The notes under the pieces were generated by a model. That model was not told the origin of the DNA, did not search any database, and worked only from the letters and a program-made list of their open reading frames with translations. Below, one piece after another: positions 1-64,000 of a stretch of DNA of 64,000 nucleotides. How positions within the stretch are numbered: position 1 is the stretch's first letter; each line of letters starts with the position of its first letter. Origin of the DNA: Chytridium lagenaria (lineage: Eukaryota > Chytridiomycota > Chytridiomycetes > Chytridiales > Chytridiaceae); NCBI GenBank assembly GCA_025449115.1, contig JAHLKC010000015.1:62001-126000 (forward strand), read 5' to 3'. The position numbers and the translations under genes are program-made.

Positions 1-1
1 G

Positions 2-1951
2 AAGGCTGGAGAGAAGGTGATGGTTGCGACTTTGGAGAAGATGACGAAGTCTGTAGAGGAGATGGGGAAGGGGGAGGTGGGTGGGAGTGATGTTGGCGCG
101 GAGAAGGGGAAGGTCGTTTATGATGCGGTTGAGAAAAATGAACATGATGTGATAGACGGTGGGAAGCAGTTGACGAAGGCGGAAAAAGGTCAATTGAAGG
201 AAGGCGATGCAAAGGATGAGTGGACAGGGAAAAGTGGTAAGGAGAAGGAGGGAGGAAATGGGAAGGAGGGAGATGGGGAGAACGCGGAGGACAAAGTGAA
301 AGTGGTGAAGGAGGGTGAAGGGATGAGGGGAAAGGATTTAAATATCTTGAGGGATACGAAAGATGATAAGGAGGTGAAGGGTGATGGGGCAAAGGAGGGG
401 ATGAAGGGGAAGGATTTGAATATTCTAAGGGATCCGAAAGATGATAAGGAGGTGAAGGGTGATGGGGCAAAGGAGGGGATGAAGGGGAAGGATTTGAATA
501 TTCTAAGGGATCCGAAAGATGATAAGGAGGTGAAGGGTGATGGGGCAAAGGAGGGGATGAAGGGGAAGGATTTGAATATTCTAAGGGATCCGAAAGATGA
601 TAAGGAGGTGGAAGGTGATGGGGTAAAAGAGGCGATGAAGGGGAAGGAATTGAATATTTTACGAGATCCGAAAGATGATAAGGAGGCAATGGGTGATGGG
701 GCAAAAGAGGTGATGAAGGGGAAGGATTTAAATATCTTGAGGGATCCGAAAGATGATAAGGAGGCAATGGGTGATGGGGCAAAAGAGGTGATGAAGGGGA
801 AGGACTTGAATATTCTACGAGATCCAAAAGACGATAAGGAGGTAAAGGGTGATGGGGCAAAGGACGGGATGAAGGGGAAGGACTTAAATATTCTACGAGA
901 TCCGAAAGATGATAAGGAGGTAAAGGGTAATGTGGTGAAGGAAGGGATGAAGGGGAAGGACTTAAATATTCTACGAGATCCAAAAGACGACACCGAAGAA
1001 GTGAAAGTGCTGACACCAGCTAAGGCCGCAGAGATGGTCAAAGATGCATTAAAAATTAAGGACCCAAAGCCGGATGGCAAGGAACCGATGAAGGGAAAGG
1101 ACTTGAATGTTATGAAATTTACGCATGACGATAATATATCTTTGGAGGACAACTATGCGAAAATGAAGGCAGAGGAGGAAGCAGAGGATGCAAGGATCGC
1201 CAAGGACATGAAAGCCGTCAAGGATCTTAAAGTGATTAAAGCCAAGGATGTGCAGAAACTAGCAGGAGATGTTCTACCTGTAAAGGATGATCATCATCAC
1301 GACCATAAAGACACGCCTCCTCAAAACCTTGCCCGTCGTGATCAAAGGAACGGTGAACCCCCGCAGGTCTCTAAGAGCACCGTTGTTCGCATCCCGTCCA
1401 TCCTCGCTGACCCGCCCATCGACGCGTGGTACGTTACACGGAACTCCCGTCTTTTAGATCGCCCCACCACTTCGACCCCCGACACGCTCCTCTCCTACGC
1501 GTCGACGGCAGGGTTCGCCATTACCCGCGTGACGCGAACAGGAAAACCCTACGGCACGTCAGGGACTCCTGCAGACATTTCCACGTTCACCTGCTACGAC
1601 CTCATTGACCATCGCAGCGATGAGTTGTTTGGGGATACCGTGCTGGCAGTGCGTTTTGAATCTGAGATGTTTAGTTTATCCACTGATGATGATGTTGGGG
1701 TGGAGGTGTCGTCGTTCCCCCTTAAAAGCCTTGGTGTTCCTGATGGGTTCCCTACTCGTGTATTTGGGGTGTTTGAGGGGATGGTGAAGGAGGAGAGGAG
1801 GAAGTGGGAGGAGGTGGAGGGACGGAAACGCGTTGGAGGAGTGGTGGTTGGGGTGGCGGTGATGGGGTTGCTGCCGGTGTTGGTGGGGCGTGTTGGTGGA
1901 TTGGTTATAGGCTTTTGGTGGGGAGAGGGGAGGAAGGAGGGTTTTTGGTAA
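2..1951 (+). CDS. Lys/Asp-rich tandem-repeat protein, 5' partial
   Basis: The reading frame is open from the first bases of the window, so the true start probably lies upstream. The protein is very rich in Lys, Asp, Glu and Gly. Nine tandem copies of a 26-residue unit (core MKGKDLNILRDPKDDKE) run from about residue 105 to 330, followed by one degenerate copy. Next come a charged linker with HHHDH, then an unrecognised region of about 150 residues with normal composition (roughly residues 455-600). The C-terminus has a hydrophobic stretch rich in V, G and L that could be a membrane anchor, followed by an Arg/Lys/Trp tail ending at a TAA. The repeat part resembles disordered, hydrophilic stress or structural proteins, but I do not recognise a family. 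The antisense strand is also open across the repeats; I take that as a shadow. Confidence 0.6.
   Translation, partial: KAGEKVMVATLEKMTKSVEEMGKGEVGGSDVGAEKGKVVYDAVEKNEHDVIDGGKQLTKAEKGQLKEGDAKDEWTGKSGKEKEGGNGKEGDGENAEDKVKVVKEGEGMRGKDLNILRDTKDDKEVKGDGAKEGMKGKDLNILRDPKDDKEVKGDGAKEGMKGKDLNILRDPKDDKEVKGDGAKEGMKGKDLNILRDPKDDKEVEGDGVKEAMKGKELNILRDPKDDKEAMGDGAKEVMKGKDLNILRDPKDDKEAMGDGAKEVMKGKDLNILRDPKDDKEVKGDGAKDGMKGKDLNILRDPKDDKEVKGNVVKEGMKGKDLNILRDPKDDTEEVKVLTPAKAAEMVKDALKIKDPKPDGKEPMKGKDLNVMKFTHDDNISLEDNYAKMKAEEEAEDARIAKDMKAVKDLKVIKAKDVQKLAGDVLPVKDDHHHDHKDTPPQNLARRDQRNGEPPQVSKSTVVRIPSILADPPIDAWYVTRNSRLLDRPTTSTPDTLLSYASTAGFAITRVTRTGKPYGTSGTPADISTFTCYDLIDHRSDELFGDTVLAVRFESEMFSLSTDDDVGVEVSSFPLKSLGVPDGFPTRVFGVFEGMVKEERRKWEEVEGRKRVGGVVVGVAVMGLLPVLVGRVGGLVIGFWWGEGRKEGFW
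320..1000 (+). repeat. 78-bp tandem coding repeat, nine units
   Basis: Nine head-to-tail copies of a 78-bp unit lie inside the first gene, each encoding the 26-residue motif. Units 2 to 4 are almost identical in DNA, including silent sites; outer units diverge. A degenerate copy follows near 1085-1130. Near-identity at silent sites indicates recent expansion or gene conversion. Confidence 0.9.
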
Positions 1952-2489
1952 AAAGGGGGGATAGATTGAGGTACAAAGTGTACAAGAGTTTGAAGGGGAG
2001 TGTGTGAATGTCCCTGTTATTTCCTTATTGCTTATGACTCGAAGATGAGTAAATTATTAGACGACTCATTTGTTGCTATTCTCTGGATTTATATCTTATT
2101 TATTTTATTGGCTGTTTCGAACTTTTAGCCTTTTTTTTATAAACACTTTGAATTAAACACCTCAGGGGCGTCAACTTTCCAAAACTAAAAAACCCTTTTC
2201 CTCCGTCTCCCTCGTAAACCCTTCGAGGATGTTGGCTTAATCGTTGTCTTTATTTTCAAATACTTTAACTAAAAGTCGGGAGTCAGGGTCATTATGTATG
2301 AAGGGCGAGAGGTTAGAGCTTCAAGTTGAACTATACACCCGTTAACTGGGTTGCTCGCGTTATTTTACAGGAATAACGCTAGCCAAAGAACTCACCTCGT
2401 TCCACTCGTTCCACGTCTATCTAATGCTTATGCTATTAACGGCGAACGCTACCCTCCCTCCTTTATGCAAAAAGCAAATCTTGGATGCC
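1952..2489. other. Intergenic, no gene seen
   Basis: AT-rich stretch between the repeat protein and the inverted repeat. It probably holds the 3' UTR of the first gene. I see no convincing open frame or RNA gene. Confidence 0.5.
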
Positions 2490-3733
2490 TTAAGGGTGGA
2501 CTCCAAAAAACCTTGAATTTTCCTGGCCAAAATTAATTAGACAATTAGGAAAAAAACGTCCATATATAATCAATTATAGAAAACTGCCGCGTCGGAGTGT
2601 TGTTTTCACTGTGCGTGAACGGTGAACGGCATTCAGGTAAAACTTTACACAGTGAATCTTGATGCAGCTAGCTACAGACTGATATACCGATCGCCTCAAT
2701 GGAGCTACTTCTCATGTACTTATTGAAGGCTAAAGTCAAACATGCCTTATTGTCGTTCCATCGCTCATTTAGGGACTTTTCATTAAATAAATAAACTTTT
2801 TTTATAGCTCATTCGAAAGATATGCTCCTGGCTACAGTTTGTATAAGCCAGATTTTTTGATTAAAGCTTTGTTACGAGTTTGTGTCGACGTTTGTAAGGA
2901 AGGGGAAAAACTCTAAAGTGTTGTTCACGCCAGGAAAGTTAGGGTGAACGGAAATGATCCAAACTTCTACCAACTGTAGACTACCTATATTGGAATGTAT
3001 GGAGCTTAGAACGACGGCGTTACACCCCCAACTCGTCGTGAAATAGCGTTTTATGTTCGCGAGGTTGGGAGGGCGATAATGTTGAATGTGTTACAAATAA
3101 ATATATATCTTCCACCTGACAATCGCCAACACGACGACGCCCTCCCAACCTCGCGAACATAAAACGCTATTTCACGACGAGTTGGGGTGTAACGCCGTCG
3201 TTCTAAGCTCCATACATTCCAATATAGGTAGTCTACAGTTGGTAGAAGTTTGGATCATTTCCGTTCACCCTAACTTTCCTGGCGTGAACAACACTTTAGA
3301 GTTTTTCCCCTTCCTTACAAACGTCGACACAAACTCGTAACAAAGCTTTAATCAAAAAATCTGGCTTATACAAACTGTAGCCAGGAAGCATATCTTTCGA
3401 ATGAGCTATAAAAAAGTTTATTTATTTAATGAAAAGTCCCTAAATGAGCGATGGAACGCACAATAAGGCATGTTTGACTTTAGCCTTCAATAAGTACATG
3501 AGAAGTAGCTCCATTGAGGCGATCGGTATATCAGTCTGTAGCTAGCTGCATCAAGATTCACTGTGTAAAGTTTTACCTGAATGCCGTTCACCGTTCACGC
3601 ACAGTGAAAACAACACTCCGACGCGGCAGTTTTCTATAATTGATTATATATGGACGTTTTTTTCCTAATTGTCTAATTAATTTTGGCCAGGACATTTAAT
3701 TAGTAAAAAAAAATTTCTGGAGTCCACCCTTAA
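2490..3733. repeat. Long near-perfect inverted repeat (hairpin locus)
   Basis: The left arm (2490-3075) and the right arm (3138-3733) are reverse complements around a 62-bp loop. I aligned them by eye. The inner 550 or so bases match apart from a few one-base differences: an extra C in a C-run near 3035, an indel near 2827, and one near 2757. The outermost 15 bases also match, but a stretch of about 17 versus 26 bases just inside them differs. No open frame, transposase or terminal motif is evident, and the flanks show no clear target-site duplication. It could be a foldback element, or a locus transcribed into a long hairpin RNA. It lies about 195 bp upstream of the start of an RNA-dependent RNA polymerase gene. 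Confidence 0.9.
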
Positions 3734-3928
3734 TAGGAGTTGTGGGATGACGTACTTGGTTATGGGGTGAGTTGATGGGTCACACTATTAGTTTTACGTA
3801 AAGCACAATTTGTCTGCGCTCCAAAGCGCACGTCACAGATGTCGCATCAAAGAGGGTATATGAGCACATGCCTTTTATTCCACAATATTATCAAAAGACG
3901 ATTCTCCCTCGCTTTGTAAACGAAGGTC

Positions 3929-6900
3929 ATGCACTCCAACTCGTGGCGACGAGATGAAGGTCGCCTTCGAGCGACACCTTCCCGCAGCCTTCCCAGATCC
4001 TATTCGGAAAGCAGAAGACCAACGAGAGCATCATCATCAACGGAATCAGAGCGGCCAATGTCCAATCGTAGCATTCAGAGCATCGGTTCCACCTCCTTCC
4101 CAAAGGGGACAAAAAAGAAGAATTATCACCCAACACACATAACCGCTAATAAGCGGTCAGCTGAAGTACCATTTTTATCGTTCCGTCCAAGTAGACCCAA
4201 GCCCCGTATAGAGTACTTGAATGCAGTTCCAACGGGGCATGGTGGAGCTTTGAACTGCATGGCTTCAACACTATGTCAGATTGGTGAACACTTCATCTTT
4301 GTAAGGTTCGATGGCGACCCTTCCAAGCCTGACGACCTCAAGAGCTATGCTGCCTTTCTAAAAGCCGGGTATAAACAGTGGGGTTTTCTCGCATTCACAA
4401 AAGGTCAGGTCAATGGATCGCGCGGTTGTATCATGGCTCTGAAGACGCTCGTTGATCCGTTTGAAAACGGTTTTTGGGCTTCAATCTACGAGTGCTTCAA
4501 AATTTGTCAAGTACGCTGGACTGTTGTTCAACTATATTCCTAAAGTTGTGACTTTGTCATGCATTGGCTTACAGGAAGGTGATATTAGCTTAGAGGTGGA
4601 AGACGATATCGAACGTGGCGAATATTGCTTTACAGAGGGATGCGGAAGTATTTCAGAGGATGCTGCAGTCTTATTATGGAAGCAGCACTGCGATGGAGCA
4701 TCTTTTGACAACACGATGGCTACGGCAGTCCCAAGCGTTCTGCAAATTCGTGCACCAGGAGTGAAGGGAGTGCTTGTGGTTGATCCAATCCTATCAAGGA
4801 AGCACACAATCCTCATGCGAAAGTCTATGCAGAAATTGGTGATCCTAGATCCCAGACTAAGTTTGGAAAGCTATGATTATTCGTCGCCTGCACGGGGTGC
4901 TCCAGTGGATAACGCTATTGCGACCGAGATGATGCGTCGATTTCAGGCAGAAAAGCTCAAGCCTGCCATCAAAGTCCAAAGCTGCATTTGGCCATTATAG
5001 GCCATTCGAAACAAGAGGCATGTGGGATTATCAACGCTCAAGGTCGCAGCGCTGCTATTGGAACGAGGGGTCAACGCAAAGGTACATATCTATTTAGTGA
5101 TCACTTTTCATCAGACTGTGTTTTGATGTAATTTTATGACAAAAGACGCTCCAAGACCTCTACGCGCAATATGTTTCTGCGCTCACCCACATGTTAACGG
5201 ATGTGTGGGCCGCCATGGGACTATCTACAACTCCACGGCCACCATGATGTTCTTTTCAGGCTTGTTAAAACTCTGCGTTTAAATGAAGAAGATGACATTC
5301 GCGAAATAGCCCTTCGCGAGATATGGCGTGGATTGAAGCAATTCCGAGACTCTGAGACGGCGAGCTGGTCCAAGCGGGTCAAGAACAATCATTACGACGA
5401 CGATAATGAGCTGAACTCTTTCGAGTCATTTGAAGAGTCCAAACGGAGGTTTTACCTTCCTCTGCTAGGTTCGCGACGTCTGTTTGGTGTTGCAGATATT
5501 TGGGGTCAACTGCGTGAAGGACAATGTTTCGTGAGGGTTTCGATGCCATCCACGGGTTCTGAAGCGTCAACTGCAAAGACGATTCGTGGAAAAGTGTGCG
5601 TGATGAGGAATCCGTGTTATCACCCGGGTGATATTGTTGTTTTAGAGGCAGTGGATCAACCGCATCTCAATCATTTGGTGGACGTGCTTGTCTTTTCGGT
5701 GGAAGGGACGCGACCTGCTGCTGATATGTGTAGCGGTGGGGATTTGGATGGGGATGTGTTCTTGGTGATTTGGGATGATCGTATTGTATCGTCCATTAAA
5801 CAACATGAACCGTTTGATTACCGTCAAAATGCTTTACTGGAGTTAGTGGACGACGCATCAACCAAACTAAAACTGGAAGGTAATGTTATCAAAATATCTT
5901 TTTCTAACCGACTTTCGTAGTTGATCCTTTAAAACGCAAACAAACATCAGCGTTGACAAAACCCAATCTCATCTCCCTCCTTACTGCATTCTCCAACACC
6001 CCGTACATCGGACGTCTGGATTCTCTGATATCTGACCTCCGCAAATTCACCCCAAAATCAAAGCCCATGTTCACGTTCCTCTGCAACACCCTCAACGCTC
6101 TTTTCTCTCTCGGGATTGACAACCTCACCTCCTTTTCAGTCGATCATCTTCTCGTCAGTCTCCAAAAAGCTATCACATCAAACTGGACATCACAGGCAAC
6201 ACCTCTCTCTGAACTTCTTAAGGTAACCCTCTCGTCTATGGACGTGGCGTTGAAACAAATTAAACATGAAAACGAACACATGGAGCTCGTGTGGACGTTC
6301 TTTGAGGAATCTGTTGATAAAGATCGTACATGGGATTCTCCTGATTTCGTGTTGACATTCACACCACCGTTGCATCGCGACAACGTGGACTTGGGCGTCA
6401 AGGTGGCTCGTTTGGGTGAATGGTCCCCCGATTTCTCAAAATCGATACACCTTATCGACAAAGAGATCACTGCGACGTTTCAGAGGTACCTTTCCCTAGA
6501 TCTTTTTCGGTATTGCTTTAAAGTAGTGAAGGAGTTGGAGCAGACGCGGGAGAAGCACCACTTGGAATTTAGAGGTATGATAAAGCGTAATACCAGTGCG
6601 AGTCAATATGGGCTTGAGAGCTTTTTGGGGGTTCGGAAGAGGCTGCATGCGTTTATGGAGCGGTGTAAGGCGTTGGAGGAAGTAGTGAGGGATTGTTATC
6701 GTATGCTTGTCGGTCTGGAGGCGAAACCCGACGCCAGTACGATTATTGAAAAGATATCAATTATTTTAAAACATGAATTGGAGATGTTTGAGAGGTAATA
6801 TTATTGTTGATAATAGATCGTGTTAACAGCGTTTTTTTACGCAATAGCGAAATCCCCATTTATGAAGCCCGCAGAACACTTTTGAAAACCATCAACAGCT

Positions 6901-9900
6901 CAAGTGTTACTCTCGTTCTCTCATCAACTGGTAGTGGAAAATCCACATGCATCCCGCACTTTCTCTGCGCCGACCAATTCCTCCGCGGCACCTCAACAAA
7001 ACCCATCTACATCTCCCAACCCCGCCGTCAAGCCACACTCTCCCTCGCAAACCATCTCGCAGCCTCGCGTCGCTGCAAAATCGGTGAAGACGTTGGCGTC
7101 CATATTGGCCGAAGCCCTCCGAGGGTCGATGAACGTCGGACCGTGTTGCGTTGCACGACTTATGGGATTTTGTTGAATTATGCAAAGATGGATCCGTCGT
7201 TTGCGGAGGTTTCGGTGGTCGTGTTGGATGAGGTGCATGAGGATGCGGCGGATTTGTATTTTTTGTTTTCGGTATTGAAGAAAGCATTGGAGAGGAACAG
7301 CGAGTTAAAGGTTGTATTGATGTCTGCGAAAGTGGACGCGGGAAAGGTTTCTGGGTTTTTTGGTGGATGTCGGGTGGTTGAGGTATGTATTTCTTTTAAG
7401 TTCTCTTGTCATATCCGGCCAGTGTTTTAACTCTTTTTGGCCGATTCTTCTAACTTATTATATTTTTTTTGATTAGCTTGATGTCAGAAGCCATCGTATC
7501 GATGAATTCCATGAAGGTGTAATTACCACAGGCCATGAAGAATTCTTGGCAAATGCTCTCGACTCTGTCTACGAAATTCACAATACCACACCCGTCCATG
7601 GAAATAGTGACATCTTGGTGTTTCTCCCAACAACGGCCAATATTGATCATTGTGTGCGAAAAGTTACGAAAGAGAGAATATCGGGCCTCTGCGCATTCGG
7701 ATTACATTCGAATGTGACGGATAAAGAGAAGGATTCTATTTTAGCGAGGGTGCCTTTGGAAGAATGGAGGGAGATTCGTAGGAGGTCGGAAAGTGTGGAT
7801 ATGGATGAGGAAGGTGATGTTGAGGGTGATGAAGGTTATTGTTTTTTTGCTTAACTTTTCTTTCGATAATGTTTGTCCTTAATGATAGCCTTTTCTTAGA
7901 TGACGTATGCACTGTAGACGAATATTTCCCACAAAAAGAGGACCGTGAGACTCTGGCCACCTCTAACATTCTACCAATCTACTCGAACTTCGACGTATCC
8001 CTAAACAGGGCTGATGACATCACCCCGTTCCCATTATATTCGAATGTAACGGATATGAACATGCAATTTACATCGATGAGTAAGGTTTCGAAGAGATTTG
8101 AGGGTGGGTATGGGGATTGCGATGAGTCCTTTGATGATGATTCCGAGTCAGGTAATTTGCGTCAGCTTTTCTTCTTGTTTAATACGACGTATGTTCTTTC
8201 TAAACGCCGTCGTTAGATACAGTATATCCCGACGGCGAACGTTTTGTAAAAAAGGAGGACCACAATGTTGTTACTAAACACTGGGCCTATTTAAGGTATG
8301 ACTGGGCCGACGATGTGGGTGACGCGATCGTCTGCTCTCCTGAAATCGGTTCCACCGATCAATTCCATCTCAAGGACCCGGCAAACCCCATCGCAATCAA
8401 GAATGAAGAGAATACCGAGCCATCCACTGAAGATGACGATAATACGCGTCGTGTCATCTTTTGCACAAACATCGCTGAAACAAGTTTGACTTTTCCCAGA
8501 ATTGGGTATGTGGTGGATGTGGGGTTACAGGTTTGGGTGGAGAGGTTGCCGATAATGAATATACAGAGGAAAGGGTTGAGATATACGGTTGGTGGTCTTT
8601 TATTGTTCCCTTGATGGTTTGATTAATCCTTTTTTGTTTTTTGATTCGAATGAGGGGCTTTTAGACAAAGGTTTCTGCTTTGCAACGAATGGGAAGAGCG
8701 GGACGACTAGGTCCCGGGACTTGTTATCGGTTGTATTCTGAGGAAGATGCACAAAAACTTTGAGAATCAAACGTTTTCCAAACCTGAGCAGGTAGAGGGT
8801 CGTATTTTTAAATTTCGGACACTTTTCTTTTTTACCTTTTTCCTATTTATTAATAATAGACACTAAACATTTTCGCAGCTTGATATCCTTCTCCTCTCTA
8901 TCATCGACATGTACAATGGTGATATCGATTCGTTCCCTTGGTTCGTTCGACCGTCGGACGACGAAATCGCGTGGACACTTGCGGTGCTAACGGATCTCGG
9001 TTTTATCTGGAAGCACGGTGACCTTTGGAAACTTTCTGCTGATGGTAGTAGAGCAATGACTCTAGGATGTTACCAAGTGCCAGCAAGCGTCGTCCCGTTT
9101 TCTGATTGATGTATGGAAAAGCTCTGCACCGAAGTAGATGGAAGGATTCTTGTGCTGTTGTAGCGGCGTTCGCGGCGATGGGGGGCGGTGGGAGGCAAGT
9201 TTTCATAAAGGGTTTCTCGTATGATTTGGCGGTTAAGTGGATGAAGAAGAGGAGGGCAGGGTTCAAGGAGGAGATTGAATGGGATGGGAGGACGGCGACG
9301 ATATGTAAAGTGAATGTGTTTGGATGTGGAGGGAATTGAGTGAGAAGGGGAGGGAGAGGTTTTGTGATGGCGTGATGGTGAAGAAGAGTGATATTGAGGA
9401 TGTGCATTATCAGTGGAAAGGGATTATGGCGACGATGGAGAAGGTTGTTGGTAATGTTGAAGAAGAGGAGGGGTGGACGTTTGATGAGAGAGGTGGGGAA
9501 GGAAGAGAGAGGACATTGAATGCGTGGCGTTTATGATGGACCATATAGCGTGTTCGCATTTCACACATATAGCGTATGTAATGAGTCATCATGAAGATGG
9601 GTATAATTTCGATTGGATGGATACTATGAAGGCTGAGGATCATTTTTTTCCGTCAAGTTTCTTGTGAACGATCGAGTATGTGAAGGGAGGATTGATCGAA
9701 ACGAGATGGAGCAGTTTGGGCACTCGTGGTTTGGTGATGGGTTTTACGTTTTTCATTGTATTTTGATTGCGAGATCGGTGTTTTACTTGTCGCATTTGGA
9801 TTTGTTACGAGGAGGTTACCGAGGGGGATGTCTGTGAAGCATGTGGAGAGGTATAGGGGGTTGAGGGAGCGGAAGGCGGATATGACGAGATTGGTGCTTT

Positions 9901-9914
9901 CGGAGGTGTTGTAG
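3929..9914 (+). CDS. RNA-dependent RNA polymerase fused to DEAH-box helicase
   Basis: Ten exons join in one open frame of about 1,388 codons: 3929-4458, 4493-4973, 5016-5081, 5146-5204, 5260-5879, 5921-6794, 6830-7382, 7477-7834, 7900-8151 and 8217-8587. Introns are 34 to 94 nt. Residues about 100-840 are a cellular RNA-dependent RNA polymerase (QDE-1/RDR type). They carry the RDR blocks FTEGCGSIS and [13 protein letters not shown] and the catalytic [17 protein letters not shown] with DLDGD at about 540-544. From about residue 877 a DEAH helicase follows: GSGKS at about 911, DEVH at about 1010, SAK in place of SAT, motif [11 protein letters not shown], then [12 protein letters not shown] in exon 11 (8665-8791). 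HA2-like and OB-fold-like segments follow to about 9914. The 3' third has frame breaks near 8756 (A-run), 9103, 9315 and 9532. The N-terminus is short for the family. RdRPs make double-stranded RNA for Dicer; the attached helicase could process RNA structure (inference). Two separate genes remain possible. Confidence 0.72.
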
Positions 9915-10882
9915 GATTAGGATGACGAAGATAGCGAAGCTAGCGATTTCAGGCCTTTTTTTTTTTTCGCGATTTTTTTTTTTGGGGGGTAGAGTTGGCA
10001 GGTTTTCGTTCTTTTTCTTTTTGTTGGTTTCGTTCCCTTACCTTTTTAATGTTTTGTATCGATGCTTTGCTGCTTCATGTCCCTGGTCATGACTTTGACT
10101 TTACCTTTTTCCCCAAAACCCTTGCAACTCATCATGTTACAATTATTCAATCTTCAACACTTTTATATTGGTTTCTCTTTTCGTTTTCAATATCGTGTTC
10201 CCTACCCTCTAACACAAAATATGCTTCCACACAATGCAGTCAAAAACGTTTTGGCAGCTTATGATTCCACCAAAAAAGCGACCATAAACAATTTATTGCT
10301 TTGTTTTCATGTAAAGTTCCCATGGATTAAAACATCACCTTTTTTATAAACCTTTTTTTTAAAGGTCGAATATGTCATTACACTGATCCCCAACAAACTT
10401 GCAGCTTTCGTCATTTCAGCAATGTAGGATATCAGCCAGTGGCATCTTGGAAGATCGGTCATTCAACAGCACCAAAAAAATGGCTCGGTTCAGGTATCGC
10501 ACACTGTCCAGTTCGTTGACCCACGTCAAAAATGCCGCCAGTCAATGCATCCCCCCGAAAAAAAGTGGGGAAGGAAGTGGAAGATTTTCAACCGGACCAC
10601 ACAAAGGTACAACCCACACAACTACAGCAATAATCACAATCTATTCGACTCATACCAATAACCAATTAACCATCATCTTCATATCCACAAACAAGCAATA
10701 TCGCCAAAAAAAAAAAAGAAGGGGTCTACGACGCGCCAAATTATCCACGAAAAAAAAAAAGGAACAGGGCACCATTAAAAAAAAATTGATAATAGTCTAC
10801 GAGGAGAAAGCCATAGGGAGGGGGAAAAGGTCCGCGAATATACGCAAACGGGATAAAAAGAGGACGTCTACAAAAACTTGGC
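9915..10882. other. Intergenic between convergent genes, low complexity
   Basis: T-rich runs near 9958-9985 and A-rich runs from about 10700 to 10900 flank the 3' ends of the helicase gene and the oppositely oriented esterase gene. This is probably UTR and terminator sequence. Open frames here are low-complexity and unconvincing. Confidence 0.5.
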
Positions 10883-13085
10883 TTACAACAAAACAAAAAA
10901 AAAAAAGACGGCAAAACAGTTTACATCCAAAACACCGATGACACCAAAACAGCAATCACCGACACCCATCCCATTCTCATACCCTCGCCGACGACTTGGC
11001 AGAAGTTGTGGCAGCAGCGGTGGCCGAAAGCGTAGATTTAGGTGCAGCAGTGGTAGTGGGCACAGCGGGTGCAGCAGCGGGCGGTTAGCCGTTGACCCAG
11101 ACACAGGCACATCACTCAACTTGACACCAGCGCCAATAGCCTGCACAGAGACGTCACCCAACACCTTGTGTCCGATGGCGGTGGGGTGGATGTTATCGAA
11201 AAAGAGGTAGTTTTCAGGGTTAGGGCAGAGGGTGACGGTGGCACCTGATCCGTCTGCGGCTTGACGACGACGGAGGTTAGAGATGGGGAAGGAGTCGGGT
11301 TCAGAGCGGGAGAAGGAGGCGGCGGATGTTGGGCGGGCGGCAGCAGTGGTTGTGACGGCGGGGGCGAGACAGGATTTGTCGGTGATGGTGATGTTGTAAG
11401 GGTTGGAGGAGCCGGTGGTGAGGGTTTCCAAAAGGCCGTAGGTGTCGACCCAGATGACGTTGAACGGGTTTGCAGCCTGCGCGAAAATGAAAGGGTAAGA
11501 AAATGATGTTATGGGATTTGATAAAGGTAAGTGTGCAGGAAAAGTGCGCAAAAAGTATGGGATGGGAACTATATATACCTGGTAGGACAACAAGATCCTC
11601 CTGAGCGCCGTGTTGTGGGAAGGGGCAATGTTTCTGATAAGAGTACCGACAGAGGCAGCGGCGGCCGGGTTCGCAAGGATGTTGCGCACGACAGGGGTTG
11701 CTTGAAGGGGACCAAGAGTCTGGGTGAGAACGTTCTTTGCACCGAAACGGGTGACGAGGGTGTTAATTCCAGCGGCGACAGATCCAGCAATAACGGCAGG
11801 GATGGGGAGGTTTTGGCTGTAATATCGAGATCGTTATTAGAAAAAACCAAAATCAATCAACGAGGTATAAAAGAACGGGAACAAGAAAGTTACTTACGCA
11901 AACAGAGCAGCGAGGTAGTCGTTTCCACCAATGTACACAATGTAGAGGGTGGTGTCCGGGTTTAACGTCAAGCCGCGTTGAGCAAACAATTCAATCTGAG
12001 CCGGCAAGTCTGGAGTACGGCTAAATCTGGCCTGGGAAGCAGCAGGCACGTTGGTGATGTTTGCAACAGCACCTCCGTAGGCGAAATTACGGAGAGTCGC
12101 GTTGAGAGCAATCGCGACATTCTCGACCCTTTAGTAATATAATATTAAATAAAAAAATGAGCAATTTTGGTTAATTTCAAGTTGTATGAAAAGAGAGAAA
12201 GAGATATGAAAAGAAAGAAAGAGGGATGTTTTCTTTTTTAAAGAAAACACTCAGACAAAATACGAAGAAAAACTGAGGATTGAATATAAAAAAAGCCCAT
12301 TATTAATCAAAAACATCAAAATCCACAGATATTCCCAAAAAAGGAAAATAGAGACATTGAATGTTGCACAAATATTCAAGCCCATGAAAAATAAATAAAG
12401 CAAAAAAATTCTGGCCACGACCCGCCCACCCAATTTTTAAGTCCTTGCAGTCTGCAAATGTATGGAATGGTCCAAGCAGACCACAAGCAACTAAAGAAAG
12501 AAAAAGACTCCCACGTTCTCACATGACGTGGTGTAAAATGAAATCCATGTCGCGTACGGGGCAGTGATCAATGACAAGGGGGCCTGTCTCTCTCTAGAGG
12601 AGGGATTCCATAAACATTGGCGTATCCTGCCTGATATCCGCCTTCCATCCATCCATTTAGGCATGCATGCATCCACCCCTCCATCCAGAATACAGTAAAC
12701 GGAGAGAAAGAAGAAAGTACCGAGAAAAGCTACAAGGATCGTTTAAGACAAACTTACCAAACAGGTCCATCGGAGAACCTGCCCTCAAAGTAAGGGGGAG
12801 ACTGAGGAGCGAGACCACCAGTGCTGTTGTAGACATTGCCAGAGTCCGAGTAAGAGTCACCAAAGACAACGACATCAGTGTAGACGGGTGTCTATTTTTG
12901 TAGGAGGATGATCGGATTCAAAAAACGATGAGGATGTGGTTAGAAGACGAGGGTATAGTTGAGATATGCATGCATGCAAGATATAGAAATGCTGAATATG
13001 AACACATGAAGGGTTGTTTTTGGTTTACCTGAGCCGATACAAAGACAGCCGCGGTGATGGCCAAGAGAGCAGAGGTGAGCTTCAT
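10883..13085 (-). CDS. Secreted GDSL/SGNH-family esterase
   Basis: Five exons on the minus strand splice in frame: 13085-13029, 12891-12758, 12128-11898, 11816-11579 and 11476 to about 10883. The second intron is long (629 nt). Exon 1 encodes a clean signal peptide, [19 protein letters not shown]. Block I is [12 protein letters not shown] with the nucleophile Ser at residue 32. Block III is GGND at 131-134. Block V is [12 protein letters not shown] with catalytic Asp and His at about 314 and 317. The [11 protein letters not shown] segment resembles fungal carbohydrate acetylesterases (CE16-like), so an extracellular polysaccharide deacetylase or lipase is likely. A Ser/Thr/Arg-rich insert of about 35 residues sits before block V. 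At the C-terminus the main frame becomes Pro/Leu-rich, whereas the next frame gives an Ala/Thr/Ser-rich linker; a one-base indel near 11090 is likely. The precise end is therefore uncertain. Confidence 0.88.
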
Positions 13086-13913
13086 GATGCTGATGGATAC
13101 GAGGTGGAGGATGGATGAATGTGGTCACTGGTGGGTGGTAAGGACTCTAGCAAAGATGGATGGATGGATGGATGAGAGGGAGGGTTGGGTGTGGTGAATT
13201 GGATGAGGAAAACTGGAGTGGAGGCAGAGAGTAGTGTAGTGATTAATGGTATTTATTTATTTTATATATTTATGTATGTGGAAGAACTGTGGATGGAATG
13301 GATGAAATGAATGCGAATAGAATAATATTAATAATAATGAATGAGGATCGACAAACAACTGCATATTAATTAATAATAAAGATTTCATGGTAACACACAC
13401 ATGTGCTCATGGATTAATAGTTTACCCATCACCCATCAATATCCCATGTGTAACCATAGTGCAATGTACCACCTCAACCGAATGGGTCAAGTATATGATG
13501 AAGATGAAGGCGCCTTCCATTTCTCTATTCATTAATGGATATGCTGAGTCATTCTCTTTATGCAACAATAATAACTCGTGATATGCGCCTTTTTTTTTCT
13601 ACTTGATAAAAAAAGATCGATTTCTCAGCCCAATAATTATTATTTTGAAAAGAAAAAAACTGATAAGAAAAATCAGCCCACTTGTACGACTTTTATTGTA
13701 CCACCCGGATAAAACAGTCTCGGGAGAAATATTTTAATTTTGATGGGTGGGTCAAAAAATAAAACCACGTTAAAGTGAAAGCAGAAAACTCAACTTACTG
13801 AAAACGGTATGTTTGGATATGAAGACTAATAAATATAGTGACTGTTGTTCATTTTTTACTTTTCCTTTCATACATGAAAAGATCTGTTCATGGCCCGTAC
13901 CGTGAACGTATAT

Positions 13914-14150
13914 TTACGTGTCAGGACTTGAGTTGGGATACATGAAATCTGAAACCAAATCCTGCGACCCGTATCTAAAGGTGGTAAGAGTTTCAATAGG
14001 ATCCGCTACCAACTGGTGGTACCAGAAAGCCAAAAGGCAAGTGAGAATGAAGTAAAGAATGCCCAGAGCACAACGCAAGAGGAGCTCCATGACGATCAGC
14101 GACACCACAGTTAAGGGAAAGAAAGGGTGAGCTAGAAAAAAGGAAAACAA
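13914..14150 (-). CDS. Possible small membrane protein, doubtful
   Basis: A 78-codon frame with a hydrophobic N-terminal half. An internal Met starts MELLLRCALGILYFILTC, which looks like a membrane segment or signal anchor. The remainder (DPIETLTTFRYGSQDLV) has ordinary composition. No homology is recognised and no intron or promoter supports it. It may be a chance frame or a single exon. Confidence 0.2.
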   Translation of the reverse strand: MFSFFLAHPFFPLTVVSLIVMELLLRCALGILYFILTCLLAFWYHQLVADPIETLTTFRYGSQDLVSDFMYPNSSPDT

Positions 14151-14239
14151 AACACAGCAAAGAAAAAAACAAGGCGTAACTGGGGTTATCTTAAAGTACC
14201 TCTTCCCAACCGTTTTTTAGCCCATACCATAAGCACTAC

Positions 14240-14525
14240 CTTTGCCTAGCAGTCTCTCAACCCAAAGCAATGACAATGAGGGGAAGCGGTATGTCACTTC
14301 ATCCTCATAGTCCATGAACCAACAATACATTTTTTCGTGGTGGTGGTGATGGCGTACTCTTACCACTCCTGTTTTGGCTAGTCTCTAAACTCCAAGCCGT
14401 GATTTGATCAGCGGGAGTGATATCAGGGAACTGGTGTCAGAGTTGGGGGAGGAGGAGGATGACATCATGACGGGAAGAAGCATGTCAATTCATCCTCACA
14501 GTCCACGAGCCAGCAATACAAAGAA
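14240..14525. repeat. Diverged direct duplication of about 130 bp
   Basis: Two copies, near 14245-14330 and 14380-14520, share a GTCTCTcAAaCyCmAArsC-like start and a cAtTCATCCTCAcAGTCCAyGArCCArCAATACA-like end. Identity by eye is moderate. Nothing is known of its function. Confidence 0.5.
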
Positions 14526-15639
14526 GGGCGGTCATGAGGGAACCCCCATACCGGCTATACAAAACCATCGCATAAGTAAAAAAAAAACCCTTCCTCAAAG
14601 AGTCGTCAGACCCAGTCCACGAACTAGAAGGGGTAAAGAAAACGTCCGTACATATCATATTTTTGATCGTCTCGATTTACTTACTAATTAGTCTTGACGT
14701 CTCTTGGCTTCACCACTTTTGTTTACTCCATATATAAAAAGCTTTTACATACTGTGTTATTTTCCCTCCCTGCCCCCCATCCAAGCGTTTCTAGAGACAC
14801 AAATCCCACATCCCCTGAAAGACACAAACCGCAACGCTACAACGTCACAAAACAACGTCTTCCCTGCCTCGAAACCACAACCCCAAAACGCGTCAAGACA
14901 CTATCTATATACAACGTCAAGAGAGAGAGAGACAGAAAAAACCCGCCAAAAACCGTGTTTAAATTTTAAATATCACTACCGAATGCCCTCTAGGACAAAC
15001 GACAGGGACCACCAACCAACATCTCGCCGCTTTTGGTCCCCTACACAAGAAAAACTTAGGCGGATATAAATAGAATTCACAGGAAATCACTGAAAAGCTC
15101 GCTCGCATACATGAAGGTTCCTGAGTCCATCCCACCAAATCAGGGATCAGCTCTTGAAACATGGACACGGCAACCCCCCAAACCATCAACGCGCTACAAC
15201 GCGCAGAAAAATTATAGAAGAGAGGATAAAAAATAAAAATAAAAAAAAACCGGCCCACTATAACCGAACATTCACCCGTCCTAAAAAAGACGACGGCATC
15301 CCCCCACCCAACTGCCGCGTCACAAAAAACAGACTTTGGTTGATGTATTACAATTCACGGCAATCACTGAACCTCACTCGCATACATGAAAGTTTGTAAA
15401 ACACTCACCATCCATTCCCCCAAACCAATATCAGAAACCTCTCAACACCAGCTCGTGGCTCGCTCGTATCAGGATGGTAAACGTTTTTGAAAAGCGCACA
15501 TGTACATCATTTATGGGCGTGATGGTCAGTGTGGAATGTGCCGTTGTGATATTTCGGCCCATAATTGCAAACATAGAGGCGTGGAACAACGAATCATCTT
15601 TGCAAGCATAGCAGCGTGGAACAAACACCCATCTCTGTT

Positions 15640-16170
15640 CAACATCTTTACCCAAAAAGACCGCACCAAAAGCGCAAAGAGCAGAGGGATGCCGGCCAAA
15701 AACGAAAAGCGAACTTTTATAAAAACATCTAGGGGGGGATACAAAAAAAAAAAAACCAGAAAAAAAGGGGAACCGCGAAGAATGATATAAAAAAAGCGTT
15801 ATAAAACCATTCAAGGGGGGATCCACAAAAAAAACACCAGAACAAAGGCAAAAAGTGCATAAAAGCAAGAAAGGAAAGAGGACGCCGGCCAAAAACGAAA
15901 ACGAACTTTTAAAGGGGGGATGCAAAAAAAAAAAAAAAAAAAAAAAAAGGGAAACGCGAAGAATGATGTACCCGAAAAAAAAAGAGCGTTATAAAACCAT
16001 TCAAGGGGATACAAAAAAAAAAAAAAAGGAAACAACCACCACCAAACAAAGGTAAACAGTGGATAAAAGCAGGAAAGGAGACGGGATGCCGGCAAAAACG
16101 AAAAAACGAACCGTACGAAAAAACATTCAAGGGGGGGAATACAAAAAACAAAAAAAAACAAAGGGCCCGA
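15640..16170. repeat. About 190-bp tandem repeats with long poly-A tracts
   Basis: Three units start with GGATGCCGGCCAAAAACGAAAA-like sequence near 15688, 15880 and 16084. Each contains GCGTTATAAAACCATTCAAG followed by a G-run and a long A-run. Spacing is about 190 to 205 bp. The runs make all frames here unreliable. The array lies directly downstream of the first polycation gene. Confidence 0.65.
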
Positions 16171-16274
16171 AAAATGAAACCGCAAAAAAAATAACACAAC
16201 AAAACCACGTAAAAAAAGAAACAGGGGGTGGGGGGGGTGCCATGTTAGCAACAACAACGTGACGCGACTTGTCT

Positions 16275-17980
16275 CTAAGGTGGAGGAACACCCTGATCAT
16301 CTTGAGGAGGTGTCTGATCATACCCAGCATCCTGTGGCGGTCCAACCTCAGGGACCTGACCTTCATTCGGATTGGGTTCACCCCCAGCCATCGGTGGAGG
16401 TTGCTCCATGTTTGCGTTTTGTTCAAACCCTGGTGATGGTGGTTGCTCCATACCACCTTGAGGAGCCTGCTCCCCCCCACCTTGAGGAGCCTGCTCACCA
16501 CCACCTTGAGGAACCTGCTCCCCCCACCTTGAGGACCCTGCTCTCCCCCATTCCTCATCCGATTCATCCTCCTCCTCGCAGACCTCCCCACCCGACTCCT
16601 CATCCCCCCGCCCTCCTCCTCCTCCCCACCGCATTGTTCTGAAACCTATTGAACCGGTTCCTCGCAGACTGTCGGAACCGGGTCATGCCGTGACGAGCGA
16701 AATCGTTCGCCTGAACGTTGGAGTCGGGACATGCCGTTACGAGCGAATCGTTGGCCTGAACGTTGGAGTCGGTTCAAACCTTGACGAGCAAAGTCTCTAC
16801 CAGCGCCCTTGAGACGGTTCAAACCTTGACGAGCAAGTCTCTACCAGCGCCCTTGAGACGGTTCAAACCCTGACGCGCAAAGTCTCTACCAGCGCCCTTG
16901 AGACGGTTCAAACCTTGACGAGCAAAGTCTCTACCAGCGCCCTTGAGACGGTTCAAACCTTGACGAGCAAAGTCTCTACCAGCGCCCTTGAGACGGTTCA
17001 AGCCTTGACGAGCAAAGTCTCTACCAGCGCCCTTGAGACGGTTCAATCCCTGTCGAGCAAAGTCTCTACCAGCACCCTTGAGTCTGTTCAAACCCTGACG
17101 AGCAAAGTCTCTACCAGCGCCCTTGAGACGGTTCAAACCCTGACGAGCAAAGTCTCTACCAGCGCCCTTGAGTCGGTTCAAACCTTGACGCGCAAAGTCT
17201 CTACCAACGCCCTTGAGCCTGTTTAAACCTTGACGCGCAAATTGCCCACCCATACCCTTGAGCCTATTTAAACCTTGACGAGCAAATTGCCCACCCATAC
17301 CCTTGAGCTTGTTCAACCCCTGACGCGCAAATTGCCCACCAATACCCTTGAGCCTGTTTAAACCTTGACTAGCCACCGCCCGCCCAACCCCTTCAACTTG
17401 TTCAAACCTTGACTCGCCAAACGTTGACCCATACCCTGTAAACGGTTGGTAGCCTTATTGAGAAGATTCTTGCCAAACCCTTGCACCTTGCTCCTTAGGC
17501 CCACCCATGAGCTTATTCCCAACGCCCTTCATCAACTTCCCACCGACCTTATTCAACAACTTTCCCCCAAACTTTTTCATCAACCCGCCTCCATACTTTT
17601 TCAACAAAGCGCCCCCAGCCTTTTTCAACAACGCTTTCCCCACCATCCCACCAGCACCACCTCCCATCAAACTAAGACCCCCCATTAAAGCACCTTTCCA
17701 TCCATTCTTGGTCATCCCATTAAACTCTTCCATGGCCATCTGTCCAGCAAACTTTCCAGCGGCCATGACACCTTTCCCAATGGCTTTGAACCCTTTGCCT
17801 AGATTCCGTCCCAGGTTTTTGACGAAACCACTGCTGGCGACTTTTTTGACGGCGTTTTTGACGCCACGAAAGATTTTCTTGAAAAAGGGGGCCGAGGTGA
17901 TGATGGCGCGACGGGTGAGAGCGTGGGATGGGGTGACGTTGGGTTGGGCTTGTGACATGAACATTTTTTTCGTTTTTGGG

Positions 17981-18037
<57 letters not shown>

Positions 18038-18903
18038 AATGTGTCTGTGAATGGCAGGGGGGTTTTGTTTGGGTTGATCGGTGAAGCTTGCGGCTTAATT
18101 TGACTCAACACGGGGAATTTATTATTACTTACCTTGAGAGTGAAAAGGCGGGTGAGAAACCGGATGGAGAAAAGTGGTCAGGAGAGAGGTCCTCGGGGTG
18201 AGTATAGGTGTCGTCCATCAAGTCTGTGTGGTCATTGAGGTCTGTATGGGCAAGATTCTCATGAGTCATGTCTGGGTTGGTGGTGAGATCCTTTTGAGTG
18301 ATATTGTTGGGGATATCCTTGGTGATGACGGCATCAGCAAAGTGAAGGGAGATGGCGTCGTTGGCAAAAGAGATGGAATCTGCATGACTAAAAAGTAGGT
18401 CCAGTATAGGAGAGAGAAAGCGGAAAGGTTAGGGTTACCTGATGGCAAGAGGTTCAAGACCGATGGATGATGCTGTGATGGATGGATAGATGGGAGAAGA
18501 AAAAAAAAAAGAGAGAGAGGTTAAACGAATGAATAGGTGATGATGAGTGGTGATCAAAAATGGATTCATATAGGATAAAGTAGAAAATATAAAGGTCTTT
18601 GCATATGCCCATGCATCGAATGGATAAAACAACGTCATGGCATATGTCCCATGCATTCAATATGCATCCAATATCCATTCAATATCCAATATCCATCCAA
18701 TATCCATTCAATATCCAATAATAATACCAGTAACAATATCAATATGCATCCAATATCCATTCAAATATCCAATAATCATACCAGTATAATACAATAACCA
18801 ATAATCTATATAAATAGATAAAATTACCTTTGGATACAGCATAAAGTGCCATCATCATCATCCACACCAAAAGGCATGATTGAATGAATGCGAGTGATGG
18901 CAT
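16275..18903 (-). CDS. Secreted polycationic repeat preproprotein, paralogue 1
   Basis: Minus-strand gene of four exons. Exon 1 (18903-18828) encodes a signal peptide starting MPSLAFIQSC. Exon 2 is a 34-nt microexon (18472-18439). Exon 3 (18387-18133) is acidic, with SFANDA, many Asp/His (HTDL, THPEDLSPD) and a terminal FSPAFSL. Exon 4 (17948-16275) carries HALTRR, a dibasic Kex2-type site, then a Gly/Lys-rich polycation with GWKGALMGGLSLMGGG and GGALLKK-type motifs. At least twelve 15-residue repeats (ARQGLNRLKGAGRDF) follow, then a Gln/Gly/Pro-rich tail ending in VPPP. Exons 1 to 3 splice in phase. Frame breaks occur at the exon 3/4 junction, near 17450, and near 16830 (AGCAAG versus AGCAAAG in sister repeats). 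The plan resembles antimicrobial or pore-forming peptide precursors, where an acidic pro-part masks the cation. It could equally be a wall- or polyanion-binding structural protein. No known family is recognised. Confidence 0.68.
16780..17410 (-). repeat. 45-bp tandem coding repeat
   Basis: A 45-bp unit is repeated at least 12 to 14 times within exon 4 of paralogue 1. On the plus strand it reads as GCAAAGTCTCTACCAGCGCC with CTTGAGACGGTTCAAACC. Several neighbouring units are identical in DNA; the units at the 17250-17400 side are older variants. It encodes the 15-residue amphipathic motif. Confidence 0.9.
17986..18034. repeat. 49-nt A homopolymer (T49 on the coding strand)
   Basis: An uninterrupted A run on the plus strand. 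It lies in intron 3 of paralogue 1, so the transcript has about 49 U just upstream of the 3' splice site at 17949. The exact length may be affected by sequencing. Confidence 0.9.
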
Positions 18904-19330
18904 TGAATATATATATAATAGAGAGAGAGAGAGAGAGAGAGAGATAGATATAGAATGTAATAATGTACAGTGCTATATATATAATCAGATGTATTTATTT
19001 ATTTACTTGATATGTAAATAGCAATATAGATATTGTATTTACATGCATTAATTATGATGATGCAGGTATATATGTCTATTGTGTTATAGATATTATTTAA
19101 AATATAGATAGATACATACATACATACATACTATGGATATATTTATAATATATATTATATATAGAGTGTACATGCAATATAATTATCTGACAAGCTGACA
19201 AGCAGGTAACATTTCATTTGATTTGATTTATTTAATTATATTTATTCTTTTATTATTATTCTTATTCTTATTCTTATTATAATGTATTATTCTTCTTTGA
19301 TTAAATTATAATACACATGTAATACATAAT

Positions 19331-19366
<36 letters not shown>

Positions 19367-20182
19367 TTCGAAAATGTGTCTCAACAAAGCATTTCTTTTA
19401 ATTGATGATTATATATTCGGTATAATAAATAAATAAATAATATATTAATTAATAAAAACATTCCTCTTTCTATACATATAAAGTAAAAAGTGTTTGTGTC
19501 TGCAATGCCCCCCCTTGGAGTATATTATTATAGTATGCGCTCAGCACAATTCTCTATTATATATATTTATTATATATTTAATACATATTAGTCATTAATA
19601 TAATAATACACTGCAACTTTTCTTAAATTTCTTTCTTTCTATATTTATAATGTATTCATTTTTAATCATCCCATCCCATCCATTCATTATTCTCATTCCC
19701 ATTCATTACTCCCATCCCCATTATTCTCTTATAAAAACAAACAGATAGATGCATGTACTGCACATCATATATAATGGTAGAGAGAGAGCGCACAATCCTA
19801 TCTTATTCAACATGAAGAAAAGAAAAAGAAAAGCAAGACGACACAAGCGATAAAACATCAACAACGACAGACGACGAAAAAATACAGACAGCATGCAATG
19901 TGAATCAAGTGGTAGAGCTATCCCTCTCCCCTCTCCCAAACCTTGAAAGCAAGAAACAAAACACTGCAGGATAAAAGGTGGTAGGTTCTATGAGCACACG
20001 CAAATACAGATGAGACAATGCGACAAATAACGAAAAAAAAAAACAAAAAACTAATATGTCAAAAGGGAATAAATCAACCATCCGGAAAACATTCAACAAC
20101 CCACACCGCCTTTCCATCCCAACCACAACCTACCAACCAACGAGGAATCCCGCCCTTCTTAGTCAAAACCACCATGTTGCTG
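18904..20182. other. AT-rich microsatellite-filled intergenic region
   Basis: Upstream of paralogue 1 and downstream of paralogue 2. It contains (GA)n near 18920-18945, tandem ATACAT units near 19113-19132, (TTATTC)n near 19245-19280, (AAT)n near 19332-19366, and repeats of ATCCAATATCCATTC just inside the gene near 18660-18770. Very AT-rich; no gene seen. Confidence 0.6.
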
Positions 20183-22456
20183 CTATTCAGGAGGTGGTTG
20201 TTCAAAAGCAGGCTGTTCTTGAGGAGGTGGTTGTTCAAAAGCAGGCTGTTCTTGAGGAGGAGGAGGTTGTTCAAAAGCAGGCTGTTCTTGAGGAGGTGGA
20301 GGAGGAGGTTCCTCAGCAGCAGGAGGAGGAGGACCTGGATCACCACCACCACCCATTGGCTCACCACCACCACCACCTCCACCCATTGGCTCACCACCAC
20401 CACCACCACCCATTTGCTCACCACCACCACCACCACCCATTTGCTCATTACCACCACCCATCATATCCTGCCTCGCCTCCCTCATCATATTCTTCATCCT
20501 GCCCCTTGCAGACCTTCCAGCCCGTTTCAACATATTCCTTCCAGCCCTCCTCATCCTCCCCATTGCATTCCTCTTGAATCGGTTCATACGGTTCCTCGCC
20601 GACCGCTTAAACCGATTCATCCCATTCCGCGCGAAACGTCTACCAGCACTCTTGAACTTATTAAACGCATTCCGACCAAACCGTCCACCCGCACGCTTGA
20701 ATCTGTTCATGCTGTTCCGAGCAAACCGTCTACCAGCACTCTTGAACTTGTTAAAGGCGTTCCGGCCAAACCGTCCACCCGCACGCTTGAACCTGTTCAT
20801 GCTGTTCCGACCGAATCGTTTGGCGGCACCCTTAAACTTGTTAAAGCGTTCCGACCGAATCGTTTGGCGGCACCCTTAAACTTATTAAAGGCGTTCCGAC
20901 CGAATCGTTTGCCGGCACCCTTAAACTTATTAAGGGCGTTCCGACCGAATCGTTTTCCGGCACCCTTAAACTTGTTAAAGGCTTTCCGACCAAACTGTTT
21001 TCCGAAACCCTTCAACTTATTAAACCCGTTCCGAGCAAACCGCTTCCCCATGCTCTTGAACCGGTTGGTAGCCTTATTCATCAAATTCTTGCCGAACCCC
21101 TTCACCTTGTTCCTGATACCTCCCATGAGCTTTTTCCCAACCCCCTTCATCAACTTCCCACCCACCTTTTTCAACAACTTCCCACCCACCTTTTTCAACA
21201 ACGCGCCTCCCACCTTTTTCAAAGCAGCCCTCGCCAACATCCCACCAACACCACCACCAAGCATACTCAATCCACCCATCAACATCCCCTTCCACCCTCC
21301 CTTCACCATCCCTTTCACTTGATCCAACGCCATCTTCCCAGCAAACTTTCCCGCCGCCACAATCCCTTTCCCAATCGCCTTAAACCCCTTCCCTAACCCT
21401 TTCCCGACGGTTTTCGCTACATTCTTGACACTGTTGGCAGCCTTCTTCACCACGTTCCCCACTTTACTGACGGCGTTCTTGATCCCTTTGAAAAGCTTTT
21501 TGAAGAAGGGCGCCGTCGTGATGATGGCTCGACGGTGGAGAGCGTGAACGGGTGTCGTGTCTGGAGGGCTGCATTAATGGAGAAAATTTTTTGGGGGTTA
21601 GTGACAAGTTTGGTTTTTTTGATCATTTGTGTCTGATGCCCCCGCACAACACACTTGCCTTTGAAGAGAGAAGGCGGGTGAGAACCCGTCTACGGAAAAA
21701 AGGTCTGGAGAGAGGTCCTCAGGGTGGATATAGTCTGTTCCATCATCGTGATGAACGTCTGGTGAGAGGATATCGGGGTGAAAAAAGTCTGTTCCATCCT
21801 CATGCTGAACGTCATAAACATCCGGATGTGAAACATCGTGTGTTGTGTTTTGGGGTGTCACGTCCTTTGGTACGGTAGCCGTCAATTCCAGACGAAACGC
21901 ATCATTCGCAAACGACACGGCCGATGCATCACTGTAGGGTTTGTTGTTTTTTTTTATAAAGAAAAGAGTGAGTCTGAGGTTTGAAGAAATGGGGGGTACC
22001 TGGCGACGAGGGGTCAAGGCCGACAGATGCTGATGTCGTTGAATGGATGGTGCGTTTTTGTGTCGTGAAGGTGGGGTTGCGGGATGAAAAAAAAAAATGT
22101 TGTTAGGTATATTCGAAATGGGCGGCTCCATCAATGCGACATTCGAGGGTCAGACGACAGTCTTGTCGCAAACATCCCGTTCACCTCCATCGCATCCTCC
22201 ATCCATCAACGAACCAATTCCAATAACTCCATCCATCAACGACCAAAAACCATATCCCCCATTCCAACTCCCATCCATCCAACAAAACAACAAAGCGGAA
22301 CCAACTGTTCTCACAGTCCACCAAACAACAACACCTCCATCCTTCTCCGTCAAACGCCTTCCACCAAACACAACACATACCTGCAGACACCACAGCCGTC
22401 CAGGCCGTCCATGCCACCACCCATCGAATGAAAACGATGGATGGGGTCAACATCAT
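20183..22456 (-). CDS. Secreted polycationic repeat preproprotein, paralogue 2
   Basis: Same four-exon plan as paralogue 1: signal exon 22456-22381 (contains VFIRWVVAWTAWTAVVSA), microexon 22029-22000, acidic exon 21931-21659 (SFANDA, repeated HPD/HPED, closing FSPAFSLQ), and cationic exon 21568-20183. The last exon opens with VHALHRR (dibasic site), then RRAIITTAPFFKK, the GKGFKAIGKG block and GGALLKK motifs. Fifteen-residue repeats of the RFGRNAFNKFKGAGK type follow. It ends in a methionine/glycine/proline-rich tail with EQPAFEQPPP repeats. Exon 3 ends at a GC donor (GCAAGT) instead of GT. Two one-base breaks are evident by comparison with the sisters: a C-run in the microexon and a missing G near 20846 in a repeat. 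Likely secreted, cleaved after RR, and strongly basic. Function unknown. Confidence 0.68.
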
Positions 22457-24092
22457 TCAAAGAAACCAGATATCCTCTTCACAGCTCAAAAAGAACCACC
22501 TCTATCAAACCACAGTCTTCGCGATCAAAGGCGTGGGGGTGATGTAAAGCGACAGTGTATCAAAAAACGTTATCACGACTCGTTGACCCCCTTTATGTTC
22601 CAAGAAAGAAATCAAAAGTCGTTTTGAGGATCCGCCGAAAAGACAGTTCCTCAAAATCAACCCTTTGTGTCTCACTTTGTTGGACTTTCCATCAAACACA
22701 CTACTGACAATCTTAAAGAACTCCGACATCAAATGAAAGCCGTTTTGGGCTAAGGGCAGTAATGTCGTAATTCATTGGCCTTCATCCCTTTGTAGGGGTA
22801 CGTTGCCATATCATGGTGTTAGATGAGGAAGGCGTCATGTTTCACGGCGCAGTCACATTTTATGAGGGAAAGCGCAGCGAGAAAAAAAAAAGCGTCGATC
22901 GTTCTGTGTGGAAACGACCTGTTGAAAAATCGGGATGGTTTTTGAAGACGACGTTTCGTGAATTTCAGGCAGGTCATGACACTTGGTATGGTTGAACGAC
23001 GTATGACTTTCCTTGGAGTTTAGGCACGTAGAGCTGAAAACTCGAGACACTCACGGTTGAAAATGCATGAAGATAGTAAGTATGAGTGAAATGCGGGAAG
23101 GTCTCGTATGTATCTATTTAGGGAACACTGAGATGTAACAAACGTACTTTGAGTTTTTGCGTGTAAACGTTCATGCATTTCTTTTCATTTGCGTATAGCG
23201 GATGTAAGAAAAAGGACGTTCCTCATGCCCTTTTATTTTGAGCAACGGTTGGGTGTAAAGAATGTTTGGCTATATCTACTTTTATATCAACTTTTCGTGT
23301 TGAACGTGTTCGCGTAACTGAGAGGGGCTGTTGACCCAAATACACCCCAATGAAATTGTCATGTCAAGCAATGATTACGAAAATTTGTAAAGGTGGAGTA
23401 TAGTGAAAGTACATTGACGGTTTGTTATAAAAAAAAGTCTGGAAGGAGAGGGTCAAGAATTTGGATTCTGGAGATGACAGCACGTATTTATTTGGTTCTT
23501 AACTTCATAGTGTTCCCCGAACTTGTATCTCTAAAAGTATTATAGATGCCATAATCCAAAAGAACTGCAACGTTTCCAAAAAAAACCATGTCGCTCCTTT
23601 CAACTTTATTACAAGATGAAGCCGTGTAAAAAAAATATTTACAGCACGAGCAGAGTCCGCAGAGGGAGTTTCAAACAGGGGAAAATGTTGACGCGAACCG
23701 AGATGTCATGTTTTCGCTTACGAATGAGAAATATCATCAGGCTTAACCGCGAACCTCAAAGGTCTGAGCGTGGATATGTGAAGAACTTCCAGACACATTC
23801 CCCGTAATGTATAATGTGGTCACCATTGAAGCAAAAAACAAAGGGAAGGGGGGGGGCAGACGACAGTGTCTTTTTTTTGACAATTTCCTCATGGCGCAAT
23901 GGCGTGGAATGATGCGCATGTCTTTTAGAATGGATTAAACACCAGCCGATGGCATCTCGTTTCTTGTGCGATTAGTGATGGATACCCTTTTTTCATGAAG
24001 TGTCCGAAAGGTGTAAAGACAATCAAAAAGAACGTGTGGATAACTCTTTATCAAGGAACAAAATGGCGGCGTCAACTTTAGAGGGTGAAAAG
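22457..24092. other. Intergenic, no convincing gene
   Basis: The first part is probably the promoter of paralogue 2. The rest has only short frames without recognisable content, for example one at 22813-22995. A G-run lies near 23850. Nothing further can be supported. Confidence 0.45.
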
Positions 24093-24520
24093 AACTGAAA
24101 GAAAGGAGAGGAAGAGGTGATGAGCGATAATATTGGCAGCACCAGTGAATCCACACCTCTTCATTTTGCGAGGGGCAAGATGGTGAACAAAATATTTATC
24201 AAGGCATGCAAAAGAACAAGTGAAAAAAATTAAATTTACGAACGGAAACGACAACGACGATTGCGTCGGCCACCACGACCTTGACGAATCCACACCTTCA
24301 AACTTTGCGAGGGACAAGATGGTGAACAAAAAATCAAGAGAGGCATGCCAAGAACAATAGAAAAATGAGTGAAAGAAAGGAGAGGAAGGGGGGATAATTG
24401 GGGAAGGGGTGATGAGCGAATCAGTATTGGCAGCACCAGCGAATCCACACCTCCATACTTTGCGAGGGACAAGATGGTCACCAAAAATCAAGGGGAACAT
24501 GCAAAAGAACAAGAGAAAAA
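24093..24520. repeat. Tandem partial copies of the 3' end of the RG-rich gene
   Basis: The segment containing TTGCGAGGGRCAAGATGGT occurs near 24166, 24304 and 24460. The first copy is followed near 24228-24280 by a degraded duplicate of the last codons and stop of the RG-rich gene (CGAACGGAAACGAC, matching 24531). This looks like tandem duplication of a 3' CDS end plus UTR. Confidence 0.7.
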
Positions 24521-24527
24521 TATGAAT

Positions 24528-25315
24528 TTACGAACGGAAACGACGACGTTGACGACGACTGCGTCGGCCACCGCGACCTCGACGTCCAGGCTTACGACGA
24601 GAAGCACGTCGTCTAGCCGCACCACGTGATCCTCCACGATTTTTCTTTTTAGGAGGGGGAGGGGGAGGAGGCTGATCAACAGGTGTCATCGTACCACCAC
24701 CGGCATCAGCACTGGCACCCGCACCAACATCTTGACCGCCACCTTCAGATTCCGGTTGTTGATTTTGATGATGAACAAGTGCACGACGGGACAAACGAAG
24801 ACGACGTCCACCACCACCCATCATACGCTTCATTCCTCCACGCATACCACCACGCATACCACCACGACCACGACCACGTTTCATGCCACGACCACGACGA
24901 CCTCTACGTCCACGACGACCTCTACGACCACGACGACCTCTACGGCCACGCTTCATGCCACCCCGTCCGCGACCACGTCCACGTCCACCCCGTCCACGAC
25001 CCATACCACCACTGCCTCCACCAGGCTGCACTGCTTCACCACCACCGACTTGACCAACTTCATTTCCTGCAGGAGCAGCTTCTTGAGGAGCAGCTTCCTG
25101 GGGTGGGGATTCATTCCCACCTTGACCTTCCGGGGTACCTTCTTGACGACGAGACAGGGATAGACTTGAAGGAGTAGCAGCTTGATGTACCCTTAGTGAA
25201 AAACATGCTAAGGTTTCTTACCTCCGTTAACTGCAATCACCCATGTTGATATGACGGTAACAAGACCGACGATGAAAAGCCATCGTAAGCCTCTTGACGG
25301 CCTGATGGAAGACAT
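24528..25315 (-). CDS. Secreted Arg/Gly-rich (GRR)n polycationic protein
   Basis: Exon 1 (25315-25222) encodes a signal peptide starting MSSIRPSRGLRWLF with a hydrophobic core ending WVIAVNG. The donor GTAAG is followed by a very short intron (about 29 nt). Exon 2 runs from about 25192 to the TAA at 24528-24530. It begins with a SLSLSRR dibasic site, then a Gln/Glu/Pro/Gly-rich linker (PQEAAPQEAAP), then RGRG and tandem GRR repeats. A Gln/Glu/Gly spacer and a run of prolines follow, and the end is Arg-rich (RRSRRQRRRFRS). The splice as read is one base out of phase, so either a frame break or a different junction exists. It is not a sequence paralogue of the Gly/Lys family, but has the same signal, dibasic and polycation layout and sits among them. 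Secreted RG-rich chains bind polyanions such as nucleic acids or acidic polysaccharides; that role is inferred. Confidence 0.62.
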
Positions 25316-26598
25316 CGTTCTATGAGAATGGGGAATGTGGGTTTGAGAGTTTTTAACGTTTTCTCGTTGGAGACACGGTTGTCTTGAAGGTTTTTTCACA
25401 TGTGTCTTGAAGTTGTCAGAGGTGTTTAAAAGGCAATTTTGGGGCAAGGGTGATACCAGGACGCCGTTATGGAGTTGCAGTTCAGCCATTCGACAGTTTG
25501 GTCTTTCTTTTTGGTTGATGGAGACACTGAGTGTGTTGGACAATGGAGCCGTTTATGAAATGACGGGGTTTATTGATGCGTGAAGGGGTTTGAGTGTGAT
25601 GGGGTCCTTGCTGTGAATTGAGAAACCCTCTCCATCCATTCACGACGTTGTGTTTTGTTTCAACACTTTTTTCGTGATTGTCTTTCTGGATTCATTGTAC
25701 CTATGGGTTCCTTTCGACACTGCGTGAATGGAAGGATTGGACGATTTGGTAGGTAATTCGGCGCTGTGTGTGTAGCTTCAACCTACCGTGAAGATGGGGT
25801 TGTTTTTTTTTTTACTATATGCCGATCATTGTGTGGAGATGAGAATGCACCCACTGTTTTGAGGCGAGTAAGCTAAGTTTTCAGGAATCGGTAGGATCAT
25901 CCTAACGCATTCACGAATCGGTAGGATCTCTGGTCAATACTTTTCGTCAAAACTTCTACACCTTATCAATAAATACAACTTTCAACGCGACGTGCAACCC
26001 TTTTGATGTTAGACCTTCCACATTGCAAGTCACTATTTGCGTGTTCATAAACATAAAAGTATACCCATCTATTCATATGTCTGCACTCGTAGACCTTCCT
26101 TTCATTGTTGAATTTTTTGAATGCCTACTACATTTGCATGGTTTTAAGGGCAGAATGTCTACCTGCTGCAGTTAAGGCAATCGGATGTCTAGACGTTGCT
26201 GCAGTAAAGGTAATCAGATGCCTAGGTAGACGGTGCTTGCTGCAGTAAAGGTACCAAATCGGGGAATTTTCAAACCGTTTATCGACAAAGTATCCACAAT
26301 GGAACAAGGGAAGACTTGGCATTTAAAATGGATGGCCTTGACTTTGTGCGCATGAAAATAACACCCAATAAGTCTAATCAGGGAATAATGCCACAAAAAC
26401 AAGACCTGCTCAGCAAAGCTTACATAATAACGCATGCGTTAGCTGACGTTTGCCATATCCTATGATGCTTGGAAGGGCTGCCCTGCTCCTAACGTCCAAG
26501 GCAGGACTGCGTTCACGCGTGATGATGGCTTCTTCCTAATCACTTACACCTTTTCCCAGCGGCTTCATTCCTAATTTGTTTCTTTATATGGTTTGCAG
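25316..26598. other. Intergenic, no gene; small repeats
   Basis: Contains a duplicated AATCGGTAGGATC (about 25885 and 25915) and the short tandem repeat annotated at 26164. It is otherwise promoter and spacer DNA between divergent secreted-protein genes. Confidence 0.5.
26164..26258. repeat. Three tandem copies of a 35-40 bp unit
   Basis: TGCTGCAGTAAAGGTAATCA-like sequence occurs near 26164, 26199 and 26237, with intervening GATGyCTAGrygrACG. It lies 350 bp upstream of the small peptide gene. Confidence 0.7.
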
Positions 26599-26608
26599 GT
26601 ATAAAAGG
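26599..26608 (+). promoter_or_regulatory. TATA box of small peptide gene A
   Basis: GTATAAAAGGGC lies 65-70 bp before the ATG at 26671. A similar GTATAAAAAGGG lies about 80 bp before peptide gene B. Position and sequence fit a classical TATA element. Confidence 0.65.
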
Positions 26609-26670
26609 GCATCCGCATCCCTTTTCCTTATCATTCATTCCCCAAACCTCATATCTCGTTTTCGACAACC

Positions 26671-26859
26671 ATGAACTTCAAGTCCCTCTTCCTCGTCGCC
26701 GCTGTTTTCATTGGAGCTGCTCTTGCGTACCCCGGTATTGGTGGTGGCGGTCCCCCCAGGTAAGAGCTTGCTTAAATAAGGAGTGTAATTAAAAACTCAT
26801 CAATCCTTATTACGTTGTTTCTTAGGGATGATTCCCCGTGCGCCTTGAACTGCAATTGA
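26671..26859 (+). CDS. Small secreted two-Cys peptide A
   Basis: Two exons, 26671-26759 and 26826-26859, with a GT-AG intron of 66 nt in phase 2. The product is 40 residues. MNFKSLFLVAAVFIGAALA is a textbook signal peptide, leaving a mature peptide of about 21 residues. That peptide has a GGGG/PP stretch, then acidic DD, then SPCALNCN with two Cys. Peptide gene B at 31250 has the same exon layout, intron phase, signal-peptide style (MNxKxxF) and a CAxNC motif, so the two are paralogues. A TATA box precedes the start. It is probably a secreted effector-like, signalling or defence peptide; the function is not known. Confidence 0.72.
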
Positions 26860-27425
26860 TCAAGCCGTCTCGAATCACAATTGAACGGCCTCCTGTCAAG
26901 TCGACCTCTCCCTGCCAAGAAAGGAATATAAAATAAATAAACAATGGGATTCTTCGTTTCATAGCTGCAGTGCCAATGTATCTATCTATTACTTATGTGG
27001 TGTATTTTACTGTAGACATTGGAGAAAGGGTTCGTGCAATCAACGCAGAGGACAAGAATTCCGAAAGGTCCGTCTTCTGGGCTTCCCTTTTGGCTGGGAT
27101 AATGCTCGTCTCCAAGGGATGACGCCCATTCCAAATTCAACCAATCACCTGGATCTTTGAACTTGTCGGAGTTACATGAAAAAATTAGAGACACCTTCCT
27201 CAAAACCATGTGTTGACGCCCATTCCAACCTGTCTCTTATACTTTTGGGTCGCGCAGCCAACAGAGGGCGTACTGCATCGCCGGCCACTCTGTCTCTCAT
27301 TTTTCTGGTAGTTGATTTGATATAAGGAAGGCGTAAACTATATTGTGGTGTACAAAAAGTATCTTCTCTGAGATCAGAGGGCAAGTGGAGTGAATCATAC
27401 CTCTACTGTCTGGAGAACACTTTGG
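26860..27425. other. Intergenic, no gene seen
   Basis: Holds the 3' UTR of peptide A and the promoter side of paralogue 3. The phrase TGACGCCCATTCCAA occurs twice (near 27120 and 27213). Confidence 0.45.
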
Positions 27426-29891
27426 ATGATGGCATCCCCATCCGTTGCTTTCATCCGATGGGTGGTGGTGGTGTTGATGGCTATTGCTGTTTCGGCAGGT
27501 ATGAATATTTAGAAATGTTTGCTTCAGGAATGTTGGAGGAGGGAGGCTTGTTGGATGGAATACCAATGTATGGGACGTTTCTGTGTTATAAAGTATATGG
27601 GTGCTGATATGAAGGAATGACGATACGGTTCCAGCTTTTTTCTTGCCGGATGGACCTTATTGTGCGCTGGATGAAACTATTAGATCTTGCGAGAACAGAT
27701 CTAATCCTCTTGCCGTCATAATAACCATTGTCACTTGTTTTCCGACTGTTTTGATAGCATATTCCTAACTGCTTTTCTTTCAAACTCGCTGGCCATCCTT
27801 CGCTTACACATCCATCATCAATCATTCATTCATTCATCCATCCCATTGATCAACAACAGAGTCCCTTGGGTCTCTCGCTGTTAGGTAACGGAAAACCCAC
27901 TTTCCTTTTTTTTCTCGAGACACACTTCTCATCGTTTACAAACAATAGTGATGCAGCCATCATACCTTTTTCCAACGATGCCATCACCCATCACTTTGGT
28001 GCTGCCGTCACAAAGGAAATATCATCAGAGAACACAAACGGACGAAGACTTTACCCATGAGGACTTCACACACACAGACCTTACTCATGAGGACTTTTCG
28101 CATGAAGCCAACGACGACTCTACTTATTCTTCCCTCGATGACTCTTCTCTGGATGAAATCTCACCTGAATTCTCTTTCCAACGGTAACTACCCAACCCAC
28201 TCCAAATACCGACTAAAATTGAATCCTTATCCACAGTGAAGAAACAATATCCAATGTCAACCCATTGACCAACACCTCCCCAGCCCACCTTACTCGTCGC
28301 GCCATCATCAGCGCATCCCCCATCAAGAAAGCCATCGCAAAAGCCGTCAGTAAGGCTGCTGGAAAAGCAGTGCAAAAGGCGGTACAATCTGGAAAGAACG
28401 CCGTTCAGAAAGCTGTGGGAGGTGGGAAAGGAAAGGGGGTGGGAATGGCGGTGGAAAGCCTTCTAAGCAAGGAGGGAATGGCGGTGGAAAACCTCCGAAG
28501 CGAGGGGTAATGGGGGTGGAAAGCCTTCTAAGCAAGGGGGAATGGCGGTGGAAAGGCTGTGAAGAAAGGTGGAAATGGCGGTGGAAAGCCTTCTAAGCAA
28601 GGGGGGAAGGGGGTGGTGGAAAGCCTTCTAAGCAAGGGGGAAAGGGTGGTGGAAAGCCTTCTAAGCAAGGGGGAATGGCGGTGGAAAGGCTGTGAAGAAA
28701 GGTGGAAATGGCGGTGGAAAGCCTTCTAAGCAAGGGGGAAAGGGTGGTGGAAAGCCTTCTAAGCAAGGGGGGAAGGGTGGTGGAAAGCCTTCTAAGCAAG
28801 GGGGGAGGGGTGGTGGAAAGCCTTCTAAGCAAGGGGAAAGGGTGGTGGAAAGCCTTCTAAGCAAGGGGAGGGTGGTGGAAAGCCTTCTAAGCAAGGGGGA
28901 AGGGTGGTGGAAAGCCTCCTAAGCGAGGGGGGAAAAGCGGCGGAAAGCCTTCTAAGCAAGGGGGGAAAAGCGGCGGAAAGCCTCCTAAGCGTAGTGGGGG
29001 AAAAGTGGTGGAAAGCCTTCTAAGCGCGGCGGTGGGAAAAGCGGTGGAAAGCCTCCTAAGCGTAGTGGGGGGAAAAGTGGTGGAAAGCCTTCTAAGCGCG
29101 GTGGAGGTAAAGGTGCCAATGCAGGTGGTGTGAAAAAGAAAAAGAAAGGAGGAGGTATTGGAGGGTTCTTCAAAAAACTTGGTCGAGGAATCGGTAACGG
29201 CTTCAAAAAGATTGGCAAGGGTCTGAAGAGTGCCGCAAAGCTAATAGGAAAAGGGATAAAAGCCGTTGGGAAGATGGCTGTAGACCATGTAAAGGGCATG
29301 TTTAAGGGTGGATAAAAGGGTTTTTGCTGGAGGTCTCAGTATGCTTGAGGCGGTATTGGTGGAATGTTGGCAAAGGCGGCGATAAAAAAAGTTGGAGGCG
29401 CGTTATTGAAAAAGGTTGGAGGAAAGTTGTTGAAAGGTGCGGGGAAGAAGTTACTTGGAGGTGTAAGAAATAAATTGAAGAATGTTGGTGGGAAACTTCT
29501 TCGGAAAGCTTCCGACGGGATAAAGGGAGCTGGCAGTCGTCTCGCTCGTCAAGGATTAAATAAGCTCAAGCAGGCTGTGTGGAAAGATCAAGGATGCTGG
29601 TAAACGTTTAGCTCGTCAAGGAATAGACAAGTTGAAGCGGTCGGCGAAGAATCGTATGAACGGGTGACGAAGAACGCGATTTCTAAGTTGAGTCGGGCCG
29701 GACAGAATCTCAAGAAAAGTGCTGGAAGGGCTGCGAAGAGGAAGATGAAGGAAACGATGAGGAATGCCAGGGATGAAATGATGGGTGGTGGACGTGTTGA
29801 TCAACACCCTCCTCCTGGGGCTGCAGCTGTTGAACCAGGACCCCCTCCACCTGATGCTCAAGGCCCTCCGCCCGAGGCTTTCGGTGGTTAA
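27426..29891 (+). CDS. Secreted polycationic repeat preproprotein, paralogue 3
   Basis: Plus-strand member of the family. Exon 1 (27426-27498) encodes the signal peptide (ASPSVAFIRWVVVVLMAI). Microexon 2 (27860-27884) has 25 nt encoding ESLGSLAV. Exon 3 (27949-28183) is acidic, with SNDA, a run of DFTHEDFTHTDLTHEDF type and closing SPEFSFQ. Exon 4 (28237-29891) starts with HLTRR, a dibasic site, followed by IKKAIAKAVSKAAGKAV, which is strongly amphipathic. A long Lys/Gly tract of GGGKPSKQGGK repeats comes next, then the shared GKGLKSAAKLIGKG and GGALLKK blocks, and a Pro-rich tail (GPPPPDAQGPPPEA). All four exons are in phase. Frame breaks lie near 28040, several times between 28450 and 29110, near 29310-29350 and near 29570-29660. 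As sequenced the gene cannot give one chain; the conserved blocks beyond each break argue for recent or technical indels. Confidence 0.66.
28440..29110 (+). repeat. About 33-bp repeats coding GGGKPSKQGGK
   Basis: GGTGGTGGAAAGCCTTCTAA followed by GCAAGGGGG recurs about fifteen to twenty times with variable G-run lengths. The changing run lengths shift the frame repeatedly, so this stretch is either slippage-prone or mis-sequenced. Confidence 0.8.
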
Positions 29892-31161
29892 AGTCCCCAT
29901 CCCCACCTGCCGTTGGTGTAGAGGAGGTGAAGTTCCTGCGGAACGTCGCTGTTTGATGTTGCTTTATCTGAGCATATTTTCTTTTTTTTTTACGTGTGCC
30001 TTTATTCTTCTATTTTTGTCTCATATGTCCCTCGTTCTGTGTCTATATAACTTCGAATTTCGGCACTTCCATTATTACCCTTGTGTTTTTCTGTTTTTCT
30101 TCATGTTCTGATGTTGTCAGCTTCCGTTTATCTTTCTTCAATCTCCACAAACACATCAGCTCTTCTTTCATTGTCCTTATTGGTTTTTATATTATATTCC
30201 TTACGCATTTGGTATATTATATTCCTTAAGCATTTGGTGGTTAGCTGCTAATAAAACAGGTAAAACAGGACAGGAGAGGGTAACTGCCAATTAGCTTCTC
30301 TCCGGGAATCTTGAAACCGAGGATGTAAAAACTTTTTTAAAAAACAGTTACTGCAGCTGGAAACTTACGAAAGTGAACTACTCCCATCACTCGCCACTGC
30401 CGTATCCAGTAAGAGCAGCCACGATCAAGAGAGATTTATTCTTATGATAAATGTTGGTGATTTTGAGTGCTAGCTATTCTTTGCACGAATTTCGCGGCAT
30501 CGCAGACGTGACAGCATTAATCGAGTGTCAACATTGAAAATTGGCGGACTGTAGACGAGCAGATGGATTTATTATTATTGAAGGATCACTTGATTCATCT
30601 GCTTTGAGGGATCGATCAGATCGCGGATTCATGCATAATGCTTTGCGGATCCGGTCTGTGATAACTTTTCTCCAAAGGCAATAAAAAATAAGGAAAGCTT
30701 TCTTGCTCCGTCGCTGTGCCATGCATCAGATGCTCCCTTTTCCATGCCGACGCCCTGAACATTCAAAACCTTATATTCATAAAGGGCAGCTTAAGCATAC
30801 ATGATACAGACGCGAGACATCCACACCGCAACATCCTTGTAAGTGCTCAGTATTAACTAATAGAGTCTAGAAAGACAAATTTGCACACAAAACTTGGCCC
30901 TTGTTCGCGTTGCCTTGGTTTAGCGCACATCCAACCGCACACCGCCGATTCACGTTCTTCAACATCCGATACTCACACGTAGGTAGTCATGGAAAATGTC
31001 GTCCTTCCCTTTCTTTGTTTAATTTTATGTTGATAACGATTACCCTTTTTTTGTCTTCATGTATCGGCGCAGCAGCGCGTACTGCCATAACTGATAAGAA
31101 AAGTACGGCAAACAATAAACCTAAAAAGAAACCACTTGAGTTTAATCAAGGCATCCGTTCG
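29892..31161. other. Intergenic, no convincing gene
   Basis: T-rich 3' region of paralogue 3, a short tandem copy of TATTATATTCCTTAxGCATTTGG near 30190-30235, then promoter DNA of peptide B. A 105-codon frame at 30901-31218 overlaps the TATA and leader of peptide B and is taken as chance. Confidence 0.45.
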
Positions 31162-31171
31162 AGTATAAAAA
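31162..31171 (+). promoter_or_regulatory. TATA box of small peptide gene B
   Basis: GTATAAAAAGGGAC lies about 80 bp upstream of the ATG at 31250, mirroring the arrangement at peptide gene A. Confidence 0.65.
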
Positions 31172-31249
31172 GGGACGAGTTTTACACATTTTATTCCACA
31201 TCCTCCATCCCACTTTAACAACAAAACCAACGAACACTACCAACCAAAT

Positions 31250-31460
31250 ATGAACATCAAGACTGTTTTCTTCGCCATTGTCGCTGTCTTTGCTGGCGCC
31301 GCTGTCGCTACCCCTGTTGCTTTCCCAGGGTAGGCTCTTCCACCATTCCGCACAGCGATATTAATCAAAACTTTTATTTTTTTCTTTTAGCCCACCAGGT
31401 AACTGCGTCGAAAGGCCCATCTGCGCCCCCAACTGCTGCTCTCCCCCCAACCCCAAGTAA
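31250..31460 (+). CDS. Small secreted four-Cys peptide B
   Basis: Two exons, 31250-31329 and 31391-31460, intron 61 nt in phase 2, product 49 residues. The signal peptide is MNIKTVFFAIVAVFAGAAVA. The mature peptide is about 29 residues and Pro-rich with four Cys, including CAPNCC, which corresponds to CALNC of peptide A. The cysteines could form two disulphides. It is a paralogue of peptide A, 4.6 kb away on the same strand, with paralogue 3 of the polycation family between them. It may be co-expressed from the similar TATA promoter. Function unknown. Confidence 0.74.
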
Positions 31461-32196
31461 ACGGGTTAGCGCGACTCAGGCTCCTTCCTGCAAGTTTTTC
31501 AAGAATGTTGTGCCAGATGATCTCATTGTGGTTGTTTTTTGCTGACCCGTATGGTTCCTTGTTTTGGAATGCGGGGAATAAAAAAAAGTCTTAACATATG
31601 TTCCTTTTGTTTAATTTTTTTCTTCTTTTAACGGGGAAAGCCTTATAATTTTTAAGCTTACATTATTTGCAGTAACTAATAAATACCATATAACAAATAC
31701 TTTTTTTCGATCACTTAGTCAATACAGCCTTATCACAGATTTTGTGCCTCCATAATCCTTTGAAATATGGCGAGACACCCAATTATCAAGCAGGGGCTCG
31801 GAAAGAGTAAGTACATGGCAGATAAATGCCGTTCTTTTTAGGGCATAATAATAAGGAACAATCTTCGCGACTTAAGTTTCCATATGTTGCGGACATCCTG
31901 CGTGATAGCAACCATAAATGCAGATGTGGACCGAAGATTTTATATAAAGGACTTGTCTATCCTTGATAGCTCGTCAATGGCCAAAGTCTATGTCGGGAAG
32001 ATTGGTGAAGCGGCGACGATGTAACCTTTACGTTGCTAAACAAGTTTGCTGAGGCGGAAGTAAAATTTTCTTGCATCATATATATATTATGCTACTTTAA
32101 CGCCTTTTGAAAAGAATACATCAACCTCCACCGCTCATTATATAGAATTCCGCAACCCATCAACCAAAATAAGCAGAAAACCTCCTTCTAGTTCAC
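31461..32196. other. Intergenic, no gene seen
   Basis: 3' UTR of peptide B and AT-rich spacer before the convergent F-box/ankyrin gene. Confidence 0.45.
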
Positions 32197-34289
32197 CTAA
32201 AAATATCCCCGTCGCCCCCTCCTTCCCCACTTTAAAACCGCACCCCACCAACTCCCCACCGTCTTTCGTTCCTTCCAACCGGAAAAATTCCGAAACCATA
32301 CTGAAAATGTAGATACAAGGAGATTGGAAAGGGTTTGAAAACTGGGACGATGGGCGAATAAAAAGAGTTTGGACGCCGGGATGGTGACAACGGGAGCAGG
32401 TGTATGATGACTAACGCCACTATCCATTTGACTCCCATCTCTCACCGTCCGCCTCACCCTTCCTTCCCTCGCTGCCATCACCCCAACCAAATACCACATC
32501 ACCTCCCACCAACCCCCCTGGACAGCCTCCTCAATGCCGTTTTCGGGTCTCCCTCCCCGTCTCACAAGTATACGCACGACATCAAGATGACCTAATGCAG
32601 CGGCAATTTGGATGGGACGCGAGAGCGAGAGCGTGGAGAGAGGGTGATGCGTGATATGGGTGTTGAGGATGTGGAGGACGGCAAGGGCGTTGCCGGTGTG
32701 CGCGGATTCTTGAAGGAGGAGGTTGGCAAGGTCGGTGGAGGGGTCGGTGGAGGGGTCGGTGGAGGAAGAGATGGAGGGAGGGGTCGGCTGGGAAGGGGTG
32801 TCGGCCCAGGAAGACGATGAGTGGATTGAATTATATTCTGAACGCAATTGCCTTTCACTGGAAAAGTGGCCCCAACCATCAACACCAGAATCCACATGGG
32901 CTGAATCACCAATCTTTGTGAGTGCCGCAGGATCATCCTGGTTATCATAATTCGACCCTACTATTGTTGTAGCATCTGTGACGTCACTCCATGAACGTGA
33001 CGCCTTCCCATCTGATGAAGTATCATCCCCCATTTCGTCCCACCCTGCGAGCATCGCCACAATCTTAAGGACCTCTATTTGCTCTTCATGGAGGTACGCA
33101 TTCCTCGCTGCAGCTTGAAGGACCTCGACGCCCTTCGGCGATGAAGGATCAAAGGACGGAGATGTAGGCCGAGTCGTTGTTCGTGGTAATGGAGTAGAGC
33201 TAGAGGGTTCAGAATATGTTTGCGCGGACGTAGTGTCAACTTTGATTGATTCTGATGATGCGGTTCTTCGCCGATGATGCTCTAAAAAAACTTTTAAAAC
33301 ACCAATCGACCCAGACTGTGCGGCGCAAAGATGCGCTTCCCCATCAAAATCGTCCAGTAAGATGATGTTGGAGTCAAGTAAGTATGAGACGACGGAGGGG
33401 GAATCGTCGTAGACGGCAAGGAGAAAGGCTTCGGTGATGGCAGGAGTCTGGATGGAAGGCGTTGAGTTGGTAAAGAGACGAGGTGAGTATGGGAAAGGTG
33501 TTGCAGAGAGTTGGAGGAGATGATGAAAAGAGTCTTTCCGGTCCGTTGTTGCGGCCCAACGAAGTGCAAAGTGGTCGTCCATGGAGATATCCTTTAAAAT
33601 AATGTTTTTATAAACTATTAGTGACAGAAAATACGGTGGAGGTAACAAGTTGTAAAACAGTAGTTGCCAATGCTCAAAGCGGTGTAAAGATTGCAAAGGT
33701 AGCAATATCTTGTCGCTTCACACAACTACCCACTCTTTACTTCCTAAGCGACCTGATGACTTACCAAAGAATAACGACCACAAGTCCTCCAATCTCTGCT
33801 TCCCTTAGCCCAATTCTCTGACCATTTCAACGCCTTTTCCAGGCCCCTACCAACAAACTCTATAGTATCTAGCCTTTTCGGGCTGTTATGCACAACAGTC
33901 ACAAATTCCCTGTCAACAAGCCTCAAAGAAGAATGTGTGAAGCCCGTCAACACAAACATTGCAGCAACGTACTCCACACCAAGATGCCACCAATCCAGTT
34001 TCTCCAGTAAAGGGAATACGGATACAGAGAGGGGTGAGAATTCCGGACAAGTATGTGGTTCACATTTTCGCCGTAAAGTTGATGCAAGACTGTTGATAAA
34101 TGACGACGCCCCGGATGCCATCAAGTACATGAGAAGGTTCTCTGTGGTGAATGTGAGGCCCAAAGGTGAAGTGAGGAGGGCATGGAACGATCTTGATGTT
34201 GCTGAGAGACGAACGAGTGCATGTGGGTGGATGTGGACGAGGGATCTTAGTAGGACCTCTGAAGGGAGGTCATGCAGCAAAGGCATCAT
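32197..34289 (-). CDS. F-box and ankyrin-repeat protein
   Basis: Two exons, 34289-33765 and 33591-32197, join in phase 0 across a 173-nt GT-AG intron to give about 639 residues. The N-terminus (LLHDLPSEVLLRSLVHI...LSATSRSFHALL) fits an F-box of about 40 residues. The second exon has ankyrin-like units: FALRWAATTDRKDSFHHLL, AFLLAVYDDSPSVVSYLLDS, AHLCAAQSGSIGVLKVFLEH and IQIAAALGHLDVVRILVRRG, separated by Ser/Thr/Pro-rich disordered spacers. F-box proteins bind Skp1 and bring substrates to SCF ubiquitin ligases, with the ankyrin part presumably binding substrate. A second gene of this type lies at 40.9-42.4 kb on the same strand. The stop is at 32197. Confidence 0.75.
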
Positions 34290-35752
34290 AGTTAGGAGTT
34301 AAAGTATATAACACTATGCTGATGGGTAGTTAGTTGAAGATGTTGATGATGATTTTGATGGTGATGACGATGTACGGCAGTGTGTGTTTTCCCATCAAGC
34401 AAAGGAAATGAGGATATTGGTTGGTGGTGGTGGTGGTGGTGGTGGTGGTGGTAAACATGCCAAAATAACAACAAACACAACCGAAATGAGATCCAGATTT
34501 TCACTATCTGGTGGGACCGTTTTGAGGAATAACGGAAGATGAGGACGAATCAACACCCAAATGTTCAAACCCTCCATCGACATATCGACCCTTCGCACTC
34601 CATCCACTCAATCTGGTGCCTCTCACGTACAATGTGATGGTATATGTGTTTAAACTTAGGTGTTCTAGTTCGACAGAGAAGAAAGACCTGGGGATTGATG
34701 ATTTAGGCGGACGATGCACCCGAGGGGCTTGTGGAGCATCAAGACTCCGATCTGCTTTGCATTATACGTCATTGTGTAGAGTACAGGTAGCGGCTTAACG
34801 ATTTTGTCCAACTCCTTGCCCTATATCCCTTTCTACTTTAACAAATATCCAAACCCTGACCTCGTTCGAATCGCCCTCTCTCAAGCCCCATCTATGTCCT
34901 CTTCAACGCCAAAATTCCTTCAGGCCTTTTAGACTAGTCCCTTTGACCGCAAACCAGAAAATATGAAAGCGCAAGCATGACCAGCAACCAAGCTAGTAAT
35001 ATCAGCTTCTTTTTTTTAATACCGTCGATCGCCATTCTTATTACTTGCCCGCGAAAACGCCCCATCCATATATCCCACAGCGGCCCCATCTACGCCCTCT
35101 TTCCAGTCTCTTTCCCGCAGCGACCTATGCGGACCTTTTTAAACCTTCTCCTTCCCATCCGTCATCATCGACCCTGTCACGCTTGGCAAATCCTACCTTC
35201 GTAGTCACAATTCCTTTCGTTTTGACATGGTTGAGTATGCTCAATTGTGATGGGAGATTCTTTCAGCCCCAAGTCACGCTTACGCACTTTTTTTATATTT
35301 TCCGCATTTCTATGGGATAGTGTACCTATCGGGAACCCTAACGCTTTAGAGAGCTACGGCCGTGAAGTTGCTTTTCTTAGAATCTCACTGCTTTCCCACT
35401 TTATCCATTTTGATTGACATTACTCATGCACTGATTCGTATGACACTGCTAACAACTCCGAAGGCCACCGAATTTATCATGTGCTGAAGGAAAGCTGATA
35501 ATGCGGGATTTGGGTTGATGAGGTATGAGCCCTCAATGGGTATCTTGAGGATACGGACGGACGCACGTCATGTTGATGATGTTGTGCTGTCTGCGCGCGT
35601 GTTTATGTTTTGTTTTTCTCGAAGTTTTATTTTTCAATAAGCAACAGCTTGTATTATGCAGTATCATCCTCGCAAAATGAATTGCTGTATAACTTGGATG
35701 GAGTAACGAACAAAACAAAAAATTGTTGGACTGTCACTCCAACGTTTGTAGC
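34290..35752. other. Intergenic with (GGT)n and no convincing gene
   Basis: Contains the (GGT)n tract at 34423-34452. A minus-strand frame near 34719-34504 (includes LNTYTITLYVRGTRLSGW) looks faintly protein-like and could be an exon, but nothing around it supports a gene. The rest is spacer and the promoter of the AT-hook gene. Confidence 0.4.
34423..34452. repeat. (GGT)n microsatellite
   Basis: Ten uninterrupted GGT units followed by GTAAAC. On the minus strand it would read as poly-His or poly-Thr, but no gene is supported. Confidence 0.9.
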
Positions 35753-38637
35753 ATGGAGTGCTCAACAAAGGAGGCCGCCGACGCTTCGCTTTTACCAACA
35801 CGAAAAAGGGAAGCCGAAAAGGTGACGCCTTCCAATTCTTCTCAAGGAACGCCTTCTGCACGGAAAAAACGAGGACGCCCGCCAAAGAACCCCAATGCTC
35901 TTGCTGAATCCGGAGAGGAGAAAGGTATTGGCGATATGCCCCTCTTTACTCTAGTTGCCATGCAAGCCCCTCTCTTTCATTTTCATTGAGATAACTTGCT
36001 GTTCAGGTTTTCACAATGACAACGCTATCAATGGACCAAAGGTGAATTCTGAGTCACAAGCCACGAAAGTGTTGCCAGAGGCCGTTTTGGGATCCCCTCT
36101 ATCGAGCATATTGGTGAGGAGCAACCGTCTGTAAATGCTGCGTGGCTTACCTACGGGATGAATCTTGTTTGAAACAGTACAAGTCGTTAACACTGCAAGG
36201 TCATCGCATGAATTGCACTTCGCTCATCCCATCCAAAACGTCAACTCAGAGCAAACTTATTCAACCAACACATCTCTCGTTTCGTCACCCACCCGAGAAC
36301 ATTCCCCAATAGACCTACCACTTGCCATCTCATGGATACCCCCCAGCCCCAAATAAATTCACAACCACGCACATCGCAAGCTCACACCCCTCTCCTCCCA
36401 CATCCACCACCACACGCAATTCCGTCAGTCATGTTCCCCGGCCCCTTCCTCGACGCCGCGGATGCTCTCATCGAAATAGAGGATTCATTGGAAGACGAAC
36501 CGCCCGTTCCACGAGCCAGTGCTTTGAAAAAATATCTTGAGATGGTGCAAGCACGAGTGGTGCAGGAGACAAAAGGGTCCGAGATGCCAGCATGTTATAA
36601 GGCGGGGACATTTTGGATTAGACCGCAGATGGAGTCAGGATTTTTTGCACAACGGCATCTAGAGACTTGCGCATGTATAGGGATCGCTGAAGGGTCAGAA
36701 GGTGTTGAACACCACAGAAGAGGTAATTCAATCCCAACGATGTTATAGTCTAATCATGATTAGATTGCCTTGAATTCTCCGCCGACGAGCTCCCCACCCC
36801 CCGACATATTCGTCTGGCACCCCAACCTCCTCCTCGACAAAGCCCTCCGCTGCCAAAACTCTCCATGCGACGGCCACTACAAATCTAACGGTTGGAACAA
36901 AGACCCTGTCGCACGTCGCGTTATCGACCTCGACCGATCCTTTTACCTCATGAGTCCCCGCTACAAATGCGCCCGATGTCGCGAAACCGTAAACGCGCAT
37001 GACCGTAAAATCCTTGACGCCATTCCTGCCCGCCTCCGCGTTGAATTCCCTGCACTGCTTCGTCATCGCACCGCGCTGTCACATCGTGTTGTCGAGATGC
37101 TCCTTGCGCATCCGCAGACGGCTTCTGGGCGACGAGCGGTGTTTGCGATGGGTGATGGGGTGGCATCGACGACGCCATGAGAGGATGGAGCTTCAGTATG
37201 TGGATGCTATGGCGCATCGACGGGATCGGGCTTTGACGATTCCGCAGTTGGAACAGGCGGCGATGGACGTTGAGAGTGGGGAGGAGGAACTGGAGTACCA
37301 GGAGGATTTTGAGTCGAATGGAGAGGTGGAGGTGATGGATATGGAGGTTGCGAAGGAGTTGATTAGAACTGTGGAGTTGGCGCAGAGGAGAATGACAAAG
37401 GCGGGGGCTCTAGACGGAGCAACTGCACATAGAAGTGAACCTTTGATGCCTGGTACGCAAGACTATCCTGCTGAGGTTTCGTCGGGTGTAATATCTCCCG
37501 TTGAAGAAATAGGACAAAAATGTAGTATGTGTTTTTTATATATTTTGAGGTGGCCTACGTTATGAATCGTTGCCTAAATGTTTTAAAATAGGGGGGGAAA
37601 ATTCAACGTAGTTCCTTGTCGTCATCGTCGAAATCGGATAATACAGCCATTCCACGCCCTCGTCCTCAACGAATAATACTGAATTCATATCGGAGAGCGT
37701 CGAAGCCGGCGAAGCAGCTACAATGATTGACGATATGCAACACCCTCCAGCGCTTTCGGATCACTTGCCGGTACGAAAAGAAGCTGCAGGTTTTTTATCG
37801 CTCACATACCTTTTTTTCATTAGCCAAGTACAGTAAAATATCCAGTTATCGCTCCTAAGCCAGATACTCCACCGTACAGCTTTCTCAACAGAATAGTAAG
37901 AGTACAGGCGTCGGAGCCGGCAAAGCAGTCAACTACTCCTTCTGGATCGCCAGCACCATCTTTGAGGCCCTTACTTCCACGCTCAACACCATCGTCAACA
38001 ACATCGTCATTTGTGGACCACTTCCCGTTAACCAAAACATATACGACTTCAAATTTTCCCGGAAACCCTGCTGTATTCCATGGTAACCCTATACCAGACT
38101 CAATGGCAATATCCGACCCCACTATACCCACTCCACAGCTCACGTATCATATCCCAATAGCACCAAACCCTGTCCCCCAGCAACTCGCTCCTACACCCTC
38201 CCCCACAGAATCCTCCGCACACTTAAATCTCCCCACTTACTCCTCCGAGCCTTACTCCCCCTCCAAACGTCGAGGCCGCAGATCCCGTGCAAAGCTCATT
38301 CATCCTCCACCCAACACCTACGAAACCCTATTCGGTCGGACGGATCCACCCGCCGTCTCCTCACTACACCCAACGCCACCACCTTTGTCCCCGTTGTCAC
38401 TCTTCGCCCCGCTGCGCCCCGCACACGACCAGCTTTGCTACCTGCCCCGCAGAGGTTTCCGCAGCCGCTGGTGAGACCGGCTGTGAGACCGGGGAAGGGG
38501 AGACGGGGGATGGGAAGGGGTTGTTGGAGGGATTGCCGGATGAGCCTTGTGGGTGTGAGGAAGGGAAGGGGTGTCCTGGGAAAAATGTGAGGTTGGCTTG
38601 TTTAGTGTTGAGAGAGGAGTTGGTGAAAGGGTTGTGA
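35753..38637 (+). CDS. AT-hook protein with DUF6729-like zinc ribbon
   Basis: Exon 1 (35753-35924) begins MECSTKEAADASL and carries a canonical AT-hook, KKRGRPPKNP. Exon 2 is 36007-36113, in phase. Later exons include 36.3-36.73 kb and 36.76-37.5 kb. The latter has FVWHPNLLLDKALRCQNSPC...RRVIDLDRSFYLMSPRYKCARC...FPALLRHRTALSHRVVEML. From memory this matches the Cys-ribbon domain Pfam calls DUF6729, seen in proteins linked to transposons in fungi and animals; four Cys (CxxxxC and CxxC) would bind zinc. A second basic patch, SKRRGRRSRAK, is near 38.27 kb, and a Cys-rich end follows (PCGCEEGKGCPGK). Frame changes near 36340, 37120 and 38310 imply unrecognised introns or indels, so exon ends in the middle are approximate. 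It is probably a DNA-binding or domesticated transposon protein. Confidence 0.5.
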
Positions 38638-39243
38638 AAGAGGTGTTGATGATTGTTTATTAGCATTCTTTATTGGTAATATGTTAATGAATTTCCTGTA
38701 TGATAATGAAGTTTGGAAATGCAATAATAATTCAATACGCCTGCGGGATCTAGCTTAAGAAAACGGGTAAAACGGGCCTCTTCGCGGAGTTGGAGTTTTT
38801 GCGATACCAATACTCCATGAAGGAGGCTCACACGGAGATGCCACTATCGGTGCGATAACCATTCATCAGATAGCCTAAACAATGATGAAACGTGCAGTTG
38901 ACCTTCACGTATCTAGCAACATTTCAGTTTTCATGAAAAAAAAAAGGTATTGTCTCACAATCGATTTAATGTATGTGTGGAGTTAAAGGGGGGGGGGGAA
39001 TTAAAAAAAAAAAAAAAAAAAAACCCAGAGTTTATCACATATGGACAATGAAAAGCGTTTGAGCCGGATAAGACAAAGGAAAAGAGATTGAACCAGATAA
39101 CGAAAAACGATAAAGAAGGTGACGAAAACAAAAAAGCATGAAAAAAATTACTAGCCGAGAAACGGTATAAAATGAAGGGAATAAAAAAAATAAAATGCAG
39201 AAGCGCAACAACTCCCACTTCCACCCATAGGATTTTTAAAACA
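38638..39243. other. Intergenic, poly-A/G tracts
   Basis: Contains a G-run and A-run at about 38989-39023 between convergent genes. No gene seen. Confidence 0.5.
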
Positions 39244-40591
39244 TCAAATCACACCCTTTCTCCAAATCCCCACTTTCCTATTATGTTCAACCGTAAACTC
39301 CTCCACCTCGACTGCATCTCCCAAAGCAACCCTAACTCCCACCTCCCCTGCACCGCATTCATCCCAAAAACACGCCTGAAACTTATCTCCGGATCCGTCC
39401 TCCGATACCCATCATCGTAATCATAGGTTCCCTCTTCAACACGCCAGTTTCAAGATCATTTCCGGGGACAGGACATCTCGTGCATCTTGATGAGATGTAA
39501 AAGGGGATTTTGGGTGAAGAGGGTGGGTGAATGGATATCACTTTCCAGGTTTCTTCGTTGAAGGCGGGGAGGCTTGGACCGTCTATGCTGATGTTTGAAC
39601 GGAAGTTGAGAGTTTGGATTGTGTGGGCGGTTGGGGTGAGACGGGAGTTGAGGTCACGGATGGAGGATTCGGTGGTGATGAGGAAGGGGAAGCCGTCACC
39701 AAAAGAAAGCCTGTATCATGTAATATGTATTAAAATAATGGAATCTTGAAATGAATGAATACCTGTGGCTCATGTTTTAGCAATTCCTTTGGCGGTGTAT
39801 GTCTTTCCTTGATGCTTCGAACACCTCGGGATCCTAATATCGATCAAATCATTCATTGTTACAGAACGGAGGGTAAAAGAGTCTGCTCACCTTGATCACC
39901 AACCTCGCTTTTAATCCTAAAAACCGGTCCACCATGCTGCAGCATCGTCTCCCTCATCAATAGCATCAACTTCTTGATCCCAAATCTCAACCCTCTTTGC
40001 AGAAGCGCTCTCAAGGTCCCTATATTCTAAAGTTTAAAAAAACGCGGAAGCAACAAGTGAAATAAATAAATATCCCGTCGGACACGGTCAACAAAGTTAA
40101 CTGAAAGAGACGAGATATAACAAGTATCAAAATACAAAAATAACAATCAAGGTTTTCTTTGCTCTCTCTTACTTTCTAAACTCAACCACCAACTCTCTCA
40201 TCCCAGGCGCACTCAACCAATCCTCCCTCCCTTCTTATACCCATCGGGTCCCTGCCCACCTCAATCCTCGGCTTCACCAACACCATCTTGGATGCACACG
40301 CTGCGTAACAAACTAAAAAACAAAAAGACCCTCATTTTTAGCATTCACACCATGAACAACCCAGCAATCACTGACCTTTCCCTTCTATCACGACCATCCA
40401 CAACCGATCCATTCAAAACCACCCACACCTATCCAAGCACTCTGAACAGGAATACCCGCATGATTTGATGGGATAGAATGTGGAGACCGGTTACTTTGAG
40501 TGGACCTGGAGGGACGATTGGGGAGGTGGGTTTGGAGGGAGAAATGGCTGCTGCGATGCTTTGAGCAAGGAGCACTGCGAGTGTCCACATT
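39244..40591 (-). CDS. MOSC-domain (mARC-like) protein, frame-broken
   Basis: Minus-strand pieces together spell a MOSC protein of the molybdenum-cofactor, amidoxime-reducing component type. From 40591 the start MWTLAVLLAQSIAAAIS is a signal or membrane anchor. Next come MOSC_N signatures YPIKSCG (near 40460), IPVQSAWIGVGG, DRLWMVVIEGK (near 40395) and KMVLVKPRIEVG (near 40290). Downstream exons give a LLMRETMLQHGGPVF segment (near 39930), then GFPFLITTESSIRDLNSRL, NFRSNISIDG, RCTRCPVPG (near 39480), YRRTDPEISFRRVFGMNAV (near 39375) and VALGDAVEVEEF near the end. The conserved Cys of RCTRCPVPG is the usual molybdenum ligand position in MOSC proteins. Consecutive motifs lie in different frames at about five places (near 40450, 40400, 40210, 39430 and 39330), usually at G-runs. 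It is either a young pseudogene or a casualty of sequencing indels. Confidence 0.62.
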
Positions 40592-40956
40592 TTTTGAAAT
40601 TGTTAAGATGACAAACTATTAAATACTTTGAACCATATCGCTATTCTCTCAACTTTGAACCCTCCTCTTTCGAGGGAAAAATGCCAGACTTTACGCTGAA
40701 GAGATAATTCCTTTCCTGAAACATTTTGGCTTTTCTCATTATGCTTTTTCAAATCCTTTGCTCCCCTTGCCCACCATCATTTTGGATAATTATCCATCAC
40801 AGACGCGATAATCGTTTTGACTTTTATCAAACATTAACATCCTTTTATTTTCCATAATAAATCCGTATAACCACCCGAAAACTGAAATGTCAATGGAATC
40901 ACGGTCCCAACCACTACATTCCACCAAAATGATATAACATAATCCAACACCCAATT

Positions 40957-42370
40957 TCACACTCTCTTCACCCCTCTCAAAAACTCCACAACCTCCTCCA
41001 ACCCCTTCCGTCTCCCCGCCATCTCCACCGCCGTTCCATCCATCCCCTCCACGTCCGGATCCGCCCCAACTCCAAAACCAACACCTTGGCGCACTCCCAA
41101 AACCTCTTTTGCGGCCCCTCGGAACACTTGACCGCACTCCCCGGTCGAAACGAATGCACGAGCTGATGCAACGGTCTCCAACGGAACCATCGCCTCTGCA
41201 CGAAATTGGCGTTGGGCGCACAGTGGACGAGGTAGCGGATGATGGAGGGGTGACGCGTGTTGCAGGCGGCAAAGAGGGCAGCGGTGAGATCTTGATCTTC
41301 AATATCATCGTCATCGTCGTCGATGGGTGGGGACTGGGGAAGGTTGTTTGGTGGTGGTTATAGCTGTGAAGGTGACGACGACGAGGAGAAAGACGTTTCG
41401 ACGGGTTTGATCGGATGCGGTACAGGAGATCACGTCCATCCAGTCTTCATGTAGCTCAACGTTCTCAACGACAGCTTTCATGGCATCTAGGTCGAGATCA
41501 CCGTTTTCTTTAAGAGATACTCTCGTCAAAGCTTCTCGAGTTGGCCATCGCCCTCTTGCCAGCATTCTTACAATCTCAAGTCTTCCGGCACCGGCAGATC
41601 TTGTCAATGGTGTTTCGTTTCGATCGTTCCTGAGATCAGGACGCGCACCAAAGGCGAGAAGCATACCGACCATCAGGATATCCCCTGCATCAGATGCGAG
41701 AACAAGGGGTGGGGTTTCGGTATTTCGTGGAGGAGGCGTTGGGATCCATCTGCGAGCCGTGCTGCGAGAGAAGAGTCCAAGCTAGTCGATGCATTTTCTC
41801 GGAGGCTGCGAGATGGAGGAGCGTGAATGCTTCGCCTAATGGGTGTTGACGGTCGATAGGATGGGTTGGGTGTTGCGGGGACGGGTTTGTGAGTGTTGGG
41901 AGGATGTTGAAGGGGAGGAGACGGAGGAGGATTTGTTCACGGTCTGGGAGTTTAGCGAGGAAGCGGGGGCGGATGAGATGACGGGTTGAGGAGCCGTAGC
42001 GGGTTGCGAGGAGAGTTGCTTTGTAGGTTGGGGAGGACCAGATGGTGAGACGGAGGAGTTTTGAGAGGGAGGTGAGTTCGGCGAAACGGTGGAGGGAGTG
42101 GGAGGCGATGAGGAGGATGCGCGACCAGATCTCGGTGGGGAGCGGGGGGGATGGTTGGGTGGAGGGGATAAGGGCAAGAGAGTGGGTGGATTTTAAAGAG
42201 CTGAGACCGCGGTTGATGGTGGTGGCGAAGGTTTGGGTGGACGCGTCGTCGTTGTCGTCCTTATCTAACAGTTGTTTTTGGATGGTGTCAATGTGCATTG
42301 CTGACGACGCTGTGGACGGAATGGGATAGACTTTGTTTTGCATGCAGCTGTGAGTGCTGGCCATTGACAT
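40957..42370 (-). CDS. Second F-box/ankyrin protein, frame-broken
   Basis: The first part (42370 to about 41720) has an F-box-like segment, PPLPTEIWSRILLIASHSL, then AFTLLHLAASEKMHRLAWTLL. Ankyrin units follow in shifted frames: LVLASDAGDILMVGMLLAFG, ETPLTRSAGAGRLEIVRMLA, LFAACNTRHPSIIRYLVH and ADPDVEGMDGTAVEMAGRR, with a stop at 40957. The continuation in new frames happens near 41720, 41320, 41200 and 41080. The repeat signatures make it clear this is one gene. It is probably a paralogue of the gene at 32.2-34.3 kb and, like it, a candidate SCF substrate adaptor. Whether it is functional depends on the reality of the indels. Confidence 0.55.
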
Positions 42371-43909
42371 GTGTTTATTAGAGTCGAGGGTCGTGTTGCT
42401 AGATGTCTTTTTGATGTTAAAGACGGAAGCAGGTGAATTTAGAAGGGAACTCCAGAGAGGACGTTGGTTTTCCTTTCTATCCCTTTGTTTTGTGGGGGAT
42501 GGGGGATGAATGAGGGGATGGGGATAAATACTGCGCTGGGTATCAAAACAGGGGGTGGAGAAGTTGGTGATGGTTGAATGTTGAAATTGTCAGATAAGAT
42601 ATTTATTGTTACCATCATGGATTCCTTCTTTTACAGTGAATCTTTTTTTTCTTTCTTTTCATTTTTCTCATATCAAAGTTTAAGAAATCCATCATTCCGA
42701 TATCCATCGACAACCCATCCACCAGTGCTTGTTTTATTAAGCATGCGGTCGATGGGGTGGATGGTTTCTAGAGTGATGTTTTACTCGCATTGGGTGCTGT
42801 GCAGCTGGGTGATGAGAGAGGGTGTGGATGTGCATTTCATCTGCAGTCCGTCCATCCATCCCTCCCATTTCAGCTTTGCTGCTGTTGCTCGTTTCTCTTT
42901 TCTTTTCTAATGTTTGTTCGCACATTCCTTAGATCCCTCATCATGATGCATACGGTTGTCACAGGGAAAGGGAATTAATTGGGAGGTTGTTTGGACCTAG
43001 TTTGGAAGAAAAAGTCTTGGAGAGAGTGGACGCATTTTGCACACTTTTTTTTGAGCTTTTCCCCAAGTTAAATGTTTACACGCCCCCTGATTTTTCCCTG
43101 TTTTTCCTTGAGAGTCCCGTCCATCACCAGCTCTGTAAAGGCTGCGTTATTGTTGAGGCTTGAGTCATAAGTGTGCCAGATCACTGCTTTAGATTTCTTT
43201 TTCCTTGTTATAAGGAATTAGAGATTACCTCCTCATTGCCTTTCCCAATTACGTATCGTGTTTTGCTCCTCTTCGCTCGCCTTTCCACAGAGTGAGCAGA
43301 ACCAAAGGGAAGGGTTGGCGGGCATTACGTTTATTTTATTTTTTATTGATGGTTTTATATCGAGTATAAAGTAGTCTGTATCTATGGGTTCGGTAGAAGC
43401 TATTAAAGTATATGGGTAGAAACTATATAAATTTAAAATAAAAAGTGATTCTACCATCAGCATCGTCAGCATCATAAAGTAATACTCAACCACACCACCT
43501 TCATATAGGTAAATACCTATTCCAATACCCAATCTACCTAATCTAGTCTACTAGTTTCGCCTCACATACTCACTCACTACCTCATTACAACATTACTCTT
43601 ATTACAACAGCACCTGTATTACTACAACAACTCTATACTTTTTATAACCACATTCAATTTATTTTAATTTAATTTATTTTATTAATATTTATTTCTGAAC
43701 TAAAGCATTTTTACTTGAATATTTATTAAATACCTTGTTACCTTTGCCTAACCTTAACACCTTACCAGCTTACCTTACGTTACTACTACTGCCACCACCT
43801 TACCTTACCTTACCGTACTACATACTACTGCCAGACCTGCTTGCTTGCTAGCTAACTAGCTAACTGCTAGCTATACGATAGGATAGGATAGAATAGGAGG
43901 GGGTCAGCC
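42371..43909. other. Divergent promoter region, no gene
   Basis: 1.5 kb between the minus-strand F-box/ankyrin gene and the plus-strand F-box/LRR gene. The last 200 bp carry (CTTAC)n-type repeats near 43760-43820, interleaved TAGCTAAC units near 43845-43875, and GATAGGATAGGATAG just before the ATG. Confidence 0.5.
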
Positions 43910-46900
43910 ATGACAGAGGACGATGAAGGACTGGACAAGGCACTGCTGTTGCAACTCACCTCAAAGGAGAGAAAGTTGCTGTTGGAGACGAGAAAAAAGG
44001 CTTTGGTCTATCAACACCTGCAGAACAGGAACAATATGCATAACATGAACATGCAGCTGCTGCATCAAAGAAGGCAGCAACAACAACAGCATCAACAACT
44101 CTTATCATCATCTACATCATCATCATTATCATCAGCATCAGCATCTTCTGGAACATCAAGTCATGCATTTCCTCATCCTCACGCTGCTAATGCATTTTCT
44201 TTATCAACTCCTCCCTTTCCTATCCCATCCACATCCTCCTCTTTCTCAGCTCACCACGACAATAGTGACACATCCACATCTTACATAGCCAATACCACCC
44301 CAGCTTTATCACCACATCCTCATCATCACAACACTACGGAACAAGCTCCATTTTCGTTTCATAATGAAGCAGCGTTTTTTGAGATGGAGGAACGGAGGTT
44401 GAGGAGAGAGTCGCCGGTGCTGTTATTGCCAAGAGAGTTGCTCACCATGGTGTTTAGTTGTGAGTACCTATTTTTTTCAAAAACATAAGTGGAGCGTTTG
44501 GGTGGAGCGAGTTTTGGCGTGATTTGAGCTTTGCGAGATTTTTTGGTTGCTGCCAGTCGGTGAGCATGACAGTTTGGAGTGTAGTGGATTATGGCGAGCG
44601 CACAAATAGGAAGGGTTTATTCGGAGCAAAGCGACATTACGATAATATTACATTACAGTATTTCAAATGCGAGCGCAGCGAGCATATGCAGATAACTATG
44701 CTATGTATGCTTTGTAGCATGCTGTTAATATTCTTTACTACTTTTATATTTTTTTTTAAACATAATGAATTGAATTGAAAACGATAGATGTCACCAAACA
44801 GTCACAGCTACTCAGAATCATTGCCGTATGCAGGACATTCAACATTTCTGCCACTCCTCTGCTTTACAAAGCTCCACGTTTTAAAAACACTCTCTCATGG
44901 GCACTCTTTAACCAACTCCTCATGCGTGACAACAACTCAAGACCGTTTGGCCTTTTCGTTCAGGTACGTTTGTTTTTTGTGTTTTTTTTTTTTTTCCATC
45001 CTCACCATATTAAACACTACTAAAATTTGATGTCAACAGGTGGTGGATCTTTCATCCACTGCAACGAAATCCACTACCAACTCTGGGATGGTCCGCGTCG
45101 TCCCATGTCTCTCCGGCAACCCTTCTTCCTCCATTTGTCTCCTTCTCCAAGAGATTGACGAATCTAACGGCGCCGTCCTTCAACAACAACTCCAACGAGC
45201 CGCATCCAACGGAAGTCTTTTTTCAAACGAAGGCACCGGCACCTCCACCGCTGTGGGTGTCATCATGGGTGATACCCTTGTTCCACGTGAGCAGGCGCTC
45301 GTGTTGAGTTTCCGCGCCAACGCTCTTTTGGCAGGATCTGCCTCTTCAAATGTTGCGGCGATTGAACTGAGGAAGACGGGGGGGAGGAAACGGGCTGTTG
45401 GACAGAGACAGAGCTTTGGTGGGAGTCGACCTGTTGGTGGTGGTATTGATCGTGGGCATGGTGGATCGGCGGCTGCGAGGTTGAGGTTGCTGATGGAGTC
45501 GTCGAGGTTGACGGGGTCATTAGATCTTCCTCATTCGGTTCCGACGGCGACGTTGGATTCTTCGTCTAGCAGGAGGTTGGAGGAGAGAGCGGCGTTTTTA
45601 ATGAGATTGGAGGAGTCAAGGGAAAGCTTGTATGACTACGAATCGACATTCTTCTCGCCGGCCCATAATCCGTCTTTTTCAACCACGTCGTCATTGTCGC
45701 AGAATCCTACCAACGCTGCGGGGTCCGCTGGATCATCATCTAGACCTCTGCCTTTGTCTCAGTTTGATGCTTCTGCCTCTGCGTCAGGATCGTCGTCGAC
45801 AGTCTCTTTAACACCGCCAGTTAATTCAGGGCCACCCCACCTTTTTTCCAACCCCTTGGACACATCCAACGCGGTGCAGCGACCGCCGTTCCGATTGAGG
45901 GATAAGGTTCATGGGAGGGGTGGATGGTGGAAGAGCACGAGGAGTGTGGATGATATGAGGAGTCTTGAGAGACGGTTGGGGAGGTCACCTGGGAAAATGG
46001 ATGCAACGGATGGGTATGGGGGTGTAAGACCAAGGGGGTCACCTTCTCGATCAGTAAGAGGGGCGTCACCTGTTAAAGGAAGGGGTGGGTCACCACATAA
46101 AGGCTTAACGTTCGGTATGGAGGGTGTGACGGGGTCACTTTTTCAAAGACCTTTTGATTTTAGGGAAGAGTCACCCTCGAAAGACGGTGAGGAAGATTTG
46201 AGGATTCAGCAGCGTGATGCGGAGGGGTCATCTGTGAGGGATAAGGGGAAGCGAGTGGCTGATTTTCCAATATCGTCGTCGTCCTCGTTCTCGTTGTCTT
46301 CCTCGTCGTCGTCTTCTTCGTCGTCGTCCTCGTCGTCCTCATCGTCCTCGTCGATGATGGATATGGGGGAGAATGCGACGAGCGCACTTGCGAAAGGAAA
46401 GATGGCGGCCTTTGAGGGGTTTGATGAAGTTGCGGCGGCGGCTTCGTTGACGGCTTTGAAGAATGAGGAGGGAGGGGTGAGGGGACGGAGTTGGAAGAGG
46501 TTTAGGGTTGAAGAGGAGGAGGATGAGGAGGGTGGTGGTGATGGTGAGGCGAGGAGTGTGCCGAGTTTTAGTACAGTTGGGAGATGAGGGAGGTGGAGGG
46601 ATGTTTTCGACGAGTGCGCCGTTGCCGTCGGTGATGAGGGGGATAGGTGGTGAGATGGGGATGATGGATGGGTTTTGGGGGAGGGAGATGGAGGGGGGAT
46701 TAAGGGAAGAGGTTGTGAATGAAGTGGATGAATTGAGGGAGGAGGATGTACGGGAAACGATTGAACCTGCATTGTTGGATTATTTTGATGAAGATGCGCT
46801 TGCGAGGATGCATATGCCGTATGGTGTTTTAGGGAGGGGTGCGGCATCGTATATGAGGAGACATGGAACAGTTGGAGTTGACAGTGAAGATGATTCTGGT

Positions 46901-47617
46901 AGTGTTGGTGCGGTTGGGGAAGTGACGACGACGATGACGACGACGACGTTATTGGAGGATGAACTTAATATTGCGAATGTGTTGATACATGATTTACCGG
47001 GGGATGCGGTGGGGATGGAGGTTGATGCTGGGGAGGTTGTGACGACGTTGTCGTCGTTGCCGATTTTAGTGGATGATGAGTATGAGGATTGGGGGTTGGA
47101 GGGTGGACAGATGCATGGAGGAGGGTTTCAAGCGAACGTTCCACCGACGTTTGTAGAGGGAGGGATGGTGACGCAGGTTGGGTTTTCGACGGAGAAAAGA
47201 CCAGCAAGGCTTTCCGTTGAAACGTCGACGCTTGTAAGGTTAGCACGACATTGTCCGATGGTACGACATTTGAATCTAGCGTTTTGTCCGTTATCGACGG
47301 ATTACCTTATCGCTGAGACTGGGGAGTATTTGTCGTCGCTTCACCCTGTTGCTGAATATTTGACGAGGATCCCTGTGACGCCTGTTGAAGCTGTGAAGGA
47401 GATTGTGGAGAGGTGTGAGGAGCTGGTGAGTTTGGATTTAAGGGGGTGTGATTGGGTGACTGGGGGTATTGTGGAGATGGTTGTGGGGGGATGTAGAGGG
47501 TTGAGGGCTTTGAATCTTGTGAGATGTGCGAGGGTGAGAAGTGGGGCCGCGAAGTTGTGGTTGTGTAAGGATGCGGAGGAGATGAAGAGGTTGGTGTTGG
47601 AGGCTTTGAAGACTTGA
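43910..47617 (+). CDS. F-box/leucine-rich-repeat protein
   Basis: Exons 43910-44459, 44788-44963 and 45040 to 47617. The first two junctions are in phase; intron 1 is 328 nt. The N-terminus is Gln/His/Ser-rich. The F-box spans the first junction: LLLPRELLTMVFS, then YVTKQSQLLRIIAVCRTFN, then a LLYKAP and a VVDLSSTAT strand typical of Grr1/Amn1-type F-box LRR proteins. A very long disordered insert follows, with RSPGK/GSPSR/GASPVKG repeats, a run of about 28 Ser and acidic tracts. The C-terminal LRRs are LARHCPMVRHLNLAFCPLS, CEELVSLDLRGCDWVTGG and CRGLRALNLVRCARV. The frame shifts once near 46584. It is probably an SCF ubiquitin-ligase substrate receptor. The disordered middle of about 700 residues splits the LRR solenoid, which is unusual. 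Confidence 0.72.
46272..46353 (+). repeat. Trinucleotide serine tract (TCG/TCC/TCT)n
   Basis: Mixed TCG, TCC and TCT codons encode an almost pure Ser run of about 28 residues in the F-box/LRR gene. Mixed codons suggest selection or age rather than fresh slippage. Confidence 0.85.
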
Positions 47618-48315
47618 AGAGGTGTTTTTCCCCCTGTTGTTTTTGGCGCGTATTTCGCTGATTTCTTTGGTTGGGGAGAGGCAGGAAAGGGGTTTTGAGG
47701 GGTTTTTATTGACTTTTTTATTTGCTTGCGGCCTTCTTTCTTTGCCAATTCCCTGTTTTTGTTTTCTGGGCTTGTTTTTTTATTATTGCCGCTAAAGGTT
47801 TTATGTGTATACAAGTATGAACATATAATATAGGTTTCATTGATTTTTTACTTGCTTTCACGGATATTTTTTTATTTTTTTTATATTTTTTTTTTTTGGT
47901 AAGCCCTTCCTTTTCTTTCAATACTGGTTTATACTTTTCAAACCGAAAAAAAAGGTCCTTCAATATTTTTATCACAATATTCCTTCCTTGACTTATGAAA
48001 GGAATCTTACCTTCCGTGGAGGAGGCGGGGACGCTTGAAGAGAACGCCTTTGAAGTTGTGGAAGAGATGTTTTGCCCTATTCAGAAATACGTACCTTGAA
48101 AGCTGAACACACATTCAGTCATTTAAGTAACATGAGATGGATTCAACGCTGGCAAAGGCAAGATCAAGAAAGATTCCGCCAAAATGAACCATCTTCAATC
48201 CATGGATTAGACGCGGGGAAGGGTAAAATAAAGAAAACAACTTGTCCGTGAGCTTGGACTCACAAAAGTTGTCCATCAAACAAACCTTCAAAGCATTCTT
48301 CAGCCGCTGTCGACG
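47618..48315. other. Intergenic, T-rich
   Basis: 3' UTR of the F-box/LRR gene with long T-runs near 47865-47900, then the promoter side of the next gene. No gene seen. Confidence 0.5.
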
Positions 48316-50984
48316 ATGGACCCTTTCAGTCTATCCTGCCAGTCGACGAACGAGGATGCAGAAGAGAAGAGGAACCAACAGTCTTCCACATCAAGACACC
48401 CAGAGTGTCTGAGAAAGGCATCCAGCAACGACGACGAGGTGTATGTGAGCTTGGACTTTGGTGGAATGGACGAGTCGGACATGTTTGACAGAGAAAGGGT
48501 AGGAGAGGAATGCCGGAACGAAGACAGTGTGATGAAGATTGTGAAGGATCCGTATGTATTCAAGGATCTAGAGTGGATGATTCTACGCAAGTTGTAGAGA
48601 CCTTTTGGGGGCAAGAGGTCCCGCAGTCGGAGTTTAAGCTACCTAAAGACGAGCCCGTTAAAGACCACATCGCGCATGAGTTTCCTGTTCACGAATCTTC
48701 GATACAAAGAGATATTATGATGGTAAACGCGACCAATCCGCAGGATGAAGTTGTTCCACATGGGTTTGCTTTGGGCAGTTCGTTCGAAGCGTTCTCTTCG
48801 TCCACTAGTGCTTCTGATAAAGAAGTACTGGAAGAAAAGTCGCAGGATTGGACTGCCGTTGATGACCCCTTGACTGTGAGATGTGTAAAGGAACATGTTT
48901 TGGTTCCCCACTCCCACTCTCAGTATAACGGTCATCGAGATACAACCTGAGGAATGTTTTGATGGAGGCGGATAAAGAGCCTCAAATAATCTTTGTTAAG
49001 AGGACGTCAGATTTAAATATTCTCATCAATACCGCTATGAGGGATATCGCGCGGAATCGACCCAATTTGGACGTTTAAGACCGTGGGTGGAAGCAATGCA
49101 CTCAACGAAGATTCTTCGAACGAATCCTCCCTTCACGAGATTCTCGTTCAAGAAAGCCCCACCCCACAGAATTCTGAGAGCCTTTCAAAGGATGTTCTGG
49201 AGTTTATTCCTGACCTGGAAAAGGTTCAACTTGATGATCCATCTTTGTGTGAACCTGCGATTACTCTAATGTCTTTGGCCACTGCAGAGAAGGGGGGTCG
49301 CAGGAGAAATGACGGTGATTGATGCCGAACTGGACGGGTTGGTTGGAAAGGTGTTGTGGACGGAATATTCACACCTGATCGTCTCCCTATGAGTGGTATT
49401 GTAACGGGAGTGACTTGCCGTGTTTGTTGGATGTCTCTCCATGGGCGGACATAATAGGTGACAATGACTTTATAGGTGGAGATGCCAACGGGAAAGCTGT
49501 TTATAGGATAGATAGCGTGGTGAACGACCATGCTGCGCATGCTCTTGAAGAAACTGCGCATCCAAGATTCGCTGGAGTGATTCTTCGGATTACAGTTCAA
49601 TGAATATGGATATAGACCTCCTGCCAAGATGTCTTATGAAATGATCTTGTGAGAGATGTGTTAATGAGGACCTTGTTTGTGTTGCTCCGAAGTATGGGAT
49701 CGCGAAAGAATCTGCCCGTTGGAGATGGCCTATTTTGACGGCGGGCGTTTTAAGTATGTCGAGAGAATCTGTTTGTCGGGATGATTCTGAGGAGGATCCT
49801 CCGACAATGATGTCTTCTTGGACGGAAGTGCGGCGGAAGTCTCGTAGAGGAAAATTCTTTGAGGAGTGAAGATGTGACGGAATAATGTTGTTGTTCAAAA
49901 CGATGTATTAGAGCGAATTGCCAGCGAGGTGGCGCGGGAGATGAACTCATCAACAAGCATTCTGGAAACGCTGTTGTGTATGGAAGGAGGTGTAACAGTT
50001 GCCAACGAATCGAGAAAACAGAACCATGATATTACGGAGGCGCCTCACTGCTCAGAAGAGACACTCGTCGCCGAATCTAGTAGTCATCTGGTGACTTCCG
50101 CACCAAATGAGATTCAGTTGGGATATTTTCCTAATATGAGGGCGAACAAGAGGTATCCGCGTTCACCAAGGAAAACTTCAGAATATGCAATACTTTCTCA
50201 GGAAGATTTTGATTGCAAAAGGTACTTTTGGTCTTGGATGGGAAAGTAAGTTGATATGCTTAAGCGTGCATACTTTAACATCATAATGATTGCATAGCAT
50301 GCAAGAGTATCTTCCTGGACACAACCTTCTGGCTTTTCGCGCGAAATTGGTGTGTGTGATGGACACAATGAGGCTTGACCAAAGCGATATTGAAGATTAT
50401 GACTACATTTTTCAACATTGCAAGCGCGTGGCTCGCGGTGATGGTATGTAAATCATGTGAGAAGTCCATAGACATTCTCAATTTATTCACATGTGCTCAA
50501 TTTATTTACAGTACTGGATCACGCGATCTCATTGCAAGTATATCGTAGTTTGAAGCGGGCCGGAGATCTCTTTCCAGTACCTCTCGCAGGTGCTTTAGTC
50601 GCTTGTTATGAAAACTGGGAAACTAATTTTAGTAAGTTTCAGTGGCACCTATTTCTCTGACGTTTTATTTAAGGCGAACCAAAGTTCATCGAGCGATTCG
50701 AGTATTTCTTAAGAAGGTTTTTGAGGTTCGACGATAACCGAGACTATTACTCCCGGCAATTGCGAAGGATACTTTGTATTGCTTTGAAGAACGGTAGAAC
50801 ACCCCACGATATCTTGGCGCACCCTCGGCCAGATATATTGGATCATCTTGTTTTGTGCATGATGAAGCATTTTGAAATTGCCATTGGGATGATGCCGTGG
50901 AGGTATCAGAGGGAGGAAGTTGGCGCAATGAAGGAGAGAGTGAAGACGGTATTTTGGGACATTTTTGTGGAGCGCGTGGACTAG
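48316..50984 (+). CDS. Unrecognised protein, alpha-helical C-terminus
   Basis: The last four exons splice cleanly: up to 50246, then 50299-50440, 50511-50631 and 50674-50984. They encode a region of about 200 residues with normal composition (for example PGHNLLAFRAKLVCVMDTMR, AISLQVYRSLKRAGDLFPVP, RFLRFDDNRDYYSRQLRRI and a MPWRYQREEVGAMKERV end). The 5' part (48316 to about 50250) is Ser/Glu/Asp-rich and looks disordered. It runs through several frames: 48316-48597, then to 48950, 48960-49079, 49083-49322, 49415-49603 and 49929 onward. It therefore has several introns or frame breaks. I do not recognise a family. The start at 48316 is the first Met of a Ser/Asn-rich frame and is uncertain. 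Confidence 0.5.
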
Positions 50985-51332
50985 GGGCAGAGATTTGAGT
51001 GGCGAGTTCTATTGAAGGCAGAGTTTGTTGAGTTTTTTCTTTTATTTCTTGAATCTATTGAAATGCTTTTGGTCTCTTGCTTGTTGTTTTGTTTGCGGCT
51101 AAGCAGTAAAGATACAAAAAAAAAAATTATAAAAAAAGATCGCCAAAGTTTAAGTTGGTTCACTTTTGTAAAAAAAAATAAAAGAACAAGAAAATCGAGC
51201 CTAAATATTCGTGAACATGTATTAAAAACATTGAGCCAGCACGAGCTTCTATAAAAAAAAAAAATAATAATAATAATACACCCCGCCCCCTACCCTAAAA
51301 AAAAAAAAAAAACAATTATATCCATCGATATC
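50985..51332. other. Convergent 3' ends, A-rich
   Basis: Short spacer between the unknown plus-strand gene and the minus-strand Ecdysoneless gene, with A-runs near 51110-51135, 51250-51275 and 51297-51312. No gene. Confidence 0.5.
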
Positions 51333-54662
<3,330 letters not shown>

Positions 54663-55171
54663 TGCGACTTAATATCGGGGATGATGATCCAGATGGAGTG
54701 ATGGATGTGTGTGTTGAATGCTGGGGTAAGGGTCGCTGCAGTGATGATGCCCAAAATGTCCTGCTTGGATACAGCAAGAGCCAGAAACAAGATGGTGTCA
54801 AGTTGTCCGACAAGTTCGCTTTTTCGTTTTTTTGGCATAAATAAATAATAGGACTGCGCAATCTCTCAACGTGAAAAGAACAACAGGGCGAAAGGCGCCT
54901 GATGCGCGTCAAGGATACGCATTTCTCAAGCTAGTCGTTCCATCCGGCTCTTCATGCAAATGGGTTATTTTGCAGACGTTGTTCGACCTCTTTTTCTGCG
55001 CGGGTCGTATTGGTCATGACGACGTGGAAGTTGCTTGTATGCCCGACATCATCGACTCTTGCTTTCTTGGCTGAGACTACGATCAAGCTAGATTGATAGA
55101 CCTAAAGGCTGTGTTAACCGCACAGCATTCATGAACGCTTCACCTATATCGCATCACTAGCCTCAGGTCTT
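54663..55171. other. Spacer between divergent genes
   Basis: Start region of ECD and upstream part of the possible gene at 55172. Short frames on both strands (for example 54871-55074) have no recognisable content. Confidence 0.4.
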
Positions 55172-55660
55172 TTGCGTATCTTACGTGGAATGTATAGGAG
55201 CCTGCAGGAGACGACGAAATTTGCCTCTCCATCATTTAAAAATATAGCGAGCCCTCTAATCAAGATTGACGGACGCGTTCTACAAGGCACATTTTGGCAG
55301 CAATGTGATGTTGAATTGATTGTGCGCATAACCAGCTTTTCATGTGTGGAGGACACCTGGTTGTTGATGAAATCCACCTCAAGGTCCCAGAGCTGCAGCT
55401 GTACAGAAATTGGACTCATCCCAAAGAATACGCTCTGTCATCACTTCCCAAAGTCCTGGCGGAGTGAATTTGTTGAACTTTATATGGACACAGCAGTGCG
55501 TGACGCCATGAGAGATCCGCGTCTAATATGGACGCGAGCAGCACGGGCAGTTTTTAAATTGATGGAGAGTGGACTCGTTGAAGTAGAATCACCTTCAATG
55601 GGCTTTAATTTCAAGAAGTTCAAGTTTGTGCAAACGAATATCACAGACTTTAATTACTAG
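55172..55660 (+). CDS. Possible unrecognised protein-coding exon
   Basis: A 162-codon frame ending in ITDFNY. The last 60 residues (VELYMDTAVRDAMRDPRLIW, AARAVFKLMESGLVEVES) look like a real helical protein. In the middle, a neighbouring frame (HLVVDEIHLKVPELQLYRNW, near 55345-55405) looks more protein-like than the main one, so two frame changes, or an intron plus an indel, are likely. No family recognised; the 5' end is unknown. Confidence 0.35.
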   Translation: MRILRGMYRSLQETTKFASPSFKNIASPLIKIDGRVLQGTFWQQCDVELIVRITSFSCVEDTWLLMKSTSRSQSCSCTEIGLIPKNTLCHHFPKSWRSEFVELYMDTAVRDAMRDPRLIWTRAARAVFKLMESGLVEVESPSMGFNFKKFKFVQTNITDFNY

Positions 55661-56600
55661 CTATGTAATATAATGGCGATTTAACCACCGTGTGATCTGT
55701 CTTGGTCACTTATTCCCGCATGTTTGTTTTTCTACTTCTTAACTCTTCTCTTCTCCTCTTTTCTTTGTAAGTGTTTTGCGTTGCTATTCGTTGTTCCTTA
55801 AAGCCCGATTCATCTTTTCGTCGATCAATTGTTATGCTCTGCACTTGATCCTTTTTTTTTCCATTTCTGTGTTTTCTAAATGCCTTATTTCGTTGTGTAG
55901 AATTTGGCGGCAGCACGAGCAGCCCTTGAATCAGGTTCGGTATTGGAATGAATTGATCCGTGAATCATACAAATATGCAAATAAACATTTCAGCGCATGA
56001 AAGAAAGTGTATGTAAAGAGCACAAAGAGGAAATACAGATACCAAATACCGACACCGACAATTGCAAAGAAACAACCTTTGGAAAGCGATGCCTGCCGTC
56101 CTGATGCTGAGATAAAACTTTGTCTTTGCGTTCTTCTTTCTTTATTGCCGTATTTTGTTACGCCTCCTTCACCGCGTGTTGTTTTTTTAAAAAAACTCTA
56201 CCATTGATGACGCGACTTTCCGATCTTGGGATAGCGCTCTATGAGAATTACTAATCCTCACAGCTGAAAAGGAAGAGTGCTCTTTTCCATAAAAGAGGTT
56301 GCATGAAGCGCTAACCGAACAGAGGTGCTGCATGCATACTTTTGTTTCTCCCTGTATCGAAGCAGGCTAAAGTGAGGGGCCTGTTTTTTATCGCGCTTTT
56401 CACATGCTAGCACATGAACTATCGTGATTGAGAGCTGTACGCAAATCTAAAAAAACAGGGATTGCCTCATTGCCTGCGATGTCAATCCTACCTTTTAGTA
56501 AACTTACTCCTTTCTTTCACTCTAGTTCTAGTCCGTCTATAGCTATTCACTTCTTGCTTGCAGGCACTCAGCGAAATCTTAGTTGGATAATCCTTCCATC
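55661..56600. other. Intergenic, no gene seen
   Basis: T-rich and low-complexity sequence, probably 3' UTR and then the promoter of the next gene. Short frames only. Confidence 0.45.
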
Positions 56601-58385
56601 ATGCCCACAATAGTTGTTCGAGAGCTTTCTAAGCCCTTCGTCCCGCCAAGGCGCTTCCAAATCCCCTTGGAAACTCCACAAATGGACTTGCAGCGTTTAG
56701 ATGCAGTAAGTTGGCCAGTATTGGTTCTTCGATAAATATAGTTTCTTCTCATGAAAAGCTCTTAAAGCTGACCATAATCTTGCCTTCCTTCGTATCAAGT
56801 ACATTGGCAGTTTGTATAGGAAAAGGCGCACGCGTCACTATATTGCAGACCCTGGATTCATTGCGTGGGTAGACCAGGAAGCAGATTCGATTACTAGCCG
56901 CATTGAGCAGGAAGCGACTGCTGGTGACAATGACAGTGATGATGACAATGCCAGCACAACTCCTTCCGAAGAAATATCAGAGATGCTGGCATATAATCCC
57001 CATCCAGAGGGGGAAAGCGAAGAAGACTTGGATGATGGAATCTCAGTCTGTGATAGCGTAGTCGACGGAGACGTTTTGCCACCCGCCAACGTGGATAATC
57101 TCTTGATGTACGTTGACAATGGACGGAACCAAGTTGTGTATCAAAAGTCGTACCACAGCGACTCTGACAATGACCTGTCAGACGACGAGCTTGAACTCCG
57201 CATCGCCTCTGCCGAGGCGCTTTTTCGGATGACCTCTAACCTTGACGACATTCCTGCCGACGAGCTTGCTGCTCGTTTGGAATCAGACAGTAAATATAAA
57301 AAGGCTTTTGGACTTCAATTTGAAGCAGCCCAAAAGAGGCGAGATCAGGTTTGATCATGGCGTTACTTGTACATACGACTAAATATGCTTTTTCCTCTTA
57401 ACTACACTTTTCAATGTTATAGCGATGGCAAGCGCTTGTTTCAGCAAAGAGGGCTGCGAAAAAACTTGGCTTTTGAATCTAAGCTTCCTTTTGGCGACGC
57501 CTCTGATCCAAGCTGTAAGTACAGAAACGCCTCTCTATGTCCTATCTGATGTTAACGACTAGCTAAACGTTTTAATTTTATAGCAATTTCTGTCAAGAGT
57601 GTTTTCGACGATGAATCAAAAGATTACAGGTCTGACTTCGAAAGCGTCTCTTACGAATCCTCGGTCGCCACATCATCAACTTCTAGCCCAAAAATAACCG
57701 CCGTTCTTTCTCCTCAGCAAGCGGAAATCATTCCTGTTGTCCATATATCGTGTTCATCACAAGAGCTCCCTGCTAAGAAAATCGCGTCTCCCCGTAAGTA
57801 CCGTTGGTTACAAGAAAAACGCTTTATCAGAGCTAACTTTCCTGCAAAATCAGCTCGGTCAAAAAGACGTTTTTCGATGATGATGATGATGAAGAATTTG
57901 TGCCTATGATCGCTATGCTCTTTCCGTCATCAGAAAAAAAGAGGATTGTTAGATTCTCTCCAACTGTCACCATTATCCCCCTTGCCGAATCTACGTCTTC
58001 GAAGTATCTCTCTACATCGTCGACTCACAAGGAGTCGAGCTTTTCTACAACATCCACCCAACTCCCTGAACCCAACATTTTTCCCCTTTCCCACTCGTTG
58101 TCCTCGATCTGTACGATGCCATGCCCCTCAGAACTCCCTAAGTCTAACCCCATGACACAAGAAATCACTTCAACCACACGCACTTTCTCTCTCTACAAAA
58201 CCTCGACCAATTGTGACCACTATGGAAACGAAAATGTTGTCGGCCGCTCGTCTTTCTGGTCACGCGTCTGGTCTTCCACGTGTGATTTCACCGGTGCCCC
58301 CCTCCTCATTCGAAAAAGGTTTGATGATTTCGATGGGTCGTGTCTCTCTAGCCTTTCACCGTTCCTCGAGACTGTAAATGTTTGA
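56601..58385 (+). CDS. Acidic disordered protein with RVxF-like motif
   Basis: Exons 56601-56705, 56800-57348, 57423-57514, about 57585-57791 and about 57856-58385. The first junctions are in phase. The start MPTIVVRELSKPFVPPRR is Pro/Arg-rich. Then comes YIGSLYRKRRTRHYIADPGF and a long Asp/Glu/Ser region with DSDNDLSDDELELRI and a helix LESDSKYKKAFGLQFEAAQK. Later exons are Ser/Thr-rich and contain SVFDDES and FFDDDDDEEF. KKRIVRFSPTVTIIPL fits the RVxF docking motif for protein phosphatase 1 followed by an SP site. Two one-base breaks lie at homopolymers: the T-run near 57468 and the C-run near 57790. No family is recognised. It could be a PP1 regulatory subunit, which is speculative. Confidence 0.55.
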
Positions 58386-58837
58386 GTTTGGACTACCGTC
58401 ATATCAAGGACTTTTATATCATGTTCACAATTAAGTTTAATGTATAATACATACTTTTGAACATATCATTACTGTACTTCATCATATAATGTGGTCGTAA
58501 ACACTTGAAGTTCAAGAAAAGTCGCATCAAGCAAATACCTGACATCCTATATGAGTTTGGATATCTTACGTAAAGTATGTATGGTTGCGTAGCGAACGTG
58601 CATTAGGCAGGTTAGAGTGCGTGTGCTCCCACACAGACGAAGCTAGGCCTGTAGTGAATATGGGTATTATTTTCGCTGATTTTCTTAAATAAAATGTTTA
58701 ACGAATATTTGAATCTTTTAATACAGATAAATAAAGCTGAAGCGAAAGCCCAATTTTACTGCACTGCGCATGCAAGATGCTTTACATCTCTATATACAAC
58801 TTGCTCTGATGCAACGATAAATACAGCATGGAGGCCA
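58386..58837. other. Convergent intergenic spacer
   Basis: Between the 3' ends of the acidic protein gene and the TFIIIC gene. AT-rich; no gene. Confidence 0.5.
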
Positions 58838-61800
58838 TCAATTGACTGATGTTACCTGAACAGCCTCCTCCACTATTGTCACCGACATTTTGTGTGCATC
58901 TGGAGACTTCTCCGATCGCGTCCCCACACGCAAATACCACCCGGGAATGGGGTAATAAACGGTCACTTTTTGACGATTGATCACATCATTATCTACATAA
59001 AAGTCAGCGTCACGAGAAAGAAGGGGGGTAACTCACCGCAAAAAGGTAATCAAATCGTTAACAGGATTCTTTGGCCCCTTGAGAGCACTCTTGCGACCAA
59101 GAATAAACTGCAGAGCATTGCTGGTCGTTGTTTCTCGATAAACTCTGGCAGCGAAGTGCGCGCATAGCCACCAAGTCTTCGAGAAGGTCGTGAAGCTCAA
59201 CCCTGTTGACAACGGTTGCAGGGCTTCAATAAATTCACCTGAGACAGGCGTGTTAAAAAATATCGTTTGAACAGTGAACAAACCTCTGTGATAGCTGCTT
59301 ATTAACAATAACGCTCATGACCATGTCAATTGCACTTTAAATACACAGTCTTATTGAACCTCCCATCACGTCCATCCAGATACGTGTAGGTGCATAATCC
59401 GTGACGGGAATGGAGTCAAAGGGTGTAAATCGTCATCGTAGCGGGCTCGTTTGACTGAGGGAATGCTTGCATCATCCATGGACGAGCCAGGGAAAGGTCG
59501 ACGTAACGGACGTCTGTGAAGCCAACTTTAACAAGACCACGAGAGTGATAGGATAGGAAGCTTTGTGGGAGAGATGAGGCTTTTTAGAGTGGAGCGCAGG
59601 GTGGCGTCATCGATGTGACCGAGGCCGGGATGGTCCTAATACGATTTAAGTAATGGGAACACATGAAAGCCAGTGGAAGTGCAAGGCAAGCAGATTTACA
59701 AACCCTAAGCTCTTCCAACGCCAGCCCCTGCCACCCAGCTGCCTTCATAATTTCTTCCATTACAGCAGCATGTTCAGATAGCCCCTGTACTTCCAAATTT
59801 ACCCCTAAATCAATGTCCATTCCTACACTCTCTCCACCAACTTCCCTCCGCTTGCCAACCCTGTCCTCTGCTGTCTCCATCTTCTCCCCCTTCCTCAACC
59901 TCCTTCCGCTTCAAAGCATTCCCGACTCCTTTTCCTTCTTTCACAACAATGTGTACGGCATCCTTTTCTACATAAGACTTTAGAAACAGCAAACAATTTA
60001 AACTCAAACCTTCATCTCCTCAATTCAACATTATTCCGTTATATACTCTTCAACAGGTTTCAAAGTGACAAGATTCCGCAGCGCCATATCAATAACAGCA
60101 CACATGTTCCTCCGCCTGGCAACCTCTCAAAGACAGATTCCGGTTTCGATAAAATTCTGTCGTAAGCTCTTTGTGCAAAATACACAAGGTTTTCGGGAAG
60201 TTCTCCCCTTAACACGTCATGAAATCTACAACCAAGTCAAATAAAAAATCAAGAGCTATCACGAACGCTCTGAAAATGTCATTCCACGTCCCGGCAACAA
60301 GGCCGCTCCTTGGGCCACCTTTTCGACTTTATGATAAACGTCGACTCTTTCCAACAATTCGGCCCCCTCCGCCGATGACCAAATCCGGGAATGAATTTAA
60401 CGCCATTTGTGCATATCGTTTATCATAAACTGGTTCCGGCGTCAACAGTACCGACTTAATATAAAATCATCAGCAAGAATAATATAAATTAGAGAGTACC
60501 TTGGAAGTAGCAATGAAGGCTAGAACTCTTATACGGTCCACAGAGGGGACGGCGTTGTGTGGGATGACCGGGAAGAGGTTGTCTCCGATTTGCGAGAAAA
60601 GCGCTTGGGAGAGAAGGATCGACATCCGGGCTCTCGTGGTCGGAATGTCGTGGATCCAAAAGTCGAGGTCACGGCTTTTGGTTTTTTGCAACGACGGCAA
60701 AACATCATAGAGAGATTCCAATTCTTCCGTATTGGATGGGAAATACAATGTGCTGGCCGAGGCAGTTTCCTCGTGCACCGTTCTGTAATCAAAATAACGG
60801 TGAAAAATAGATAAATATCAGCCATGAAGTCGACATCAGATTGAAAACAATGGGCGTGACGCAGCAAAAGAATAAAATAAAATAATAATAATAATAATAT
60901 AAAAAAAAAACTTACGATGAATTCTCCTTAGACCATGCAATGAAATATTTAATAACAGAGGGAAGCTCCTCTTCTGCGGCAACCTTCGTAGCTCTCGAAA
61001 AATTTACAATTTTTCCTTCCTCATATCCTTTCGCCAACGCTAAATGCCACTCTTTCCGCAACTCATCCACCTTTGCTGCATGATAAGGGTTTCTGAGCAA
61101 CAAATCCACGCGTCGTCTAATAACGTCCCTGGGCTTATCAATAACAGAAGCCATGGGGGTCCAAGAGATTTTGCCACGTCCGGTACGGAGGGCGTATAAC
61201 CACTCCAGAGCAGCATACCCATAAAGCATGGCATCTTCCTCCTCCTTGGTCCACACCCATCTAGTACGAATACTAGCAGTCTCATACTGATTCGTGAAAG
61301 AAGTTTCGAGAACTTCCCCGTCGTCATCCTGCCCCCCCTGTTGCCTCCTCCGCTTCCTCTTGTCTAGAGTATCCTGAACCCTCTTTTGGATACGCAGACG
61401 TTTCTCCTTGTCCAACGGCTGGAAACGTTGACGAATCTGAATGTCTTCATTTTCATCTACAACGCGTCCTTCAGCTCGCTCTCTTGCAAGAATCTCTTCT
61501 CTTTGAGCTGCAAGAAGCGCTGCTCTCTGTTCGGCCATGGCACTTATTCGCTGTCTCCTCTCGTGCATCTTCATGATCTTGTATTTGAAGTTTTGTTCGA
61601 CCCTCGCATAGAAGAATTTGGCTTTTGACATCGTGACTCCACTTTCAGCTATGACTTGATTCAGGAGCGCTTCGTTGCCAATGGGTGTAGAGCCTCTTTC
61701 TCGGTCAATGTATTTCTCCAAGACGTCTCGTTCTTGCCGTGTGAGCGGGTAAACGAAATGCCAATTACGAAGATGTTTCATGTACGGAATGAATTGTGAG

Positions 61801-64000
61801 AGTTGTGAGGCTTGATTCACAATCTCTTTCGACTTTCCATCTTTCTGATCCAGCCGGCTATCATGCGTCGAGATATGCTCAAGTTCGATCCAATATTCTT
61901 TTACGACTTCCTCAGAGTCAAATAGATAATTCCGAAGCAAAGGCATATTTGGTCTGCGGTAGTCATAGCAAGGGGCGACCCGATTGAGCACATATCGATT
62001 CGACTGAGAGGCCGGGATTTCCAGAGATGCAAGGTCAGATAGAACGCCTGAATCGGGTGCTGCAGCTGCCTCTGGTTTGACGAGACTGAGGAGCTCAAGG
62101 GCGTTAAGCATAGGAAAAACAACCTCCTTGATCCTTCTTTGCGCTATGATGGCTTTCAACGACGGCGGGAGATTTTGCAGAGTCGTCTGTAGGTTCGACT
62201 CAGTTTGAATGAAAGCTGACAGCTCGTCATTCGATTTTGACTGCCCAATAACCTTCAGAAACAAGTCCAATGGCATGTCATGGAAGATGTTAAATATACC
62301 AAAGACAAACTGGCCATTCCGTATCCCTGCAAATCTCGAGACAGACTCAGCAGACTCAACACGAGGCTGATTACACAACTGATAAAGCCATTGGTGAAAC
62401 ATTTTGATACGGATCATGCCCGCACAAATGTACCCATACCCCACCGCGCTCTGAAGCCAGGAGTATCCGGCCTGAGATCTTCTTCGGAGTAGATCTCGTA
62501 ACACGTTTCGCAAGAATAGACAAGACCGAATCCGGCGCAATGACGCGAGATTGACTCGATTGGCTTTGCAAGGACAACACTGCTTGCGACGGGCTCGACT
62601 GGTTTGATTGACTCCCAAAATCATACGACGGCGGCGTGATCGTTCCATCCGTTGCTATCTCAAAAGGATGCGTGTAACTTTCATTTGTATCCATACTAAC
62701 ATCTGATGGCTCCTCAGCGTCTTCCAAGTCTAGCAAGTCTTGGATTCGCTGCACCTTCAAGTTCGGATCAACCGGCGCTCTCGTCGGTTTACCCTTATAA
62801 GAAGGGAACAAAACACTATCTTGCAAACCATCGATAAACTCTTTGACCATAGGATCATCATGCTGAAGATCGGCATGAAAAACAACAACTTTGGTAATGG
62901 CTTTTCCACTTAAAAGCTTGACTGAAGCTTTCACGGTTTTCAAAAGCCCCTCGCTCTCCATCTTCGCAACCGCGCGAGCAATTGTTTTTTTTATCCACAG
63001 AGTGAGTTGAGACCGTACTGCTTTGCGACGATACAAGAGCGTCATAAGCTTTGGTAAAGGTGAAGTTTAGCTCCCAAATCTTTTTTCCCTCCAAAAGTTT
63101 CAAAATATTCCTTTGTCGTGATTCTGTGGTGATTGCCTTCGGCTGCTTTTTCCTAGCTTACAAAATTAAATACGCCAGCAACGAAGTAAAACCTTTTAAG
63201 TGAGCAGCAAGTTCATCAGGAGTTGAGGGCGAATTTTGATGTAACAAAGTCACAGCTTAAATTTTATGAGCCATTACAATGAGTTATGTTCTTACCACGA
63301 GACGAAGTAGCTTGCTGAGAAGGATCAGCAATTTCAACACCATCCATAGCTGAGGAGGTAGTAGCTTTCGTTTTTTCCTTGCAATCTTTACAAAACTAGA
63401 TGCGAATCCAAACGTAAATAAGTTACAAGCAATGTAATTTAGGTAAACGATTAATTTATAACTAATGAGAAGACTCTTACCCAGTCACCTTTTGGGATCT
63501 TTGAGAGCTTTGGGACAAGACAATATGTATGATACGCAGTGTTGCATAGATCACATAAAAGCAACTTGTCTTCTTCGTTGTCAGTCCCGCAATATGCACA
63601 TTTCACAGCATTAATTGTCTAAAATGCATTAGCGCAATACATTCAGTGGACATACCTCTTCATCAATGCTAGACTCATCTGTGCCGTCATCTGTTTAAAA
63701 TGGTCAGATTTCAGGAGGCAAAAAAGGGATAGCATACAGACGACTAAAAACTCTTAAATCAAAACAAACCTGGCCGAGATCTTTTCGCTAGGTGTTTAGA
63801 CTTTACCGGCCGCGATTTTGCTGTTGCCTTTACTTTCTCAACCTCTGTAGGAGTAACCAATTTTTTTGGTTGAGTAGAAGTTGAAGGTTCGTCCGGGATT
63901 TGTAGTATAGGCAAATTCTCTTCTATCCTCTTCTCGTCCTTCATTCGCAAAAAATTCTCCTTCGTAAAATAACGAAATCGTCTCTCACGACCTTGAAACT
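58838..64000 (-). CDS. TFC3: TFIIIC largest subunit (GTF3C1/Tfc3-like) with N-terminal PHD finger, 5' partial
   Basis: The gene enters from the right edge. Exons 64000-63770, 63690-63656, 63618-63481, 63395-63296, 63255-63193 and 63156-60915 join in phase. The first is Lys/Glu-rich. The third and fourth give a PHD finger: CAYC, CDLC, YHTYC, then W FCKDC. The fifth and sixth lead into the TFIIIC subunit: [21 protein letters not shown] + [16 protein letters not shown] (extended winged helix), [18 protein letters not shown], then [20 protein letters not shown] and [17 protein letters not shown]. Further exons (60782-60500 and on to 58838) end with [14 protein letters not shown] and a TGA at 58838. 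TFIIIC binds the B box of tRNA genes and recruits TFIIIB and RNA polymerase III. A T8 run at 62985-62992 is one base too long for the frame, and another shift lies near 62500. Exons between 60.5 and 59.0 kb are seen only in part, with shifts. Confidence 0.82.

What the first reader, a model, noticed from the sequence alone, without database searches (positions are those of the whole stretch)
16275..29891. New family of secreted, self-masked polycationic repeat proteins
Three paralogues share signal-peptide exon, microexon, acidic His/Asp propeptide ending in FSP(A/E)FS, a dibasic RR site with RAII(T/S)(A/S) after it, a Gly/Lys block (GKG.K.IGKG, GWKG..MGGLS, GGALLKK) and Pro- or Gln-rich tails. 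Two also carry 15-residue amphipathic repeats. I know of no described family with this plan. A strongly acidic pro-part attached to a cationic amphipathic chain is the classical layout of antimicrobial or membrane-active peptide precursors; a cell-wall or polyanion-binding structural role is the alternative. Sequence and architecture are observed; function is inferred.
Basis: partly seen in the sequence, partly recalled or inferred. Interest (0 to 1): 0.92.

Follow-up and report, generated by a model that had tools for sequence, protein, structure and literature searches.

The report
Chytrid-specific secreted polycationic helical proteins
Three neighbouring genes in a chytrid fungus appear to encode a family of secreted, very positively charged helical proteins made with an acidic leader, with no relative found so far, which look built to stick to negatively charged membranes or surfaces, though what they do is untested.

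Summary
Three paralogues (A, B at 16275-22456, minus; C at 27429-29891, plus) share an exon plan: hydrophobic first exon, 25-34 nt microexon, His/Asp-rich exon, then RR|AII and a Gly/Lys chain. A-B codon comparison shows purifying selection in core and acidic exon. All three have frame breaks; so does the essential CCT2 gene of this assembly, so consensus error is likelier than decay. The host is Chytridium lagenaria. Two word-filtered searches of 5.8 billion proteins gave no convincing homologue, nor did viral, prokaryotic, phage, PDB, Pfam or NCBIfam searches. All eleven cationic segments tested are more amphipathic than shuffles; the acidic exon and tail tested are not. Two claims weaken: 'self-masked' (B: -16 and -14 against about +100) and 'released 15-residue peptides' (A's array has no dibasic site). 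Best reading: a kexin cut frees a long amphipathic polycation that binds anionic membranes or polymers; membrane activity slightly preferred to a structural or adhesive role. New sequence family, known kind of design; function untested.

The parts
18828..18903 (-). gene A exon 1, putative signal peptide MPSLAFIQSCLLVWMMMMALYAVSK
18439..18472 (-). gene A microexon (34 nt)
   Evidence: GT donor and AG acceptor read from the sequence
18133..18387 (-). gene A acidic His/Asp-rich exon, net -13
   Evidence: B-A pS 0.78 pN 0.31
16275..17948 (-). gene A exon 4: RR|AII at 17887-17913, Gly/Lys core to 17500, 15-residue repeats about 17370-16700, RRRR at 16603-16626, Gly/Pro/Gln/Glu tail to the stop; several frame breaks
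22381..22456 (-). gene B exon 1, putative signal peptide
22000..22029 (-). gene B microexon (30 nt as read, one base out of phase)
21659..21931 (-). gene B acidic His/Asp-rich exon (GC donor), net -17
20183..21568 (-). gene B exon 4: RR|AII at 21508-21534, core to 21118 with Gly-rich hydrophobic stretch 21214-21297, 15-residue repeats about 21042-20516, Gly/Pro/Gln tail; a frame break near 20850
27429..27498 (+). gene C exon 1, putative signal peptide MASPSVAFIRWVVVVLMAIAVSA
27860..27884 (+). gene C microexon (25 nt)
27949..28183 (+). gene C acidic exon, with a frame break inside
28237..29891 (+). gene C exon 4: RR|AII at 28295-28321, cationic helix 28316-28423, 33-nt Gly/Lys/Pro/Ser array 28441-29097, core blocks from 29160 and 29349, degenerate 15-residue units about 29535-29660, Pro-rich tail from about 29778; several frame breaks

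Best explanation
The three genes make secreted pro-proteins. A signal peptide sends the chain into the secretory pathway; the acidic His/Asp-rich region travels with it and is removed by a kexin-like protease at RR|AII; the mature product is a long Gly/Lys/Arg chain, poor in acidic residues and cysteine, that is largely unstructured until it meets an anionic surface, where it folds into amphipathic helices (15-residue units, four turns each) and binds. I think the most likely use is membrane activity against competing microbes or the colonised organism, with a structural or adhesive polyanion-binding role close behind. Shown here: paralogy, exon plan, purifying selection, charge layout, amphipathicity. 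Inferred: secretion, the kexin cut, disorder-to-helix change, membrane target.
For: Purifying selection on core and acidic exon between A and B. RR|AII(T/S) is at the same place in A, B and C. The genome has two matches to the kexin P-domain family PF01483, both over its cut-off. Mean hydrophobic moment at 100 degrees: in 5 of 5 A and B segments above the largest of 100 shuffles; in 6 of 6 further tests (three C core or post-RR segments, one C tail helix, and the first 45 post-RR residues of A and of B, which overlap the cores) 0 or 1 of 300 shuffles reach it, while the B acidic exon and B tail are not amphipathic (299 and 250 of 300 reach it). B's in-frame mature piece has 1 acidic residue and no cysteine in 229; A's core 2 acidic and no cysteine in 136. 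A Gly-rich hydrophobic stretch is shared by A and B, C matching its second half. AlphaFold2 on the B piece is all helix, best in the repeats (block pLDDT 72-91), but weak overall (mean 61.6, pTM 0.24).
Against: No activity, expression or proteomic data. The chain is far longer than usual antimicrobial peptides (recalled). The acidic parts offset under a third of B's positive charge (-30 against +102), though charge balance is said not to be strict in frogs either (PMC7073735). A's repeat array is not acid-free: 8 Asp in 177 residues. The hydrophobic stretch peaks at Kyte-Doolittle 1.3 over 19 residues, low for a membrane-spanning segment by the usual rule of thumb (recalled). The Pfam antimicrobial matches fail their controls. 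The A array's best library match is to a collagen-like adhesin (2.9e-13, 49 of 500 bits needed), which its controls do not reproduce; if anything that leans to the rival.
Confidence: 0.45

Rival explanations
1. Structural or adhesive polycation: the mature chain is laid down in the wall, cyst coat or attachment pad and binds or condenses polyanions, as silaffins do with silica; the acidic region keeps it soluble during secretion.
For: Long repetitive Gly/Lys chains, Gly/Pro/Gln tails and, in C, a 33-nt array of about 20 units suit a matrix protein. The precursor layout (signal peptide, acidic domain at residues 20-107, strongly basic repeats, RR motifs) is that of diatom silaffin Sil1p (PMC4557024, passages). 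The charge mask is incomplete, which matters less for a matrix protein. The A array has a sub-threshold match to a collagen-like adhesin, not reproduced by reversed or permuted controls.
Against: Strong amphipathicity in all eleven cationic segments tested and a Gly-rich hydrophobic stretch are not needed for a simple polycation. No cell-wall or chitin-binding domain among the Pfam matches of the ten pieces scanned.
Confidence: 0.33
2. Kex2-processed repeat protein (KEP): the 15-residue repeats are cut into short peptides that act as signals or toxins.
For: Gene B as read has KR/RR sites at about the repeat spacing (FGRNALNKFKGAGKR, FGRNAFNKFKGAAKR and others), which by eye fits the published rule of at least three repeats of at least 8 residues between dibasic sites (PMC7329392, passages). 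KEPs are reported in 14 of 19 Chytridiomycota strains surveyed there.
Against: A's 211-residue array piece has no KR, RR, KK or RK, while A and B share core and acidic exon under purifying selection, so release of 15-mers is not the shared function. The KR/RR number in B is near what its composition gives (5 and 9 against shuffled means 3.6 and 7.1).
Confidence: 0.12
3. Decaying pseudogenes or simple-repeat sequence without function.
For: All three genes have frame breaks; family copies were found on one contig only. CCT3 of the same assembly has no break in 509 codons, so errors are not everywhere.
Against: Substitutions between A and B are strongly synonymous, and the essential CCT2 gene of the same assembly has frame breaks, so consensus errors can explain those here.
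Confidence: 0.1

Closest known systems
Diatom silaffin precursor Sil1p
   Same: Signal peptide, then an acidic domain of about the same length, then a strongly basic repetitive part with RR motifs (PMC4557024, passages)
   Different: No sequence was compared directly; host is a fungus; units here are Gly/Lys/Arg amphipathic; A's array has no RR at its repeats; silaffin chemistry not testable here
Acidic-propiece antimicrobial peptide precursors (amphibian type)
   Same: Signal peptide, acidic propiece, cationic mature part; a net-charge-balance hypothesis links the two (PMC7073735, passages)
   Different: Mature chain is hundreds of residues; charge not balanced in B, though that source calls the requirement not strict; no specific sequence match once controls are applied
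Kex2-processed repeat proteins (KEPs) of fungi
   Same: Apparently secreted fungal repeat protein; B has dibasic sites at about the repeat spacing
   Different: A's array has no dibasic site; the KR/RR site seen at the same place in all three is the one before the core
Metagenome protein P0001 (364 aa, jgi hypothetical protein)
   Same: Acidic first part, then a Lys/Arg-rich part with a KKVGGKL stretch; only hit of the profile search, E 5.8e-3
   Different: 35% identity over 81 residues of K/G/L-rich sequence; Ala-rich; no signal peptide by eye; convergence judged most likely

Membership tests
Kex2-processed repeat proteins (rule of PMC7329392) | at least 3 tandem repeats of at least 8 residues, each between dibasic sites (KR, KK, RK, RR) | tested here: inconclusive
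   B as read in two pieces appears to meet it by eye; A's array piece does not (0 dibasic in 211 aa); C not assessed as a whole because of frame breaks (rule)
Kex2-processed repeat proteins (rule of PMC7329392) | ER signal peptide | tested here: inconclusive
   hydrophobic N-terminal exon in all three; no signal-peptide predictor available
Antimicrobial peptide precursors with acidic propiece | amphipathic cationic mature part | tested here: met
   11 of 11 cationic segments above shuffles in A, B and C; B acidic exon and B tail not
Antimicrobial peptide precursors with acidic propiece | propiece charge roughly balances mature charge | tested here: not met
   B: -16 against +59 and +43 in two open pieces, tail -14. 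The source says balance is generally supported but not strict (PMC7073735), so this is a weak exclusion
Antimicrobial peptide precursors with acidic propiece | membrane-disrupting or antimicrobial activity | not testable with these tools
   needs a bench assay
Pfam frog antimicrobial families PF08110, PF08023 | profile match specific to the family | tested here: not met
   A array matches at 5e-7 and 3.9e-6 (over cut-off for the whole protein, 0 single stretches), but the reversed array matches CAP18_C at 2.2e-4 and a unit-permuted array BA14K at 3.4e-8, both also over cut-off; B's repeat piece matches nothing
Silaffins | signal peptide, acidic domain, basic repeats in that order | tested here: met
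   layout only, compared with passages of PMC4557024
Silaffins | RXL processing at repeats, modified Lys and phospho-Ser, silica precipitation | not tested
   RXL motifs were not counted; modifications and silica activity cannot be tested here

The most novel reading that the evidence does not exclude
Chytridium lagenaria has evolved, in its own lineage, a polymeric membrane-active weapon or glue: instead of many short peptides it secretes single chains of many fused amphipathic cationic helices, with an acidic His-rich leader that could act as a pH-sensitive rather than a charge-balancing mask, freed by a kexin cut. The paralogues would differ in whether the array stays whole (A) or is further cut (B).
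Probability: 0.22. Interest if true: 0.7.

Novelty: new variant of a known kind. Interest (0 to 1): 0.47.

Why it matters
If expressed, this is a secreted protein family with no relative found so far, in a little-studied fungal phylum and perhaps missed by annotation, and a natural example of a very long fused chain of cationic amphipathic helices. It would give a testable model of how such a chain is kept harmless during secretion, and of how chytrids attach to or act on other organisms.

Tried and rejected
Tried without result: protein search of the B 258-aa piece (1538 candidates scored, none at E <= 0.01); profile of five family pieces (only the 7993 candidates sharing most words were scored, one hit at 5.8e-3, judged convergence); viral contigs (23 pattern matches, none confirmed), GTDB genomes (114 pattern matches, none confirmed), phages (none), PDB (best E 0.75), Pfam on ten pieces, NCBIfam on five window pieces, Rfam on the window (none). 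Searches used one protein, which by the tool's description finds close relatives only. The NCBIfam match of the A array to a collagen-like adhesin (2.9e-13, 49 bits against a cut-off of 500) was not reproduced by reversed or permuted controls (best 0.0016); I set it aside for its distance from the cut-off but it is not excluded. Shared 11-letter words in 800 bases upstream: one between A and B, five simple-repeat words between A and C, none between B and C. No fold search was run, because pTM was 0.24. Literature: searches for chytrid cationic secreted peptides and for Chytridium lagenaria listed nothing that describes this family; they cover open-licence papers only.

Limits: the protein searches consider only candidates of 0.55 to 1.75 times the query length, and genomes of other chytrids could not be searched as DNA, so an unannotated relative would be missed. 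The shuffles for dibasic sites in A's array treat tandem copies as independent and overstate significance; only the plain count is used. An A tail charge of -23 counted a stretch that is probably out of frame; from GEQVPQ on it is -13.
Full report
What is there. The window lies in a 41.9 Mb, 356-contig eukaryotic genome. A CCT3 chaperonin spliced from it matches a Chytridium lagenaria protein at 100% on a contig of the same length, 121,583 bases, so the host is that chytrid (Chytridiaceae); a strain Arg66 genome is listed in PMC9993110 (passages), but the strain of this window was not tested. On its life, the library gave one passage comparing single cells on Oedogonium to this species (PMC10470594, passages). 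Three paralogues were confirmed: A (16275-18903, minus), B (20183-22456, minus), C (27429-29891, plus). Whole-genome searches with the B exon-4 piece, the B acidic-exon frame and the A repeat array gave 9, 2 and 5 matches, all in this cluster (the tool calls its counts lower bounds); the acidic-exon search found A but not C.

Gene plan. In each gene a hydrophobic first exon (A 76, B 76, C 70 nt) is followed by a microexon (34, 30, 25 nt), a His/Asp-rich exon ending FSPAFS or FSPEFS, and a last exon with RR|AII(T/S). B uses a GC donor after exon 3. The lengths of exons 1 and 2 agree in phase between A and C; B's microexon and A's fourth exon are one base out, and C's exon 3 has a break. In A and B the last exon has FFKK.F.G.KNAV.KV, GKGFKAIGKG, GWKG.LMGGLS..GGG.GGM and LKK.GGALLKK, then 15-residue units (45-bp arrays at 16766-17373 and 20637-21042) and Gly/Pro/Gln-rich tails. 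C has parts of the same core, an extra array of about 20 units of 33 nt coding Gly/Lys/Pro/Ser (28441-29097) between its first helix and its core, and a few degenerate 15-residue units.

Frame breaks and whether the genes live. No gene is one open frame. As a control the chaperonin gene CCT2 was read: I count about five frame breaks by eye. One is firm: two pieces in different frames match residues 41-96 and 97-184 of PDB chain 4v81_B (CCT beta) with no room for an intron; a further pair that cancel out shows as an eight-residue mismatch inside an otherwise good match. CCT3 has none in 509 codons. So breaks in this assembly also strike an essential gene, unevenly, and can account for those here. 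Codon comparison shows selection: core B-A 134 codons, 96 same residue, pS 0.59, pN 0.17, differences by codon position 26/19/63; acidic exon 79 codons, 42 same, pS 0.78, pN 0.31, positions 31/15/52; 0 of 1000 bootstraps with pN >= pS in each. B against two C core pieces also gives 0 of 1000 each; A against the second C piece 5 of 1000.

Novelty of sequence. The B piece found no relative among 1538 scored candidates. A five-piece profile found one of 7993 scored candidates at 5.8e-3: P0001, a metagenome protein with an acidic start and a KKVGGKL stretch, judged convergence. That the database could have shown a relative is supported by CCT3: it holds that protein of Chytridium lagenaria itself, of Irineochytrium annulatum in the same family (89% identity) and of many other chytrids. 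No Chytridium lagenaria protein surfaced for this family, so it may be unannotated within the lengths searched. Viral, GTDB, phage, PDB, Pfam and NCBIfam searches gave nothing that I accept. The Pfam frog-antimicrobial matches of the A array (5e-7, 3.9e-6) have no single passing stretch, and reversed and unit-permuted versions give other matches over cut-off (2.2e-4, 3.4e-8), so they are best taken as repeat artefacts. The match to a collagen-like adhesin (2.9e-13, 49 bits where 500 are needed) was not reproduced by those controls and stays open.

Physical character. B acidic region including RR: net -16, 9 His; A acidic exon: -13, 7 His. B chain: +59 in the first open piece and +43 in the second, tail -14; A's in-frame core +24, its array +36 in 177 residues, its tail -13. 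In B the acidic parts therefore offset under a third of the positive charge, and 'self-masked' is overstated; yet PMC7073735 (passages) says balance is not strict in frog precursors. Mean hydrophobic moment at 100 degrees exceeds the largest of 100 shuffles in 5 of 5 A and B segments, with peaks at 92-96 degrees, and is reached by 0 or 1 of 300 shuffles in 6 of 6 further A, B and C segments, two of which overlap the first five; the B acidic exon and B tail do not pass. A 15-residue unit at 96 degrees per residue is exactly four turns; pentadecads are known in coiled coils (PMC8203680, one passage and a reference entry), though the Gly content here argues against a stable coil in water. AlphaFold2 gives helices only, mean pLDDT 61.6, pTM 0.24.

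Processing. RR|AII(T/S) is the one KR/RR site that I saw at the same place in all three genes. A and B may share another just after the array (GRRRRAGG in A; GRMRRAGR in B). Two kexin P-domain matches exist in the genome. Cutting at KR/RR gives fragments of about unit length in B and none in A's array. By eye B would satisfy the published KEP rule (PMC7329392, passages; PMC6339444, abstract and two sections) and A's array would not, so release of short peptides is not the shared function.

How it most likely works. A cut at RR frees a long amphipathic polycation that binds anionic membranes (0.45) or polymers (0.33). The layout is that of acidic-propiece antimicrobial precursors and also of diatom silaffin Sil1p (PMC4557024, passages). 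Neither membership is established: charge balance of the first is not met in B, and the repeat processing and chemistry of the second were not tested. Verdict: a real, selected, apparently lineage-restricted secreted family with a known kind of design and untested function; interest moderate.

Noticed in passing
window 24528-25315, minus strand: Between B and C lies another apparently secreted polycationic gene: hydrophobic N-terminus MSSIRPSRGLRWLFIVGLVTVISTWVIAVNGG, a dibasic site, then an Arg/Gly-rich chain with 20 KR/RR sites in 229 residues. No second copy found in the genome, no Pfam or NCBIfam match. Exon limits by eye.
   Followed up: partly
window 26671-26859, plus strand: A small two-exon gene model with signal-like start MNFKSLFLVAAVFIGAALAYPG ending SPCALNCN: a very short secreted peptide in the same cluster (read only).
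   Followed up: no
L013 (G000:C9:314000-316300): The essential CCT2 gene of this assembly carries several frame breaks, so other gene models in this genome may be truncated too.
   Followed up: partly
P0001: A metagenome protein with a strongly acidic Glu-rich first part and an Arg/Lys-rich second part: an apparently convergent acidic-plus-cationic design.
   Followed up: partly
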